DNA from: Methanocalculus taiwanensis
Lineage (GTDB): Archaea; Halobacteriota; Methanomicrobia; Methanomicrobiales; Methanocorpusculaceae
Reading direction: 5' to 3'
Length of the DNA stretch: 64,000 nucleotides
Assembly (NCBI RefSeq): GCF_024372745.1
Contig: NZ_VOTZ01000008.1
Location: 1-64,000 of the forward strand
The stretch's first letter is position 1. Every line of letters starts with the position of its first letter. The notes below the pieces were generated by a model. That model saw nothing but the letters and a program-made list of their open reading frames with translations, ran no database searches and had not been told where the DNA came from. Both the position numbers and the translations under genes were made by a program. This document shows, in pieces, positions 1-64,000 of this stretch.

Positions 1-468
1 CTGATTGAGATCCATACTGCGGTACAGGAGGCCCCTGAATCAGCAGATTCTCTCTCCCAGATCGAGATAGAGGAGTTCCAGAGACGATTTGATGAGATCA
101 TCGAGACAGGAATTGCTGAAAATCCTCCTTCCACCGAACCTGTTCCAAGGAAACGTGGGAAGAAGAAAAATACCCGGCCACAGAACCTGATTGAGCGGTG
201 TCAGAAGTACCGGACTGAGATCCTTCGGTTCATGACAGATTTCAGAGTACCATTTACAAACAATCTCGCAGAGCGTGATATCAGGATGGTGAAGGTGCAG
301 CAGAAGATCTCAGGATCATTCAGGAGTGTTGAAGGAGTATCGAACTTCTGCCGGGTAAGAGGGTATATCTCAACTGTGAAGAAGAATGAGGGGTCAGTAC
401 TTGCCGCCATCAAAGGAGCATTCAGGAGAGAACCCTTCATGCCCACTGTGGCTTACAGGTATAGCTGA
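1..468 (+). CDS. IS66-family transposase, C-terminal part (cut by window start)
   Basis: The frame is open from base 1 to a stop at 466-468, so the 5' part lies outside the window. The segment after about residue 75 has the IS66 transposase pattern: PFTNNLAERDIRMVK, followed by QQKISGSFRS and a C-terminal GYISTVKKN stretch. The Glu of NLAERDIR is the expected third residue of the DDE catalytic triad. A basic KRGKKKN linker precedes it. Family knowledge says this protein cuts and joins IS66 element ends. I did not identify the right-hand inverted repeat in the 72 bases before sepS. Whether the element is intact upstream cannot be seen. Confidence 0.85.
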   Translation: MIEIHTAVQEAPESADSLSQIEIEEFQRRFDEIIETGIAENPPSTEPVPRKRGKKKNTRPQNLIERCQKYRTEILRFMTDFRVPFTNNLAERDIRMVKVQQKISGSFRSVEGVSNFCRVRGYISTVKKNEGSVLAAIKGAFRREPFMPTVAYRYS

Positions 469-540
469 CCAGTTACTGCGTGAGTTTGAAAAAGAAGAGA
501 GGATTTTCCTCTGGAAGATAGGCGAATGCGAAGAGAACCC

Positions 541-2127
541 TTATTCTCCCCGCACCCTGCTCTCCACGGTCATGAAGATCGGGCCACGGAGATCAATCTT
601 CTTCTGGTTATCGGTGACAAAACGCATCGCATGATCGGCAATTTTGATATTCACGTCTGAGGGAAGTTTTGCCATCTTCACCTGCACGGCTGTCCCTTCC
701 CCGCACCGTGCCGCCTCCTCGATCCTGGCAGCCGCAAGGAGTGCAACGGTGTCGATGAACCTGATTTCGGTTCTGGTGCCATTTGCCCTGATATTCGCAA
801 ATTTTTCGGTATCGGGAACCCCGAGGATTGCACCCTCATTGATAAAGACCTCGTTTCCGCAGGCAGGCCCAAGGAGCTTCGATTTCTCTTCAGGCTCAAT
901 AACAATGACATCAAGTGCTGTTCCTGAGATCTCTCCTGACCAGACGGGGAACGAGCAGGGAGATGGTTCTGCCGCATGCTCTGTGGCAACCGCTGCGATT
1001 GCCTGTGCAAGGACACGGCCAGCCTCTGTTGACGGCTCTTCGCGGACAGAGACCGCCCGTGCGAGATCCCGATCGGTGAGAGTCGGTGGATAGAACTGGC
1101 CGAAGCTGAGCTTTCTGACATCATCTGCCTGGTGGAGGATCATCGCAAGCCGCTCGACGCCAAGGCCGAGGTTCATCACCGGGATACCAACTCCATACTC
1201 CCCAAGTGCGGATGGCGAGTAGATCCCAAAGGTCGCCACCTCCACCCAGTCATGCACCGGGTGGCGTGCATACACCTCAGTCTGGGTACCGGGCATGTAG
1301 TACTTCGACCGCTTCTCATCTGGCCTGAACTCAAAGTCAGTGAATCCGAAGGCTGAGAGGAGCCCTTCGGCAACCGCCATCCCCTCGTCAAGGGTGACAT
1401 CCTCGCCGGCTACGATACAGGATGCCGAATGGTAGCTCATCAGCCGGGTTGCACCCTCCTCCTGCTCGCGCCGGAAACAACGGTCGATCGAGAACATCCG
1501 GATCGGATGGGGATGGCGCATCCAGCATTCGCCAAGCGACATGAACCACCCGGAGGTCATGTGGGATCTGAGGGTGGACCGGGACGATTCCGGTGCAAGC
1601 TCCCGGAATTCGGGGAAGACCGCATCGAGGATATGGACAACCGTGGCATCATCGATCCCAAGCACCACCGAAAGTTCATGGGTGAGATCATCGCCATCAA
1701 AGTCACCCTTCTTATACCGGTGCAGGCAGGTGCGGAGTGCCTCTTCTGTCTGCGAATCGATCGATCTTCCGGTGATCGCTTCGATCCCCTCGATCTGCTT
1801 CCGTGCTATACCGACATTTGGCCGGGGAAGTCCGCCAAGATAGAAGACGCGATCCAGGACCGCCATCGCCTCGGGCCCGAACTGCCGGTATACCTCCTGT
1901 TCCTCGACGATCACCGGGTTCATCGCCTCATCAAAGCCCATTGAAAGGTATGCCTGCCTGAGCTTCTGGATGGTATCAAAGACCGGGTGAGGCCGGGCGC
2001 GCCGGTACATGTACCGGGGATACTGCCGGGAAACCGGCGGTGTGGAGAGCACCTTTGGCCCGTCATGCCATGCCCCTTCAAAATCCTCTTTCGAGCGTTT
2101 CCTGAACTCTTCTGCATCAAACTTCAT
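541..2127 (-). CDS. sepS: O-phosphoseryl-tRNA(Cys) synthetase (SepRS)
   Basis: This class II aminoacyl-tRNA synthetase charges tRNA-Cys with O-phosphoserine, the first step of tRNA-dependent cysteine formation in methanogens; SepCysS then converts Sep to Cys. At 528 residues it is the normal family length. Visible motifs are HMTSGWF at 189-195, the motif 2 signature [10 protein letters not shown] at 212-221 and the motif 3 signature [10 protein letters not shown] at 321-330. It is the last gene of the operon prf1-argS-taw1-sepS and its ATG overlaps the taw1 stop by 4 bases, implying translational coupling. No SepCysS gene lies in the window. Confidence 0.95.
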
Positions 2128-3020
2128 AGATCCTCCTCAAGACAGACCACCCGGGATACCGGACTCTCGTCCCTGATCCGGTACCCTGCCGATTCCGCTA
2201 TCTTCTCCGCAAAAGAGCGGACATAGGCATGTTCAGGCATCTGATCCATTGATAATCTGCTTCGACTGTATCCAAGATACATATATCCTTTAACCTCCAC
2301 AAAACTCGGATGAGCATCGGCAATGATCCGCCCATATGCCTCGGGCGAATGATCATTCAATCCCTTCACAAGCGTCACCCGTACAGCCGATCTCCGGGTC
2401 GAGAGGAGTGAGAGGCTTTGAAGCACCCCTTCCCAGTAATCCCCTTTCGGGCGGCAGAGCATCGTATATGTATCCTCATCAGGCGCATCAAGGGAGATGT
2501 AGAGCTGTGTCGGATGGAGCTTCTCCACCACCTCCGGACGGGTGCCGTTTGAGACGACAAAGACGGTATACCCGTTCTCTTTAAAGAGATCGACAAGGGC
2601 GGGGAGCTGCGAATAGCAGGTCGGCTCACCTGAAAGCGAGATTGCCACCTGGTTTGGGAATTCGGAAGCCTCCTGCCACATCTCCGGGGTGACATCCCGG
2701 TGCGGCTTATATCCGGCAAGCCCCTTTTTATGGAGTTTTTGTGCACCCGAGACGATTGCTTCAGGTGTCAGTTCGATCTCATTCTCAACCTCATGTTCCA
2801 TCGAACGCCAGCAGAAAAGGCACCGCTGGTTACAACGGAGCGTCGGGGTCATCTGGATGCACCGGTGGCTCTCGATCCCGTAGAACTGGTGCTTATAGCA
2901 CATATCCCCGCCGCGGAGTGCCCGCTTGCTCCACATGCAGGGCTTTACTGCGGCAGATGATTCCGGAGAGAAGAAGAGGTATCCCTGCTTCCGCAGGGCA
3001 TCACATGCTTTCGAGCGCAT
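2124..3020 (-). CDS. taw1: tRNA 4-demethylwyosine synthase (Taw1/TYW1), radical SAM
   Basis: The enzyme builds the tricyclic wyosine base at G37 of tRNA-Phe from m1G and pyruvate. The radical SAM motif is CNQRCLFC (Cys63, 67, 70). Cys28, Cys41 and Cys54 are spaced 13 apart, as expected for the second iron-sulfur cluster of TYW1. The frame stays open further upstream, but the start at MRSKACDAL (298 residues) overlaps the 3' end of argS and gives the normal family N-terminus. The stop overlaps the sepS start by 4 bases. All six cluster cysteines are present, so the enzyme should be active. Confidence 0.92.
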
Positions 3021-4671
3021 CGATACCAAGGGTCTGCAGGGCTTCCCCAAGAGTGTTCCGTGTCGCGTCAACCAGCGCAAGCCGGGCATCCCTGCTCTTC
3101 CCTTCGGCTTTTAAGACCGGAACAAACCGGTAGAAGGTATTGAAGAGATCAGCCAGATCCCGGATATAGGTGGCGAGGAGATGGGGGCGGAGATCCGTGA
3201 CGACGGCATCGAGCACTGCCGGGAACCGGGCGATCGCTTTTGCGAGCGCTATCTCATGCGGGTCATCATACTCATACACCCCGGTATACTCACCAGCCTT
3301 TGCCAGGATCGAGCATGCCCGTGCATGGGCATACTGGATATAGGGGGCGCTCTGCCGTTCAAAATCAAGTGCCTGCTTCCAGTCAAAGACGGTGCTCTTC
3401 TCCGGCGAGACCCGGACGATATCATACCGGATTGCGCCGACTGCAACCGATCTCGCAATAGCCCGCCGTTCTTCTTCCGTCAGCTCCGGCCTCCGTTTTG
3501 TCACCTCATCAAATGCCCTGATGGTGACCTCCTCAATCAGCTCGTCTGCTGAGATAAACTTCCCTGCACGGGTGCTCATCGACCCTTCCGGCAGGGAGAC
3601 GAACTCGAAATGCAGGATCTCAGGCGCCCGCTCACCCATCAGTTCGAGCGTTGCTGAGAGCTGGGCTCCGATCAGCTTGTGGTCAGCTCCCAGCACATCG
3701 ATAATCCGGTCATAGTTGGCATTCTTCCAGACATGATATGCAAGATCGCGTGCCGCATAGACGCTTGTTCCATCGGCACGCCTGAGGATGTACTTCTTCT
3801 CAATCCCTGATGCTGAGAGGTTCACCGAGAAGAGTTCTCCATCATCCTCTCCCTCATGCATGCGCGAGAGGATATCGAGCACACGGTGCATATCCCCAAT
3901 CCTGACAAAGGTGCTTTCGCGGACATACCTGTCATGCACCACATTCAGATCAGAGAGGGTCTCTTTAATCCCGTCAACACAGGTATCAACCGCCTCACGG
4001 AAGACCTTTTCAATATCCTTCCCTCCACGCTCGATCTCCTGCATCAGCCGCTCGATTTCACGGTTGATCGACTCATCCTTCTCGATCTCGCGGTTTGCCT
4101 GGATGTACACGCGGGCAATGAAGTGATCGCCTTTCTCGCCCTCATTCCTGGCAATACCAAGGGTCTGAAGGCCCCAGACCACAATTGCGATCTGGCGGCC
4201 CATATCATTCACGTAGTATTGGACTTCAAGCGGATACCCGGACTTCCGAAACGTCCGTGCGAGCGTATCTCCGAGGATCGTGTTCCTGATGTGGCCGACA
4301 TGCAGGGGGCCATTTGGATTGGCACTGGTATGTTCAATCATTATCCGCTTATGCTGTTTTGGAAGCGAGCCATACGCGGGTAACCGTGCCATCTCAACCG
4401 ACTTTCTGATATAGTCATTGCCAAAGGTGAAGTTCAGGTACGGCCCGACAGCAGCTACGGAGATGCCATCCATATCCGGGTGGTGTTGCAGCTTCTCCAG
4501 AAGATCTTTTGCGATGATAGCAGGTGCTTTCCTCTCTTTTTTCGCGCATGCAAACGCAATCGTGGATGCGATATCCGCATGATCGCCTCCATCAACAAGG
4601 AGAGGATCCTCCTCACCGGTGCATGCCATCAGCACGCGTCCAATCCGATCAATTGTTTCCAGGTACATCAT
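3001..4671 (-). CDS. argS: Arginyl-tRNA synthetase
   Basis: This class I synthetase attaches arginine to tRNA-Arg. The 556-residue protein carries the class I signature as HVGH at 124-127 inside TSANPNGPLHVGHIRN, the usual ArgRS context. A KMSKS-like MSTRAGK is in the second half and an anticodon-binding region (SAPYIQYAHARACSIL) near the C-terminus. Its ATGATG start overlaps the prf1 stop (ATGA) and its 3' end overlaps the taw1 start, so all four genes of this operon are coupled. Length and motifs look complete. Confidence 0.95.
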   Translation of the reverse strand: MMYLETIDRIGRVLMACTGEEDPLLVDGGDHADIASTIAFACAKKERKAPAIIAKDLLEKLQHHPDMDGISVAAVGPYLNFTFGNDYIRKSVEMARLPAYGSLPKQHKRIMIEHTSANPNGPLHVGHIRNTILGDTLARTFRKSGYPLEVQYYVNDMGRQIAIVVWGLQTLGIARNEGEKGDHFIARVYIQANREIEKDESINREIERLMQEIERGGKDIEKVFREAVDTCVDGIKETLSDLNVVHDRYVRESTFVRIGDMHRVLDILSRMHEGEDDGELFSVNLSASGIEKKYILRRADGTSVYAARDLAYHVWKNANYDRIIDVLGADHKLIGAQLSATLELMGERAPEILHFEFVSLPEGSMSTRAGKFISADELIEEVTIRAFDEVTKRRPELTEEERRAIARSVAVGAIRYDIVRVSPEKSTVFDWKQALDFERQSAPYIQYAHARACSILAKAGEYTGVYEYDDPHEIALAKAIARFPAVLDAVVTDLRPHLLATYIRDLADLFNTFYRFVPVLKAEGKSRDARLALVDATRNTLGEALQTLGIDALESM

Positions 4672-5945
4672 AACCCCGTCCGGTACCGCAGGATAGCAGC
4701 AATTCCGCCGAACGCATTGTAGAGCATTGCCCCTTCCTCAAAATCATCCGAGATGATCTCGACTTTTGTGCTGCTCTGGTCGGCGAGGGTCGTCAGCTCA
4801 TCGATAATATCTGTCTCATCCTCCAGGAAGAGAGGCGAAGTGCATTTCGGGCAGTTGCCGAAATCAAGACCCGAGGTCTTCTTTCCCGGCTCAATCTGGA
4901 TCGTCCGCTCCTCGCTATGGTTGCATGCACCGCACCTGATCAGGAGGCGAAGTTCGCGTAGTCTGGATGAGAGGAGGAGGATATCTACAGACCCGGCTTC
5001 GAGGTTCTTCCTGATGCTCGCCTCACCATAAGCTGCAAGGCCGTCATCTTTGGTGAGCTCCTTGAAGAACTTTGACATGATATTCTTCTCCTTCATCAGG
5101 TCGACACCCTTCAGGGCATCGGCGGCGGCATCAACGAGTTCTGCAAGTCCGCTCTCGTTTGTGTAGGCAACATCAAAGAGGCCGATCATCCGCTTCTTTA
5201 CCTCGTGGTGGAGATAGTCTCCATCGGCAAACTCCTCTTTCGTGGGGGTAGGCCCGCCGATCAGGAGCCCCTTGAAACGATTGAAGAAATCCTTTTCGGC
5301 AAGGAACGTCTCGCTTGCCCGTTCTCCAACTTTCTTATAGAATTCATTGATTGCGATCAGCCTGAGACGCTCAAAACGGGCTGCTGACTGGCCGCCTTTC
5401 CGCTGTTTACCCGGAACAGTCGAGGTGGTTCCATTGATTGGCTCAATCCGGTTGCCACGGAGGAAACCCCAGTAGGATTCACGGCGATCGAGGACAAGCA
5501 GGCCATAGACATACTTCTCCTCAAGCATCAGCCTGAGTGGTTCCAGCTCGAAGTTTGAGCTGCACCGGTACATATAGGTGCCAAGCGGCTCAGGCGGCTC
5601 AACGATTATTGTCTCAAACGTGCTCCTGTCACCTCCGACGTTAACGGCACCTGAGAAGACCGCCATCCCATTCGGTGGCGGGGTTTTATAACTCTTCAGG
5701 CGCGAGAGGATCGAAGAGAGGGCGCTCTGTACATTCGTCTTCGTCTGCTTGCTCTTGATGTTTGCACACTGCCCGAACTCATCGCGGAGCTGTGCAGTTA
5801 CATCGTATATCTGCTTATCTGGAGGAATATAGAGGGATATCAGCTCGGTTCCACTCCCCTCTTTCTCCTCGAGGCGTTCGAGCATCTTCTTGAACTCGTA
5901 CCGTCGGCGTGCCTCATCCTTCTCGGTCTGTACTGTTTCGGCCAT
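4668..5945 (-). CDS. prf1: Peptide chain release factor aRF1
   Basis: aRF1 recognises all three stop codons and triggers release of the finished peptide. The NIKS decoding motif is at residues 62-65 and the catalytic GGQ motif at 184-186 (GKQRKGGQSAARF). A C-terminal zinc-ribbon-like pair is also visible (CGAC about 336-339, CPKC further on). At 425 residues it has the usual archaeal length. It is the first gene of the operon with argS, taw1 and sepS. A TATA-like box just upstream of the ATG suggests a very short or absent leader. Confidence 0.95.
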   Translation of the reverse strand: MAETVQTEKDEARRRYEFKKMLERLEEKEGSGTELISLYIPPDKQIYDVTAQLRDEFGQCANIKSKQTKTNVQSALSSILSRLKSYKTPPPNGMAVFSGAVNVGGDRSTFETIIVEPPEPLGTYMYRCSSNFELEPLRLMLEEKYVYGLLVLDRRESYWGFLRGNRIEPINGTTSTVPGKQRKGGQSAARFERLRLIAINEFYKKVGERASETFLAEKDFFNRFKGLLIGGPTPTKEEFADGDYLHHEVKKRMIGLFDVAYTNESGLAELVDAAADALKGVDLMKEKNIMSKFFKELTKDDGLAAYGEASIRKNLEAGSVDILLLSSRLRELRLLIRCGACNHSEERTIQIEPGKKTSGLDFGNCPKCTSPLFLEDETDIIDELTTLADQSSTKVEIISDDFEEGAMLYNAFGGIAAILRYRTGL

Positions 5946-5960
5946 GGGGGTATGTCACCA

Positions 5961-5970
5961 TTATAAAATG
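5961..5970 (-). promoter_or_regulatory. TATA-like box of the prf1-argS-taw1-sepS operon
   Basis: Read on the minus strand the bases are ATTTTATAAT. The box is centred about 20 bases before the prf1 ATG, which would place transcription initiation at or very near the start codon. The assignment rests on position and AT content only. Confidence 0.45.
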
Positions 5971-6023
5971 GGTTATTATTGTTCTTCTGCTCCAATAAAG
6001 ATGATTATTGACCAGTTACTCAT

Positions 6024-6518
6024 CTATACGCACCTGAAAAGGAGAACAATCGTTTTTGCATCGATTATCCTCCCGTCATGCGCCATCTGTTCTGCTTCCT
6101 TCCGGTGGATGCGGACTACATCAATCACCTCATCATCATCAGGCTCAAAGTCGTCTGCCGGGGTGAGGCTCCTTGCCTCATACAGGCGGATCACCTCATC
6201 GGTGAAACCAGGGGAAGTCATGAGCACCCCCCGGGGGATCAGCTCATCAGATCGCATCCGGATCTCTTCAATCAGCTCCCGCGATGCCGTCTCTTCAGGA
6301 AGCTCGCCATCCTCCATCGTCCCGGCAGGCGCTTCATAGATGTAATCGCCGATTGCAGGGCGGAACTGGCGGATCAGGTAACAGTCATCGCCATCGCAGG
6401 GGAGCATCGCAACAGCACCGCCGGGACGGACGATGATCGCCTCTTTCCTCCTGCCATTTGGGAGATCAATGGTTTTCAGTTCAACCGAAAGGCGCCTTCC
6501 CTGGTAGATGATCGTCAT
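6024..6518 (-). CDS. Nudix hydrolase (ADP-ribose pyrophosphatase-like)
   Basis: The 164-residue protein has a Nudix box with Gly, Glu and the RELIEE core in [20 protein letters not shown], and the order of elements fits ADP-ribose or nucleoside-diphosphate-sugar pyrophosphatases. The usual Gly at the end of the box is replaced by Arg, a tolerated variation. It follows queC with a 4-base overlap, so it is co-transcribed with the preQ0 genes. A house-cleaning role on nucleotide derivatives is plausible but the substrate is not shown by sequence. Confidence 0.8.
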
Positions 6519-7186
6519 TGAGTTCTCCGGTACGAAATCGGATCGGTTTTGCCGACGGCACGGAATGCCTCAAGCCTGTAGTGGCAGGAGGAACAGGTGC
6601 CGCATGCAAGATCATCGCTCTGATAGCAGGACCATGTCTCCTCATAGGGAACAGAGAGAGAATAGCCCACCTTCAGGATCTCCGCCTTGTTCATTCCGAC
6701 AAACGGCGCCATCAGCTCAATCGGCTTCTCTGACATCGTCCCAAGGTCGATTACTGCCTGGAATGCCCCGATAAATTCCGGCCTGCAATCAGGGTACCCG
6801 ATATAGTCCCCTGCCTGCACCCCGATGAAGATCGCATCGCCCCCCCTCGCCTCACAGAAGCTGGTGGCGATGGCAAGGAGGTTTGCATTCCTGAAGGGAA
6901 CATAGGTATTCGGCCGCTCTTTTGGAGATTCTTCAAATGTTTCAACCTCTATTGCATAATCAGTGAGGCTGCTTGCCCCAAAGGCCTTGAAATAATCAAG
7001 GGAGATGACGACAGGAGAGTCTGCACCAAGGAGTGCTGCGAGCCGCTGCGCGCACCGGAGTTCCCGTGATTCTGTCCTCTGCCCATAGGTGATATGAAGA
7101 GGGAGGATATCATATCCCATATTCTTTGCATAGTAGGCAAGGGTGGCCGAGTCCATACCGCCTGAGAGGAGACATACTGCTTTCAT
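6515..7186 (-). CDS. queC: 7-cyano-7-deazaguanine (preQ0) synthase QueC
   Basis: This ATP-dependent enzyme converts 7-carboxy-7-deazaguanine to preQ0, the precursor of archaeosine in tRNA. The PP-loop is SGGMDS at residues 8-13. Four cysteines near the C-terminus (Cys187, 195, 198, 201, seen as CGTCSSC plus one upstream) form the expected zinc site. At 223 residues it is full length. The gene follows queE directly and overlaps the Nudix gene. Confidence 0.93.
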
Positions 7187-7801
7187 TTATTTCACTCCGA
7201 TCTGCTTATGAAGCTGGAGCTGGAGACGAACCGGAAGATCCCATTCCATAACCGTCTCTGCAATCTGTGCGTAATCCGATCCATACACCGGTGAGATGAA
7301 GATGGCACCCGGAACAGGGTGCGAGCGGATCTGCTCATATGCATACTCCAGATCCGCGTTATCTGCCACAACATATTTGACAGAATCTTCTGACCCGATA
7401 TCAGCTAGGAGCGTGAGATCGCTCTGCTCACCAGATGACGGGCATTTTACATCCATGCTGATGGAAGCATATGGCTGAACCAGGCAAAAGGGGATCGTTC
7501 CGTTCGTCTCGATATCAATTGCATATCCTCTTGCAGATAATTCCCTGAGCAGAGGGGCCAGCTCATCCATCTGGAGGAGCGGCTCGCCTCCGGTGACGCA
7601 GAGATACCGGGTGCCCATCGCCTCTATCCGGTTCAGTATATCGGCTGAACTGAGTTCTTTGCCCGCTGCCGCTGCCCTCGCATCCGGGGTATCGCACCAC
7701 CGGCAGCCGAGGTTGCATCCTGCGAGCCTGAGGAAACAACAGCGCATCCCCTGGCGCCTGCCTTCACCCTGAAAACTCGAAAAGATCTCAAAGACCTGCA
7801 T
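7187..7801 (-). CDS. queE: 7-carboxy-7-deazaguanine synthase QueE, radical SAM
   Basis: QueE contracts 6-carboxytetrahydropterin into 7-carboxy-7-deazaguanine. The cluster motif is CNLGCRWC (Cys29, 33, 36), preceded by the FQGEG motif (10-14) typical of QueE, and followed by VTGGEPLLQ for SAM binding. The 204-residue length is normal for the family. It lies between queD and queC with only a few bases on each side. Together the three genes make preQ0. Confidence 0.93.
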   Translation of the reverse strand: MQVFEIFSSFQGEGRRQGMRCCFLRLAGCNLGCRWCDTPDARAAAAGKELSSADILNRIEAMGTRYLCVTGGEPLLQMDELAPLLRELSARGYAIDIETNGTIPFCLVQPYASISMDVKCPSSGEQSDLTLLADIGSEDSVKYVVADNADLEYAYEQIRSHPVPGAIFISPVYGSDYAQIAETVMEWDLPVRLQLQLHKQIGVK

Positions 7802-7803
7802 AT

Positions 7804-8220
7804 TTAGCGTTCAACCTCAGAATAACAGCCTTCAGACTCCCAGACACGCACCTTCGTAACCCGGCAGTCCAGCCCCATCGAGCGGCATGCCGAATCGATC
7901 ATATCTGCAATCTCAACAGTCAGAAGTTCGCTTGTTGGATCTCCATCTGTTGTGACGACATCCTGGAACTGCGAGAGGCATTCCACCATCGGATCCCTGG
8001 CATTGAGGATCACCTGGTGATCATAACATTCCACAAGTTTTTTTATGCAATTATAATCTATCAGGATCTGCGTTCCTGCATCCACATTCCCTTCAAGCCA
8101 GACCTCGGTGCGCCAACGGTGCCCGTGGAGGCGGGCGCATTTCCCGTCATAATTGAGGAGACGGTGGCTTGCATCGAAGTGGACCTCCTTGTATATGCGG
8201 ACTGACATGTTGTTATCCAT
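7804..8220 (-). CDS. queD: 6-carboxy-5,6,7,8-tetrahydropterin synthase QueD
   Basis: The protein belongs to the 6-pyruvoyl-tetrahydropterin synthase fold. Zinc ligands His19, His32 and His34 (ASHRL and LHGHRW) and the catalytic Cys28 are all present; the Cys supports the QueD assignment. At 138 residues it is full length. It is the first gene of queD-queE-queC-nudix and is divergent from rpsL across a 154-base promoter region. In archaea the product preQ0 feeds archaeosine formation at G15 of tRNA. Confidence 0.92.
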   Translation of the reverse strand: MDNNMSVRIYKEVHFDASHRLLNYDGKCARLHGHRWRTEVWLEGNVDAGTQILIDYNCIKKLVECYDHQVILNARDPMVECLSQFQDVVTTDGDPTSELLTVEIADMIDSACRSMGLDCRVTKVRVWESEGCYSEVER

Positions 8221-8290
8221 TAGAGAAGAGAACGTATAAGGTTATTATTAGAGACCACGCATGAATGTAGGAACGAGTGGCTTGCGGATA

Positions 8291-8300
8291 GTATAATAAA
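8291..8300 (+). promoter_or_regulatory. TATA-like box for rpsL-rpsG-fusA
   Basis: GTATAATAAA lies about 75 bases before the rpsL ATG. The predicted start of transcription would leave a leader of roughly 50 bases, with the ribosome binding site GAGGT at 8364-8368 six bases before the start codon. Confidence 0.45.
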
Positions 8301-8374
8301 ACACTTCCGCGCAATATGTATTCCAGATTCTGGAGTATCCACCGGATCAAAAACCAGAATATAGAGGTCTATAC

Positions 8375-8803
8375 ATGGGACAGGGAAAATTTGCAGCGAG
8401 AAAACTCCAGCGCGACTCAAAGAAGTTCCGCTGGAGCGATTCCAGATATGCACGACGTGCACTTGAACTGAAACTGAAGGCAGACCCGTTAAAGGGCTCA
8501 CCGCAGGGACGTGGTATCGTCCTCGAAAAGGTCGGTGTTGAGGCAAAACAGCCAAACTCTGCTATCAGGAAGTGCGTCCGTGTGCAGCTGATCAAGAACG
8601 GACGTCAGGTGACCGCATTTGCCGTCGGCGATGGTGCCATCAACTTCATCGATGAACACGATGAAGTGACAATTGAAGGTATCGGAGGACGTATGGGACG
8701 TTCTATGGGAGATATCCCGGGAGTTCGTTTCGTTGTAACCGCAGTGAACAATGTCTCACTCCACGAGCTTGTCATGGGACGCAAGGAGAAGGCGCGCAGG
8801 TGA
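8375..8803 (+). CDS. rpsL: 30S ribosomal protein uS12
   Basis: This is the decoding-centre ribosomal protein. The 142-residue archaeal form shows the conserved [20 protein letters not shown] and, after it, the [20 protein letters not shown] segment. A GAGGT site six bases before the ATG supports this start. It leads the block rpsL-rpsG-fusA, the archaeal version of the str operon. Neither tuf nor rpsJ follows fusA here, so the block is shorter than in many archaea. Confidence 0.97.
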
Positions 8804-9399
8804 GCATGATGACCGAAGAAGCACAGAATACACAGAAAGCAGTCCTTCTCTTCAACAAATGGGACCCGTCAGAAGTCGTCATCAATGATCCCGGTCTTGA
8901 GAGGTACGTGAGTTTCAAGACGATGGCTGTCCCGCACAGCTGCGGACGGCTTACCCAGCAGCAGTTCACCAAATCCTCAATGGCAATTGTTGAGCGGCTG
9001 ATCAACCGCCTGATGCAGGTCGAGCACAATACCGGAAAGAAACAGCTCTGCACCAGGATTGTGATGGATGCATTCGATATCATCCACAAAAAGACAAAGC
9101 AGAACCCAATCCAGGTTCTTGTCGATGCAGTCGGCAATGCCGGGCCCCGTGAGGAGACGGTCAGGCTGAAGTACGGAGGCATTAATGTGCCAAAGTCTGT
9201 TGACACCGCTCCTATCCGGAGAGTAAACACCGCGATGAAATATATTGCAACCGGTGTCTGGAAAGGGTCCCACAAGACAAAGCGCCCAGCTTCCCAGGTG
9301 CTTGCCGATGAGCTGATCGCAGCTGCAAAGGGCGACTCGAAATGTTTCTCTGTCGGTAAGAAGGAAGAAGTCGAGCGGATTGCTAAGTCCGCCCGCTAA
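8800..9399 (+). CDS. rpsG: 30S ribosomal protein uS7
   Basis: uS7 nucleates assembly of the 30S head. Recognisable segments are [19 protein letters not shown] and, later, [19 protein letters not shown]. Two starts are possible: a GTG at 8800 overlapping the rpsL stop (199 residues), or the ATGATG at 8806. The GTG is kept because AAGGAG at 8783-8788 is nearer to it. Either start keeps the conserved core. Confidence 0.96.
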
Positions 9400-9421
9400 T
9401 CAATACTTTTTTTGGTGAATT

Positions 9422-11617
9422 ATGTCACGCGGCAAAAAGATGGTGGAGAAAGTTTCGGAGCTGATGGACAAGCCCGAATTTATCCGTAACATTGGTATCG
9501 TTGCACACATCGACCATGGAAAGACCACATTCTCTGACAACCTCCTCTCCGGAGCAGGGATGATCTCAGAGGAGCTCTCTGGAAGGCAGCTCTTCATGGA
9601 TTCCGATGAGGAAGAGCAGGCTCGTGGAATTACAATCGATGCATCGAACGTCTCGATGGTTCACGAATATGGCGGGAAAGAGTACCTGATCAACATGATC
9701 GACACCCCCGGCCACGTCGACTTTGGTGGCGACGTCACCCGTGCAATGCGCGCAGTCGATGGTGCAATCGTCCTTGTCGATGCAGTCGAAGGGCCGATGC
9801 CCCAGACCGAAACGGTCCTGCGCCAGGCGCTCAAAGAAGGTGTCCGGCCGGTTCTTTTCATCAACAAGGTCGACCGTCTCATCAATGAACTGAAGGTCGA
9901 CCCGCAGGAGATGATGATCCGTCTTGGCCGTGTCATCGACAAGGTCAACAAGCTGATCAAAGGGATGAACGAGAAGATGTACACCGAAGGCGGATGGAAG
10001 CTCGATGCAGCAACCGGCACCGTCGCGTTCGGATCAGCCCTCTACAACTGGGCAGTCTCAATCCCCTACATGCAGAAGAGCGGCATCTCCTTCAAGGAAG
10101 TCATCGACAAATGTAATGCCGGTGACATGAAAGCACTCGCAAAGTCCAGCCCGCTCCACGAAGTGGTACTCGATATCGTCGTCAAGCACCTGCCAAACCC
10201 GATCGATGCACAGAAACGCCGTATTCCGATCATCTGGCATGGCGACAAGGAATCCGCCGAAGGAAAAGCGATGCTCTCCTGCGACCATAAGGGTGCTGTA
10301 GCCATGATGGTCACCGACATCTCCTTTGATCCCCATGCAGGCGAGGTTGCAACCGGTCGTCTCTTCTCAGGAAAACTGAGCCGCGGGATGGAGCTGTATG
10401 TTGTCGGAACGGCAGGAAAAGCCAACCGACTCCAGCAGGTCGGTATCTTCATGGGCCCGACCCGTGTCGAGGTAGAACAGATCGTCGGTGGAAACATCGC
10501 GGCTGTGACCGGCTTAAAAGATGCCATTGTCGGTTCAACTGTCACCTCCAGCAAAGAGATGACACCCTTTGAGTCGCTGAAGCACTACTCGGAACCGGTC
10601 ATGACAGTTGCAGTCGAAGCGAAGAACATGAAGGATCTTCCAAAGCTCGTTGAGGTTCTTCGCCAGGTCGCAAAGGAAGACCCGACGATTCGTGTCAACA
10701 TCAATGAGGAGACCGGAGAGCACTTAATTGCAGGCATGGGAGAGCTGCACCTTGAGGTTATCACAGGTCGTATCCGCCGTGACAAGAACGTTGATATCGT
10801 CACCTCAGAGCCGATCGTCGTCTACCGTGAGACTGTCACCACAAAGGCAGGACCCGTAGAAGGGAAATCGCCAAACCGCCACAACAGGTTCTATATCGAG
10901 GTTGAGCCCCTTGACCAGGCTATCGTCGATGCAATCCAGAACGGTGATGTCTCGATGAACATGAACCAGATCGAGCGTCGTGATGTGCTCGTTGGCCTTG
11001 GCATGGATAAGGATGAGGCAAAGAATGTCAAGGACATCTACACCACCAATCTCTTCCTCGATATGACAAAGGGTATCCAGTACCTGAACGAGACGATGGA
11101 GCTCGTACTCGATGGCCTGCATGAGGCGCTCGATGGCGGCCCGCTCGCAGACGAGCAGGTGCAGAACCTCAAGATCCGGCTGATGGATGTGAAGCTCCAC
11201 GAGGATGCTATCCACCGTGGCCCTGCACAGGTGATCCCGGCAGTGAGAGCTGCTGTGAAAGCTGCATGCCTGATGGCAAACGACCAGCTCCTCGAACCGG
11301 TCCAGAAGATCCAGATCACTGTTCCGCAGGATCAGATGGGAGCAGCAATCTCCCAGATCCAGGGTCGGCGCGGACAGCTCACAACAACCGATTCTGAAGG
11401 TGACCAGATTGTGGTCAACGGTACTGCGCCGGTTGCAGAACTCTTCGGGTTCGCAGGCGATCTCAGGTCGGCAACCGAAGGGCGTGCAATGTGGAGCACC
11501 GAGTTTGCCGGATTCCAGCTGGTACCTGCAAGCCTTGTCAATGAAGTTGTGATGGGCATCCGGAAGCGGAAAGGCTTGAAGGAACAGATCCCAACACCAA
11601 ACGACTACCTCGCATAA
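9422..11617 (+). CDS. fusA: Translation elongation factor aEF-2
   Basis: This GTPase moves tRNAs and mRNA through the ribosome. The P-loop is AHIDHGKT at 28-35, followed by DTPGHVDF (switch II) and NKVD. Near the C-terminus DAIHRGPAQ places the diphthamide-modified histidine at His598. The 731-residue length is normal. It follows rpsG by 22 bases and ends the operon; a U-tract terminator candidate lies just after the stop. Confidence 0.97.
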
Positions 11618-11647
11618 GAGGGATCACCTCCACCCTGTCCTTTTTTT
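11618..11647 (+). terminator. U-tract terminator candidate after fusA
   Basis: Right after the stop codon a weak GAGG/CCTC hairpin is followed by seven T residues at 11641-11647. Archaeal termination mostly relies on such U-tracts. It separates the translation operon from the RuBisCO gene. Confidence 0.5.
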
Positions 11648-11673
11648 ATCCTTCTCTTATCAACAGGGCGACA

Positions 11674-11682
11674 TTTATCTAT
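11674..11682 (+). promoter_or_regulatory. TATA-like box for the RuBisCO gene
   Basis: TTTATCTAT is centred about 26 bases before 11704. This fits initiation at the second ATG (11705) as a leaderless transcript, or close to the first ATG (11699). Confidence 0.5.
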
Positions 11683-11698
11683 ATCATCCGCTATAGGG

Positions 11699-12997
11699 AT
11701 GGGTATGCCAATCGACTGGTACGACGAATTTGTTGATCTGAGCTATACCCCTGCTGGGGACGACATCGTCTGTCTCTTCTCCTGCACACCCGCATCAGGG
11801 ATCAGTATGAAGGAGGCAGCAGGAAGGGTAGCTTCAGAGAGCTCCACCGGGACATGGACAACCCTCCATTCCCTTCCGCCACGGATGAGGGATCTCCAGG
11901 CTACCGCCTTTGAAATTGACGGGCAGTACCTGAAGATTGCCTATCCGATCGGTCTCTGGGAAGAGGGCAATGCCGTCCAGCTCTTAAGCGGTATCGCCGG
12001 GAATATCTTCGGGATGAAGGCAGTCGACCAGCTCAGGCTGATTGATGCAACCCTCCCGCAGGCGTACCTGAAACACTTTAAAGGACCGCATTTCGGCAAT
12101 GACGGAATCAGGGAACTGACCGGCATCAGGGGCCGCCCCCTTACCGGGGCAGTGCCAAAGCCGAAGATCGGGTTCTCCGCATCCGAACATGCCGATATCG
12201 GGTTTGAAACATGGATGGGAGGGTTCGATTTTGTCAAGGATGACGAGAACCTCACCTCCACTTCCTTCAACCGGTTCGATGACCGGGTGGCCGCACTCAC
12301 AGAAAAACGCGATAAGGCTGAGCAGATCACAGGTGAGAAGAAGTCAGCGTTCATCAATATCACTGCAGATACCGAGACGATGAAGCAGCGGGCGGATCTG
12401 CTGGCTGCCCATGGATGGAACTATGCGATGATCGATGTGGTTGTCACCGGATATGCCGCTGTCATGACGCTCCGTGACTACTGCTCAGACCTCGGCCTTG
12501 CGATCCATGCCCACCGGGCAATGCACGCGGCATTTGATCGCGATCCCCGGCATGGGATCACGATGCAGTTCCTTGCCAAGATGATGCGGCTGATCGGCGT
12601 TTCGCAGATCCATACCGGAACAGCAGTCGGAAAGCTTGTCGGCACCCCTCAGGAAGCAAAAGTTCTTGCCGATTTCCTGCGGGAAGAGAAGGTGCAGGCA
12701 GTCCCTGAGATGGCGCTTGACCAGAACTGGGGGCATATTAAAAGTGCCTTCCCTGTCTCCTCAGGCGGACTCCATCCCGGTCTTGTCCCCGATGTCCTTG
12801 ACATCTATGGCAGCGAACTCGTGCTCCTCGTATCAGGCGGCATTCACGGCCACCCGGATGGGACACGTGCCGGGGCTGTAGCCACCATGCAGGCGATTGA
12901 AGCATGGCAGGAAGGCGTCTCACTTGAGGAGAAGGCTAAAAAGGCGCCAGAGCTCGCACGTGCACTTGAGAAATGGGGCGCCTATAAGCCGATATAA
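11699..12997 (+). CDS. rbcL: Ribulose-1,5-bisphosphate carboxylase, archaeal form III
   Basis: The protein fixes CO2 onto ribulose bisphosphate; archaeal form III enzymes act in nucleotide salvage or, in some Methanomicrobiales, a phosphoribulokinase-dependent cycle. Catalytic residues are intact: Lys154 and Lys156 (KPKIG), carbamylated Lys180 with Asp182 and Glu183 (GGFDFVKDDEN), His272-Arg273 (HAHRAMHA), His305 and Lys312 (HTGTAVGK). This makes a catalytically dead RuBisCO-like protein unlikely. The final phosphate-binding region reads SGGIHGHPDG. At 432 residues it is full length. No phosphoribulokinase or AMP phosphorylase gene is nearby, so the pathway cannot be settled here. The start may be the second ATG at 11705. 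Confidence 0.93.
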   Translation: MGMPIDWYDEFVDLSYTPAGDDIVCLFSCTPASGISMKEAAGRVASESSTGTWTTLHSLPPRMRDLQATAFEIDGQYLKIAYPIGLWEEGNAVQLLSGIAGNIFGMKAVDQLRLIDATLPQAYLKHFKGPHFGNDGIRELTGIRGRPLTGAVPKPKIGFSASEHADIGFETWMGGFDFVKDDENLTSTSFNRFDDRVAALTEKRDKAEQITGEKKSAFINITADTETMKQRADLLAAHGWNYAMIDVVVTGYAAVMTLRDYCSDLGLAIHAHRAMHAAFDRDPRHGITMQFLAKMMRLIGVSQIHTGTAVGKLVGTPQEAKVLADFLREEKVQAVPEMALDQNWGHIKSAFPVSSGGLHPGLVPDVLDIYGSELVLLVSGGIHGHPDGTRAGAVATMQAIEAWQEGVSLEEKAKKAPELARALEKWGAYKPI

Positions 12998-13024
12998 TCA
13001 GAAAGGGTATACTCCTGTTCTCTC

Positions 13025-13918
13025 TCACAGAGGGGAGGGGGCTCTCATCCTTTTTCGGAGTGCCATTCCCTCTGCAAGCAGATAGAGACCGATGAGCAGG
13101 GCAATCCCTGCCAGAATATACATCAGGATCGCGATGATCGCCTCCGGTGCAATGACCGCCATGAATGCAACAGTGAGCGAGAGGATACCTACCACAAGTC
13201 TCAGGTAGAAACCTTCAGGAACAGCTTTTTTCCCTCTTAAAACCCTTTTCAGTGAGATCCAGGCACTTGTAAAGGTCCATATCGCCAGCACAAAAAGGAA
13301 GGTTCCTGCAAGTTCATCCGGTTCCGAGAAGAACGAGCTGATGGCCAGAAGAGCAATCCCTAGCCCGATAATGAAGCGCCCAATCGATCGCAATCGAAAT
13401 GGCCTCATTACAAACGCAGACCTCAGAAAAGGATAAGAAAGAGCCAGGAAGAGGACGGGGATGATGACCCGGGTGAGGCTGTCAAATGTGATGAATGGTT
13501 CAGTCAGTATCAGGATGCCAAAGAGGAGCATGAAGATACCGCAGAAGGTAACGAGCTTCCATGCCTTCACCTGTTCCGAGAGCACTTCAGGAGTATTCTG
13601 TACAAGAGCTTTTTTTGAATCGATAAGGAGAGCTGATATGGTATCAATCACCATCAGGACGAGCGGGGCATCATCTGCAAGATGAAGAACCGGGTGCTCT
13701 TTTGGATCATAGCGATCCAGGTGCACCCTGTATTCGCTGGCGGTCTCATGCAGGTGGTACTGGCCGAACCGGTAGCTTGCGAGTGTTCCGGGGGAGGGGA
13801 TATTCATGCGGGAGATGACCCATTTCTCCGAAAGTGGAGATATAACCTCGCTCTTTGGCACCACCACCTCCCAGACCCCTTCATGGAGGGGGGCAAGGAG
13901 ATCTTCTAACCTCTGCAT
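13025..13918 (-). CDS. Membrane protein with HdeD/DUF308-like region
   Basis: The 297-residue protein has a soluble N-terminal part of about 130 residues, then about six hydrophobic segments in the pattern of HdeD/DUF308 proteins (short repeated pairs of membrane helices, with GLYLLAEGMALRKRMR at the end). The soluble part has no motif I recognise. The function of the family is poorly known (acid or stress response in bacteria). It runs opposite to the RuBisCO gene and has 57 bases before the next minus-strand gene. Confidence 0.6.
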   Translation of the reverse strand: MQRLEDLLAPLHEGVWEVVVPKSEVISPLSEKWVISRMNIPSPGTLASYRFGQYHLHETASEYRVHLDRYDPKEHPVLHLADDAPLVLMVIDTISALLIDSKKALVQNTPEVLSEQVKAWKLVTFCGIFMLLFGILILTEPFITFDSLTRVIIPVLFLALSYPFLRSAFVMRPFRLRSIGRFIIGLGIALLAISSFFSEPDELAGTFLFVLAIWTFTSAWISLKRVLRGKKAVPEGFYLRLVVGILSLTVAFMAVIAPEAIIAILMYILAGIALLIGLYLLAEGMALRKRMRAPSPL

Positions 13919-13975
13919 GAATTAAAGTCTCTTTATGGTATATTTCTGCGTATCTATCGAAAAAGGGATGTGGAT

Positions 13976-14560
13976 CTAGAAGGTGACCGATGGTATCTCA
14001 GCTACCGTTACGCTTGCAGGATTCACAATAAAGAACATGAGTCCAAGTACGGCAAGGATGACAATAACAATCACAGGCAGGAGCACTGCGATAACCGCTC
14101 TAAACGTTGAAATTCCATGATAGTCCCGGACACCCATTATCATGAGGATAAAGCCCCATATGGGTGCGAGGAAGCCGATTACAGGAATCCATCCGATAGC
14201 CGCCATCGGTGTTTCCGAGAGTGAGAAGGCACGCACCGTTGCGGTATAATCGCCATTCCCCCCGACGATTCTGGCACAGATATGGATGATCGCACCCGCA
14301 ATCAGAAGCGATATCGTCCCGAAGATGACAATTGCGATGATAAAGCTAATGGCAGCGGCGATATCACCGCCCGGTGAGAGGGGCATTGGGATTTGCGGGC
14401 CGATGAGGAGGGCGATTGCAGCGGAGAGCACAGAATAGATGATCACAACAAGCAGGAAATAGATGATCGAGTCGCCAAGGGTTCCCGATCTGCTTCTTTG
14501 AATCGTTTCACCCGGTGATGTGATCATCCCGCGGAATGTTTCAATTAAAGGAAGTGACAT
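13976..14560 (-). CDS. Yip1-domain membrane protein
   Basis: This 194-residue protein begins with a short soluble stretch (ETFRGMITSPGETIQR) typical of prokaryotic Yip1-family proteins, followed by about five membrane helices. A Pro/Gly-containing loop (SETPMAAIGWIPVIGFLAPIWG) matches the family. The prokaryotic members are integral membrane proteins without a defined role. No operon partner is evident, and its upstream neighbour encodes a cysteine-cluster protein. Confidence 0.65.
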   Translation of the reverse strand: MSLPLIETFRGMITSPGETIQRSRSGTLGDSIIYFLLVVIIYSVLSAAIALLIGPQIPMPLSPGGDIAAAISFIIAIVIFGTISLLIAGAIIHICARIVGGNGDYTATVRAFSLSETPMAAIGWIPVIGFLAPIWGFILMIMGVRDYHGISTFRAVIAVLLPVIVIVILAVLGLMFFIVNPASVTVAEIPSVTF

Positions 14561-14612
14561 ATATAATGAAATGGCAATCCTCTATAAATACCCTTTCCAG
14601 GCTCTGAATGTG

Positions 14613-15341
14613 TTATGGGTGCGAAAATCCCCGGTAATCCTCAATTCTTACGACATGGCAATCAAATGATCCTCCCGCATAGACCATCACCCTGACCGGC
14701 TCACCCTTCTGGAACCGCTGATATGCCTGATCATAGATCTTCCTGACATGCCTCAGGTTCTGCTCATTAAAATACCGGCTAATTGCTTCCCAGAAACCGA
14801 TCTGCTGACGGATGAAGGCAAGCTCATAGGCGATTACTGCTTCTGCGATCTGTTCTGCCTCTGCCTCTTCAATGGGCAGATGGTACTCTCCATGATCGCC
14901 AACCCCCGCAATCTGCCGCCAGTCTACCACGCCTTCTGCATCAGGTTCCTGATGGAGCATATATGGATAGATCCGGCATATCGAGAAGCGATCTTCATAG
15001 ATACTGCACCGGTTCTCCTTCGTCAGAAAGAGGCATCTCCCGTCTTCCTGTACCCTGAGTGCATATCCGGATACATACAGGGTGCCATTTGAATCTCCAA
15101 ATTCAAAGTCAGGCGCCGGAATGAGAGCTTCGGGATGATTATTTCGGAGATAAGGGAGATCGCGATCAAGAAGGAAGACATGGCCGTTACAGGATGCGGT
15201 GCAGCACCGTCCGCACCCATCACATGCAAATCCGACATCACAGATGATCTCAATAAGCCTCTCTTCCGGATATGAGAGGAGTGATGATTCCTCCTCCCTG
15301 AGGGTAAGAATGCGGCGTGTAACAGGATCGCTTCGGCTCAT
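14613..15341 (-). CDS. YkgJ-family cysteine cluster protein
   Basis: The 242-residue protein carries the pattern of the UPF0153/YkgJ family: CDGCGRCCTASCNGHVF near residues 36-52 and, later, CSIYEDRFSICRIYPY. The Cys-rich motif is thought to bind a metal or iron-sulfur centre; the biochemical role is unknown. The gene starts 13 bases after the stop of the upstream 139-residue gene, which suggests an operon. Confidence 0.8.
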   Translation of the reverse strand: MSRSDPVTRRILTLREEESSLLSYPEERLIEIICDVGFACDGCGRCCTASCNGHVFLLDRDLPYLRNNHPEALIPAPDFEFGDSNGTLYVSGYALRVQEDGRCLFLTKENRCSIYEDRFSICRIYPYMLHQEPDAEGVVDWRQIAGVGDHGEYHLPIEEAEAEQIAEAVIAYELAFIRQQIGFWEAISRYFNEQNLRHVRKIYDQAYQRFQKGEPVRVMVYAGGSFDCHVVRIEDYRGFSHP

Positions 15342-15354
15342 TGTTCAGAATGAA

Positions 15355-15774
15355 TTATTCATTAGGAGGGAGCAATGCCCGGATATACGGATCATAACGC
15401 ACTCCTGCACAGGATGCACATTCCATTTTACCGACAGCTATTATCTCGGCTGAGACCATATCATCCTCGAGGAGAATCAGCCCCTCCTCTTCAATAACCC
15501 TGTAAAACTGTTCAATCTCAAGGTATGGGCGGGCTTTTGGAGGCAGGGCAGAAAAATCGATGATATCATCCTGCATTGTTGACGAGCGGGCTATTCTTTC
15601 ATCAAAGAAGAGGTATACCGCGATTCCGTACTGTTCATGGATAGTCTTCAGCCTTGATAGCGGCACCATCTCACCAGGGATAACACCAAGGGTTTTGCAC
15701 CTCTCTCCAACCGAATTCCCGGCTATCCGGCTGTATGGATTCAATGTGCCTTTATTTCCGGTGGGTTCTGTCAT
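15355..15774 (-). CDS. Uncharacterised 139-residue protein with C-terminal CxxC
   Basis: I do not recognise a family. The protein is soluble and acidic, without a signal peptide or membrane segment. A CASC pair (about residues 118-121) near the C-terminus followed by VRYDPYIRALLPP could hold a metal. Codon use resembles the neighbours, and the start sits about 50 bases from the NuoL-like gene upstream. It is probably co-transcribed with the YkgJ-family gene 13 bases downstream, so a shared metal-related role is possible but unproven. Confidence 0.55.
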   Translation of the reverse strand: MTEPTGNKGTLNPYSRIAGNSVGERCKTLGVIPGEMVPLSRLKTIHEQYGIAVYLFFDERIARSSTMQDDIIDFSALPPKARPYLEIEQFYRVIEEEGLILLEDDMVSAEIIAVGKMECASCAGVRYDPYIRALLPPNE

Positions 15775-15824
15775 TGCTTTCCTGTACTTCTGTATCCGTG
15801 GTCAATAAAGGATCGCTTCAGGTA

Positions 15825-17603
15825 TCAGATGAGAAAGACCGTCAGAAAGAGGGTAAAAGCGACCGCAGATGCTACGAAGATGCCGTATGCTGCATTGGAG
15901 GATTCCGGGACCGCCTGCGGATAGGTACGGATAAGGGTAGAGAGGCGGATTTTTCTCCTGCTCTGTGAAGCAGGGTTGAATGAGAGAGGTACCAATACCG
16001 ATTGTACCAGGATATCTGCTGCCATGACCGGGTTTTTTGTAAACCATGAAGCTCCCTTCACACACCAATCAAAAAAGTCTGAGAACCTGCCCGATATAGT
16101 TGGAAGGATCGTGTGGGAGAGGGAGAGGACACCACTGCCTGCTACACGATAGAGTGCCATCATGTCCGGCGGAATATAGGTGGGCTTTTTTATCATGCTC
16201 CTCACCACCCAGAGGTTCAGCAGCACTGCGGCAAAGATGATGATCATCTCCAGGATATGCGAGATACTGAAGATATCGTGGGTGACCGGATAGGGGAGGA
16301 TCGAGAAGAGGAGCCAGGGATAGACACCGTAAATGATACAGGCTGATGCTGTCATCACCATAGCAATCTGCATTGGAACCGGAGGGTCGCGGGTGACCAG
16401 ATCAAGCTTCTCCTTTATGAACGCATAGTAGTTTAATTTCACAAAGGAGAGGAAGGTGCCGATCGATCCGATAAGGAGGAGGAGCTCGAGGGTTAAAAGG
16501 CCGCTTTCGGCAGCCGCTCCGACGATCATCTCCTTGCTCACATAGCCATTGAACCCCGGCACCCCGGAGATAGCAGCTGAAGCAATGAGGGAAGCAGAGA
16601 AGGTGATCGGCATCTGTTTCCCGAGTCCACCGAGTTCGGAGAGGCGGTGCCTGCCAGTCTGGAAGATGATCGCCCCCACAACCATGAAGAGGAGGGCTTT
16701 ATAGAGGATATGGTTGAAGAGGTGGGCAATACCCCCATTAAGAGCAAGCGTGGTGCCGATACCAACCGCAGCGACCATGTATCCCACCTGGCTGATCACA
16801 TGGTACGAGAGGAGCATACGCATATCATCCTGGAGGATGGCAAAGACAAGTCCGTAGACGACCATGATCGCTCCGATATACATTACCGCCTCAGAGCCGG
16901 GGAGGGTACGTGCCAGCAGGTACACCGCCGCTTTTGTCGTGAAGATGCAGAGGATAACCGATCCCACAATCGATGCCTTTGAATATGATTCTGGGAGCCA
17001 GGCATGGAGCGGGATAATGGCGGCATTCATCCCGATCCCGATGATGAAGAGGAGGGAAGCAGTGCCAGGGGCGGCAGGGCCGATCTGCATCGAACCGGTT
17101 TCAGCAAGCTGAACGGCGATTGCTGCAAGGAGGAAGACCCCTCCGAGGATATGCATCAGGGCATATCTATACCCGGCACCCTTCGACCCCTCATATCCAT
17201 GCCATATGAGGGCAAGCGAGGATAGGGCAAGCAGTTCCCAGAAGATAAAGAGGGTGATGAAGTCGCCTGCATAGACGATCCCCATTCCTGAGGCGACCTG
17301 GACAAGGAGTGCCATCTGATGGGAAAGACGCTCCTCCTGGCTCGAATAGATGACCGCAAGGACACTGATCCCTGCGAAGATATAGCCAACTACCCGTGAG
17401 AGCCCGTCAACCGAGAGGAGGGAGAGCCCGATGCCGGGGAGAAGCTGAAGGAGAGGCACCTCCATTCCGTATTCCTGAAGGCTGATTGCAGCAAGCCCGG
17501 CTATTGTAACAAAGAGCATCCACTCATGCCGCACCCTCTTTGGGAGGAGTGGAAGGAGGGCAGCACCGATGATGTAGATGAGGAAGGGAGGGAGAGCTAT
17601 CAT
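15825..17603 (-). CDS. NuoL/M-like ion-translocating antiporter subunit (second paralogue)
   Basis: This polytopic membrane protein of about 592 residues belongs to the complex I/Mrp proton_antipo_M family. Family motifs include FITLFIFWELLALSSLALIW, MNAAIIPLHAWLPESY and IFTTKAAVYLLA, with the conserved helix Lys. The start at 17603 is preferred over a TTG at 17669 because GGGAGG lies seven bases before it. It is clearly a paralogue of the protein at 19257-21056, with similar blocks throughout. It probably adds one more ion channel to the Mrp complex encoded just upstream, from which it is separated by the radical SAM gene. Confidence 0.82.
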   Translation of the reverse strand: MIALPPFLIYIIGAALLPLLPKRVRHEWMLFVTIAGLAAISLQEYGMEVPLLQLLPGIGLSLLSVDGLSRVVGYIFAGISVLAVIYSSQEERLSHQMALLVQVASGMGIVYAGDFITLFIFWELLALSSLALIWHGYEGSKGAGYRYALMHILGGVFLLAAIAVQLAETGSMQIGPAAPGTASLLFIIGIGMNAAIIPLHAWLPESYSKASIVGSVILCIFTTKAAVYLLARTLPGSEAVMYIGAIMVVYGLVFAILQDDMRMLLSYHVISQVGYMVAAVGIGTTLALNGGIAHLFNHILYKALLFMVVGAIIFQTGRHRLSELGGLGKQMPITFSASLIASAAISGVPGFNGYVSKEMIVGAAAESGLLTLELLLLIGSIGTFLSFVKLNYYAFIKEKLDLVTRDPPVPMQIAMVMTASACIIYGVYPWLLFSILPYPVTHDIFSISHILEMIIIFAAVLLNLWVVRSMIKKPTYIPPDMMALYRVAGSGVLSLSHTILPTISGRFSDFFDWCVKGASWFTKNPVMAADILVQSVLVPLSFNPASQSRRKIRLSTLIRTYPQAVPESSNAAYGIFVASAVAFTLFLTVFLI

Positions 17604-18092
17604 GGGTGCTGCCTCCCGGAAAACGAGAGCCCCCGCTCGTTCTGAGGGCGTCCAGCCTTCAACAAACAAACATTCATCATAGTATCAGTCGAGTGGTTCA
17701 ACCGGAGAACCGGCCTCTTTGTACATAGACCTCTCTCACCACATATGAGGAGGTTATTAATTATAACCGGATATGCAGCATCATAGATGGTAATTCAAAC
17801 CAACACTACCGCACCTGCCGGTATCACCTATCATCTGGAGAGAATAGGGGCAGAAGATACTGTGTGATTATGTCTCTGTCAATTCGATGCATGATCAGCG
17901 AGAGACTCATGAGAATTATATCTACCTTACAGATAATAAGTGTAACCTGAAAGAAAAACCGTATTTCTCGCACTGATTCTCCATTAAGAACATTATTTGC
18001 CATTTAAGAAAAACCCAGGCAGTCTTTTCAGTGAAGAACCGCCCTGCATGAATGAATAGCATTAAGGGGCTGTATGGATGACCGTTTACTGA
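17604..18092. other. Intergenic region between divergent NuoL-like and radical SAM genes
   Basis: These 489 bases hold no convincing gene. A minus-strand TATA-like stretch (TTATAATTAATAAC, about 17754-17767) may serve the NuoL-like gene. Two plus-strand mini-ORFs (17787-17867 and 17870-17950, 26 residues each) lack ribosome binding sites and family features. I looked for a small Cys-rich peptide that could be the substrate of the radical SAM enzyme and did not find one. Confidence 0.5.
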
Positions 18093-19235
18093 ATGAAGAA
18101 TCCCTTCCACGTGATGATCATCCCAACCCTCGGGTGTCCGGGCAACTGTGCCTACTGCTGGAGTTCCGAGGAAGGTTCCCCGATTATGTCCATCGATACG
18201 ATCCATGATATTGTCAGGTGGCTGAAAAGTTTCAGGACCGATCCCGTCACCTTCACCTTTCATGGCGGGGAGCCGCTTCTTGCCGGTGCTGAATTTTACC
18301 GGCAGGCACTCCCGATCCTTGCAGATGAGCTGTCCGAGCTCACTCCTGACTTTGCCCTCCAGTCAAATCTCTGGCGGATGACACCGGAGATTGCTGATGC
18401 CCTTGCCGCATACCATGTCCCGATCGGATCATCAATTGACGGGCCAAAAGAGATTAACGATCCGCAGAGAGGAGATGGTTACTATGAAAAGACATTTGCA
18501 GGCTATGAGATTGCGAGATCGCATGGGTTGACGGTCCGCTTCATCTGTACCTTCACGAATAAGTCGGTCCTGCATAAGGAAGAGATCTTCAACTTCTTCA
18601 TGGACCATGGTTTTCCGATGAAGCTCCACCCCGCTCTCCCCTCGCTACGGGGAGATTCCCCGCAGGAATGGGCTCTTCCACCTGAAGAGTACGGGGAGCT
18701 TCTCGTCTTCCTGCTTGACCGGTACCTCGAGAACATTGATCGATCTGAGGTTATGAACATCAACGATCTTGTCAGGTGTGTCTTCACCAGGCACGGAACG
18801 GTCTGCACCTATGTCGACTGCATGGCAAACACCTTTGCAATCGGTCCTGACGGGGGTATCTATCCCTGCTACCGGTTTGTCGGGATGCCGGAGTATGTGA
18901 TGGGGAATGTGTCTGACTGCCCATCCCTCGAGGAGCTGGCTGACTCAAAGCCCTGGAAGCTGATGCAGGAATACAAAGCCTATGTCGATTCCGCATGCGG
19001 GGACTGCTCACACATCCGGTACTGCCGTGGCGGCTGCCCCTACAATGCGATTGCCCCGACTGAGGGGCGAATCGAAGGGGTTGATCCCCACTGCATCGCA
19101 TACAGGCGGATCTTTGATGAGATCAATCTTCGGATGAACAGGGAGATGTTTGAAACCCCCACAGTGAGCGCACGGCGGAGGCAGCGGACAAAGCCGGGTG
19201 TCATGGCGCTCGTGCAGAAGATCGTCTCAAAATAA
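18093..19235 (+). CDS. SPASM-type radical SAM enzyme, putative peptide-modifying (Mhun_1560-like)
   Basis: The 380-residue enzyme has the radical SAM motif CPGNCAYC at residues 15-22, a SAM-binding FHGGEPLL, and a SPASM-like C-terminal region with clustered cysteines (CTYVDCMAN, YPCYRF, CGDCSHIRYCRGGCPYN, HCIAYR). This layout is shared by enzymes that modify ribosomally made peptides or mature sulfatases. It resembles the methanogen family I know as Mhun_1560/TIGR04083; that name is from memory. It sits on the opposite strand between two antiporter paralogues. An in-frame stop directly before the ATG fixes the start. No precursor peptide is adjacent. Confidence 0.78.
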   Translation: MKNPFHVMIIPTLGCPGNCAYCWSSEEGSPIMSIDTIHDIVRWLKSFRTDPVTFTFHGGEPLLAGAEFYRQALPILADELSELTPDFALQSNLWRMTPEIADALAAYHVPIGSSIDGPKEINDPQRGDGYYEKTFAGYEIARSHGLTVRFICTFTNKSVLHKEEIFNFFMDHGFPMKLHPALPSLRGDSPQEWALPPEEYGELLVFLLDRYLENIDRSEVMNINDLVRCVFTRHGTVCTYVDCMANTFAIGPDGGIYPCYRFVGMPEYVMGNVSDCPSLEELADSKPWKLMQEYKAYVDSACGDCSHIRYCRGGCPYNAIAPTEGRIEGVDPHCIAYRRIFDEINLRMNREMFETPTVSARRRQRTKPGVMALVQKIVSK

Positions 19236-19256
19236 TTGGAATGATTTCCTCTTCCG

Positions 19257-21056
19257 CTATTTCATCAGATCAAAGAGGAAATACAGAAAAGCGATGATGC
19301 TGATGAAGATGATCCCGTACCCGCCACCCCATATCGAGATCTGTTCGTCCGGGTACTGATCCTTCATACAGATAAGACGCTCTTCATACGCCCTTGTTTT
19401 TGATGGATCAGAGAATGCCCGGACACAGGGAAGTGCAATGCTCCTGAGTGCAATCTGGCAGGCAACCGGCGGATTTGCAGCGATGGTTCTGAGAGCAGAA
19501 ATGATATGGCGAAGGCCCGCACCAATCAGATCGGCTCCATGAACAAGCGGGTTGTTTGCGACCCATGCAACGGATCTTCCCGCCCGTATATAGAGGAAGT
19601 CAATATCTCTTTCAAATCCACGCCACGGCCTTCCAAGAGGCCGGAGAATCAGCAGAATGAGTCCGGCACCAGCAAAGATCAGTGCCGACTCGAAGAGATG
19701 GGAAGCGGCAAACGGATGGGCTGCGCTCATCCCCGGCAGCAGACTTGTCAGGAGAGCCGGGTTGAGGCCGATTACGATACAGAGCAGAGCAGTAACACTC
19801 ATTGCGATCATCATCGGGAGAGGGGCGTCGCGTGGTATCTGCTCGTTCCCCCTTCCGGAAGCGGATCTGAAGAAGCCGAGGTAGAGGAAGCGGACGACAT
19901 AGATGGCGGTGAACACTGCTGAGATCATGAGAAGGGGAGTGAGGTATGGCACTGCTCCTGCTGCCTCGATCACCATACCCTTGCTGACTGCGCCATTGAA
20001 CCCCGGCACACCGGCGAGTGCCAGGCCACCGATCACCGCACAGACTGTTGTTTTTGGCATTGTCTTTGAGAGCCCGCCGAGATCCGAGAGGCGGGAAGAG
20101 CCCGTCCTCAGGATCACCGCACCGGCTGCCATAAAGAGGAGCGACTTGAAGAGGATATCATTAACAAGATGTGCAAGCCCCGCATCAAGTCCGGCAACAG
20201 TTCCCACCCCGATTGCCGCAACCATATAGCCTCCCTGGCTGATGATCGAGTACGAGAGGAGGCGCCGGATATCATCCTGCATGAGGGCATAGACAGCACC
20301 GTACAGCGCCATCGCCCCGCCCATGTATGCAACGGCGGTTCCCCATCCACCAATCGCTGCAAGGAGGAAGACGGCTGCTTTTGTCGTGAAGATGCAGAGG
20401 GCAACTGATCCGAGGACAGATGCCCGTGGATAGGCATCCGGAACCCAGGTGTGGAGGGGAATGAATGCGGCATTCACCCCGATCCCGATGAAGAGAAGAA
20501 GGAAGCCGATGCCATCGCCAGCCTGCCCGATTGCCGCACTTCCGGTTGTGGCAATGGTATAGACGACCCCCCCGAGGAGGCAGGCGCCACCGAAGATATG
20601 GAAGAGGAGATACCTGTACCCGGCACCTGATGATTGTGAATCCTTTGAAGCCCAGATGATAGCAAGGGAGGAAAGTGCCAGAAGCTCCCAGAAGACAAAG
20701 ACCGTGATCAGATCTCCTGCATAGACAATCCCAAGTGCTGCTGCAACTGAAGCGAGGATACCGACTATCTCCACTGAATTGAGATCCCGGTATGTTGCGT
20801 AGATGATGACGATGAAGCCTGCAAGCGCAAAGATGGCCCCTGCAAGCTGCCGCATGGAATCGGTTGTCAGGAGGATGGTATCAATACCAGGTATAACCGC
20901 CACAACCAGATCGGGTGATGAGGACCCGATTAAAACCACCATCGCAAGACCGGCTGCACCAAGAAGGAGTGTCCAGATCTTCTGTGCGTGTCCCTTCAGG
21001 ATCGGAACGAGGAGAAGGCCGATGAGAAAGAGAAATGCTGGAGGAAGTCCGATCAT
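19257..21056 (-). CDS. NuoL/M-like ion-translocating antiporter subunit (first paralogue)
   Basis: This 599-residue polytopic membrane protein of the proton_antipo_M family contains LITVFVFWELLALSSLAIIW, AFIPLHTWVPDAY and CIFTTKAAVFLLA. It has a C-terminal extension beyond residue 480 that is soluble up to a final membrane helix. It overlaps the upstream antiporter gene by 4 bases, so it belongs to the mrp operon. It probably substitutes for the NuoL-like N-terminal half of MrpA, which is otherwise missing from this cluster. Confidence 0.82.
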   Translation of the reverse strand: MIGLPPAFLFLIGLLLVPILKGHAQKIWTLLLGAAGLAMVVLIGSSSPDLVVAVIPGIDTILLTTDSMRQLAGAIFALAGFIVIIYATYRDLNSVEIVGILASVAAALGIVYAGDLITVFVFWELLALSSLAIIWASKDSQSSGAGYRYLLFHIFGGACLLGGVVYTIATTGSAAIGQAGDGIGFLLLFIGIGVNAAFIPLHTWVPDAYPRASVLGSVALCIFTTKAAVFLLAAIGGWGTAVAYMGGAMALYGAVYALMQDDIRRLLSYSIISQGGYMVAAIGVGTVAGLDAGLAHLVNDILFKSLLFMAAGAVILRTGSSRLSDLGGLSKTMPKTTVCAVIGGLALAGVPGFNGAVSKGMVIEAAGAVPYLTPLLMISAVFTAIYVVRFLYLGFFRSASGRGNEQIPRDAPLPMMIAMSVTALLCIVIGLNPALLTSLLPGMSAAHPFAASHLFESALIFAGAGLILLILRPLGRPWRGFERDIDFLYIRAGRSVAWVANNPLVHGADLIGAGLRHIISALRTIAANPPVACQIALRSIALPCVRAFSDPSKTRAYEERLICMKDQYPDEQISIWGGGYGIIFISIIAFLYFLFDLMK

Positions 21057-22543
21057 GGCATCACCTGGTGAGTAATCTCGGCAATCGCGATCTCAATCAG
21101 ATCCATAAACGGCATAGAGGGGAAGAAGAAGATCAATACCGATATGCCCGCCGTCAGGATGATTGGAACGAGCATTGTGAGCGGGGGCTCACTGACCAAT
21201 TCGAGGGCCGCAGGATCGTCTGAAATCTCAAAGAGCATCGTGTAGATGATCGGGAAGAAATATGCAGCATTTAAGACGGCACTTGCAATGATCACAAGGA
21301 GGAGGATCGGCACCCCGCCCTCAACTGCACCGAGAGCGAGATAGATCTTGCTGATGATGCCGGATAGCGGAGGAAGCCCGCAGATGCCGATTGCAGCGAC
21401 AGCAAACATGACTGCGGTCACCGGCATCTTCCTCCCGATCCCTTTCATCTCGGAGATGCTCTCTTTACCGGCAGAGACAATGACCGCACCTGCGACAAAG
21501 AAGAGGGTGATCTTCAGGAACGCATGGATCGGGATATGCGCCATCGCCCCGGTCATCCCGGCGATAGAGAGCATCGAGACGCCGAGAAGGATATAGGAGA
21601 GCTGGCTCACCGTTGAGTAGGCAAGCCTCCGCTTCAGGTTATCTTCGGCAAGTGCGAAGAGGGAGGCTACAATGATGGTAAATGAGGCGATCACTGCAAG
21701 GAGGGTGCCAAGGCTAAGCGTTGCCATCAGATCCATCCCAAAGACCCATCCGGCGATCCTGACGATCCCAAAGACGCCTGCGGTAACAACCGCAACTGCA
21801 TGGAGGAACGCCGAAACCGGTGTCGGGGCGACCATCGCCGCCGGGAGCCAGCCATGCAGCGGCATCCATGCCGCCTTCACAAACCCGACCAGGAAAAGGA
21901 TGAAGAGGATCTGGAGGATGAGATCTGATCCCGATCCCGCAAGGAATCCTCCAGCTACAAAGTCGGTTGTTCCGGTGAGGATATAGGTCAGGATGACCGC
22001 GGCAAGGAGGAAGATACCGCCGATGAAGAGATAGGCAAGATATTTCCTTCCTGCTTTCATCGCCTCAGGCGTCTCAACATGGACAACAAGCGGATAGGTG
22101 ATGATCGTAAGGATCTCATAGAATACAAAGAGGGTCAGGAGATTTGCAGAGAACGCGATCCCGATTGCAGCGGCTATTGCAACGGCGAGGCAGAAGAAGA
22201 ACCTCGTCTGGGCATGTTCTTTGAGGGATCTCATGTACCCGATTGCATAGAATGAATTCAGGAGGAAGAGAGATGCTGCAACAAGGGCAAAGACCATTCC
22301 GAAGGCATCAACCTTCAGGGCAAAGTCGCCGCCCGGGACCATCGGGAGGAGCGTCACCGTGAAACGGTTTCCGGCGAGCACCCCGGGGAGCATCAGGAGG
22401 ACTGAGACGAGCATCGCAACTGTCGCTGTAATCGTGACACCCTCGCGGAGATTCTCATATTTCCCGGTCGCCAGTATCAGAACCGATGCGAGGAGCGGGA
22501 TTGCTATCACTATTGCGGGGATGAGAGATGTGATATCTGCCAT
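21053..22543 (-). CDS. Mrp antiporter subunit D-like (second copy)
   Basis: The 496-residue protein is a second MrpD/NuoM-type membrane subunit. AWMPLHGWLPAAM followed by APTPVSAFLHAVAVVTAG matches the channel core of NuoL/MrpA-type subunits more than the first MrpD. FVFYEILTIITYPLV carries the conserved helix Glu. It starts directly after mrpD and overlaps the next antiporter gene by 4 bases. It should contribute an ion path to the membrane complex. Confidence 0.82.
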   Translation of the reverse strand: MADITSLIPAIVIAIPLLASVLILATGKYENLREGVTITATVAMLVSVLLMLPGVLAGNRFTVTLLPMVPGGDFALKVDAFGMVFALVAASLFLLNSFYAIGYMRSLKEHAQTRFFFCLAVAIAAAIGIAFSANLLTLFVFYEILTIITYPLVVHVETPEAMKAGRKYLAYLFIGGIFLLAAVILTYILTGTTDFVAGGFLAGSGSDLILQILFILFLVGFVKAAWMPLHGWLPAAMVAPTPVSAFLHAVAVVTAGVFGIVRIAGWVFGMDLMATLSLGTLLAVIASFTIIVASLFALAEDNLKRRLAYSTVSQLSYILLGVSMLSIAGMTGAMAHIPIHAFLKITLFFVAGAVIVSAGKESISEMKGIGRKMPVTAVMFAVAAIGICGLPPLSGIISKIYLALGAVEGGVPILLLVIIASAVLNAAYFFPIIYTMLFEISDDPAALELVSEPPLTMLVPIILTAGISVLIFFFPSMPFMDLIEIAIAEITHQVMP

Positions 22544-22545
22544 AA

Positions 22546-24054
22546 TCAGGCACCTCCAAGGAGCAGGAGTGCCGCGGGACCGACTGCCCCCATCAGCACC
22601 TCGACGAAGATGCCGAAGAGGAGGCAGAGGATGGCCAGGCAGACCATCGGGGCGAGCATCGAGAGAGGGCCTTCGCGTTCTGCTGTATGTGTATGATGAT
22701 CCTCGTCATGCCCTCCGTGCGGATCGCCGAAGTAGGCGATCTCAATGAAACGCCAGATATAGATGGCAGCAAGAAGGGAGCCGACCAGGAGTACCGCAGC
22801 ATATGGCCAGAGCCCCGCTTCAAATGCCCCGAGCACCAGGTAGTATTTGCTCATGAACCCGATTGTCGGGGGAATGCCGATCATCGATGCTCCTGCAAGC
22901 GCAAAAGCTGCACAGGATATCGGCATCGTCTTTGAGAGTCCTTTCATGTCGCTTAAGCGGGAGGTACCCATCCGGTAGATGATCAGGCCTGCCACCATGA
23001 AGAGGCAGCCTTTCATCACCGCATGGCCGAGAATGTGCAGGAGACCGCCTTCAAGCGCAATCTCATTTGCAACGCCAAGGGCGAACATGATATACCCGAT
23101 CTGGCTGACGCTTGAATATGCCAGCATCCGCTTGAGATCCTCCTGTGCAATCGCAAGGACTGCACCCGCAACGATCGCCACTGTTGCCATCAGGAGGATA
23201 AATCCGGTCACCGGGAAGCTGTCTATGATATATGCGGTCGTAAAGACCGTGAAGAGGAGCCGAAAGAGTGCATAGACGCTCACCTTCGCCATCACCGTCG
23301 AGATCAGCACCGTCACTGCTGATGGCGATTCGGCATATGCATCCGGCAGCCAGAGATGGAGCGGGAAGAATGCCACCTTGATGGAGAAGCCAATCATCAG
23401 GAAGAGGAATGCCGAATGGACTGTGGCAAGGTGGTACGATGCAGGGAGCAGTGTGGCAAGCTCTGCCATATTCAGCGTCCCGGTTACGACATAGAGGTTC
23501 CCGATACCAAGAAGGATGAAACCGGCAGCAATTGAGCCGAGGATCAGGTAATTGAAGCTTGCCAGATAGGAATGGGGTTTTCGGGATGAGGCGATCAGCG
23601 TATATGCAGCAATCGAGGAGATTTCAAGGAAGACATAGAGATTGAAGACATCCCCGGTGATCGTCATACCCACAAGCCCGGTCACAAGCAGCTGGAAAAG
23701 CACATAGAAGGAGACGATCTTATCTGGTGCAATCTCCTTCTCGACACTCCTCCGTGCATAGACAATCGTCGCAGCAGCAAGGAGCAGGATAGCTACGAGT
23801 ATAAACCCGTTGAAACTGTCGATGACGAGCTCGATTCCAAGCGGGGGCGCCCAGCTTCCAAGATGGTACCTGATTGTACCTCCGTCAAGCACCCGGAGAA
23901 GTATGGCTAGTGATGCCAGGAACTGGGAGAGGATCGTGATGAGTGCTATCGGGTAGCAGAACCTCCGGTCATACCATCCGGTAGCAAGTATCAGGAGTGA
24001 GGCGAGGATTGGGATTGCTACCAGGAATACCGGAATATGATTGATGATCGTCAC
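22546..24054 (-). CDS. mrpD: Mrp-type Na+/H+ antiporter subunit D
   Basis: The 502-residue polytopic protein shows the MrpD/NuoN-like core: DVFNLYVFLEISSIAAYTLI with the conserved Glu, KVAFFPLHLWLPDAY with the conserved Lys, and ASMIGIPPTIGF. It follows mrpC with a 4-base overlap, the standard order C-D. A His-rich loop (GDPHGGHDEDHHTHTAE) near residues 455-472 is unusual and might bind metal, but could equally be a neutral cytoplasmic loop. Confidence 0.88.
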   Translation of the reverse strand: MTIINHIPVFLVAIPILASLLILATGWYDRRFCYPIALITILSQFLASLAILLRVLDGGTIRYHLGSWAPPLGIELVIDSFNGFILVAILLLAAATIVYARRSVEKEIAPDKIVSFYVLFQLLVTGLVGMTITGDVFNLYVFLEISSIAAYTLIASSRKPHSYLASFNYLILGSIAAGFILLGIGNLYVVTGTLNMAELATLLPASYHLATVHSAFLFLMIGFSIKVAFFPLHLWLPDAYAESPSAVTVLISTVMAKVSVYALFRLLFTVFTTAYIIDSFPVTGFILLMATVAIVAGAVLAIAQEDLKRMLAYSSVSQIGYIMFALGVANEIALEGGLLHILGHAVMKGCLFMVAGLIIYRMGTSRLSDMKGLSKTMPISCAAFALAGASMIGIPPTIGFMSKYYLVLGAFEAGLWPYAAVLLVGSLLAAIYIWRFIEIAYFGDPHGGHDEDHHTHTAEREGPLSMLAPMVCLAILCLLFGIFVEVLMGAVGPAALLLLGGA

Positions 24055-24428
24055 CTCTTCCTCACCACCTGCATCAGTTCATCCTCATCGATCACACCGT
24101 ACTCTTCGTAGATACGGACGATTAAAGAGAGGGCAACGGCTGTCACACTCACCCCGACGACGATTGCAGTCAGGATCAGGACATGCGGGAGCGGGTTCAC
24201 ATAGAGTGCTGAAATTCCTTCAGCCGTATAGATGGGTGCCGTGCCACCCCGGACTTCGGCAAACGAGATATAGAAGAGGAATATCGCCGTCTGGAAGATG
24301 TTCAGCCCGATGATCTTCTTCACAAGGTTCTGTTTGGCAATCAGGGCATACAGCCCGATCAGCATCAGGATGATTGCCATCCAGTAATTATATCGGGATA
24401 GGAAGAGTTCAGAAAATGACTCTATCAT
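24051..24428 (-). CDS. mrpC: Mrp-type antiporter subunit C (NuoK-like)
   Basis: This 125-residue protein has three membrane helices with the NuoK/MrpC pattern (LYALIAKQNLVKKIIGLNIFQTAIFLFYIS, then HVLILTAIVVGVSVTAVALSLIVRIYEEYG). It overlaps mrpB and mrpD by 4 bases each. In the family it forms part of the membrane ion channel of Mrp and complex I-like assemblies. Confidence 0.9.
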   Translation of the reverse strand: MIESFSELFLSRYNYWMAIILMLIGLYALIAKQNLVKKIIGLNIFQTAIFLFYISFAEVRGGTAPIYTAEGISALYVNPLPHVLILTAIVVGVSVTAVALSLIVRIYEEYGVIDEDELMQVVRKR

Positions 24429-24856
24429 GATGATTCCTCCCCGTTTCCTGAGATATCATAGATGATCGAGACCATCGCCGCCATGACAGCGATGCCGATT
24501 CCGGCTTCAACCAGATCGATCAGGATGCCATGGAGGTGCGGTATCCCAAGTACCGCCTCAATCGCAGCGTATTCGAGGAAGTTGCCTGCCATAAGGAGAG
24601 CCAGAAATCCTATTCCCGCATAGATGGTAATTCCAATCACCGAGAGCCACATGATGCCCCTGTTGTCTATCCGGCGGCGTACATTCGCTGTTCCAAAAGC
24701 GATGATCATCAGGATGAATGAAGCTGCAAAGACAACACCGCCCTGGAAACCGCCGCCTGCCCCGGATGCGCCATGTACGATCACATAGAGGGCAAAGATC
24801 TGGATGAAAGGTACCGCAAGCCGGGACACCGTCCTGATGACCACATTCTCCATCAT
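24425..24856 (-). CDS. mrpB: Mrp-type antiporter subunit B
   Basis: The 143-residue MnhB-family protein starts VIRTVSRLAVPFIQIFALYVIVHG and contains GAGGGFQGGVVFAASFIL, the signature of MrpB. It has four membrane helices. Start and stop overlap the flanking genes by 4 bases. It carries out no known catalysis itself but is needed for the antiporter in bacteria. Confidence 0.9.
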   Translation of the reverse strand: MMENVVIRTVSRLAVPFIQIFALYVIVHGASGAGGGFQGGVVFAASFILMIIAFGTANVRRRIDNRGIMWLSVIGITIYAGIGFLALLMAGNFLEYAAIEAVLGIPHLHGILIDLVEAGIGIAVMAAMVSIIYDISGNGEESS

Positions 24857-25128
24857 AGCCGCCCACCCCTTCGGAGCAGGAGTGCTACCGAAATCCCTGC
24901 GGTGAAGATCACAACGACTTCCCCGAGCGTATCAAAGCCACGATAGCTTGCAAGTATCGCCGTGACAATATTATCAATCCCGATATCAGGAAGGACGGCA
25001 TCCACATACAGCTGTCCGGTATATTGTGTTGCGGGAGCATCCGGATCGCCAAACGCAGGCATATCCTCAACTGCCCAGAAGAGGATGATTCCGATGAAAA
25101 GGACCGCGATGAGTGCTTTTACCTTCAA
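24853..25128 (-). CDS. MbhE-like small membrane subunit of the Mrp complex
   Basis: This is a 91-residue protein with an N-terminal helix and a C-terminal helix, with DNIVTAILASYRGFDTLGEVVVIFTAGI in between. That segment corresponds to the C-terminal end of MrpA, encoded as separate small proteins in archaeal Mbh/Mrp clusters (MbhE position). Coupled by overlaps to both neighbours. Short length is normal for the split form. Confidence 0.8.
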   Translation of the reverse strand: MKVKALIAVLFIGIILFWAVEDMPAFGDPDAPATQYTGQLYVDAVLPDIGIDNIVTAILASYRGFDTLGEVVVIFTAGISVALLLRRGGRL

Positions 25129-25370
25129 TCTGATGAACTCCTTCTGGTTCGTGCGATTGCTGCAATAAAGAGCACAGTCGTAATTCCGGCGCCGACGGTA
25201 GCTTCTGTGAATGCAACATCAACGGCATTCATCTCTGCCCATAGTACCGTCATAATCAGCGAATATGCGGCAAGTACAATCGTCGCATGGAGGAGATCCT
25301 TCACTGTGATCGCCGCGATTGCACAGATGGTCATGAAGAGGAGGAGAGCAAAATCAAGTTCCCAGATCAT
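25125..25370 (-). CDS. MbhD/DUF4040-like small membrane subunit of the Mrp complex
   Basis: This 81-residue, three-helix protein contains DLLHATIVLAAYSLIMTVLWAEMNAVDVAFTEA in its centre, the DUF4040 pattern found in MrpA C-terminal parts and in MbhD. The conserved Glu in AFTEAT is present. It overlaps mrpG and the MbhE-like gene. The split arrangement marks this as an archaeal-type Mrp cluster. Confidence 0.82.
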   Translation of the reverse strand: MIWELDFALLLFMTICAIAAITVKDLLHATIVLAAYSLIMTVLWAEMNAVDVAFTEATVGAGITTVLFIAAIARTRRSSSD

Positions 25371-25690
25371 TGCCGTTCATCCCCCTTCTTCCACGGTGTA
25401 ACCCCCCTCGAATGGGCGACATTCACAAGTGCATGTACAGCTGTCGGGGAGGAGATAAAGATAAAGATTGCAAGGAGGAGCAGCTTCACCGAGATCAGCG
25501 TCATGCCTTCGTAGAGGATGAAGCCGATCAGCATCATCCCTTCCCCGAGCGTATCGCACTTGCCGCTTGCATGTGCACGTGTATAGAAATCCGGAAGCCT
25601 GATCAGCCCGACTGCACCGACGACCATGAAAAAGAGGCCGATTCCGATACAGACAAGAGCAAGGATATTTAGAGGACTCAGGATATACAC
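25367..25690 (-). CDS. mrpG: Mrp-type antiporter subunit G
   Basis: The 107-residue MnhG-family protein contains GLFFMVVGAVGLIRLPDFYTRAHASGKCDTLGEGMMLIG, the MrpG signature. It has three membrane helices. The gene overlaps both mrpF and the DUF4040-like gene, consistent with one long transcript. Confidence 0.9.
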   Translation of the reverse strand: MYILSPLNILALVCIGIGLFFMVVGAVGLIRLPDFYTRAHASGKCDTLGEGMMLIGFILYEGMTLISVKLLLLAIFIFISSPTAVHALVNVAHSRGVTPWKKGDERQ

Positions 25691-25941
25691 CCCCTCTTCA
25701 GGTACTTTGCAATAGCGAGCGTTGCGATGAAGTTGATCATGGCATAGACGATAGAGATGTCGATGAAGAGCGGGCGCTCGTAGATAAAACCGATGATCAC
25801 AAGGAGGATGATCGTCTTTGTACCGACTGTGTTTACCGCAATCAACCTGTTCTCAACACCAGGTCCAAAGATCACACGGTAGAGGCAGAGGAAGATCGTA
25901 AGGATCAGGATGATCCCGCTTGCGAGGAAGATATCGATCAT
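25678..25941 (-). CDS. mrpF: Mrp-type antiporter subunit F
   Basis: An 87-residue, three-helix MnhF-family protein with YRVIFGPGVENRLIAVNTVGTK and IDISIVYAMINFIATLAIAKYLKRG, both diagnostic of MrpF. The start overlaps the mrpE stop by 4 bases and the 3' end overlaps mrpG by 13 bases. Confidence 0.9.
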   Translation of the reverse strand: MIDIFLASGIILILTIFLCLYRVIFGPGVENRLIAVNTVGTKTIILLVIIGFIYERPLFIDISIVYAMINFIATLAIAKYLKRGCIS

Positions 25942-26522
25942 GGCCCTTCACCAAATATGTCCGCGAGTCTCTTCTGGATGCTCCGCTTCCGGAGGAGATC
26001 CTCTTCTGCTGATTCCCTGACCAGTGCATGTACAGTGAAGGTTCCTCTCCTGACATCAACGGTGATTGTGCCTGGTGTGAGAGTCATTGCATTTGCAAAT
26101 GCAGTTCTCGGAACATCACCTGAAAATCCGGTATCAATGGTAAGAATCTCCGGATCGATGGGCATCTTCGGGTGCAGGACACGGTAGGCAACATCAAGGT
26201 TCGCAATGAGGATCTCCACCATCAGCTGTGGCAGGAAGAGGATAAACCGGATGAATATGCGTCCTGACTGGATGAGGCTCCGATCAGATCGCAGGATCAG
26301 ATCCCCGGATATGAGCGTCACAATCCCACAACAGATGATCCCGGCCCCGATGTGAAAGAGATCGAAGTATCCTGACAGGATATACCAGAAGATCATCAGA
26401 ATCGTAAAGGTAGCGATCAGTTTTCCGGGTGAAGATCGCCTGTTCTCTGAAGATATCTCAAACCCTCCGCAAGAATCGTCTCTTCTAGATTGGAGAGTGT
26501 TATTTATAAACCTGTGTTTCAT
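25938..26522 (-). CDS. mrpE: Mrp-type antiporter subunit E
   Basis: MnhE-family protein with two membrane helices, then PQLMVEILIANLDVAYRVLHPKMPIDPEI and a soluble C-terminal domain with NAMTLTPGTITVDVR, the MrpE signature. The ATG at 26522 gives 194 residues but is probably wrong. It lies upstream of the only good TATA box (26503-26510). A strong GGAGGG follows near 26462-26468, and no ATG, GTG or TTG codon is in frame until residue 44, inside the first helix. The ATA codon at 26456, seven bases after GGAGG, is a possible non-standard start. The gene is first in the mrp operon. Confidence 0.85.
   Translation of the reverse strand: MKHRFINNTLQSRRDDSCGGFEISSENRRSSPGKLIATFTILMIFWYILSGYFDLFHIGAGIICCGIVTLISGDLILRSDRSLIQSGRIFIRFILFLPQLMVEILIANLDVAYRVLHPKMPIDPEILTIDTGFSGDVPRTAFANAMTLTPGTITVDVRRGTFTVHALVRESAEEDLLRKRSIQKRLADIFGEGP
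26503..26510. promoter_or_regulatory. Shared palindromic TATA box between mrpE and the DUF2124 gene
   Basis: TTTATAAA is self-complementary and sits between two divergent genes. Read to the right it predicts initiation near 26532, just before GGAG and the ATG at 26547. Read to the left it predicts initiation near 26481, just before GGAGGG of mrpE. No second good box is visible in this short region. Confidence 0.5.
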
Positions 26523-26546
26523 ATGGTTCTATCGGAGAAAAAAACT

Positions 26547-27032
26547 ATGACCACTGTAACCACATTAACAGGTGTTCCGGGTATACTCAGGCCCTTCAAG
26601 GAATTTCTGAAAGAGAAGGGTCTCCCTGAAGGCTCGCAGATCGTCTACTATGGCTGTGCCGGAACCTGCACCCCGTTTGTCGAGCTACTCGCCTATGCAA
26701 CGCGCGATCTGAACCTGACACACCTCTTTGTTCCGCTCTTTGATGAGGCAAATGCCCATGTACTGAAGTCTGTTCCTGCTGTCGGCATGCAGGCGAAAGA
26801 GGGGGCGGCAGTGAAACCCGCATTAATTGTCCTGATGGGCGGCCTTGCCATGCCGGGAGTTCCGGTGACGATCGAAGAGGTAAAAGCCGTAGTATCAAAA
26901 CACGGCGTTCCGGTAGCAGGAGTCTGTTTCATGAGCATGTTTGAAAAGTCAGGGTGGCTTTTAGAGATCTCTTTTGAGCTTCTGATCGACGCGAAGATCG
27001 ACCCGGTGACAATTACCAGAAAAGCGAAATAA
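26547..27032 (+). CDS. DUF2124-family protein
   Basis: The 161-residue soluble protein looks like the DUF2124 family of methanogens (GLPEGSQIVYYGCAGTCTPF near the start, MGGLAMPGVPVTIEEV in the middle), a name given from memory. The function is unknown. The Cys pair in GCAGTC could be redox active or bind metal. The start at 26547 is chosen because GGAG lies ten bases before it and the TATA box is at 26503-26510. The gene is divergent from the mrp operon and faces the unknown gene at 27065-27823. Confidence 0.65.
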   Translation: MTTVTTLTGVPGILRPFKEFLKEKGLPEGSQIVYYGCAGTCTPFVELLAYATRDLNLTHLFVPLFDEANAHVLKSVPAVGMQAKEGAAVKPALIVLMGGLAMPGVPVTIEEVKAVVSKHGVPVAGVCFMSMFEKSGWLLEISFELLIDAKIDPVTITRKAK

Positions 27033-27064
27033 AAGTGATTGCAGGAGAAGGGACCTGATCCCTC

Positions 27065-27823
27065 TCACGCATATCCGGGGGGGGTGCCATCATCGGTGCG
27101 GAGAGAGAACCGTTTTGCAAACGACTGGATATCATCCCCGTACCGCCCGACCATCTCCTGATCAAATGCTTCTGCGGGGAGTTTCTTCACCTCGTTCATC
27201 ATAATCAGCGTCAGCTGGAAGAGTGACTCCGGCGTCATCTTCAGGTGCGCAATTGTTCCATTATAAAGGGCAAGGCGGAGTTCAATCATCCAGTTCTGCT
27301 CGCCTTCCCGCCTGAAGGTATTGATATCCGCTGTGAACCAGTCTTCATCAAGGGATCCGACGGATAAGGCGTATGCTTCCTGAACCCGGTTTCCATACAG
27401 GGCGGTGAGATGCTGGAGAACGGCAATTACCTCTGCCTCCTCCTCTTCGCCGACCTGCTTTTGAATATCGGTAAAGAAGGGCGCTGCATTGATATGGCAG
27501 GCTGTTGCCACAACCATCGTTGAACTATGGCCGAGGATCATCGTTAGGGCGTTGACGATCCTGGAGAATGTCCGGCGATCGGTCATATCAACGAGATGAT
27601 ACTCAAAGACATCCCTGATCTGCTCGACCAGTCCGGGGTTCTTCCGTATACTCTCCCCAAATGCCTTCAGATCGCGGATGAATGCATCGGGAACCATGCT
27701 CCCGTTCTCAGGTGTTGGGAGAGCCTCTTCTCCACCTGTAGCTGCCCCATCCTCTGAAACCGGTATATCAGGAACCGGATCGCCTGGAAGAGCGGCATCT
27801 TCTTCAACGATATCATCTGCCAT
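27065..27823 (-). CDS. Uncharacterised 252-residue soluble protein
   Basis: I recognise no family. The first 45 residues are acidic and Pro/Gly-rich, probably disordered. The rest is predicted mostly helical (for example DRRTFSRIVNALTMILGHSS and MTPESLFQLTLIMMNEVKKLP) without catalytic motifs, signal peptide or membrane segment. It lies 73 bases downstream of the frhB stop, on the same strand, with a gap large enough for its own promoter. Whether it is functionally tied to hydrogenase is unknown. Confidence 0.5.
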   Translation of the reverse strand: MADDIVEEDAALPGDPVPDIPVSEDGAATGGEEALPTPENGSMVPDAFIRDLKAFGESIRKNPGLVEQIRDVFEYHLVDMTDRRTFSRIVNALTMILGHSSTMVVATACHINAAPFFTDIQKQVGEEEEAEVIAVLQHLTALYGNRVQEAYALSVGSLDEDWFTADINTFRREGEQNWMIELRLALYNGTIAHLKMTPESLFQLTLIMMNEVKKLPAEAFDQEMVGRYGDDIQSFAKRFSLRTDDGTPPGYA

Positions 27824-27895
27824 TGCTGATATGTAGATGCAGTATCTTTAAACCCCTTTTCTTCTGTTCCTGAGAAACAGGCGGGAAAAAAAAGA

Positions 27896-28762
27896 TTAGA
27901 TGTATGGGTTCCGCAGTTCTTTTCCGACTGTGAACTTAGTCTTACGGTCTTCAATGTACTGCTGGTTCTTTGTGATCTTCTCGGTTGCGAGCTTGGTTAC
28001 GAGTTCGATGCCAGGCTTGACAGAGTCAATCGGCTTTGTCTCGAATGCGCCTGCTGCGATCGCCTTTGCCCAGATGTCATCACCGTTTGCTGACCGTACA
28101 AAGACCGTCGACCAGCCGTCGGGGGTTCCGACTGAACCGGTTGAGATGTCAGCTAAGTTTGAGACATAGTCGAGGCAGACGTGGCAGCCTGGCTGCTCGT
28201 ACTTGTGGGTGACCTTCAGCGGGATCTGAACGGTTGCACCGCGCTCGGTGTAGATCCAGAACTTGCCCTTTCCAATGTCGAGCTTGGAGACATTTTCAAG
28301 AGCGGTCGCACCGTGGTCTTCCACGAGCTGGATAATGCTCTGGTAGGGGAAATTCTCCATGCAGAAGATACCGATTGCAAGTGCGATCTTGTCAGGAACA
28401 TCGCGGAGCCCTACAGGATAGAGCTGTCCCTTCCTGAGTGCCTGGATCTGGCAGGGAGTGCCGACGACACCAACCTTGTCAAGTCCATAGCTCCGGGTCA
28501 CCTCTTTGATGAGGGACATGTTCGGGGAGATGGAATAGCGGGTTCCACGTGATGCAAGGAGCTCCTCGCGTGTGGTCGCAACCATCGGTTCGGGCTTGAA
28601 CGGCTCATCGCTTGGACCTGCAACGATCGCACCGTCAATGATACCCGCATCAAGCGCGTATGCAAAGAGCTGGGTTACGATGCCGCCATCCTGAGACCCG
28701 CGGAGGATCTCAGCGTCTGTGCTGCGTGCCGCAATAACCTGTTTGTAGTTACCTAGTACCAT
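27896..28762 (-). CDS. frhB: Coenzyme F420-reducing hydrogenase, beta subunit
   Basis: FrhB binds FAD and F420 and passes electrons from the hydrogenase to F420. The 288-residue protein begins [19 protein letters not shown] and holds [17 protein letters not shown] and [10 protein letters not shown], plus [20 protein letters not shown], the FrhB/FdhB signatures with iron-sulfur cysteines. It is the last gene of frhA-frhD-frhG-frhB, 13 bases after frhG. The length is normal. Confidence 0.95.
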
Positions 28763-28775
28763 TTCTTCTCCCTCC

Positions 28776-29723
28776 TCAGGGCTGCAGAGCAGCGTCTATT
28801 GCATCAATGATGCCCTCATACTGGTTAACCACATCGAAGCTGAAGAAGCTCCGCGGGCACTGTGCATAGCATGCGCCGCATTTGATACAGAGGTCACGCT
28901 CGACCTGGGGCTTTCCATAGACCATTGTGATTGCACGGACCGGGCAGGCTGCTGCACATGAGCCACAGCCCATGCAAAGACCCTGGTTGATCACATTATA
29001 CATGACATCACAACCACAGGCTTCAGTGCCTGCCTTTGCAAGGTTCATCAATGGTGTCAGGTATGCACCCGCAAGTGCCTTCTGCTCGTCGTTTCCTTTC
29101 AGCAGCAGGTATGCCATCACGCAGACATTTCTGATCTGCTGCGGGGTCGGTGCACATCCGGGGATGTAGACATCCACATCGATCAGGTCACCGATTGGCA
29201 GGTATGACTCATGCTGGGGCTGGTTCTGCTGGCCACCACGAGCGAACCGTGTGATGTTTCCATAGCAGGCACAGGCACCGAGCGCGACGACGATCTTCGC
29301 GTTCTTTCTCGTCTCGATGATCTCCTCGACTGCGATGTGATCCTGGATGCAGACAGATCCCTCAACGAGGGCTACATCCATCTCTGGGATATGCCGGACA
29401 TCAGCTAATGTGAGACAATAGACGAGGTCCGCATATTTGTCAAGAATTGTTAACAATCCTTCATAGTTATCTGCAAAGGACACCAGGCACCCGGTACAAC
29501 CGCTCATGTGCACGTGTCCTACAGTAATCTTGTCAGCCACTGGCTTCTCCTCCTTTGGTTCTTTTATGATTGACGCCTTCTTTTCGACAATTACGTCAGC
29601 TGGTTTACCTGCTTCCTTGACAGCGTCTGTCTTTCTGGCAGGTTCAGGCTTCACGTCCTGCTTTTCCCCACCGACGTCATGTTTACCGAATAACAGGGCC
29701 TTCAGGGATTCAAGAATTCCCAT
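28776..29723 (-). CDS. frhG: Coenzyme F420-reducing hydrogenase, gamma (small) subunit with N-terminal extension
   Basis: FrhG carries the iron-sulfur chain between the NiFe site and FrhB. The proximal-cluster motif SGCTGC is at residues 74-79, and two ferredoxin-type motifs are near the end ([12 protein letters not shown] and [12 protein letters not shown]). The first 65 residues before [12 protein letters not shown] are an extension rich in Lys, Glu, Ala and Pro, making 315 residues against about 230-275 in enzymes I know. The extension starts with a short amphipathic stretch ([13 protein letters not shown]). It overlaps frhD by 14 bases. The extension could bind membrane or partner proteins; this is inference. 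Confidence 0.93.
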
Positions 29724-30201
29724 TGTTCACCCCAATTTCCTTCAATACAACCTGAATCGTCAGGGGTATAGCATCCTCAACCTCAGTTGAAATGCCTATT
29801 TCAACATCAGGGGCGGGTACGTTCTTTGGCTGGCACCCTATTATCGAAATATCCATCTTGTCCTTAAGATAGGTGAGCGGTTCGGTCAAAGCCCATGAAT
29901 GGGCATCCCGGTAACTGCCCGGCGGCAGATCCTCAACCCGGAGCTTAGTAAGCGTTCCGGGCTCAGCGCCAAAATCGATAATATCGATAATAATAAGCTT
30001 TTTGGTAACTCCGTTATCGAGCATGTTAAAGCAGAAGTAGGGCCCTCCAAGGCCCACATCAACCGCTTTCACATTGTCGGGGAGAGTATGCTCCTTCAAC
30101 CGCTCAACAACTTCGGGTCCATAGCCGTCATCACCAAACAGCATGTTGCCGCAGCCGGCGATGACTATCTCGGGGTACAGCTCGTCCATGAACGCACTCA
30201 C
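29710..30201 (-). CDS. frhD: F420-reducing hydrogenase maturation endopeptidase FrhD
   Basis: This endopeptidase of the HycI/HyaD type clips the C-terminal tail of FrhA after nickel insertion. IAGCGNMLFGDDGYGPEVV at residues 14-32 is the family signature, with the nickel-binding Asp. The 163-residue length is typical. It overlaps frhA by 4 bases and frhG by 14 bases, so it is translated with its substrate. Confidence 0.93.
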   Translation of the reverse strand: MSAFMDELYPEIVIAGCGNMLFGDDGYGPEVVERLKEHTLPDNVKAVDVGLGGPYFCFNMLDNGVTKKLIIIDIIDFGAEPGTLTKLRVEDLPPGSYRDAHSWALTEPLTYLKDKMDISIIGCQPKNVPAPDVEIGISTEVEDAIPLTIQVVLKEIGVNNGNS

Positions 30202-31583
30202 TCGAGGAGTTTCTCTGCTACGAGCCTCTTATCCTCATCGAGGACGATCATGTGGGTCGCACAGGAGACACAGGGGTCATAGGCACGCATGATGACCTCG
30301 GTAAGCTGCCAGGGAGCACCAACGAGTGCACGGCTGCAGGTGGGGAAGTTCCAGGTGGTCGGGACAAGCATCGAGAAGTATTCGACTTTGCCGTTCCTGA
30401 CCTTTGCCAGGTGAACGTCACAACCTCTGGGGGCTTCGTTTGCCGCCCATCCGATGGAGCCGTCACCCTGTGGAATCTCATCTGCAATAACCGGCGCCGA
30501 ACAGTCGAGTGCGTCTGCTGCCTCGATGATCTTATAGAAGCAGTCCATGTACTCCATCTGCCGTGCGATCTGCAGGCCGATTGCACCCTTCTCGTCGTAG
30601 TTCTTGAACTGAACCAGACGGGCACGGGGACCGACCTCGACGGGCTGGCCGTCATAGAGCGGAACACCGGTGCAGGCTTCCATCTGTGGCCAGGCCTTGG
30701 TGCCTGCCTTGGTGGTGCCGCCAACCGGATATGATGGGTCTTCGAGTGTGATCTCTTCCTCGCCCATGTACCAGTCCCATGGCCGGACTTCAGTCCAGCG
30801 CTCGGGGAACCAGCCCGGGATCTCATCAAGTGAGCTGCTGCCGTAGACAGGGTCAGCTGCCATGTAGCCCTGGTTGTGGTATCCGAGATCCTTTGGAATC
30901 GGAATCTCTTTGCCGCCGACTTCTGCCCAGTCACGCTTCTGGTAGTTCCTGAGGATTGCAATCATGAACTCCATGTGTTCACGTGCAAGTGGAAGCCCCA
31001 TCTTTGCGAGATCGAGGACTTTTGCCCTTGCCCGGGGTGTGAGGTTCTTGTACATACCGCCGACACGGGGGTTTGAGGGGTGGATCGCTTCGCCGCCGAC
31101 GATCTCACCTATCGTCTGGCCGACCATACGGAGGGTCTGGATACGCTTTGCAACGCTTCTGACCGGCTCTTCTGGTGTGAAGGGGTTGATCTTTGAGTCT
31201 GTTCCGGGTAAGTACATATCCGGCAGGGTCAGGATGTTATGCAGTGCATGGCTGTGTATCCTGTTTGCACACTGGAGCATCATCCTGAGAAGATATGCAT
31301 CCTCTGGGATCTCACATCCGATCGATGCTTCCATCGCTTCTGTTGCAGCGAGTGTGTGGGCAATCGGACAGATACCACAGACACGTGATGCGATCTTTGG
31401 AACCTGCTCCATCGTCTTACCGATGGCAAGCTTTTCAATACCCCTGACTGGAGTAATGGAGAGCCAGTCTCCCCGCTCGACAATACCGTCATCATTGACT
31501 TTTAAGACGAGCTTGGAATGGCCTTCATGCCTTGTGGTTGGGGAAATTTCTACTACTTTCGACAATGTTATCGCCTCATCCAA
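30198..31583 (-). CDS. frhA: Coenzyme F420-reducing hydrogenase, alpha (NiFe catalytic) subunit
   Basis: FrhA houses the NiFe site that splits H2. The N-terminal ligands are Cys69 and Cys72 in RVCGICP and the C-terminal ligands Cys438 and Cys441 in DPCVSC. Cysteine is used throughout, with no selenocysteine. About 20 residues after the final motif (ATHMIVLDEDKRLVAEKLLE) form the tail that FrhD should remove. It is first in frhADGB, with a TATA box at 31611-31620. The 461-residue length is somewhat more than I expect, but nothing is broken. Confidence 0.95.
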   Translation of the reverse strand: MDEAITLSKVVEISPTTRHEGHSKLVLKVNDDGIVERGDWLSITPVRGIEKLAIGKTMEQVPKIASRVCGICPIAHTLAATEAMEASIGCEIPEDAYLLRMMLQCANRIHSHALHNILTLPDMYLPGTDSKINPFTPEEPVRSVAKRIQTLRMVGQTIGEIVGGEAIHPSNPRVGGMYKNLTPRARAKVLDLAKMGLPLAREHMEFMIAILRNYQKRDWAEVGGKEIPIPKDLGYHNQGYMAADPVYGSSSLDEIPGWFPERWTEVRPWDWYMGEEEITLEDPSYPVGGTTKAGTKAWPQMEACTGVPLYDGQPVEVGPRARLVQFKNYDEKGAIGLQIARQMEYMDCFYKIIEAADALDCSAPVIADEIPQGDGSIGWAANEAPRGCDVHLAKVRNGKVEYFSMLVPTTWNFPTCSRALVGAPWQLTEVIMRAYDPCVSCATHMIVLDEDKRLVAEKLLE

Positions 31584-31610
31584 AATGTGGTGGTCGATCT
31601 GCTATACGTC

Positions 31611-31620
31611 AATATTTATC
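31611..31620 (-). promoter_or_regulatory. TATA-like box of the frhADGB operon
   Basis: Minus-strand GATAAATATT is centred about 32 bases before the frhA ATG, leaving a leader of only a few bases. Confidence 0.55.
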
Positions 31621-31665
31621 CTGTGCGGTTAATGACACGTACCAAAGTACGCTAAAGTGAATTAG

Positions 31666-31677
31666 AACGATATCGTT
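31666..31677. promoter_or_regulatory. 12-base palindrome upstream of frhA (possible operator)
   Basis: AACGATATCGTT is perfectly self-complementary and lies about 50 bases upstream of the frhA TATA box. A second inverted repeat, GTACCAAAGTAC, is at 31639-31650. Both are plausible regulator sites for the hydrogenase operon; no regulator is identified. Confidence 0.3.
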
Positions 31678-32000
31678 AATTATAGTTTGTGATAGTACCC
31701 TTCAATCAAGGTTATCATCACATTCAAAAATATTAATTGGTATTACGAAATTAGATATTTTTAATATTATCGGGAGCCACACACAAATAACAGCATTATT
31801 TCTTCTTTTTGGTCAAAAAGTGCCTATGCGCTTTGTTTGGGGCATAAGAACGTAATATTACCCTTTTCAAGGAAAACAGCACCATATAATAGGGTAGTGG
31901 ATTACCTTTTAATATAAGGCCAAAGAGTATTTAAATAATATATGTATCCCGTTTGCATTTTTTTATGAGGGGTGCCCCTATTCCCGGCATAGTATCAGGC
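31678..32000. other. AT-rich gene-free region between frhA and mptA
   Basis: No ORF above about 20 codons with a ribosome site is visible. The stretch is far more AT-rich than its surroundings and contains several TATA-like runs (for example TATTTAAATAATATATG at 31928-31944, followed by a T-run and a GGGGTGCCCC hairpin at 31969-31978). A small RNA is conceivable but unsupported. Confidence 0.35.
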
Positions 32001-32031
32001 AAAAAGACGGGGTGGGGATCCAGACCCCCCC
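32001..32031 (-). terminator. Hairpin plus U-tract after mptA
   Basis: On the minus strand a G7 run and a C4-A-C4 run form a strong GC hairpin around TCTGGA, followed by GTCTTTTTG. It sits 15 bases beyond the mptA stop and looks like an intrinsic-type terminator, unusually strong for an archaeon. Confidence 0.5.
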
Positions 32032-32045
32032 ATACAAGCATTTAA

Positions 32046-32981
32046 TTATTCGTAGTTTAATTCTGCATAGAGTTCGGCAAGTGTTGCATGCCGTTCTGCA
32101 TATGCATCATGCTGGTGGATACTCTCCTCATTTGTCTGGCGGATGGTGATATAGGCATCACCAGGCAGATGCCCGAAGGCTCCGACGACCTTCTTTGCCA
32201 TCTCGCGAACACAGTCCTCGACAAATCTCGGATTTTTGTGGGCTTCCATAACCACATAGCTCTCGTCGCCCCGTTTGAGGAGCTCATAGATCTTTCCACT
32301 CATGGATTCCTTTAAGACATTGATCACATCTTCAAGCGGCACATGCTGATCGTCATCGGTCTCAATGCAGAGGAAACCCTTGCCTCGCTGGTTATGGGTT
32401 GCCATCGGTACCTCGTCAAAGAAGGTCTCAATCTTACCCTTATCCACATCAAGTGACTCAAGTACCATCATAGCATGATCCTTCATGATATTCTGGGCAC
32501 AGGGGCAGGCGGTCATGCCGGTAACCTCGGCACCGATACTCTTCCTGATGATCGGCTCCCGGCTCGTCCGCTGGGCAATGGCACGTGCATGTACTGTTAC
32601 CACCTCATGGCATTGTGTCTGGGTGACCGGGGTCTCCCTCTTCACCATGTACGCACTTTCCATCCGAACCTCGGTTCTCTCGGCATATTCATGGCGGTCG
32701 AGGAGTTTCCGTGCAACCCTGCTACAGACCTCCTCAATCTCCCCTACTTCGCCACCGATGGCTTCCTGAAGCACATCATCGATCACTTCAAAGTTCCTTG
32801 AGAGATTTGCACCCTTCAGTGAACCGGGGAGATCGACAAAGATATCAAATTTTGATATGAAGATCGCCGGGCGTTTACCGACACGTGCTACTTCCACAAG
32901 TTTTCGTACATTCCTGACACCCACCCGGCTCAGGTTGATCCGGATATCGGGGATAGTGGACTGAATATCTGACAGTTCCAT
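32046..32981 (-). CDS. mptA: GTP cyclohydrolase IV (MptA)
   Basis: MptA opens GTP to the 7,8-dihydroneopterin cyclic phosphate, the first step towards methanopterin, the one-carbon carrier of methanogenesis. The 311-residue protein belongs to the FolE2/MptA (COG1469) family: SRVGVRNVRKLVEV, a TQCHEVVTVHARA segment, GMTACPCAQ with the metal-binding Cys, and MATHNQRGKGFL. It is divergent from ilvC over a 123-base promoter region and followed by a strong hairpin. The length is normal. Confidence 0.93.
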   Translation of the reverse strand: MELSDIQSTIPDIRINLSRVGVRNVRKLVEVARVGKRPAIFISKFDIFVDLPGSLKGANLSRNFEVIDDVLQEAIGGEVGEIEEVCSRVARKLLDRHEYAERTEVRMESAYMVKRETPVTQTQCHEVVTVHARAIAQRTSREPIIRKSIGAEVTGMTACPCAQNIMKDHAMMVLESLDVDKGKIETFFDEVPMATHNQRGKGFLCIETDDDQHVPLEDVINVLKESMSGKIYELLKRGDESYVVMEAHKNPRFVEDCVREMAKKVVGAFGHLPGDAYITIRQTNEESIHQHDAYAERHATLAELYAELNYE

Positions 32982-33025
32982 GCGAAAAAACCTCTATTAT
33001 CATATCTTCTTCACAGAAGATCAGG

Positions 33026-33070
33026 CTATAAAAGTACAGTCAGGTATGACCCTCTGTATAATATATTTAT
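33026..33070. promoter_or_regulatory. Divergent promoter region for mptA and ilvC
   Basis: Minus-strand CTTTTATAG at 33026-33034 fits mptA (ATG about 50 bases on). Plus-strand TATAATATATTTAT at 33057-33070 fits ilvC (ATG at 33105). Confidence 0.5.
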
Positions 33071-33104
33071 GTAGGCTCGCACCGCATTACGTAGTGGTAT
33101 AGCT

Positions 33105-34097
33105 ATGGTCCAGAAGTACTATGACGCAGACGCCGATCTCTCTCATTTAAAAGGAAAGACGATCGCCGTGATCGGCTACGGCTCACAGGGCCGCGGCCAG
33201 GCTTTGAATCTTCGTGACAGCGGACTCGATGTTATCATCGGCCTCCGCCCCGGCAAGAGCTGGGATGAGGCGAAGAAAGACGGCTTTTCCGTCCTCGCAG
33301 TTGCTGAGGCGGTAAAGAAGGCAGATCTGGTCCAGATTCTCCTCCCTGACGAGAGCCAGGCGGCTGTCTTCAGGTCAGAGATTGCACAGAATCTCAGGAA
33401 GGATGCATCCCTTGTCTTTTCACATGGATTCAATATCCACTTCGGGCAGATTGTCCCGCCGGAGACGGTAAATGTCTTCATGGTCGCCCCGAAAGGGCCC
33501 GGATTCATGGTCCGGAGAACCTACACCGAGGGCATGGGCGTCCCCGCACTGATCGCGGTGTACCAGGATGTCTCAGGCAATGCCCGCGCACTGGCGCTTG
33601 CCTATGCAAAAGGTATCGGCGCCACCCGTGCAATGGTGCTTGAGACGACATTCCGCGAGGAGACCGAGACCGATCTCTTTGGAGAACAGGCAGTACTCTG
33701 CGGCGGTATCACCTCGCTGATCAGGGCCGGGTACGAGACCCTCGTCGATGCAGGATACAGCCCCGAGATGGCGTACCTTGAGGTGCTCCATGAGACGAAA
33801 CTGATCATCGATCTCATCTATGAGGGCGGATTTACCAAGATGCGCAAGTACATCAGTAACACCGCCCAGTACGGGGATATCACCCGCGGACCCCGTGTCA
33901 TTGGGCCCGAGAGCAGGATGGAGATGGAAGAGATTCTTTCCGAGATCCAGAACGGCACCTTTGCCAAAGAGTGGATCCTTGAGAACATGGTGGGCAGGCC
34001 CGTCTTCAATGCACTCACCCGTGCCGATGAAGAGCACGAGATCGAGCTTGTCGGCGCAGAACTGAGAAAGGATATGCCCCAGTTTAAGAATCTTTAA
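33105..34097 (+). CDS. ilvC: Ketol-acid reductoisomerase
   Basis: IlvC converts acetolactate to dihydroxyisovalerate (and the isoleucine analogue) using NADPH. The nucleotide-binding motif is [17 protein letters not shown] near residues 24-40. The catalytic region includes [15 protein letters not shown] and later [10 protein letters not shown], with metal-binding acids in the knotted C-terminal domain. Here 330 residues, the short class I form. No other branched-chain amino acid genes are adjacent. Confidence 0.95.
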
Positions 34098-34143
34098 TCT
34101 TTTTTCATATTTTTATATAGTACCAGATCTCATAGCGCACAGT

Positions 34144-34632
34144 ATGAAGATCCTCTGCATCTATCATAGCGAGACCGGCAACACACATTCTGTGATGGAG
34201 GAGATCTCCAGAGCAACAGGGGCAGAAATGCTCAGGGTTCGTGATCGTGCCGGATACGGGAAGGTGACGATGTATATCAGGGGTATCCCCCGTGCCCTGA
34301 GGGGAACCCATGCCGCAATCGAGCCGGATGCAATCGATCTGTCCGGCTATGACCTCGTCATCCTCGGATCCCCCGTCTGGGCATCCCGCCCGACACCTGC
34401 AGCAAACGCAATGATACAGGCGCTGAAGAACTGTTTAGGAAAGAAGGCTCTGCTCGTCTGCACCTCCGGAGGTGGGCCGGGTGAGACGCTCACGCTCATG
34501 GAGAACCATGCAAAGGAACGCGGAATGGAAGTCGCTGGCAGTTTCCATGTTCGCTTTTCAATGAGGGGCGACAGAAATCAAGAAGAGATGGCCGCCCTTA
34601 TACAGGCGGTCACCAAATTGGCGGAAGCCTAA
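34144..34632 (+). CDS. Flavodoxin-family protein
   Basis: The 162-residue protein starts with the FMN-binding pattern YHSETGNTHSVMEEI (residues 7-21) and holds VILGSPVWASRPTP and CTSGGGPGETL, typical of flavodoxin/NADPH-dependent reductase folds. The electron partner is unknown. A TATA-like TTTTTATATAG about 30 bases upstream suggests its own promoter and nearly no leader. Its stop overlaps the end of purL on the other strand. Confidence 0.85.
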   Translation: MKILCIYHSETGNTHSVMEEISRATGAEMLRVRDRAGYGKVTMYIRGIPRALRGTHAAIEPDAIDLSGYDLVILGSPVWASRPTPAANAMIQALKNCLGKKALLVCTSGGGPGETLTLMENHAKERGMEVAGSFHVRFSMRGDRNQEEMAALIQAVTKLAEA

Positions 34633-36704
34633 TCGATCCGCATCAGATCCGTGATGGTACGCGATGCCTCCCGCAGGTCGGCTGGCGTGAGGACGACCTC
34701 CTCATCACCTGATCTGATCCGAAGTGCATCGCCGCCGACGGTTCCAAGCACTGTATGCGGGATGCCTTTTAAGATGGAGCGATCATCAACTACCACCAGG
34801 AACCGGGCATAGGATTCCGAGAAGAGAGCTACAACCGGATCACCCTCTATTGATACCGACGAGCGGGGGGCGATCTTTGCGAGTGCGGTAAGAAGCCCGC
34901 CACGGGAGAGATCGGTTACTGCAGCAAGCCCACCGTTCCTGACGAGATCCCGGACTGTTTGGACCGTTTCTACACTACCTACAGCAGGAGCTGGGCCACC
35001 GCATCCGGTGACACAATCCAGGATTGATCCACCGAGATCGGGCTCAGTTCTTCCAATTAACGCAAGGGTTGCACCCTCCTGTGGCGGGGCGAAGGTCCGG
35101 AGATCGCCCTTCCCGATCACACCGAGCATCGGTGTGGGCTTGATCCGGGTTTCAAATTCATCACTCTCATTATAGAGGGAGACGTTCCCCCCGACGATCG
35201 GGACATTCAGGCGGCGGCACATCTCTCCCATACCCAGAATCGACTCTTCAATCTGCCAGGCAATCTCCGGGTGAACCGGGCTTGCAAAGTTTAAGCAGTC
35301 AACAATACAGAGCGGATCGGCTCCATAGCAGGCGAGGTTTGAGGCATTCTCAAGAACGGCATTCGCTGTCCCTTCGCGTGGACGAAGATAGATATGCCGC
35401 GGATTGCAGCCGCAGGTGAAGTGGAGGGCAAGCCCGTCAAGCCGGAGCACCCCCGCATCGGGACCGAGGGAGACAGTCCTGAGCTGGACATCATGATCAT
35501 ACTGGGAGAAGACCCAGTCCTTTGCCGCACATTCGGGGTGGGAGAGCACTTTTTTGCAAAGGGTGCGGATATCCTCCTCAGGGCGGCGGAAAGGTTCTTC
35601 TGCACTGTATGGCTTCGTTTCCCAGCGGCAGGCGGGAGTCCCGCCGACGAGGAGATCAATCGGGAGATCGCAGACGATCTTTTCATTGAACTCAACGATA
35701 TACCTGGGCTCTGCTATAACCTCTCCGACATCGGCCCATGAGAGATCGTATTTCTCTGCGATTGCCCCGATTGCTGCCAGATCTTCTGGTGCAACCTCGG
35801 CGAGCATCCGCTCCTGCGATTCAGCGAGCATGATCTCGATCTCATTCATCCCTGTTTCACGGAGAGGGACGCGATCCGCAATGATCCGGGCGCCAAATGT
35901 ACTGGACATCTCGCTTGATGCACCTGCAAATCCGGCTGCGCCGAGATCGCGGCAGGCAAGCACTTTACCGGTTGCGCACATCTCCATCGTTGCCTCGATG
36001 AGGAGTTTCTCGGTATAGGGATCACCGACCTGCACGCTCGGGCGATCCTCGGCTTCAGAATCCTCGCTGAGATCACGCGATGCAAAGGATGCCCCTCCAA
36101 GGCCGTCGCGGCCGGTTCGGGAGCCATAGAGGACGAGACGGTTGCCAGGTTTTTGTACCCTGCCGGTGATGACAGAATCCGGATCAACGACACCAACAGC
36201 GACAACATTGACGAGCGGATTGCCCTGGTAACTTTCGTCAAAGATGAGATCGCCCCTGACAACGGGCACCCCGATACAGTTTCCATAATCCCCGATGCCA
36301 GAGACGACATGCTCAAAGAGGTGCCTCGTCTTCTCAGAATCGAGAGTTCCGAAACAGAGGGGATCCATCAGGGCAATAGGGCGGGCGCCCATCGAGATGA
36401 TATCCCTGACAATCCCCCCGACACCGGTTGCAGCACCGTCATAGGGATCGACATAGCTTGGATGATTATGGCTCTCCATCCCGATTGCCAGAGCAGTTGT
36501 ATCAGTAAACCGGACGATTGCAGCATCATCTCCCGGCCCGATGACGACATTCTCCCCATCAGTCGGGAGGGTCCTCAGGAGGGCTTTTGTCGAGCGATAG
36601 CTACAGTGTTCACTCCAGAGGTTCTCAAAAGCGACCGCCTCAAGGGGGGTGATATCCCGCCCGAGGCGTGAGCGGATGATCGTGAGATCTTCGGCGGACA
36701 GCAT
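34629..36704 (-). CDS. purL: Phosphoribosylformylglycinamidine synthase, PurL subunit
   Basis: PurL converts FGAR to FGAM in purine synthesis, using ammonia from PurQ. The 691-residue small-type PurL has SEHCSYRSTKALLRTLPT near the N-terminus, GMESHNHPSYVDPYDGAATGVGG with the catalytic His, and RDLGAAGFAGASSEM. A C-terminal glutaminase domain is absent, so separate PurQ and PurS are needed, and they are not in the window. It is divergent from aIF2-beta. Confidence 0.95.
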   Translation of the reverse strand: MLSAEDLTIIRSRLGRDITPLEAVAFENLWSEHCSYRSTKALLRTLPTDGENVVIGPGDDAAIVRFTDTTALAIGMESHNHPSYVDPYDGAATGVGGIVRDIISMGARPIALMDPLCFGTLDSEKTRHLFEHVVSGIGDYGNCIGVPVVRGDLIFDESYQGNPLVNVVAVGVVDPDSVITGRVQKPGNRLVLYGSRTGRDGLGGASFASRDLSEDSEAEDRPSVQVGDPYTEKLLIEATMEMCATGKVLACRDLGAAGFAGASSEMSSTFGARIIADRVPLRETGMNEIEIMLAESQERMLAEVAPEDLAAIGAIAEKYDLSWADVGEVIAEPRYIVEFNEKIVCDLPIDLLVGGTPACRWETKPYSAEEPFRRPEEDIRTLCKKVLSHPECAAKDWVFSQYDHDVQLRTVSLGPDAGVLRLDGLALHFTCGCNPRHIYLRPREGTANAVLENASNLACYGADPLCIVDCLNFASPVHPEIAWQIEESILGMGEMCRRLNVPIVGGNVSLYNESDEFETRIKPTPMLGVIGKGDLRTFAPPQEGATLALIGRTEPDLGGSILDCVTGCGGPAPAVGSVETVQTVRDLVRNGGLAAVTDLSRGGLLTALAKIAPRSSVSIEGDPVVALFSESYARFLVVVDDRSILKGIPHTVLGTVGGDALRIRSGDEEVVLTPADLREASRTITDLMRID

Positions 36705-36793
36705 TCCATAGAGGTCATCTTAGGAGGAGAAATAAGGATCTCTCTCCTGGCCCATACTACACTTTTTAGCACTATGACCACCATATACTCTGC

Positions 36794-37405
36794 ATGGTCG
36801 ATAGTTACGAGGAACTGCTGAAGAAGGCATATACCGGTATCAGCGAGCCGACAGATACGGGAGAGCGGTTCGTCGTGCCGCCGGTCAAGTCTTACCCTGA
36901 AGGAAAGACGACGATCCTTGAGAATTTCATGGAGATTGCCGGGACACTGAACCGGGAGTCCGATCACCTGATGAAGTTCATGCTCGGCGAGCTCGGGACT
37001 GCGGGAAAGATCGATGGAAACCGTGCAATCTTCAATGGAAAGTTCGAGACCGATGTCCTTGAGGCGATCGTGAAGAACTATATCGATGATTATGTCATCT
37101 GCTCGGAATGCGGGCGGCCCGACACACGGCTTGTCAAGGACGACCGAATCCAGATGCTCAGGTGCGATGCCTGCGGCAGCCACCGCCCGGTGAGGAAGCG
37201 GCGTGCCCGGACAGAAGTAAAAGGAACCAGCCTCGAAGAGGGCATGGAAGTTGACGTGGAGATCGAATCTGTCAGCAGGCGTGGAGACGGTGTTGCAAAG
37301 GTTGGAAAATATATCCTCTACGTCACCGGCGGAAAACCCGGACAGAAGATAAAAGTCAAGATCACAAAAATATCAGGCCAGGTTGCATTCACCCAGCGGG
37401 TGTGA
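36794..37405 (+). CDS. Translation initiation factor aIF2 subunit beta with C-terminal TRAM domain
   Basis: aIF2-beta helps bring Met-tRNAi to the small ribosomal subunit. The N-terminal and middle regions end in a zinc finger (CSECGRPDTRL and LRCDACGSHRPV, about residues 101-136). From about residue 145 a TRAM RNA-binding domain follows (GMEVDVEIESVSRRGDGVAKVGKYILYV, then GKPGQKIKVKI). Most aIF2-beta proteins end after the zinc finger, at about 135-140 residues; this one has 203. The fusion occurs in some methanogens and may strengthen RNA contact. Confidence 0.93.
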   Translation: MVDSYEELLKKAYTGISEPTDTGERFVVPPVKSYPEGKTTILENFMEIAGTLNRESDHLMKFMLGELGTAGKIDGNRAIFNGKFETDVLEAIVKNYIDDYVICSECGRPDTRLVKDDRIQMLRCDACGSHRPVRKRRARTEVKGTSLEEGMEVDVEIESVSRRGDGVAKVGKYILYVTGGKPGQKIKVKITKISGQVAFTQRV

Positions 37406-37524
37406 GTGCACCTTTTGTTTTTTTTAATAGCGAAAAGAGTGTGCCTGTACGGGATGCAGATGATGTCCCGGAAGCATCAGGCACCCCTGATATTGTATTG
37501 GAGTGTTCTCCTGAAAAACCCGAC

Positions 37525-37794
37525 TTAGACGGATCCGACCTGTGTCAGCAGTTCGTCACAGGAGCGTCCGATCTGATCGCATGCTTCCCTGATGATCGTG
37601 ATCGCATCCTTGCTGCCGTCTGTCGAAACGAGGAGTTCTGGATCCGAGAACTGGTATTCGATCACATATTTTGCGACATTCACCGCCGGGTCACGGAGGA
37701 TCGTATCGGTTAGAAGGTTCATAAAGGTGTGTTTCTCGGAAACAAATACCATTCTGACCTTATTTTTCTCAAGCTCAAGAATTTTTATGTTCAT
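37525..37794 (-). CDS. rpoL: DNA-directed RNA polymerase subunit L (Rpo11)
   Basis: Rpo11 pairs with subunit D in the assembly platform of RNA polymerase. The 89-residue protein reads MNIKILELEKNKVRMVF and HTFMNLLTDTILRDPAVNVAKY, the archaeal RpoL/Rpb11 pattern with the alpha-like motif. The start at 37794 is preferred over 37806 because it gives the normal N-terminus. It lies 35 bases after the MBL hydrolase gene, on the same strand. Confidence 0.9.
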   Translation of the reverse strand: MNIKILELEKNKVRMVFVSEKHTFMNLLTDTILRDPAVNVAKYVIEYQFSDPELLVSTDGSKDAITIIREACDQIGRSCDELLTQVGSV

Positions 37795-37829
37795 ACTGTA
37801 TATCAATTGGCGGGGAGACTATATAGGCA

Positions 37830-38558
37830 TTAGCGGAGACCGAGATCAAAGGTCTCCCTATCATATGCCGAATGCGGCTGATCCCAGGAGACCATATGGC
37901 TTAAGTGCACCATCCTGAGGTTTTTTGGCTTCAGTTCATCTGCAAGGTCGAGCGCATCGGTATAATTCATATGTTTTGAGATCGTGAGATGCGATGGCGC
38001 CATCGCATCAAGAATGAGAAGATCTGCACCACGCATGCAGTCAATACTTTTTCTGGGGATCTCCCTCAGTGTATCTGAGGAGTATACAAGAACAGAATCA
38101 TCGGATTCTATCCTGAGGCCATAGGTAGGGGCACCCGGGTGAGTGACCGGGAAGAGAGTTATTGTGAGATCGAAGAGGGGAAATGGCTGGTAGGGCAAAA
38201 CAGGAATCCTTGGCGAGGGGAGGAACGAGAAGACTTCAGTACAATATTCGAGCACTTCAGGTGCGGCATACATGGCAGGCGGTTTCTGGACACGGTAGAA
38301 GTCGCCATAGCCCATGAAATGATCATAATGTCCATGTGTCCAGATCCCGGCATCAATATGTGGGGATCCGGCATCCAGAAGCTGCCTGCGGAGATCGGGG
38401 GTGGTGTCGATCAGCAGGTGGCGTGAACCTGTCTCGATCAGAAGCGATGTCCTGAGACGCTCTTTGCGCTCCTTCCATGCCTGCATGCAGTGATCGCAGT
38501 TGCACCCGATCTTGGGTGTGCCGATTGCATCTCCGGTCCCAAGAAAGGTGACCCTCAT
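37830..38558 (-). CDS. MBL-fold metal hydrolase, PhnP-like
   Basis: The 242-residue protein has the beta-lactamase-fold HGHYDH motif (binding two metals) after a FLGTGDAIGTPKIGCNCDHC start. The Cys-rich GCNCDHC is characteristic of the PhnP-type phosphodiesterase branch. A late HLSHM supplies another metal His. The substrate is unknown; cyclic phosphates or tRNA-like ends are possible. The ATG overlaps the AAA ATPase stop (ATGA), so the two are coupled, and rpoL follows. Confidence 0.82.
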   Translation of the reverse strand: MRVTFLGTGDAIGTPKIGCNCDHCMQAWKERKERLRTSLLIETGSRHLLIDTTPDLRRQLLDAGSPHIDAGIWTHGHYDHFMGYGDFYRVQKPPAMYAAPEVLEYCTEVFSFLPSPRIPVLPYQPFPLFDLTITLFPVTHPGAPTYGLRIESDDSVLVYSSDTLREIPRKSIDCMRGADLLILDAMAPSHLTISKHMNYTDALDLADELKPKNLRMVHLSHMVSWDQPHSAYDRETFDLGLR

Positions 38559-39841
38559 GCCCCTATCCATCCGGTCTTCCGAAGCGCATTCCTCCGGTCA
38601 ACTAGGAGCATCCCCTGTTCTACATCGACCTCTGTGATCTCATCCCGCCCTTCAATAAGAGCGGCCATGATAGCTTCCTTCACCATCAGACGGAGATCGG
38701 CGCCGGTGAAGCCTTCGGTTCTTGCAGCCAGAATCGAAAGATCGGGAATTATCCGGAGTGTCCGGGTGATTGATTCGAGGATTGCCTGCCTCATTGCGAT
38801 ATCCGGGACGGTGAATGGGACAGCTTCATCAAACCGCCTCCATGCTGCCTCGTCAAGGATTCCAGGATGGTTCGTCGCCCCGATGAAGAGGACATCCGAT
38901 TTGATAAGGCTTATCTGGTCGATGCTCTTTAGAAGCGTATTGACAGCCCGCTTCATGGCACCATGATCATCCGAGTCCCGTGTGCGTGCCACATAATCGA
39001 ACTCATCGATGAAGAGGATGCACGGGGCGAGCCGCTTTGCTATCTCAAAGATCCTGTCGATATTCTTTGATGTTTCTCCAAGGTACTGGGAGGTGATCAT
39101 CGAGAGGCGTGCTTCAAGGATCGGCATATGCAGCTCGCGTGCAAGCGAGAGCGCAAATGAGGTCTTGCCGGTACCGGGAGGGCCGACAAAGAGGAGCCTT
39201 CCAACCTGGTAGATCTGATGATTTTTTAGGAATTCCCGGTTTGCTACGGCAACCTTGATCTTTCCGATCATCTCCAGTTGATCGGGGGTGGCAACGAAGG
39301 ACTCAAATGATTCTTCGATCTCCTCAGGCGCAAGGATCGTCACCAGGCCGAGTGCATCGCGGATATCCTCAGATACAATCTTCAGAGCTTCGATCTTCGG
39401 CTCCAGAAATGCGCGGCTGTCCTCGTACCGGGGGTTTGCCTCGACTGCTGCTTTATAGGCGATGCCATCTGCACCGATCTTCTCGTAATAGAATGCAAGA
39501 ACGGGGTTTGCGGATGCCTGTACCCTGCCGCCCCGTTCAAGGAACCATCTGGCTGCCGGATCGAGGGCGGTGATCGAGAGGCGCTGGCCAAAATCGTCAA
39601 AACCAATGAACGGGTTTGATTTAACAAGATTATGTGCCTCATCTATTCCAAGGGCGCGTTTTGCAACGCTGTTGCTCACAATGAACGGGCGTTTTAGATC
39701 CGGACCGTTCTTGCCGATGCTAAACGCCTTGCGGCAGGCAGGAGTAAGATCTGCGATACCGAGCGTTTCCTCACGGTTGACGATCTCTGCGGTGAGAAGG
39801 AGCTCCATGAGCCGGAGGGTGGTGTGATCAGCCATCTCCAT
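38555..39841 (-). CDS. AAA-family ATPase with unknown N-terminal domain
   Basis: The 428-residue protein has a single AAA module: Walker A GPPGTGKTS near residue 219, Walker B ILFIDEFD, sensor ATNHPGIL, and an arginine-finger-like AAWRRFDEAVPF. The first 180 residues match no domain I recognise but keep the archaeal host's codon use. Such proteins resemble proteasome-like or Cdc48-like ATPases that remodel proteins, with the N-domain selecting substrates. It is coupled to an MBL hydrolase and precedes rpoL. Confidence 0.8.
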   Translation of the reverse strand: MEMADHTTLRLMELLLTAEIVNREETLGIADLTPACRKAFSIGKNGPDLKRPFIVSNSVAKRALGIDEAHNLVKSNPFIGFDDFGQRLSITALDPAARWFLERGGRVQASANPVLAFYYEKIGADGIAYKAAVEANPRYEDSRAFLEPKIEALKIVSEDIRDALGLVTILAPEEIEESFESFVATPDQLEMIGKIKVAVANREFLKNHQIYQVGRLLFVGPPGTGKTSFALSLARELHMPILEARLSMITSQYLGETSKNIDRIFEIAKRLAPCILFIDEFDYVARTRDSDDHGAMKRAVNTLLKSIDQISLIKSDVLFIGATNHPGILDEAAWRRFDEAVPFTVPDIAMRQAILESITRTLRIIPDLSILAARTEGFTGADLRLMVKEAIMAALIEGRDEITEVDVEQGMLLVDRRNALRKTGWIGA

Positions 39842-39885
39842 GTCTTAACCTTGTATATTGTCCGGGAATCCGAATAAGAGTATCT

Positions 39886-40767
39886 CTATTCTGTGGTGAC
39901 AATGCATCCATCTTCAGTGACGATGATCGTGTGCTCTGCCTGGGATACGAGCGATCCCGGAACATCCTGGAGAACAGGATAGGATCGGAGAACCCCCTGC
40001 CTGATCAGGGCGGTGAGGGCAAGATCTGCACGATCGGTTGAAAGCCATCGCCGGGCAAAGGGGAGGCCCCGCCGATCCCGGACCTCTTCAAGGATCTTCC
40101 GCCCGGCAGGCGTTCTGACTGGCTTGACTGCAATCTGGGAAAAAATCTCAACCCTCCCTCCCTCGTTGACCCTGCCGGATCCGGTTGATGCAAACGGCTC
40201 AATGGCTATAGCCATTCCTTCCTTAAGCAGTGTTCCACCGCCTGATCCGATATTCGGGACAGATGGAGAGGCATGCAGCGAGTAGAGATCAAGACCGTGT
40301 CCGGTGAGGTTGGAAACCGGCCGGAATCCGCGTGAAACGATCGCCTCCTGGATCGCAGCCCCTAATTCACCTGCACGAATACCGGGTTTTGCCATTGAGA
40401 GGGCTGAATCCAGTGCTGCACGTGATGCCTCGACCAGCAGGGCATTATCCCCGAGATCGACGGTGAGGGCGGTGTCTGCTATATACCCCTCGATATGAAT
40501 GCCGATATCAAGCTTGACGAGATCGCCTGCTGCAAAAGTGCGATCATCGGAGGGGGCGGCCGTATCATGTGCGGCTGCTTCATTCAGGGAGATGTTTGGA
40601 GGAAAGGCAATTCCTGCACCTTCATCATGGATCATCGTGCAGACGCAATCGGCAACCTCGGCGAGTGATACGCCAGGGGCGATCATTCGTGCACCCTTAT
40701 GCAGGATTTTTTTCGCAAGCCGGCCTGATTGTTTATACTGATCAATCATCTCGTCATTCATATGCAA
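39886..40767 (-). CDS. map: Methionine aminopeptidase, type II
   Basis: This enzyme removes the N-terminal Met from nascent proteins. The M24 metal ligands are visible: Asp in VKLDIGIHIEGYIADTA (two Asp), His in TGHGLDLYSLH, Glu in AIAIEPFAS and Glu in QAEHTIIV near the C-terminus. The insert typical of type II enzymes is present, and the length of 293 residues is normal for archaea. It overlaps the start of the other M24 gene's end by 10 bases. Confidence 0.93.
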   Translation of the reverse strand: MHMNDEMIDQYKQSGRLAKKILHKGARMIAPGVSLAEVADCVCTMIHDEGAGIAFPPNISLNEAAAHDTAAPSDDRTFAAGDLVKLDIGIHIEGYIADTALTVDLGDNALLVEASRAALDSALSMAKPGIRAGELGAAIQEAIVSRGFRPVSNLTGHGLDLYSLHASPSVPNIGSGGGTLLKEGMAIAIEPFASTGSGRVNEGGRVEIFSQIAVKPVRTPAGRKILEEVRDRRGLPFARRWLSTDRADLALTALIRQGVLRSYPVLQDVPGSLVSQAEHTIIVTEDGCIVTTE

Positions 40768-41888
40768 AATACCTCCCTAAACCGGGTAATCCGATCATAG
40801 CCCCCATCTGTGACAAGGGCCATATCCTCGATCCGCACCCCGCCGATGCCGGGATAGTATAAGCCGGGTTCAATGGTGACGACATTACCAGCAGCAAGCG
40901 GCCCCCCCCTGGTACTGAGTGATGGAGCTTCATGCACCTCGATCCCTACCCCATGTCCGAGGCTGTGGACAAAACCATGCGGTTCTGTCCCATATCCGGC
41001 ATCTTCAAAGAATGAGACGACAGCCTGATAAAGGGCAGAGCCATCTGCACCTGCACGGAGGAGCGAAAAAGCAAGTGTTTTTGCATCTGATACCGCGGCA
41101 TACATCTCCAGGATCTCAGGAGACGCCTCTCCCCGGACAACTGTTCGTGTCATATCGGCGAAGTACCCGGTCTCTTCATGCTGGGGGAATATATCAATGA
41201 TGATTGGAGCGTTGGCTGCAAGCGAGCCTCTGCCCCTGAGATGTACCATTGAGGTCTCTTTACCGGAGGCCACTATTGTATCAATGCCCCTGCATCCGTG
41301 TTTCTGGAGGGTCGCGTGGATTGCGTACCTGACATCTTCGGAGGTGAGGATCCTGCCCTCCGGAGTCACCAGGAGTTCTCCGGTGGGTTTTGCCCGCTTA
41401 ATCATGGTAAGCGCCGTTTCAAGCGCATCTTCTGCTGCTGCCTGCGACTCCCGCATCATCCCGATCTCAGAAGCCGTCTTCTTCGACCGCATGGCAGAGA
41501 GTGTGTCCATATCAACCTGAATCGGCTGATGGGGAGCTATCGCCTGCGCAAGGCCAAAGGGGAACTCGGGCGAAACGAGGATCGGGCCACCTGAGAGATC
41601 CGCAATCATCCGCCCGGTTGCCTTCAGAGGATCGGGCTCTTCCCTGAGGATATCAAAGAATCCTGCATCTGCCCGGCTCATGACGGTGCATGGCGACTCG
41701 ATGGCGGCGCGTTCCACCTCCATCGCCGGAACGATGATGATCCCTTCTTCGCCATACCGTTTCAGGTAGATGACCGGATCGCTCGTCCGAAATGATGTGA
41801 GGTAGCGGATATTGGCATCTGAGGAGGTGCCGTATGCTGCATAAGCCTTGAAATTGGCATTCAGGAGGGCGTTATCAAGAGCATTCAT
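40758..41888 (-). CDS. M24-family Xaa-Pro peptidase
   Basis: The 376-residue protein combines a creatinase-like N-terminal domain with an M24 catalytic domain. Metal ligands are IIIDIFPQHEETGYFADMTR (two Asp), LGHGVGIEVHEAP (His), TIEPGLYY (Glu) and VRIEDMAL (Glu). It is probably a proline dipeptidase or aminopeptidase P. Its 3' end overlaps the map gene, and the pair sits in one transcription unit. Two M24 enzymes next to each other suggest a peptide-processing unit but may only reflect ancient duplication. Confidence 0.88.
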   Translation of the reverse strand: MNALDNALLNANFKAYAAYGTSSDANIRYLTSFRTSDPVIYLKRYGEEGIIIVPAMEVERAAIESPCTVMSRADAGFFDILREEPDPLKATGRMIADLSGGPILVSPEFPFGLAQAIAPHQPIQVDMDTLSAMRSKKTASEIGMMRESQAAAEDALETALTMIKRAKPTGELLVTPEGRILTSEDVRYAIHATLQKHGCRGIDTIVASGKETSMVHLRGRGSLAANAPIIIDIFPQHEETGYFADMTRTVVRGEASPEILEMYAAVSDAKTLAFSLLRAGADGSALYQAVVSFFEDAGYGTEPHGFVHSLGHGVGIEVHEAPSLSTRGGPLAAGNVVTIEPGLYYPGIGGVRIEDMALVTDGGYDRITRFREVFCI

Positions 41889-41905
41889 CGGGTACTAATG
41901 TACCA

Positions 41906-42535
41906 TCAGAGAAGATGTACCTTCGGAAAGGGGGCATCGGCATAGAGCGATTCGGCACTGGCACGGGCGGCATCCGCCCTCGCAATGGCATTTCCGGCAT
42001 CTGCTGATAGCCTGTTGGCACTCTCGAGGTAGGAGAGGGCTTCTGCGGTCTTTCCATTTCCGCTCTCGACGAGATCAACATACTGGGCGAGAGAGCCAAG
42101 GCGGCCTTTGAAAGTATTCTGTACATTCCACATCTCTTCGTCATAGACGCGGAGATCCCGTGCTATTCCGGATGCCCATTCACCCCTGCTTCCCTCGAGG
42201 TTTTTTGAGTAGTCGGAGAACCTGCCGACCGAAAGGGTGAGTCCCCAGTGCTTATCCGACAGTTCAGTAAGAAACGCCTCTTCACGCGCAATCTGTGTCC
42301 TGAGCGTCCGTGGGTTTGGAGTATCCCCCGCAAGCTCGACATTCCAGAGATCGATTCCTATGGTGTAGACGAGGAGGTAGTTGTCAAGGGATGCACGATG
42401 AGCAGAGAGTGCCTGTGTGCAGTCGTTAAAGAGGGGGTCGATATCATCTCCTCCCATGCACCCTGCGGTACTTGTAGACATAAGTACGATAATGAACAGG
42501 CCGGCTGCCAGCCAGGCAGAAGAATGTCCCCGCAT
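41906..42535 (-). CDS. Uncharacterised lipoprotein
   Basis: The start MRGHSSAWLAAGLFIIVLM opens a signal peptide that ends in STAGC, a lipobox for lipid attachment at about residue 26. The mature part (about 185 residues) is helical, with Ala-rich heptad-like C-terminal segments (NAIARADAARASAESL) and an internal NPRTLRTQIAREEAFL. No enzyme motif is seen. It lies upstream of the M24 gene on the same strand with a 17-base gap. Probably anchored on the outer face of the cell membrane. Confidence 0.65.
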   Translation of the reverse strand: MRGHSSAWLAAGLFIIVLMSTSTAGCMGGDDIDPLFNDCTQALSAHRASLDNYLLVYTIGIDLWNVELAGDTPNPRTLRTQIAREEAFLTELSDKHWGLTLSVGRFSDYSKNLEGSRGEWASGIARDLRVYDEEMWNVQNTFKGRLGSLAQYVDLVESGNGKTAEALSYLESANRLSADAGNAIARADAARASAESLYADAPFPKVHLL

Positions 42536-42550
42536 ATCCTGACAGAACAA

Positions 42551-42750
42551 TAGTAATTATCACTATAAATCAATATCTTCTCAATTAAACCGGTTTCCCG
42601 GCATCACACCGGAGAAGGCTTTTCTCAGGAAGGGATATGCAGCTCCCTGAAATGATTGTGAGGCAGGCAGCAGATCGATTGTCAATGCCCGGGGGTGTGC
42701 ATGACATAGCGTGGCAGGGCATATATTATGTGAAATACATATACCATCAT
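42551..42750. other. Intergenic region before the 89-residue membrane protein
   Basis: The region is 200 bases long and holds an AT-rich run (ATAAATCAATATCTTCTCAA) that could serve the lipoprotein gene, and ATATATTATGTGAAATACATAT just before the plus-strand start. No gene is supported here. Confidence 0.3.
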
Positions 42751-43020
42751 ATGGAAGAATCGGCAAAGCAGGTCTTTAAGATAAAATATATTACTGTTGT
42801 CATACTCCTCAACATCTTCTTATTTGCCGCTGCAGCCGCGGTTGCTATCTTCTTCATTGTTCCGGCGGAGGCAGGATACAAAAATCCTGTGCTTGTCATC
42901 CTTGCCCTTATCACAATCCTATCCGGGCTGCTCACGCGGAAACACTATATCGCAACAAAGGAATGGCTTGAGATTCATGCAAAACCAGAAGAGCCATCTG
43001 AACAGAATGAGAGTGCCTGA
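42751..43020 (+). CDS. Small two-helix membrane protein
   Basis: A longer reading frame begins at 42637, but the ATG at 42751 (89 residues) starts just before the first hydrophobic segment and looks right. The protein has two membrane helices (VVILLNIFLFAAAAAVAIFF and PVLVILALITILSGLL) and a charged tail (HAKPEEPSEQNESA). No family is recognised. Its neighbour downstream is a winged-helix protein on the same strand, 127 bases on. Confidence 0.55.
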   Translation: MEESAKQVFKIKYITVVILLNIFLFAAAAAVAIFFIVPAEAGYKNPVLVILALITILSGLLTRKHYIATKEWLEIHAKPEEPSEQNESA

Positions 43021-43147
43021 TCCTAACGAATCTTCTGAACACAGAAATGAACCGGAATGGAAGAGGTGAAACAGATAGACGATGTGTGCGGTATCTGAAT
43101 GAGTTTGGGATTATAAGAGAGATGGAAAGAGAGAAGGAGGGATGCAT

Positions 43148-43447
43148 ATGCTTGAAAAGCTCCGTGACGAAATTGAACTGATTGAGAGGCACCTTTCAAT
43201 TGCCCGTGCTGTTGTCGAGCATGAGCCGATTGGGATCATCAAGCTCGCCGAGGTGCTGAACCAGCCGCAGCACCGGGTGCGGTATTCCCTCCGCATCCTC
43301 GAGCAGATGGGCTATATCCGCGCGTCTTCCACGGGTGCATATGCAACTCCGGAGATGCGGGAGATGCTGAAGGGAATCCCTGATGAGCTTGATGCATTCA
43401 TCCGTGCTCTCAAGGAGATGAAGCGGGGATTACTTAACAATCTTTAA
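43148..43447 (+). CDS. Winged-helix transcriptional regulator-like protein
   Basis: The 99-residue protein has an amphipathic N-terminal helix (LEKLRDEIELIERHLSIAR), a helix-turn-helix-like core (IGIIKLAEVLNQPQHRVRYSLRILEQMGYI) and a wing (RASSTGAYATPEM), all marks of archaeal winged-helix regulators. The ATG at 43148 is chosen because GGAGG at 43136-43140 is 7 bases away; an ATG at 43142 would be too close. Its target is unknown; tRNA-Asn follows 36 bases later. Confidence 0.7.
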   Translation: MLEKLRDEIELIERHLSIARAVVEHEPIGIIKLAEVLNQPQHRVRYSLRILEQMGYIRASSTGAYATPEMREMLKGIPDELDAFIRALKEMKRGLLNNL

Positions 43448-43483
43448 GTTCTGGCACAGGCAATGTAATTAGGCAACTTGAGT

Positions 43484-43556
43484 GCCGCCATAACTCAGTT
43501 GGTAGAGTGGCTGGCTGTTAACCAGCATGTCACAGGTTCGAGTCCTGTTGGCGGCG
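43484..43556 (+). tRNA. tRNA-Asn (GTT anticodon)
   Basis: The acceptor stem GCCGCCA pairs with TGGCGGC, the anticodon stem GCTGG pairs with CCAGC around the loop CTGTTAA, and the T arm holds GGTTCGAGTCC. Loop positions 3-5 read GTT, giving Asn. The fold ends at 43555 with G at 43556 as discriminator. CCA is not encoded. The 73-base gene marks the boundary to the lower-GC accessory region on its right. Confidence 0.95.
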
Positions 43557-43681
43557 TTGATTCGTCTTGAGGAATCCCTCATACTTCTTTTCAAAAGGTT
43601 CATTATCCATCCCATCGATAATCCAAATCAGGTACAGGTCAAGACCACCACCTAAAACTACACTTAGTCACGAGAATTGAA

Positions 43682-44422
43682 ATGGTTTCATATCGCAACC
43701 CCCCTGTTATCGAAGCGGTCTGTGAGTTTCGATTCCCACAAGATACGCAATGGCCAAAGGACATTGCGGATCAACTTTATGAGAAAGTGAAAGATGCATT
43801 CCCTCACAAAGTAATACATAAGGTCCAGGAACTTGAGATAACAGCAAAAGAAGATAAGATTGGGCATAAAATTATACCAATAGAGCGTGTTACACTCCAA
43901 TCTGAAAAACCCAGAATCCAGCTTCATATAGGAAACCGTATTCTCTCTATCCACTGTTTGCAGCCATATCCATCATGGGCAGTATTTCTCCCCAGTATTC
44001 AAATGGCATTCAATACAATCCAGAAGATCACAACCATTACGGGAATAGACCGGATTGGCCTGTTATACCTTGATAAAATCGAAATTCCTCAAGATGGAGG
44101 TTCACTTAGTGAATACTTTAATTTTCATCCATTTCTGGGAGAGAAACTCCCAAAAGATTTTGTCAATTTTATCGTTGGATGCGAATTTCCCTATGCCAAT
44201 ATGCGCGATATCTGCCGACTCCAACTTACACGTGGAATTCAGGAGAGACATGGGCACTCAACATTTATTCTCTCAACAGATTACTATCTGGCAAAACGGC
44301 AGATGATTTCTCATGAGGAAGTGGATGAATGGCTCGAAAATGCACACCGAGAGGTGCGAGAGATATTCGAAGGGAGTATTACCGATAAAATGAGAACATG
44401 CTTTGAGCTGGAGGGCAATTAG
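43682..44422 (+). CDS. TIGR04255-like protein, first gene of a three-gene operon
   Basis: The 246-residue soluble protein starts with the pattern NPPVIEAVCEFRFP that I associate with the sporadically distributed TIGR04255 family. A typical C-terminal part follows (EEVDEWLENAHREVREIFEGSITDKM). Function is unknown; members often sit in variable or defence-related regions. Lower GC and codon use unlike the housekeeping genes suggest transfer. The next gene begins immediately after its stop. Confidence 0.7.
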   Translation: MVSYRNPPVIEAVCEFRFPQDTQWPKDIADQLYEKVKDAFPHKVIHKVQELEITAKEDKIGHKIIPIERVTLQSEKPRIQLHIGNRILSIHCLQPYPSWAVFLPSIQMAFNTIQKITTITGIDRIGLLYLDKIEIPQDGGSLSEYFNFHPFLGEKLPKDFVNFIVGCEFPYANMRDICRLQLTRGIQERHGHSTFILSTDYYLAKRQMISHEEVDEWLENAHREVREIFEGSITDKMRTCFELEGN

Positions 44423-44989
44423 ATGGAGAGTGGTTGGTTAATCAATCAATATCATGCACCGCGAACAATATGGCATAGCACAAGTGATTCTTACCTGAAT
44501 AAAGATGGATACTCATGGAGAATTCACCTTCAACAGCTTTTAGAAAAATACATTGGCCATACCTGTATGAGCTTCTGTGAAATATTCAATCAAGACCAGT
44601 TTTTATCATCCTATCCCGGGGAAAGTACAACCTTCCCTTTTGATATTGAGCAATCGCTCCTATCATTGCAACAGTACCTTGAATTTATCATCCCAAACCC
44701 CGGAGAGGTAGCCAGCTATCTCCGTCAAAATATCGGGCTTTATGACGTGGTGCTCTATGCATGCATGCTGACAGAAGAGACTTTTGGCAACACTGCCCAG
44801 GTTACACTTGAACTCTACTCCGATCCCGAAATATATGACGAATATTTGACCCTTTTTATTCGCCAATCCCACTATGATGCTGACGTAATGGAAAAAATCG
44901 ACAGCATATGCAACATGTATGAAAAGGCCTTAATCGATCAGACGGGCTGGTTTATCGTCACAACAGATTTCCGACCTCCAACGGTGTAA
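44423..44989 (+). CDS. Unknown 188-residue protein, middle gene of the operon
   Basis: I recognise no family. The protein is soluble with moderate aromatic content; there is no signal peptide, membrane helix or clear catalytic motif. A C-terminal helix (VMEKIDSICNMYEKALIDQ) may mediate interaction. The ATG follows the stop of the TIGR04255-like gene with zero spacing, and the HEPN-like gene starts three bases after its own stop, so the three are co-expressed. Base composition matches its partners. Confidence 0.55.
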   Translation: MESGWLINQYHAPRTIWHSTSDSYLNKDGYSWRIHLQQLLEKYIGHTCMSFCEIFNQDQFLSSYPGESTTFPFDIEQSLLSLQQYLEFIIPNPGEVASYLRQNIGLYDVVLYACMLTEETFGNTAQVTLELYSDPEIYDEYLTLFIRQSHYDADVMEKIDSICNMYEKALIDQTGWFIVTTDFRPPTV

Positions 44990-44992
44990 TCA

Positions 44993-45361
44993 ATGCAGTT
45001 TCAGTGGTCTCATTATATCGAAGTGGCTAAATATTTGTTTGAAAGTGCAATTGACCAGAAAATACCCCAGGAAGCTGGCTACCGAAGTTCAATCAGCAGG
45101 GCATATTATGCTGCCTTCTGCCATGCAAAATACTACGCCAAAGATAATTTTTCATTTTCACCGGCTGACAATGATGATGATCATCGTGAACTCCGTGAAT
45201 TCCTTAAACAAAACGGTAGGAATGAGATCGCCCGACATCTCACATCCCTCAGACTATGGAGAAACCAAAGTGACTATGATGATCCAGCATATGATGTAAA
45301 CCCACAGAAGGTTAAGTCTGCTTTAGATCTCGCTGAAAAGGTTGTAATTTTGCTCAAGTGA
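44993..45361 (+). CDS. HEPN-domain-like protein, third gene of the operon
   Basis: The 122-residue helical protein has the HEPN layout: an N-terminal helix (HYIEVAKYLFESAI), a central RSSISRAYYAAFCHAKYYAKD and a late SLRLWRNQSDYDD. The last resembles the LRxxRxxADY segment of small nucleotidyltransferase-partner HEPN proteins. An Arg-x5-His (RNEIARH) precedes it, so ribonuclease activity is possible but the canonical catalytic pair is not certain. HEPN proteins are common as toxins or effectors. The next 690 bases hold no clear gene. Confidence 0.7.
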   Translation: MQFQWSHYIEVAKYLFESAIDQKIPQEAGYRSSISRAYYAAFCHAKYYAKDNFSFSPADNDDDHRELREFLKQNGRNEIARHLTSLRLWRNQSDYDDPAYDVNPQKVKSALDLAEKVVILLK

Positions 45362-45509
45362 GAGGGCAATACGAAACTAATCTCACGTTACAATCCTGCA
45401 CTCATGGCACTTGAAGATATGATGAAAGGCATTGCCAGGGTAGAGATGCCCGGCACCAGCTGATACTTCATCGTGGGAGCCTACCAATTATGTCAGTGTC
45501 GGAGCTTTT

Positions 45510-45692
45510 TTACATCCCATCAAAGATTACTGGTTCAAGACCCTCCAGAGGATCCACCGTGATCTCGTAATCCTCTACTGACTTGGGTGTATCGGTCTTT
45601 GGTTGTACATGCAATGTCCGGTGAACCTTCGCTGAAGAATACTGTCCGCTCCTGGAGTTATGTTTCCACCAGAACACCTTGCATACCTCCAT
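45510..45692 (-). pseudogene. Possible remnant reading frame (60 codons)
   Basis: The frame reads WWKHNSRSGQYSSAKVHR and ends KSVEDYEITVDPLEGLEPVI plus four residues. The composition looks protein-like, yet it is short and has no recognised family, and no ribosome binding site is obvious. It could be the end of a decayed transposase or accessory gene. Chance cannot be excluded. Confidence 0.25.
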
Positions 45693-46032
45693 ACTGCCCT
45701 CCGGACGGGCTGATGAGCTGAATTTTGGACGTAAAGCTGAAGATTCGATCCCTATAACGAGCAGCCACCCCAGTTAATTGAATTCATCCAGATGAGCATA
45801 CATAAGTAGTGTATCAGCGGCAAAAGGTATTTGGCCATTGAGAAGGAATTATCAAATAAAGGGATAGGGTTCAGACAAATTACATAAAAATAGAAGGATA
45901 CCAATCATCCATTGAATGTTTTTGGTGATTAAAAGGGTGCAGAAAGATGGGTATCAGAGATCCTTGATGTAGTAGTCATAAATAAGGAAGTAGGTACTAT
46001 TTCAGGAATGTTCGAAGATATCGGAAATCTAC

Positions 46033-46044
46033 CTGTTTAAACAG
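46033..46044. promoter_or_regulatory. 12-base palindrome just before cas5
   Basis: CTGTTTAAACAG is perfectly self-complementary and ends seven bases before the GTG start. TTTAAA could be a TATA element, in which case transcription would begin inside the annotated start and the ATG at 46079 would be used. Alternatively it is an operator. Confidence 0.35.
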
Positions 46045-46051
46045 CTAAGAG

Positions 46052-46720
46052 GTGAAAACGATAACATATATCGTTCAGATGGAAATTGCTGGCGACACTG
46101 CTATGTGGACAAGACCGGATACGGGTGACAACCCCGTCAGCTATCCGGCACCTACATACTCGGCTGTTAAAGCTATTTTTGAGTCTGTGATGTGGGGACC
46201 TGCGATTGAAATTATTCCACTTAAGGTGGAAATATGTGCGCCGATACAGTTTCATAATTATTACACAAATTATGGCGGCCCGCTACGAAAAAATGAAAAC
46301 ATAAAAAAAGGTAACTGCTATCAGCTTTCCGCCACCGTCCTTATTGATGTCTGCTATCGCTTGTACGCCGAAGTTGTGCCGTATAAAATAAAAGACAAGC
46401 TACCTCAAGCGGCAAAGAACTGGGATAAGGCGACCACTTCGCCGGGGCACGCATATCAGGAAATGTTCACCAGAAGGCTGAAACGTGGACAGTGCTTTTC
46501 TGTACCATACTTAGGATGGCGGGAGTTCACGCCATCCTATTTCGGCGAGTTTCGCGATGACACACAAATCATGTCCGATATGGAGGCAACAGTTATTCCT
46601 TCCATGCTACGGCAGGTGTTTTCAGAGGGCTATCAATCCGAAGTTGCATATCAGTATGATACGGATGTTGAGATTACAGGAGGTGTACTGATGTACTTGA
46701 AAGGAGATAGGTCATGCTGA
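46052..46720 (+). CDS. cas5c: CRISPR-associated protein Cas5c (type I-C)
   Basis: In type I-C this protein replaces Cas6: it cuts the precursor crRNA and stays on the 5' handle of the complex. The 222-residue protein starts with the RAMP pattern (VQMEIAGDTAMWTRPD, then VSYPAPTYSAVKAIFESV) and has the late PYLGWREFTPSYFG segment typical of Cas5d/Cas5c. The GTG start follows an in-frame TAA directly; ATG at 46079 is an alternative. It overlaps cas8c by 7 bases. GC is lower than in host genes. Confidence 0.9.
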   Translation: MKTITYIVQMEIAGDTAMWTRPDTGDNPVSYPAPTYSAVKAIFESVMWGPAIEIIPLKVEICAPIQFHNYYTNYGGPLRKNENIKKGNCYQLSATVLIDVCYRLYAEVVPYKIKDKLPQAAKNWDKATTSPGHAYQEMFTRRLKRGQCFSVPYLGWREFTPSYFGEFRDDTQIMSDMEATVIPSMLRQVFSEGYQSEVAYQYDTDVEITGGVLMYLKGDRSC

Positions 46721-48753
46721 ACGAGCTACACCATCTGTCTGTAACCCTTGCAAACAACAATATCAAGCCACAGGGGTGGCACCCCCATTACAATCTATTG
46801 CCAAATGGAACCTGCTATCGCATATGGCTTAGCGATGATGGCCTTGTATCAGACGTTGAACTGATGAGTAAGGATCTGGTTAGGGTCTGCAGAAAATTTG
46901 GCAATAATCAGGGGACATTTCCCGCTTTCAATATTGCACCGTTTTATCGTGTTACCTCGAAGGAGGATAAAGACTATTATAAATCGATTTATGAGGGTAA
47001 AATAGAGCTGGATGTAGGCTATTTGAAATCAATATGCACTGCCGATAATTGGATTCCAAAATTTCGTAAAAAGATATTGCGCTGCCTGCGCACTCAAATA
47101 CCAAATGCACCTGAAAAAAGTGCAATCACCGCGCTGATGAAGATCACCGCATCGCTTGACATTGATACGCTGCGTAGCACCCTTGAGAAGCATGTTTGGA
47201 AGAAATTATCAAGCGATATTAAAGCATATCTGCCGCTGCTTATTCATAATGGAAATGAAAAGAAGCAGCCAGAAGACGATTTCGGGTCGATTTCAATTAT
47301 ATTTGATTTGACAAATTGGGAGAGATTCGAATATCCAATAGCCAATGAGAACACCACTAAGCAAGTGAATGATTGGCTTTTTGCCAATGAAAGTGATCTT
47401 CAGCCTGAAAGAAGCGATCAACTAGACGCTTTTGGAGCCCCATATGCAGATCTTGGCGAACCCATGCCATCTGTTCGACTCACACCGGGATTTGAGGTGG
47501 CGTTACGTTCCATGTTCCATGAACAAGTGTGCCAGTTTCGCTATGGGAAGGCTGATGACAAATCTTTTCCGATTAACAAGGCGAATCGTGACACCCTAAA
47601 AACCTCGCTAGAATGGATTGTGAAACCTGACAATGAAAATATTACATGGCGCAGAATTGACAAGGATGCAATGCTGTTTATCTATCCTAACAAGGTTCCA
47701 GAAGTCCTCCCAAAATTTGCGGCTCTTTTCGGCAATACAGAAAATAAGAGTGATATCACAACCAGATTTGAAAAGGTTGCAGAAGAGTTTAGTAAAACAC
47801 TCAAAGGGCTTGAAACAAAGCAGAAGCCGGAAAATATCCATGTGTTTGCATTACAGCAAATACCACCAGCCCTATCTAAACGAGCAAAGGTGATTTTTTC
47901 ACGCAATCTGACCCCAGGCGGGCTGATAAACGCAGCTACCGAGTGGCAACAAGGGTGCCACAATCTTCCCCCTATTACAAAAATTGACCCCATAACGCCT
48001 TTTCCTTTAAGTATCGCAAAAATCGCAAACAAAGTTTGGAAACAAAATGGCGAACGAGCAGATGGCAAGAGAGGAGTTATGTTAATTCGTTACTATCAAG
48101 GCATGGAGCTACTCTTGGACAAATCAATGGCGTCACAAATAGTGCGATTTGCTGGAGGCGTAACCGCGAACTCATTAGGTTTGATGTTGTTTATCGGTAA
48201 TAACCTGCCAAGAGGCAAGCATCTTGTCAGTGATAAGCAAAAAGAAAAAATGGTTAATGAGCGAAAACCGGAAATTGGCAATTTATTTCCCTTACTCGGA
48301 CTGCTCCTTTACAAGAGCGGCATAAACAAGGAGGCTTACATGCAAGACACGGCATATTTAATCGGGCAGCTACTGAAAATATCCGACGAGCTGCACGCGC
48401 TGTATTGTGAGATCAAGCGCGAAGGCGAAGTGCCGCCGCAACTGGCAGGAAACTCTGTGTTCATAACAGCGTCAGAAACACCGGCACAAGCCTTGGCTCT
48501 GCTGAGTACACGAATGAATCCGTACATAGCGTGGGCTGATCAGTACAGACGTCAGGGTAAGGATAAAAGCGGCTTGGCGGCGTGGTACAAGCGCCAGTAT
48601 GGCTTACTCATGCCACAGCTGCACCAAAAAATGACAGAGGATATCCGTTTTGGGGACTTGGAAAAAGCTCAGTTGTTTATCGGCTACCTTGCGGATCTTC
48701 CCAAATTGACGAACAAACAATCTACTGAGGAGGTATGCTCAGATGACAAATGA
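46714..48753 (+). CDS. cas8c: CRISPR-associated protein Cas8c (Csd1)
   Basis: This is the large subunit of the type I-C Cascade, which recognises the PAM. The 679-residue protein has the Csd1 layout: an N-terminal region with a KDYYKSIYEGKIELDVGYL segment, LTPGFEVALRSMFHEQ, and a C-terminal part with RKPEIGNLFPLLGLLLYKSG and NPYIAWADQYRRQGK. GGAG lies nine bases before the ATG. It overlaps cas5c and cas7c, so Cascade subunits are made together. Confidence 0.9.
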   Translation: MLNELHHLSVTLANNNIKPQGWHPHYNLLPNGTCYRIWLSDDGLVSDVELMSKDLVRVCRKFGNNQGTFPAFNIAPFYRVTSKEDKDYYKSIYEGKIELDVGYLKSICTADNWIPKFRKKILRCLRTQIPNAPEKSAITALMKITASLDIDTLRSTLEKHVWKKLSSDIKAYLPLLIHNGNEKKQPEDDFGSISIIFDLTNWERFEYPIANENTTKQVNDWLFANESDLQPERSDQLDAFGAPYADLGEPMPSVRLTPGFEVALRSMFHEQVCQFRYGKADDKSFPINKANRDTLKTSLEWIVKPDNENITWRRIDKDAMLFIYPNKVPEVLPKFAALFGNTENKSDITTRFEKVAEEFSKTLKGLETKQKPENIHVFALQQIPPALSKRAKVIFSRNLTPGGLINAATEWQQGCHNLPPITKIDPITPFPLSIAKIANKVWKQNGERADGKRGVMLIRYYQGMELLLDKSMASQIVRFAGGVTANSLGLMLFIGNNLPRGKHLVSDKQKEKMVNERKPEIGNLFPLLGLLLYKSGINKEAYMQDTAYLIGQLLKISDELHALYCEIKREGEVPPQLAGNSVFITASETPAQALALLSTRMNPYIAWADQYRRQGKDKSGLAAWYKRQYGLLMPQLHQKMTEDIRFGDLEKAQLFIGYLADLPKLTNKQSTEEVCSDDK

Positions 48754-49624
48754 AATCAAACGCGCAACAGGACTTTTGGTAATTGAAGCTGTGAACTCAA
48801 ACCCTAACGGCGACCCCGATCGTGAGAGCGAACCTCGCCAGCGCCCGAATGGTCGTGGCGAAATATCTCCAGTATCCTTCAAACGTAAGCTACGCGATTT
48901 GCTTGAGGATGAAGAGAGTCCATTATTTCGAAGCCTGCCAGAGAGGTTTAGAGATAATCCAGACCACTATCGCATACTTGAATCACGCGGGCGTGAACGT
49001 ACTGCAATTCAAAAAGAGATGGGGGATATAAAAAAATTTGACCAACAGTCCTTCTTAAACAGCACATTCGTAAAAAAATATTGGGATGCCCGTATATTCG
49101 GAAACACATTCCTTGAAGAAGGCGCGGCAAAAGGCTTCATAAAAACTGGTGTGGTTCAGTTTGGAGTTGGAGTTTCCATATCACCGATAGCTATTGTACG
49201 CCATACAAACACAAATAAAGCAGGTGTACAAGAGGGTAAAAATGCCGGAATGGCACCGCTTGCGTTCCGGATCGTACAGCATGGCGTGTATTGCATGCCT
49301 TTCTTTATCAATCCGAATTATGCAGGAAAGAGCGGCTGTACCGCTGACGATATTGAACTGCTAAAACTGCTAATCCCAAAGGCGTACGATTTGAACCGCT
49401 CAGCCATACGTCCTGATGTACGAATCCGACATGCCTGGTATATCGAGCATACAAACGCACTTGGAAGCTGTCCGGACTATCTGTTGCTTGAAGCGTTGAC
49501 GCCCATTCGCATTGGTAATGTTTCCGATCCCTCAAATGAATGGTCTGACTACGAGGACAGGACATCGTTGCCTCCGGATCTTACATCTCGTGTCTCCAGT
49601 TTAGTCGATTTGATGACATTGTGA
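48743..49624 (+). CDS. cas7c: CRISPR-associated protein Cas7c (Csd2)
   Basis: Cas7c forms the backbone that binds the spacer part of crRNA. Conserved Csd2 features are RATGLLVIEAVNSNPNGDPDRE (split by the DPD motif), VKKYWDARIFGNTF and GVVQFGVGVSISPI, plus the late RPDVRIRHAWYIEH. GAGGAGGT lies just before the ATG. The length (293) is normal. It overlaps cas8c by 11 bases and cas3 by 4 bases. Confidence 0.93.
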   Translation: MTNEIKRATGLLVIEAVNSNPNGDPDRESEPRQRPNGRGEISPVSFKRKLRDLLEDEESPLFRSLPERFRDNPDHYRILESRGRERTAIQKEMGDIKKFDQQSFLNSTFVKKYWDARIFGNTFLEEGAAKGFIKTGVVQFGVGVSISPIAIVRHTNTNKAGVQEGKNAGMAPLAFRIVQHGVYCMPFFINPNYAGKSGCTADDIELLKLLIPKAYDLNRSAIRPDVRIRHAWYIEHTNALGSCPDYLLLEALTPIRIGNVSDPSNEWSDYEDRTSLPPDLTSRVSSLVDLMTL

Positions 49625-51801
49625 AGGAATATTTCGCTCATAGTCCGAAGGATGGGTATCCTGCCCAGACATATACGCAGCATATCAACGGAGTATTAGA
49701 ACAAGCCCGGTGTCATGCGTCTTACGCTGCCCGATACTCCCTTACAGATGGAGAATTGCTTGAAAATACAGCGGAAGTTGCAGCAATTTTCCACGATTTA
49801 GGTAAACTCGATAAGGAAAATCAGCTCATTTTATCTGGACAGATAAAGGCAAAACGTCTGCCACTTAATCATGCGGATGCAGGTGCGGCTTTTTTACTTG
49901 ATGACATATCACCCTCTCTTCTTGCTGCTGTTTCTATCGCAGCGCACCATATTGGGCTTCCGGATTTTTCCAGAGAAAGTACCCGCGGGGATTCGGCATT
50001 CCGCGATGATAGCATTAAGACATGTATTGATACATCCTTGTCGGAATATTCGCAAATACACACCAGCAACATTAGCGCAAGACCGGTAATAGAAAATGAC
50101 ATGCCATCAGGCGATTTATCGGTATTCCTGCGCATGCTGCTGTCATGCCTGGTGGATGCCGATCATACTGATACCGCTTCGCATTACGGCAAACATCCTG
50201 AGTCATCGTATCCTATTCCGCTTCGTCCGGAAGAGCGTCTTACGTTATTGGATAGTTATGTTGAAACACTGGGTAAAACCGGAGAAGATCACGAACGAAA
50301 TCGGCTGCGCTCTGAAATGTATACGGTGTTCAGGGACTCGTCAATATGCGAAAACATCGCCTCCTGTGATGCTCCCGTTGGTTCAGGCAAAACAACCGCG
50401 GTCATGGCGCATCTGTTGGCGCAAGCGAGTAAGCGTGGATTGCGCCGAATAATTGTGGTGTTGCCGTTTACAAATATCATTCAGCAGTCGGTCGAGAGAT
50501 ACCGTGAAGCACTGGTTTTCCCAGACGAAAATGGCGAAGAGGTTGTGGCTGAACTGCACCATCGCGCCGAATTTGAAAGTGAGGATACGCGGCATCTCAC
50601 AGCGCTATGGCGTGCGCCGATTATCGTCACAACAGCGGTTGCGTTCTTTGAAACCCTTGCGGCGAAAACTCCATCTGCACTTAGGCGGCTTCATGAGTTG
50701 GCAGGCAGCGCAGTATTTGTGGATGAGGCACATGCCGCTCTGCCTGCGCACTTATTACCATTAGCATGGCGGTGGATGAATATTTACGCGAACGAATGGT
50801 CATGCTACTGGATGCTGGCTTCAGGTTCGCTCAATCAATTCTGGGAAATCAAAGAGATATCCGAAGAGAAGTTGGAGGTCCCAAATATTGCAAATCCATC
50901 CTTACGAGCTTCGCTCAGTGCATTCGAAGACAGGCGCATAGAATATCGGGCTAATCTGACGCCACAGCCGCTGGAGGAGTTTGTTGAAGTTGTAGCGCAA
51001 TCGCAAGGGCCAAGGCTTGTTATACTCAATACAGTGCAAAACGCAGCATTAGTCGCAGATTATATATGCAAAAAATACGGGCGCGAACGTGTAGAGCATA
51101 TGTCAACCTCACTTACGGCGAACGACAGGGAGAAAACACTTGAGCGGGTGAAGTCGCGGCTTAAAAGTCCCGATGATGACGACTGGATGCTTGTCGCCAC
51201 ATCCTGCGTGGAGGCGGGTGTTGACTTTTCGTTTAGAACCGGTTTCCGTGAGCTTGCATCCCTAACCTCATTGTTGCAAGCGGCGGGGCGTGTCAACCGA
51301 AATGGTGAGTATGGTGTTTCTGAAATGCACACATTTTGTCTTTCAGAGAGCAATATGTTAAATTCAAATCCCGTATTAAAAAATTCCGCCTCTGTCTTGC
51401 GTAACCTCATTGAAAGAGGAGTTGACATTTCCCCGTCTCTCGTGACCGAGGCTATCGAGCGAGAACTTAAAATATATGGCAGCAAACCGATACATAAAGA
51501 ATTGCTCAAATTTGAAGATATAAAGGATTTTCCGTGTGTTGAAAAGAATTTCAAGGTAATTGAAAAAGTTTCACGTATTGCTGTGGCGGACAAGAAAATC
51601 GTCAATAGAATACAGAATGGGTATTGCGACTGGCGTGAATTACAGAGGCATTCGCTGCAAATAGCCTCCTATAAACTGCAAGAGCTGAATATACCGCCAA
51701 TCACAGAAGAGATTTACCACTGGAATCTCGCATATGATGATTTCCTGGGATATATGGCAGGGATTATTCAAAAATCTGAGCCCGAAATTCTCATATATTA
51801 A
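49621..51801 (+). CDS. cas3: CRISPR-associated nuclease-helicase Cas3
   Basis: Cas3 unwinds and degrades DNA marked by Cascade. The HD nuclease has His21 (TQHING), His58-Asp59 (FHDLGK), HADAG and AHHIGLPD. The helicase has Walker A VGSGKTT (Lys257), DEAH at 368-371 and the motif VI-like QAAGRVNR. It is 726 residues and starts with GTG overlapping cas7c. In most type I-C loci cas3 stands first, before cas5; here it follows cas7. A gap of 142 bases separates it from cas4. Confidence 0.93.
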   Translation: MKEYFAHSPKDGYPAQTYTQHINGVLEQARCHASYAARYSLTDGELLENTAEVAAIFHDLGKLDKENQLILSGQIKAKRLPLNHADAGAAFLLDDISPSLLAAVSIAAHHIGLPDFSRESTRGDSAFRDDSIKTCIDTSLSEYSQIHTSNISARPVIENDMPSGDLSVFLRMLLSCLVDADHTDTASHYGKHPESSYPIPLRPEERLTLLDSYVETLGKTGEDHERNRLRSEMYTVFRDSSICENIASCDAPVGSGKTTAVMAHLLAQASKRGLRRIIVVLPFTNIIQQSVERYREALVFPDENGEEVVAELHHRAEFESEDTRHLTALWRAPIIVTTAVAFFETLAAKTPSALRRLHELAGSAVFVDEAHAALPAHLLPLAWRWMNIYANEWSCYWMLASGSLNQFWEIKEISEEKLEVPNIANPSLRASLSAFEDRRIEYRANLTPQPLEEFVEVVAQSQGPRLVILNTVQNAALVADYICKKYGRERVEHMSTSLTANDREKTLERVKSRLKSPDDDDWMLVATSCVEAGVDFSFRTGFRELASLTSLLQAAGRVNRNGEYGVSEMHTFCLSESNMLNSNPVLKNSASVLRNLIERGVDISPSLVTEAIERELKIYGSKPIHKELLKFEDIKDFPCVEKNFKVIEKVSRIAVADKKIVNRIQNGYCDWRELQRHSLQIASYKLQELNIPPITEEIYHWNLAYDDFLGYMAGIIQKSEPEILIY

Positions 51802-51910
51802 GGAATATATCGATATTGATCTTCCGGATAATCTCCCAAAACTGCTTTTAACATCGACCATCCCTTCCCCAGAGTCAGCTCTCTCCATTGATAGATTCTT
51901 ATAATCCGGC

Positions 51911-51918
51911 TTATAATA
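51911..51918 (+). promoter_or_regulatory. TATA-like box of cas4-cas1-cas2
   Basis: TTATAATA predicts initiation at about 51940, four bases before the cas4 ATG. It lies in the only sizable gap of the cas locus, so the adaptation genes can be transcribed apart from the effector genes. Confidence 0.5.
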
Positions 51919-51943
51919 ATGCTTCATTGGAGAGCAAATCCTT

Positions 51944-52600
51944 ATGAATCCCGATGATTATCTCCTGCTCAGCGGCATCCAGCATTTTGCATTCTGCAGG
52001 CGGCAGTGGGCGCTTATCCATATCGAGCAGTTGTGGAAAGAGAACGTGCTCACCTTCGGAGGCAGACAGATGCACAGGAATGCAGATGATCCTTTCTTTA
52101 CAGAGAGCCGGGGCGATCTTTTGATCTCGCGGAGCGTGCCTCTGGTTTCACATTCATTGAAGGTGTACGGAATTGCGGACGTGGTTGAGTATCATCGTTC
52201 GGATACGGGGGTTGCGATCTCCGGACGAGAGGGATATTGGACCGTTGTGCCGGTGGAGTATAAGGCGGGCAGGAAGAAGCCGGACGACCGCGACGAGGTG
52301 CAACTGTGCGCTCAGGCGATCTGCCTTGAGGAGATGTACAGAACCCGGATTGAAAAGGGATATTTATATTATGGCAAGACCAGGCGGCGAACGGAGGTAC
52401 TCTTTGATGATGAAATTCGCCGCAGAGTGGCGGAATTAGTCGCCGGGATGTATGAACTCTATGATGCAGGCATCACCCCTCCGGCACTTCTGCTACCACA
52501 CTGCAAGAATTGCTCTCTTATCGATCTCTGCATGCCAAATGTCTCCTCACGCAGGCGTTCGGTAGACCGCTACCTTGCCGACAGTATCAGAGGAGATTAA
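51944..52600 (+). CDS. cas4: CRISPR-associated protein Cas4 (adaptation nuclease)
   Basis: Cas4 trims and orients new spacers together with Cas1-Cas2 and reads the PAM. Iron-sulfur ligands are Cys17 (FAFCRRQW) and the C-terminal group PHCKNCSLIDLCMP. The RecB-type nuclease core includes VVPVEYKAGR with the catalytic Glu and Lys, and DEVQLCAQAICLEEM. The length is 218 residues. The gene ends two bases before cas1. Codons (AGG, CGG, GAT) match the host better than those of cas5-8-7-3. Confidence 0.93.
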   Translation: MNPDDYLLLSGIQHFAFCRRQWALIHIEQLWKENVLTFGGRQMHRNADDPFFTESRGDLLISRSVPLVSHSLKVYGIADVVEYHRSDTGVAISGREGYWTVVPVEYKAGRKKPDDRDEVQLCAQAICLEEMYRTRIEKGYLYYGKTRRRTEVLFDDEIRRRVAELVAGMYELYDAGITPPALLLPHCKNCSLIDLCMPNVSSRRRSVDRYLADSIRGD

Positions 52601-52602
52601 TC

Positions 52603-53637
52603 ATGAGAAAACTGCTGAACACTCTGTATGTCACGAATCCCGACTCCTACCTTAAAAAAGACGGGGAGAACCTTGTCATTTCTGTTGAGCAGAAGGAGGT
52701 GGGACGATTACCGATCCACAACCTGGAGAGCGTCATCTGTTTTGGGTTTATGGGAGCAAGTCCGGGTGCTATGGAGCTGTGCACATCCCGCAATGTTGGT
52801 CTTGCATTTGTTTCACCATATGGTAAGTTTCTCGGACGGGTTTCGGGATGGGTGTCCGGGAATGTCCTGCTTCGCAAGAGGCAGTATCTTCTTTCGGATG
52901 AGGAGGCGGCGGCAACCCGGATTGCAATCAATTGTGTTCTCGGGAAACTACTGAATTGCCGTAGTGTTTTGCAGCGGTTTGGTCGTGATTACCCCGATAT
53001 GACTTCACCAACGTTAAAAGAGAATCTTCAGCGGCTGACAGAAGGTGTTCGCCTGTTGAAGGAGTCGCCACCCGTGACGCTGAATGAGCTGAGGGGTCGA
53101 GAGGGAATTCTGTCGAAGTATTATTTTGACTGTTTTGAGGATCTGATTCTGTCGCAGGATCCGACATTCATGTTTGAGTTCCGGAGCAGGAGGCCTCCGC
53201 TGAATCGGGTGAACGCTTTATTGTCATTTATTTATACGATGATAGCGGTTGACTGTGCATCAGCTCTTGAATCTGTTGGACTGGATCCCCAGGTTGGGTT
53301 TCTGCATCGCGCCCGACCGGGGAGAATGAGCCTTGCACTGGATTTGATGGAAGAGTTCAGGCCATATATTGGAGATCGTTTTGTGCTAAGTCTGATCAAT
53401 AATCGGGTTGTTTCGACAGATGATTTCATGGTGAAGGAGAATGGGGCGGTGATCCTGACAGATACAGCGCGGAAGACGGTCCTTGCAGCATGGCAGAGGA
53501 GGAAGGCGGAAGAGGTTATGCATGGATATCTCAACGAGAGGATTCCGCTTGGCCTATTGCCCTATGCGCAGGCGATGCTGCTGGCACGGCATCTTCGGGG
53601 TGATATTGACGGATATCCACCATTTTTGATGAGATGA
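52603..53637 (+). CDS. cas1: CRISPR-associated integrase Cas1
   Basis: Cas1 inserts new spacers into the array. The ATG at 52603 (MRKLLNTLYVTNPDSYL) is chosen over an upstream open frame because AGGAG precedes it by seven bases and the N-terminus is that of type I-C Cas1. Catalytic elements are the LNRVNALLSFIYTM helix and VGFLHRARPGRMSLALDLMEEFRP with His and acidic residues. Full length at 344 residues. It is followed by cas2 after 20 bases. Confidence 0.95.
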   Translation: MRKLLNTLYVTNPDSYLKKDGENLVISVEQKEVGRLPIHNLESVICFGFMGASPGAMELCTSRNVGLAFVSPYGKFLGRVSGWVSGNVLLRKRQYLLSDEEAAATRIAINCVLGKLLNCRSVLQRFGRDYPDMTSPTLKENLQRLTEGVRLLKESPPVTLNELRGREGILSKYYFDCFEDLILSQDPTFMFEFRSRRPPLNRVNALLSFIYTMIAVDCASALESVGLDPQVGFLHRARPGRMSLALDLMEEFRPYIGDRFVLSLINNRVVSTDDFMVKENGAVILTDTARKTVLAAWQRRKAEEVMHGYLNERIPLGLLPYAQAMLLARHLRGDIDGYPPFLMR

Positions 53638-53657
53638 ATCTTTGATGAGGTGAATAT

Positions 53658-53948
53658 GTGTTTGTTCTGGTCACGTACGATGTAAATACGGAGACTCCTG
53701 AAGGACGGCGCAGGCTGCGCAGGGTTGCGAAAATATGTATGAATTATGGTACTCGCGTGCAGAATTCAGTGTTTGAGTGTGTGGTGGATTCCGTTCAGCT
53801 GATGGAGATGAAAGCAAAGATCGGTGATATTATTGATCCTGCGATTGATAGCGTACGGTACTATAATCTGGGCAAGCATGGTCGGGCTCATGTCGAGCAT
53901 GTCGGAGCAAAGCCGGGGTTGAATGTTGAGGATGTATTGATCTTTTAG
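53658..53948 (+). CDS. cas2: CRISPR-associated protein Cas2
   Basis: Cas2 is the structural partner of Cas1 in spacer integration. The 96-residue protein begins MFVLVTYDVNTET with a GTG start preceded by GAGG, carries RRLRRVAKICMNYGTRVQNSVFEC, and has the ferredoxin-like fold pattern of the family. It is the last cas gene; the leader and array follow. Confidence 0.95.
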   Translation: MFVLVTYDVNTETPEGRRRLRRVAKICMNYGTRVQNSVFECVVDSVQLMEMKAKIGDIIDPAIDSVRYYNLGKHGRAHVEHVGAKPGLNVEDVLIF

Positions 53949-54235
53949 TGATGCCTTCAGCAAGTGATGCTTTCTGCAAGTATTGCGAAGGTGAAGTGCC
54001 CATGGTTTCCCGGGGAGGTTCGCGATCGGGCATAAAATAGCTTTTTTGTTATATGCAGCTTTTTCCGGACATTTCTGGAATCTACCACGCAGTGATGTAT
54101 ACTACAAGTCACATCAAAGATAGTTCTTTATTCAGAAATGTTATTCTGCGTTATTTTGGATATTGTTTTAATTTTGGTGCCTATAATTGCGGCACAAGGA
54201 AAATAAGATATCTAACTTCCTATAAATAGTTTAGA
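53949..54235 (+). promoter_or_regulatory. CRISPR leader
   Basis: These 287 AT-rich bases join cas2 to the first repeat and hold no supported gene. TATAAATA at 54221-54228 sits only seven bases before the first repeat; initiation some 25 bases later would fall inside repeat 1. Other AT-rich runs further upstream could also be promoters. The leader lies on this side because the variant repeat is at the far end. Confidence 0.75.
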
Positions 54236-56013
54236 GTCGTGCCTCACGCAGGCACGTGGATTGAAATTTAAACTCCATTACCCTCTGCGCTTTGGTCCCG
54301 GTCGTGCCTCACGCAGGCACGTGGATTGAAATCAGAACGCACAACCAGCGACCAAGCAGGCACAGTCGTGCCTCACGCAGGCACGTGGATTGAAATTCCT
54401 AGTAACCCTCTAGGTTACTATATGATCATGTCGTGCCTCACGCAGGCACGTGGATTGAAATCAACCATGATTCCGGGACTGCGAAATCATAGGTGTCGTG
54501 CCTCACGCAGGCACGTGGATTGAAATACTCCAGAAGAATTGTTACAATATATGATCTCGTCGTGCCTCACGCAGGCACGTGGATTGAAATCACGAAAATT
54601 GCGTGATGGGGATGCAGTGTGAGTCGTGCCTCACGCAGGCACGTGGATTGAAATATTGAAGCATACAACGAATGGTTCGATGTTTTGTCGTGCCTCACGC
54701 AGGCACGTGGATTGAAATGCTGTCCAGACACATTGAAAATTTCCACGGTCGGGTCGTGCCTCACGCAGGCACGTGGATTGAAATAAACGTTACTCCTCTC
54801 CAATATCCGTTGAACCGAGTCGTGCCTCACGCAGGCACGTGGATTGAAATAAACAATCTTGAAACACCACCCCCATCATCAACGTCGTGCCTCACGCAGG
54901 CACGTGGATTGAAATTAATGGCTGATATGAGGGTGTTTTAAAGGAAGTGGTCGTGCCTCACGCAGGCACGTGGATTGAAATAAAGGACTAACTGATCGCA
55001 TCCAGGCCGAAATAGTCGTGCCTCACGCAGGCACGTGGATTGAAATTTCTCCGGCAACCTCTAGGTTACCACATGATCATTGTCGTGCCTCACGCAGGCA
55101 CGTGGATTGAAATCAACAACCATCTCCAACCAATCCAGAAAGCGGGCGTCGTGCCTCACGCAGGCACGTGGATTGAAATATAAATACCGGGTGTTGTACG
55201 CCAATAGGCTGATGTCGTGCCTCACGCAGGCACGTGGATTGAAATCGGTACGCTTTTAAAGTTACGTCTAATACTTCAGTCGTGCCTCACGCAGGCACGT
55301 GGATTGAAATACACCACATACTATACTCGCCAGGCAGATCACGTCGTGCCTCACGCAGGCACGTGGATTGAAATTTTGTAGAGGTTGAAGAGTAAGACAT
55401 ATTGACGTCGTGCCTCACGCAGGCACGTGGATTGAAATTACCCATAGCAGCCTTAGACCCCGGAGATAGAGTCGTGCCTCACGCAGGCACGTGGATTGAA
55501 ATAGACGGTAGTATCAGTAGTTACCGCCACCGCGTCGTGCCTCACGCAGGCACGTGGATTGAAATAAGCATGGTAAACGCTATTGCACCATCTGACCCGT
55601 CGTGCCTCACGCAGGCACGTGGATTGAAATTCACATGGATACATTTTACCTCACCCCGAACCGGTCGTGCCTCACGCAGGCACGTGGATTGAAATGGTTA
55701 TATCCGCATCAATATCATTGATAACGGGTCGTGCCTCACGCAGGCACGTGGATTGAAATTGTTGCACCGATAAGTGGTCTATCCTGAAGAATCGTCGTGC
55801 CTCACGCAGGCACGTGGATTGAAATATATCTTTTGAACCACTACTTCACGACCCCGGTCGTGCCTCACGCAGGCACGTGGATTGAAATCGATATGGTTTG
55901 TCTACAAGGGCAACGAGAAGTCGTGCCTCACGCAGGCACGTGGATTGAAATTGCTCCTCTCCCTATCCATCGGCTATCTCGGTCGTGCCTCACGCAGGCA
56001 CGTGGATTGAAAA
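54236..56013 (+). CRISPR. Type I-C CRISPR array, 28 repeats and 27 spacers
   Basis: The repeat is 32 bases, beginning GTCGTGCC and ending GTGGATTGAAAT, with a 7-bp stem CGTGCCT/AGGCACG around CACGC. It is the usual I-C repeat type. All 28 repeats appear identical except the last (55982-56013), whose final T is A, marking the leader-distal end. Spacers are 30-35 bases, mostly 32-34. Spacers 3 (54397-54429) and 13 (55047-55081) are related to each other. Transcription is to the right, and the crRNA handle should be the last 11 bases of the repeat. The uniform repeats suggest an active array. Confidence 0.98.
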
Positions 56014-56067
56014 TCCCACATTTGGAGAAGAGTAAACTCATCATGCGAGAGAGATAATGAGATACCA

Positions 56068-56700
56068 ATGCCTTCAATCTATCTCTATATCACAGACACA
56101 CTCGCGGACTGGGAGTGTGGACACGTTCTTGCCGAACTCCATTCCGGGCGTTTCTTAAAGGATCCATCCTGCAGACACGATCTTGTCCTCTGCGGCAGGA
56201 CAATGGATCCGCAGACCACGATGGGCGGAGTGTTGATGGTGCCGAAGGTCCTTTTTACGGATATCCATCCCAAAACCGGGGATCTGGTGCTCCTACCCGG
56301 TGCGGACACCTGGCTTGACCCTGCCCAGGGCCCGGTAATTGAAAAGATCCGGATGCTGCTCGATGAAGGCGTGGTTGTTGCCGCAATCTGCGGGGCTACA
56401 ATGGCCCTTGCCAATGCCGGGCTGCTGGATAAACGCCCGCACACCAGCAATGATCTGGCGGCACTCAAAATGTTCTGCCCCGGCTATCATGGCGAAGAGT
56501 ATTATTCAGACGACCCTGCGGCAACAGACGGCAACCTGATCACAGCAGGCAGCTTTGCACCAGTGGAATTTGCAACCCACATATTCAGGAGACTGGATGT
56601 GATGAGCCCGGAAACCCTTGCCGCATGGCACGGTCTCTTCACGACACGAAAACCCATTTTTTTTTACGCACTCATGGAATCGCTTCCGAAAAGAGCCTAA
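56068..56700 (+). CDS. DJ-1/PfpI-family protein
   Basis: The 210-residue protein of the class I glutamine amidotransferase-like fold has the nucleophile elbow VVAAICGATMALANAGLLD, with a Cys at about residue 110 and a preceding LLPGADTWL. Members act as deglycases, chaperones or intracellular peptidases; the substrate is unknown here. It begins 54 bases after the last repeat and probably has no link with CRISPR immunity. Confidence 0.82.
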   Translation: MPSIYLYITDTLADWECGHVLAELHSGRFLKDPSCRHDLVLCGRTMDPQTTMGGVLMVPKVLFTDIHPKTGDLVLLPGADTWLDPAQGPVIEKIRMLLDEGVVVAAICGATMALANAGLLDKRPHTSNDLAALKMFCPGYHGEEYYSDDPAATDGNLITAGSFAPVEFATHIFRRLDVMSPETLAAWHGLFTTRKPIFFYALMESLPKRA

Positions 56701-56745
56701 AACCCTTAACAAGCACAAACAGGAAGAAAAAAAGGGGAGTCTCTC

Positions 56746-57198
56746 TCAACTCCTTTTCAGCACATCGATTGTAATGGAGATGGGATCGCTCACAACCGAG
56801 TAGATGAGTTCCATCTCATCTGGACCGGTAAGGTACCCGGAAGAATATCCCCCGTCGCCATCTGATCCCCCACTCTCAACCAGAGTTATTGTCCTGCCGT
56901 CACGGCCTATTACACCGGCAAACACAACGCTCTCCCATCCTAATTGCTCCGAAAAGGTAGCCTCTCCCGAAAATACCCGGTCTTTCTGTTCAGTGATCCT
57001 GAGAGTCAGGGTATACCCGGAATAGTCAGTATACCCGATCCCATCCACATACCCGGTCATCGTTCCGGTCCAGTTCCCGATAAGGTTGGGAGTCGGGATA
57101 TCAGCTGTAACAGTGCTCTGCTGGGGGCTCCCGGTACATCCGCAGATCAACACGGCGACCAGAAGAATACCAGCACACAAGATTGTTTTCATTTCCAT
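56746..57198 (-). CDS. Uncharacterised lipoprotein
   Basis: The 150-residue protein has a signal peptide with the lipobox LICGC near residue 21. The mature part looks beta-rich, with repeated Gly/Thr (NLIGNWTGTMTGYVDGIGYTDYSGYTL) and a Gly-Asp-Ser loop. No enzymatic motif is visible. The start may be the second ATG two codons on. It is convergent with the DJ-1/PfpI gene. Confidence 0.6.
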   Translation of the reverse strand: MEMKTILCAGILLVAVLICGCTGSPQQSTVTADIPTPNLIGNWTGTMTGYVDGIGYTDYSGYTLTLRITEQKDRVFSGEATFSEQLGWESVVFAGVIGRDGRTITLVESGGSDGDGGYSSGYLTGPDEMELIYSVVSDPISITIDVLKRS

Positions 57199-57406
57199 AC
57201 ACCTGTATAGAATCGAGAAAAGAGATAAAGATGATCAATCAGCGCAAAAAGCCGTTAACCCAATAAAACTTCTGGAAAATTACAGTGGCCCTGAAGGATA
57301 ACGGATATTTGACGGATACTATCAAAAACTATAGGACATATTCTGTTTGAGGTGTGTCCACCATCCTGCTTTTTCACCACACCCCTCCATTACGCTCCCC
57401 TAACAG
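57199..57406. other. Intergenic region before the orphan repeat
   Basis: No gene, no second repeat-like element and no clear promoter is seen in these 208 bases apart from AT-rich runs near 57215-57240. A degenerate CRISPR repeat begins at 57407. Confidence 0.4.
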
Positions 57407-57433
57407 ATCGTGCGTCATGTAGGCATGCGGATT
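57407..57433 (+). repeat. Isolated degenerate copy of the CRISPR repeat
   Basis: The 27 bases from ATCGTGCGTC to GCGGATT match the first 27 bases of the array repeat at 21 positions; four of the six changes are C/T exchanges. The hairpin is partly kept, with a G-U pair and one mismatch. The matching end GAAAT is broken by a short insertion. The element lies 1.4 kb from the array, eight bases beyond the hicA stop. It is in the same orientation as the array and opposite to hicBA. Confidence 0.75.
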
Positions 57434-57441
57434 ATTCAAAG

Positions 57442-57669
57442 TCACTCAAATTCGGTCCTTTGAATTCCAGACTGCCTTATGATTGAATGCAGTGTACCAC
57501 TGCGAATTTCATTATGATTTGGAACAGGAACTGTAATTGTAGAACCAGGAAGAGCTTTCTGCATAATTATATGGCTTCCTTTCTGCCTGACTTCTGAAAA
57601 ACCATGTTTTTCGAGAATGGTGCAGACGTCCTTCCCCGATAGTATACGAAGTTTAGCCAACAGCCACAT
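57442..57669 (-). CDS. hicA: HicA-family toxin (mRNA interferase)
   Basis: This dsRBD-like toxin cleaves mRNA. The 75-residue protein contains LSGKDVCTILEKHGFSEVRQKGSHIIM with the catalytic His in GSH, and TVPVPNHNEIRSGTLHSIIRQSGI, the standard HicA core. ATG at 57669 overlaps hicB by 17 bases; a TTG at 57660 gives a more typical N-terminus (AKLRILSGK). The order hicB-hicA is one of two known arrangements. The degenerate CRISPR repeat lies right beyond its stop. Confidence 0.85.
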   Translation of the reverse strand: MWLLAKLRILSGKDVCTILEKHGFSEVRQKGSHIIMQKALPGSTITVPVPNHNEIRSGTLHSIIRQSGIQRTEFE

Positions 57670-57874
57670 CCATCCGTGTGATGTAGATCTCCCCGTGGAA
57701 CCGTGACTGAATCTCCTGCGGAGATGCTGTTTCAAAAAAGAGCTCTAACGCCTCATGAAGGTTTTTTTTGGCTTCTTCTACCGTATTGCCCTGGCTTGCA
57801 ATGTCGTATTCCGGGCAGAATGAGACATAGCCATCGCCCTCCTTTTCAATAATGGCTGTAAGCTGTTTTTGCAT
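57653..57874 (-). CDS. hicB: HicB-family antitoxin
   Basis: HicB binds and neutralises HicA. The 73-residue protein shows the HicB-like partial RNase H fold: QLTAIIEKEGDGYVSFCPEYDIASQGNTVEEAKKNLHEALELFFE, split here by its GDGYVSFCPE motif. It has no DNA-binding domain, so autoregulation of the operon by HicB is less likely. The gene overlaps hicA, implying coupled translation. Confidence 0.85.
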   Translation of the reverse strand: MQKQLTAIIEKEGDGYVSFCPEYDIASQGNTVEEAKKNLHEALELFFETASPQEIQSRFHGEIYITRMDVAVG

Positions 57875-57986
57875 ATTTTTCCCTCCCCCATATTTTGTAA
57901 TAGTATCTTTCTTTACACCATAAAAATTCCTTAGCTCTGATTATGTGCAGTGATTGCCCCTCCAATTTATTAATACAATACTATAA

Positions 57987-57994
57987 TTTTATAA
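57987..57994 (+). promoter_or_regulatory. TATA-like box of the FmdE-family gene
   Basis: TTTTATAA is centred about 25 bases before the ATG at 58016, so a leaderless transcript is expected. Confidence 0.5.
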
Positions 57995-58015
57995 CATGAA
58001 TTCGCACATATTATC

Positions 58016-58465
58016 ATGCACAACCATACCGATTGCAAATACATGCACCTGAAACAGGACTTCACTGTCGGGGATCTAGCCGCATTCCACGGGCATCTGG
58101 GACCATTTATCATCATCGGGTACAGGATCGGGACATATGTCCGTGATACCTTCTGCGATAATCCCTTTGACCTCGCAGCACGGATCTACTGCTCAGGGAA
58201 GCCACCGCAGTCCTGCCTTGCAGACGGCGTCCAGCTTGGGAGAGGCTGCACTCTTGGAAAACGGAATATCGAGATCATCGAGTCTTCTGAGCTGGCAGTC
58301 GAGTTTGAACGGGGAGGTGAGATACTCAGGATAGTGCCGCATCCATTTACCATACCGGACGGGGCGATTGGAGATGACAGTGATTATGAGGCAAGGGTCG
58401 AAGCGCTCGCAGAGGAGATGTATTCCTTTTCTGATTCGGATCTCTTTGCTGTCAGCAGGAAGTAA
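58016..58465 (+). CDS. FmdE-family protein
   Basis: The 149-residue protein belongs to the FmdE family (named after a formylmethanofuran dehydrogenase-associated protein). The signature is DLAAFHGHLGPFIIIGYRIG, with later Cys residues in YCSGKPPQSCLADGVQLGRGC. The longer C-terminal zinc-ribbon part of some members is missing. Its role is unknown; metal binding and molybdenum or tungsten handling have been suggested for the family. It has a promoter of its own and no obvious operon partner. Confidence 0.82.
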   Translation: MHNHTDCKYMHLKQDFTVGDLAAFHGHLGPFIIIGYRIGTYVRDTFCDNPFDLAARIYCSGKPPQSCLADGVQLGRGCTLGKRNIEIIESSELAVEFERGGEILRIVPHPFTIPDGAIGDDSDYEARVEALAEEMYSFSDSDLFAVSRK

Positions 58466-58519
58466 GAAGACAGAAGGGAGCTGCTGTGGAGTTTCAACAC
58501 TCCATACCCACGGATACCT

Positions 58520-59188
58520 TCACCTCTCCACAATCTTCCCGTCCTTCAGCCGGATCACCCGATCGAAGTACGGCATATGCCACTCCTCATGCGAGACCAT
58601 CAGCACCGTCTGCCCCCGCTCCCGGTTGATCTCGGCAAAGAGATCGAGGACAGCTTTTGAGTTCTCTGAATCGAGGTTCGCACAGGGCTCATCGGCGATC
58701 AGGATCCCAGGATCATTCACAAGTCCCCGGGCAATAGCAACCCGCTGCTGCTCTCCGCCTGAGAGCTCCTTTGGGAGATGATCGGCCCGTGCACGAAGCC
58801 CGACCTGATCCAGCATATGCAGAACCCTATCCCGGATCTCGTCTTCAGGCACCCCCCGTGCCATCATCGGGAGCGCCACATTCTCAAATGCCGTCAGATC
58901 ATGCATCAGGGCATATTCCTGAAAGACATACCCAAGCCACTCCAGCCGGAAGAGGGTTCGTTCATACTCTGAGAGGGAGGTCACATCCTCCCCCGAGATC
59001 GTGACTGATCCGCTTGTCGGGAGATCGAGGAGGCCGATCATATGCAGGAGGGTGGATTTGCCGCTCCCCGATGCCCCCGTAATCCCGATAAACTCCCCTT
59101 CAGCGATTGTGACACTCACCCCGTTCAATGCATGGACGAGCACATCCCCCATCCGGTATGTCTTTGTCAGGTCAGCCACTTCTATCAT
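58520..59188 (-). CDS. ABC transporter ATP-binding protein (LolD/MacB type)
   Basis: The 222-residue ATPase has Walker A GASGSGKST at 38-46, the signature LSGGEQQR, Walker B ILIADEP and a switch His (VSHEEWH). Its close relatives power FtsX-like permeases that act on the cell surface or export lipoproteins and peptides. It is the third gene of a minus-strand trio with the permease and a secreted CARDB-like protein, four bases after the permease stop. Confidence 0.92.
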   Translation of the reverse strand: MIEVADLTKTYRMGDVLVHALNGVSVTIAEGEFIGITGASGSGKSTLLHMIGLLDLPTSGSVTISGEDVTSLSEYERTLFRLEWLGYVFQEYALMHDLTAFENVALPMMARGVPEDEIRDRVLHMLDQVGLRARADHLPKELSGGEQQRVAIARGLVNDPGILIADEPCANLDSENSKAVLDLFAEINRERGQTVLMVSHEEWHMPYFDRVIRLKDGKIVER

Positions 59189-59192
59189 GCAG

Positions 59193-60395
59193 TCACCCCC
59201 TCATCGCATCCAGGGTATTCTCCCGTGTAATCCGCCAGGCAGGCAGAAAGCCGGCAAGTGCAGAGGCAGCAGCCAGCCATGCCGCATTCTCAAGCATTGT
59301 TGCCATCTCAAAGACCGGAACAACGTCACCATCGGGGAATTCAAGAGGGTTTGCCGTGAAATAGAAGAGCAAAAGATTCACAACCACCATCCCGGACAAA
59401 GAGCCAAAGAGCCAGATGAAGAGCACCTGTGCAACATAACTCCCGATGATGATCCGGTTTGAGATCCCAATCGCCTTCTGGATTCCGATCTGCCGCCGCT
59501 GGTTGATTGTCTTGATTGTAAAGACGATACCAATCACCACAATTGCGATGATGAGGCTGACAGCAAGCGATATGCGGTCAATAATCGAGAACGTTTCCAT
59601 CGAATCGGCAATAACCTGTGTCATCGCCTCCTCCCAGGTCTCGACCCTCTCCTGCACCCCGAACCGGAGAAGGCGGAGCTTGACCAGATCAAGATCCTCT
59701 CCCGATTGCGCCCGGATAAGCACCTCGGTTGCATCAGTATTCCGGGCACCGAGCACAGCATCCATCTCCTCCCATGAGATGAATGCCATGTAATCTGCCT
59801 GATAGGATTTTGTCGAGAATATCCCCTTCACGCGGTACGTCTTCCCGACCCCGTTTGCAAACATCACCTCAACTGAATCGCCCACCCTGACACCACCAAG
59901 CGACTCGAAGAAATCCATACCCGAATCCTCAAATCCCGCCACAAACTGGCCGAGGAGAATGCCATCATCCGCAGGGGAGAGGAAATCCCCTTCGATAATA
60001 TGCTCGTGGATCTTTGTGACCTCCACCTCATCACGGGGATTGAATGCAGTGATCGGGATACTCACCATCGAACCCTTATGGCTCAGGGTGGCGCCGGTTG
60101 AATATCGGGCCGATGCCCGGGCAACACCGGGCACGCGGTTCACGCGATCGAGGAGTTCATCCACATGGAAGAGTGTTCGTTCATCACGTTCGGGGCGGAT
60201 CACGATATCTGAAGTGACATAATCGATGGTCTGATCATGAAAGAGGTTCACAGCTCCGCCGATGATTGCGGAGAGGAGGATCATATTCGTAAAGACCATC
60301 GCTATGATCAGGATATTGAGAAACGTCCCCACCTTTCCCCCACGCAGGATTGCACGGGATGCAAGGAAGATGGAGACGCGGGCTCCGGAAAGCAT
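59193..60395 (-). CDS. ABC transporter permease (FtsX/MacB family)
   Basis: The 400-residue permease has an N-terminal helix, a large periplasm-like domain (about residues 60-260) and three C-terminal helices, the MacB/FtsX layout. A late segment, INQRRQIGIQKAIGISNRIIIGSYVAQ, is the family signature. The start at 60395 is preferred to an upstream frame because GGAG lies before it and it begins just after the upstream gene. It pairs with the ATPase downstream. Confidence 0.88.
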   Translation of the reverse strand: MLSGARVSIFLASRAILRGGKVGTFLNILIIAMVFTNMILLSAIIGGAVNLFHDQTIDYVTSDIVIRPERDERTLFHVDELLDRVNRVPGVARASARYSTGATLSHKGSMVSIPITAFNPRDEVEVTKIHEHIIEGDFLSPADDGILLGQFVAGFEDSGMDFFESLGGVRVGDSVEVMFANGVGKTYRVKGIFSTKSYQADYMAFISWEEMDAVLGARNTDATEVLIRAQSGEDLDLVKLRLLRFGVQERVETWEEAMTQVIADSMETFSIIDRISLAVSLIIAIVVIGIVFTIKTINQRRQIGIQKAIGISNRIIIGSYVAQVLFIWLFGSLSGMVVVNLLLFYFTANPLEFPDGDVVPVFEMATMLENAAWLAAASALAGFLPAWRITRENTLDAMRG

Positions 60396-60402
60396 GAATG
60401 AT

Positions 60403-61638
60403 TCACTCCTTCTTCCGCTGGCACCAGAGATAGTACCCTGCTCCGGCAAGCAGGATACAAAGAACAACTGCGATTACTGCTCCTTCCATCCCCTGCCTCC
60501 GGACCACAAGAGTCAGCGGCTGAACCAGCCGGTGATCCCCGTAATCATCCGAGTACCCAACCGACAGGGTAGTGTTGATCTCGCCACCCTCACCGGCATT
60601 CAGGCGGAAGATGGCAGGGGCATCGTTTCCAGGCCGGATCGAGCCGACAAATGCCTCCCGGTTACCGGAAAAGGGAACATCGATCGATGCGATCACCGAT
60701 GATGCCCTTCCGGTTCCGGTATTTTCAAGCCGGACTATCAGATCAAAAGGCTCGCCTGCAACAATCGCAACCGGGTCAGTCTTCACCGAGGAGACGGACA
60801 ATGCCGATGAACCCCGGACATCTATGGAACATGCAGCCGCCATCTCCTTCATCGACCCATCAGCTTCGTAATAGGAAATTGCAACCGGCAGATCATAGAG
60901 GCCGGATGTAATCTCCTTGCTGACCCGAAACGAGAGCGGGAGCACTATCTCCGCTCCAGGAGCAAGCGCCGGCATGGACAATGAGGCAGATCCGACCGGG
61001 GCGATCATCAGATCCCCGGATTGAACAAGAACGGTGATCTCCTGTGCAGCACTCTGCCCGGCATTGGAAACTACAAGTTCAGTCTCAAACGTCTCGCCGG
61101 GACTGACAAAAGGAAGTGCCTCCTGGGAGACCAGGATCACCGGGGCCTTCATTGAGAAGATTGGCATATTCACATTCACCGGGATCGGGTAGATGACGCT
61201 CTCGCCGCCCCTGATCCGGATCCTGAGCCGGGGGAAATAGATACCGCTCTTTTCGGGAGCCTGAATCAGGAATACCATATCCATCGACTGTCCGGGCCCA
61301 AGCACACCGGTGAAGGCTGAGTTTCCTTCCAGTACCCGGATATCCCCGCGGCCGTCAAGATAGACGCTGCCTATCACCAGGTATATATCGGCACTTTCAG
61401 ATGTGCTCACCGAATAGACCGATGAGAGGTAGGTGGATTCTGTCTTCGTCGAGGTAGAGGCTGCATTCAGGATCGTCACATGCAGAAGCGCACTCTCGCC
61501 GGGCATAACAACCGGGGGGACGAGCGTGTGATCGGTGACAATAACCGACTGGCCGGAAGCCTCTGCAACTCCTGGAGCAAAAGCAGCCAGGAGAACGATG
61601 GCGGTCAAAACGCAAACAGGTATTGATGCATAAGCCAT
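60403..61638 (-). CDS. Secreted CARDB-like protein with C-terminal membrane anchor
   Basis: The 411-residue protein has a signal peptide (ending near AEASG), then repeated beta-domain units of the COG1361/CARDB type (VVMPGESALLHVTILNAA, VSPGETFETELVVSNAG, VAGEPFDLIVRLENTGTG), and a single C-terminal helix with a basic end (CQRKKE). This is typical of extracellular archaeal adhesion- or export-linked proteins. Its stop is eight bases before the permease start, so all three form one transport unit. Confidence 0.78.
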   Translation of the reverse strand: MAYASIPVCVLTAIVLLAAFAPGVAEASGQSVIVTDHTLVPPVVMPGESALLHVTILNAASTSTKTESTYLSSVYSVSTSESADIYLVIGSVYLDGRGDIRVLEGNSAFTGVLGPGQSMDMVFLIQAPEKSGIYFPRLRIRIRGGESVIYPIPVNVNMPIFSMKAPVILVSQEALPFVSPGETFETELVVSNAGQSAAQEITVLVQSGDLMIAPVGSASLSMPALAPGAEIVLPLSFRVSKEITSGLYDLPVAISYYEADGSMKEMAAACSIDVRGSSALSVSSVKTDPVAIVAGEPFDLIVRLENTGTGRASSVIASIDVPFSGNREAFVGSIRPGNDAPAIFRLNAGEGGEINTTLSVGYSDDYGDHRLVQPLTLVVRRQGMEGAVIAVVLCILLAGAGYYLWCQRKKE

Positions 61639-61712
61639 GAACAGAATCCACCTATAATGAAAAAACGACCCCCTGCATATATAATAGCTCCCCTGGTCCG
61701 GAATTTGTTCGT

Positions 61713-61730
61713 TGAATGTTGAAACATTCA
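61713..61730. promoter_or_regulatory. 18-base inverted repeat upstream of the sensor kinase
   Basis: TGAATGTT and AACATTCA flank a GA centre. The repeat lies about 30 bases downstream of a TATA-like run (CATATATAATAG near 61675-61686), probably within the leader. It could be an operator or a short hairpin in the leader RNA. Confidence 0.4.
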
Positions 61731-61775
61731 GAAACGATCTCCTTAACTTCGAGGAGGATAGAATCAGATTAACTC

Positions 61776-64000
61776 ATGTCCGATCCTGGTACCAGCACCC
61801 CGATCCGTATCCTCTATATCGATGATGAACCGGCACTCCTTGACCTGACAAAACTCTTCCTGGAAGATACAGGCAATTATACTGTCGATGTCCTTGAAGA
61901 TTCTCTCGAAGCAGCAGAGATGATCATGGAGGGAGACTACGATGCTGTCATCTCGGATTATCAGATGCCGTCAAAGGATGGGATCACCCTCTTAAAAGAG
62001 ATACGATCAGCCGGATCAACCATTCCATTCATCATCTTCACCGGGAAGGGGAGGGAAGACATCGTCATCGAGGCACTGAATAATGGTGCCGACTTCTACC
62101 TCCAGAAAGGCGGCAACCCCCGTGCCCAGTTTGCAGAGCTCTCCCATCAGATACAGTCGGCAGTTACCGCACGAAGGGCAGAGAGGAAGATAGCCGAGAG
62201 TCTGGATGAACTAAATGCCGCATACGAACAGCTGACTGCGAGTGAAGAGGAGCTCAGATCGAGTTTCGATGAGCTTTCTATACGGGAGCAGGAGGTCAGG
62301 AGGAGCAAGCGGAGGCTATCTGACATCATCAACTTCCTCCCCGATGCCACCTTCGCAATCGATTCAGATGGCATCGTTATTGCCTGGAATCTCGCGATCG
62401 AGGAGATGACCGGGATCGAATCAGATAAGGTCATCGGCAAGGGAGAGTACGAATACTCCCTCCTTTTCTATGGAGAGAGACGGCCGGTTCTCATCGACTA
62501 TATCCTCAAAGGGGAGCTTGAAGATACACAGGGGCATTACCCGGAGATCCACAAGAGAGGCGAAAATGTGGTAATTGAGACAGATTCTGCCCGGATGAAG
62601 GGAGAGAAGAGGGTACTCTGGGCAACCGCATCACGGTTCTATGATGAGAATGGAAAGGTGGCTGGCGCCATCGAATCGATCCGGGATATAACCAAACAGC
62701 GGAAGCAGGAGCTTGAACTGCTCGCCATGCATGAGGAGCTGGCATCAACCGAGGAAGAGATCCGCCAGCACCTGGACGAGGCGATCACTGCACAGGAACA
62801 ACTCAGGAAGAGCGAGGAGCGGTACCGGGGCATCTTCGAGAATACCGGCTCGGCACTTGCCATCTTCGGGCAGGATCTGACCATCCTCAAAGTCAATGCC
62901 CTTTTTGAGGAGCTCTCGGGCTATTCTGCCGCAGAGATCGAGGGGAGGCTTAAAACAACTGCGTTTATCCATCCCGATGATCTCGATCGCCTGATCGGAT
63001 ATCATCACGCACGCATCCAGAATGGCGAAGCTCCACGGAATTACGAATTCCGGTTCATCAGGCGAAACGGGGAAGAGCGGATCATCCTCATCTCAATCGG
63101 AGTGCTGCCGGAAGAACAGCGATCCATCTCCTCACTCGTGGATATTACCGGGTGGCGGCGTGCCGAAGAGCGGACACAGGAACTAGTCCATATCCTTGAA
63201 GAATCTAAAAACGAGATCTATATCTTCGATGCTGAGACACTTCGCTTCCTCTGGGTGAACAGGGGGGCATGCACCAATCTTGGATTTTCTATGGAGACGC
63301 TTGCAGGGATGACACCCCTCGATCTGAAACCTGAATTCACACCGCAGGCATTCAGGAAATTGATTTCGCCGATGGTTGATGGCGAGAAGGAATATAATGA
63401 ATTCCGGACAGTCCATCGAAGGGCAGATGGATCGCTCTATCCCATCGAGGTTCATCTTCAGATCTCCCGCTTCCATGGAAAACCGGCGTTTGTTGCAATC
63501 ATCATTGATAGAACAGATATAGCCAGGGCTGAAGAAGAGATGAACACCCGTGAGAAGATCCTCTCAAAAGTGATGGAAATCCTCCCGATCGGTCTCTGGT
63601 TTGCAGATAGCAAGGGGAGGCTCACCATGGGCAACCCCGCCGGGATTGCCATCTGGGGTGCAGAACCCCATGTCGGAATCGAAGACTATGGGATCTTCAA
63701 AGCCCGCAGATACCCGTCAGGTGAGGAGATCGCACCTGATGACTGGGCGCTTGCCCACAGCATACGTGATCGTGCAACCATCACCGACGAACTTCTCGAG
63801 ATCGACTGTTTTGACGGGCAGAAACGCCTCATATACAACTATACAGCACCCGTAATCCTTGATGACGGAACTCTTGAGGGTGCGATCGTCGTCAATCGGG
63901 ATGTAACCGAGGAGAAACGATCGGAAGAGGCTCTGAGGCTCTCAAATAAAAAGATCCGCCTCCTCGCCGGCATCACACGGCATGATGTCAGGAACCAGAT
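61776..64000 (+). CDS. Hybrid sensor: receiver domain, PAS repeats and histidine kinase (cut by window end)
   Basis: The frame is open from ATG 61776 to the window end (741 codons). An N-terminal receiver domain has the acidic pair IDDEP, phospho-acceptor Asp61 (VISDYQMP) and FTGKGREDIVIEALNNGADFYLQKG split at its usual Lys. A coiled coil follows (about 130-180), then about four PAS units with the NGxxVxWN-like and LRFLWVNRGACTNLGF patterns. The kinase begins at LAGITRHDVRNQ with His736. The receiver at the N-terminus rather than the C-terminus is common in methanogen kinases. The ligand is unknown, and the ATPase domain lies beyond the window. Confidence 0.92.
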   Translation, partial: MSDPGTSTPIRILYIDDEPALLDLTKLFLEDTGNYTVDVLEDSLEAAEMIMEGDYDAVISDYQMPSKDGITLLKEIRSAGSTIPFIIFTGKGREDIVIEALNNGADFYLQKGGNPRAQFAELSHQIQSAVTARRAERKIAESLDELNAAYEQLTASEEELRSSFDELSIREQEVRRSKRRLSDIINFLPDATFAIDSDGIVIAWNLAIEEMTGIESDKVIGKGEYEYSLLFYGERRPVLIDYILKGELEDTQGHYPEIHKRGENVVIETDSARMKGEKRVLWATASRFYDENGKVAGAIESIRDITKQRKQELELLAMHEELASTEEEIRQHLDEAITAQEQLRKSEERYRGIFENTGSALAIFGQDLTILKVNALFEELSGYSAAEIEGRLKTTAFIHPDDLDRLIGYHHARIQNGEAPRNYEFRFIRRNGEERIILISIGVLPEEQRSISSLVDITGWRRAEERTQELVHILEESKNEIYIFDAETLRFLWVNRGACTNLGFSMETLAGMTPLDLKPEFTPQAFRKLISPMVDGEKEYNEFRTVHRRADGSLYPIEVHLQISRFHGKPAFVAIIIDRTDIARAEEEMNTREKILSKVMEILPIGLWFADSKGRLTMGNPAGIAIWGAEPHVGIEDYGIFKARRYPSGEEIAPDDWALAHSIRDRATITDELLEIDCFDGQKRLIYNYTAPVILDDGTLEGAIVVNRDVTEEKRSEEALRLSNKKIRLLAGITRHDVRNQ

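What the first reader, a model, noticed from the sequence alone, without database searches (positions are those of the whole stretch)
54397..55081. Two spacers target diverged versions of the same sequence
Seen: spacers 3 (54397-54429) and 13 (55047-55081) share CCTCTAGGTTAC and ATGATCAT in the same register, 25 of 33 aligned bases. In one frame both encode PLGY(Y/H)MI, with mismatches elsewhere. Inference: the cell acquired immunity twice against related viral or plasmid genes. Spacer 3, nearer the leader, should be the later acquisition. Such a pair points to a recurrent, diversifying invader.
Basis: partly seen in the sequence, partly recalled or inferred. Interest (0 to 1): 0.55.

Follow-up and report, generated by a model that had tools for sequence, protein, structure and literature searches.

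The report
Two CRISPR spacers against related targets
An archaeon's CRISPR memory holds two similar but different entries that most likely record two encounters with related versions of one invader; this is an ordinary, already described pattern, and the invader itself was not found.

Summary
Spacers 3 and 13 of a 27-spacer type I-C array share 25 of 33 ungapped bases, 21 of 23 in a core block. No other pair in the array comes near, and 0 of 3000 shuffled arrays reach the score. All seven I-C Cas proteins lie upstream, and the far repeat is altered, so spacer 3 is probably the later acquisition. Two captures from homologous sites in related invaders is the best reading.

No protospacer was found: none in the window's own genome, in 232 genomes of its order, in phage or plasmid records, or in exact scans of viral and genome contigs. 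The invader, the PAM and the gene are therefore unverified.

A rival fits the differences about as well: with one 1-base gap all seven differences are transitions, and both minus strands fold into the same 8-bp hairpin. An inverted repeat or structured RNA is as plausible a target as a gene.

Such spacer pairs in type I-C, an older mismatched and a newer matching member, are already in print for Legionella (PMC5071653, passages read). New member of a known kind; low interest.

The parts
54397..54429 (+). Spacer 3 (33 nt), the member nearer the leader
   Evidence: minus strand folds to a hairpin at -9.8 kcal/mol, 3 of 200 shuffles as good
55047..55081 (+). Spacer 13 (35 nt, the longest of the 27)
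   Evidence: minus strand folds to the same hairpin at -11.7 kcal/mol, 1 of 200 shuffles as good
54407..54429 (+). Core block in spacer 3 shared with spacer 13 (21 of 23)
55058..55080 (+). Core block in spacer 13 shared with spacer 3 (21 of 23)
54236..56013 (+). CRISPR array, 28 repeats, 27 spacers; the last repeat (55982-56013) ends in A instead of T
46052..53948 (+). Type I-C cas operon: cas5c, cas8c, cas7, cas3, cas4, cas1, cas2
   Evidence: PADLOC profiles; ORFs
53949..54235 (+). Leader region between cas2 and the first repeat (position only; no leader motif tested)

Best explanation
[quoted passage not shown] Shown: the similarity beyond chance, the complete I-C machinery, the polarity marks, and no other copy of the core (within 3 mismatches) in the host's own genome. 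Inferred: that spacer 13 came first, that the later invader mismatched it on the PAM-side half where most differences lie, and that spacer 3 was then gained, possibly by priming from the imperfect match. Whether the site is a coding stretch or a hairpin-forming inverted repeat is undecided (I give the hairpin about 0.5, the gene about 0.4).
For: Pair score 19, against 10.5 for the next pair and at most 18 in 3000 shuffled arrays. Lengths differ (33 and 35), so it is not simply a copied unit. All seven I-C proteins match their PADLOC models. The core with up to 3 mismatches occurs only as these two spacers in 232 genomes of the order, the own genome included. Differences cluster on the 5' (PAM) side: 6 of 8 in the first 10 positions ungapped. 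The same pattern was reported for Legionella type I-C, with older spacers mismatched in PAM or seed and newer ones perfect (PMC5071653, passages read).
Against: No protospacer was found in any collection searched. PMC5071653 saw no enrichment of primed spacers near the priming site, so priming does not by itself predict a second hit on the same site. A repeated element inside one invader would give the same pair.
Confidence: 0.72

Rival explanations
1. Both spacers come from one invader that carries two diverged copies of a short inverted repeat (a transposon end, operator, or structured RNA), not from two relatives.
For: Both minus strands form the same 8-bp hairpin. A random outer left arm would complete the stem in spacer 13 in 0.5% of trials. 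In spacer 3 five of six frames hold a stop.
Against: No invader found, so no repeat seen. Four random transitions keep all 8 pairs in 15% of trials on one strand (28% on either), so the pairing is not strong proof once transitions are assumed; with any four changes it is 0.8% (1.4%). Other, unpaired spacers fold as well (spacer 4: -12.2, spacer 20: -10.3).
Confidence: 0.18
2. An old spacer unit was duplicated inside the array and then drifted.
For: Identical neighbouring spacers do occur in a related array (L040 spacers 2 and 3).
Against: The two differ in length and at 8 positions while 27 of 28 repeats are identical; they are ten units apart and no neighbouring spacer is duplicated.
Confidence: 0.04
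3. The target is a host or proviral sequence, so the pair is self-targeting.
For: None found.
Against: Own genome (99.86% complete, 69 contigs) holds the core only in the array, with up to 3 mismatches allowed; the same in 232 genomes of the order.
Confidence: 0.02
4. Chance similarity of unrelated spacers.
For: None.
Against: 0 of 3000 shuffled arrays reach the score.
Confidence: 0.02

Closest known systems
Legionella pneumophila type I-C spacer pairs against LME-1 (PMC5071653)
   Same: Type I-C; pairs of spacers in one system aim at overlapping regions; older member mismatched in PAM or seed, newer member a perfect match; authors read it as repeated invasion and possible priming (passages read).
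   Different: There the target element is known and sequenced; here none was found, and the two spacers are not matched to any flank or PAM.
Spacer redundancy in other arrays of this family
   Same: L040 holds a pair sharing 16 exact bases, L042 a pair sharing 14 on opposite strands.
   Different: Those share bases in shifted register or on opposite strands; spacers 3 and 13 share them in nearly the same register with scattered differences.

Membership tests
Type I-C CRISPR-Cas | cas5c, cas8c, cas7c, cas3, with cas4, cas1, cas2 | tested here: met
   PADLOC: Cas5c 2.4e-28, Cas8c 9.1e-219, Cas7b/c 2.1e-54 / 2.6e-34, Cas3c 5.5e-107, Cas4c 1.3e-84, Cas1c 7.7e-145, Cas2c 6e-41. The best Cas7 model is shared by I-B and I-C.
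Type I-C CRISPR-Cas | 32-base repeat with spacers of about 33 bases | tested here: met
   32-base repeats, spacers of 30-35 bases
Type I-C CRISPR-Cas | TTC PAM | not testable with these tools
   No protospacer found. PMC8482600 (passages) lists TTC, CTT, TTT, CTN, CCN and TTN for I-C and suggests that the repeat's last base is PAM-derived where the PAM is TTC; here it is T.
Repeated acquisition against related invaders | Both protospacers at a homologous site in related elements | tested here: inconclusive
   Searched, no protospacer found
Repeated acquisition against related invaders | Spacer similarity beyond chance within one array | tested here: met
   0 of 3000 shuffles reach score 19
Primed adaptation | Older spacer imperfectly matches the invader that gave the newer one | not testable with these tools
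   Needs the invader sequence; only the spacer-to-spacer differences are known

The most novel reading that the evidence does not exclude
The site is a hairpin-forming inverted repeat of a mobile element that draws spacer capture repeatedly, so that DNA structure, not only the PAM, decides where a type I-C system samples its invader.
Probability: 0.06. Interest if true: 0.5.

Novelty: new member of a known kind. Interest (0 to 1): 0.18.

Why it matters
The pair is a small natural record of an archaeon meeting one kind of invader twice, and the core gives a usable probe for that unknown element. If the hairpin reading held, it would bear on how prespacer sites are chosen. Otherwise it adds one more case to a described pattern.

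Tried and rejected
Protein-frame search: PLGY[YH]MI back-translated gave 0 contigs in IMG/VR. In 232 genomes of the order, with one mismatch, it gave, besides the spacers, one place in each of two genomes of the same genus (G001, G002), the same 23 bases in both. The match lies in short ORFs (95 and 91 aa) and seems to end just upstream of another gene's start (that gene was not tested), and about two such matches are expected by my own rough count (no call); rejected as chance.

Half-spacer searches in IMG/VR: the 3' arm plus tail gave 4 contigs, all with the codons for GYYMI inside long ORFs. The four proteins align only over short stretches around the motif (best E 0.019 between different proteins) and fit different or no PHROG families, so they show only that the peptide occurs in viral proteins. 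The hairpin pattern gave 11 contigs, six of them with one and the same flanking sequence, and in 232 genomes of the order only the two spacers. The 5' halves gave 3 and 2 contigs. None of these 20 contigs matches a whole spacer at more than 23 positions, so all were rejected as protospacers.

Phage blastn gave only 17-base matches to five Vibrio phages, E 4, and none for spacer 13. Plasmids gave none. The genome-contig scan gave none. No relative's spacer resembles 3 or 13 beyond score 10.

The idea that spacer 13's first three bases (TTC) are the retained PAM of spacer 3's site, as a two-gap alignment suggests, was kept only as a thought: 6 of 261 spacers start with TTC and the PAM here is unknown.

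Full report
What is there. The array runs from 54236 to 56013, with 28 repeats of 32 bases and 27 spacers of 30 to 35 bases. Upstream, on the same strand, lie cas5c, cas8c, cas7, cas3, cas4, cas1 and cas2. The repeat farthest from the cas genes ends in A instead of T, the usual mark of the old end (recalled), so spacer 3 should be younger than spacer 13. In the window's own genome these 28 are the only repeats of this type.

The pair. Spacers 3 and 13 agree at 25 of 33 positions without gaps and at 21 of 23 in the core. The score is 19; the next best pair of 351, both strands, is 10.5. In 3000 arrays with each spacer's letters shuffled the best score was 18, once. These shuffles keep base composition, not dinucleotides.

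Background. I cut spacers out of 13 further arrays in 10 relatives' genomes. I had fetched regions from 11 of the 14 relatives with repeat matches, leaving out G006, G015 and G022; the regions from G003 and from contig C18 of G004 gave no array. That made 234 spacers besides the window's 27. In some of these arrays my finder set the repeat edges too tight, so a few 'spacers' carry repeat letters. Within-array pairs scoring 14 or more were: the window pair; an identical neighbouring pair and a pair sharing 16 bases in shifted register in L040; and a 14-base pair on opposite strands in L042. Related spacers in one array are thus not unheard of in this family, though the in-register diverged form was seen once.

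The target. The 23-base core with both variants, allowing 3 mismatches, was found only as the two spacers in the own genome, in 33 family genomes and in 232 genomes of the order. Exact scans of IMG/VR and of genome contigs gave 0 contigs. Phage and plasmid blastn gave nothing beyond 17-base matches. Half-spacer scans gave 20 IMG/VR contigs, none matching a whole spacer at more than 23 positions. The target is therefore outside these collections, or too diverged for exact patterns. The other 25 spacers were not searched against any collection.

Gene or hairpin. Yet in that frame the three upstream codons are unrelated while six of the seven core codons, through ATC, are identical to the base (read), a sharp edge that gene drift alone does not explain well. 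With one 1-base gap every difference is a transition (7 of 7). Both minus strands then fold to the same hairpin: TAGTAACC/GGTTACTA in spacer 3 and TGGTAACC/GGTTGCCG in spacer 13, 8 of 8 pairs each, one of them changed on both sides. Shuffles fold as well in 3 and 1 of 200. On the plus strand spacer 13 keeps only 6 of 8 pairs, and 33 of 200 shuffles fold as well. Against over-reading: four random transitions keep all pairs in 15% of trials on one strand, and unrelated spacers 4 and 20 fold as strongly. I chose the gapped alignment after seeing the hairpin. I leave the question open with a slight lean to the hairpin.

Mechanism. Two separate captures are the simplest account. Ungapped, 6 of 8 differences lie in the first 10 positions, the PAM side, where type I crRNAs are most sensitive (recalled). 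A descendant of the first invader could then have escaped spacer 13 and been captured again as spacer 3. Priming could have helped, but is not shown.

Prior work. Rao and colleagues (PMC5071653, passages read) report type I-C spacer pairs that target overlapping regions of one element, the older mismatched in PAM or seed and the newer perfect, and also same or overlapping spacers within single arrays. Two of their independently acquired laboratory spacers hit the same protospacer. PMC8482600 (passages) gives the range of I-C PAMs. PMC6519985 (passages) describes Cas4-dependent trimming at the PAM in type I-C. PMC5749868 (passages) models arrays and treats primed adaptation only in outline. Paper searches; the list for Methanocalculus, virus and CRISPR was empty.

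Host. No call names the organism. From the numbers of genomes and genera in its family and order I guess a Methanocalculus-like methanogen (recalled, unverified).

Noticed in passing
window 54462-54494 (spacer 4); L038 spacer 15: Spacer 4 shares 14 exact bases (GCGAAATCATAGGT) with a spacer in another genus of the family, and that spacer in turn resembles one in L040: possibly a shared target.
   Followed up: partly
L040 (array at 12305-13888), spacers 1 and 9: Two spacers share 16 exact bases in shifted register, as overlapping protospacers would.
   Followed up: no
window 46052-53948: cas3 lies between cas7 and cas4 instead of at the head of the operon, the order I recall as usual for I-C.
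   Followed up: no
window 54236-56013: The I-C repeat ends in T, as in other arrays of the family; PMC8482600 suggests that a final C is PAM-derived for TTC, so the PAM here may differ.
   Followed up: partly
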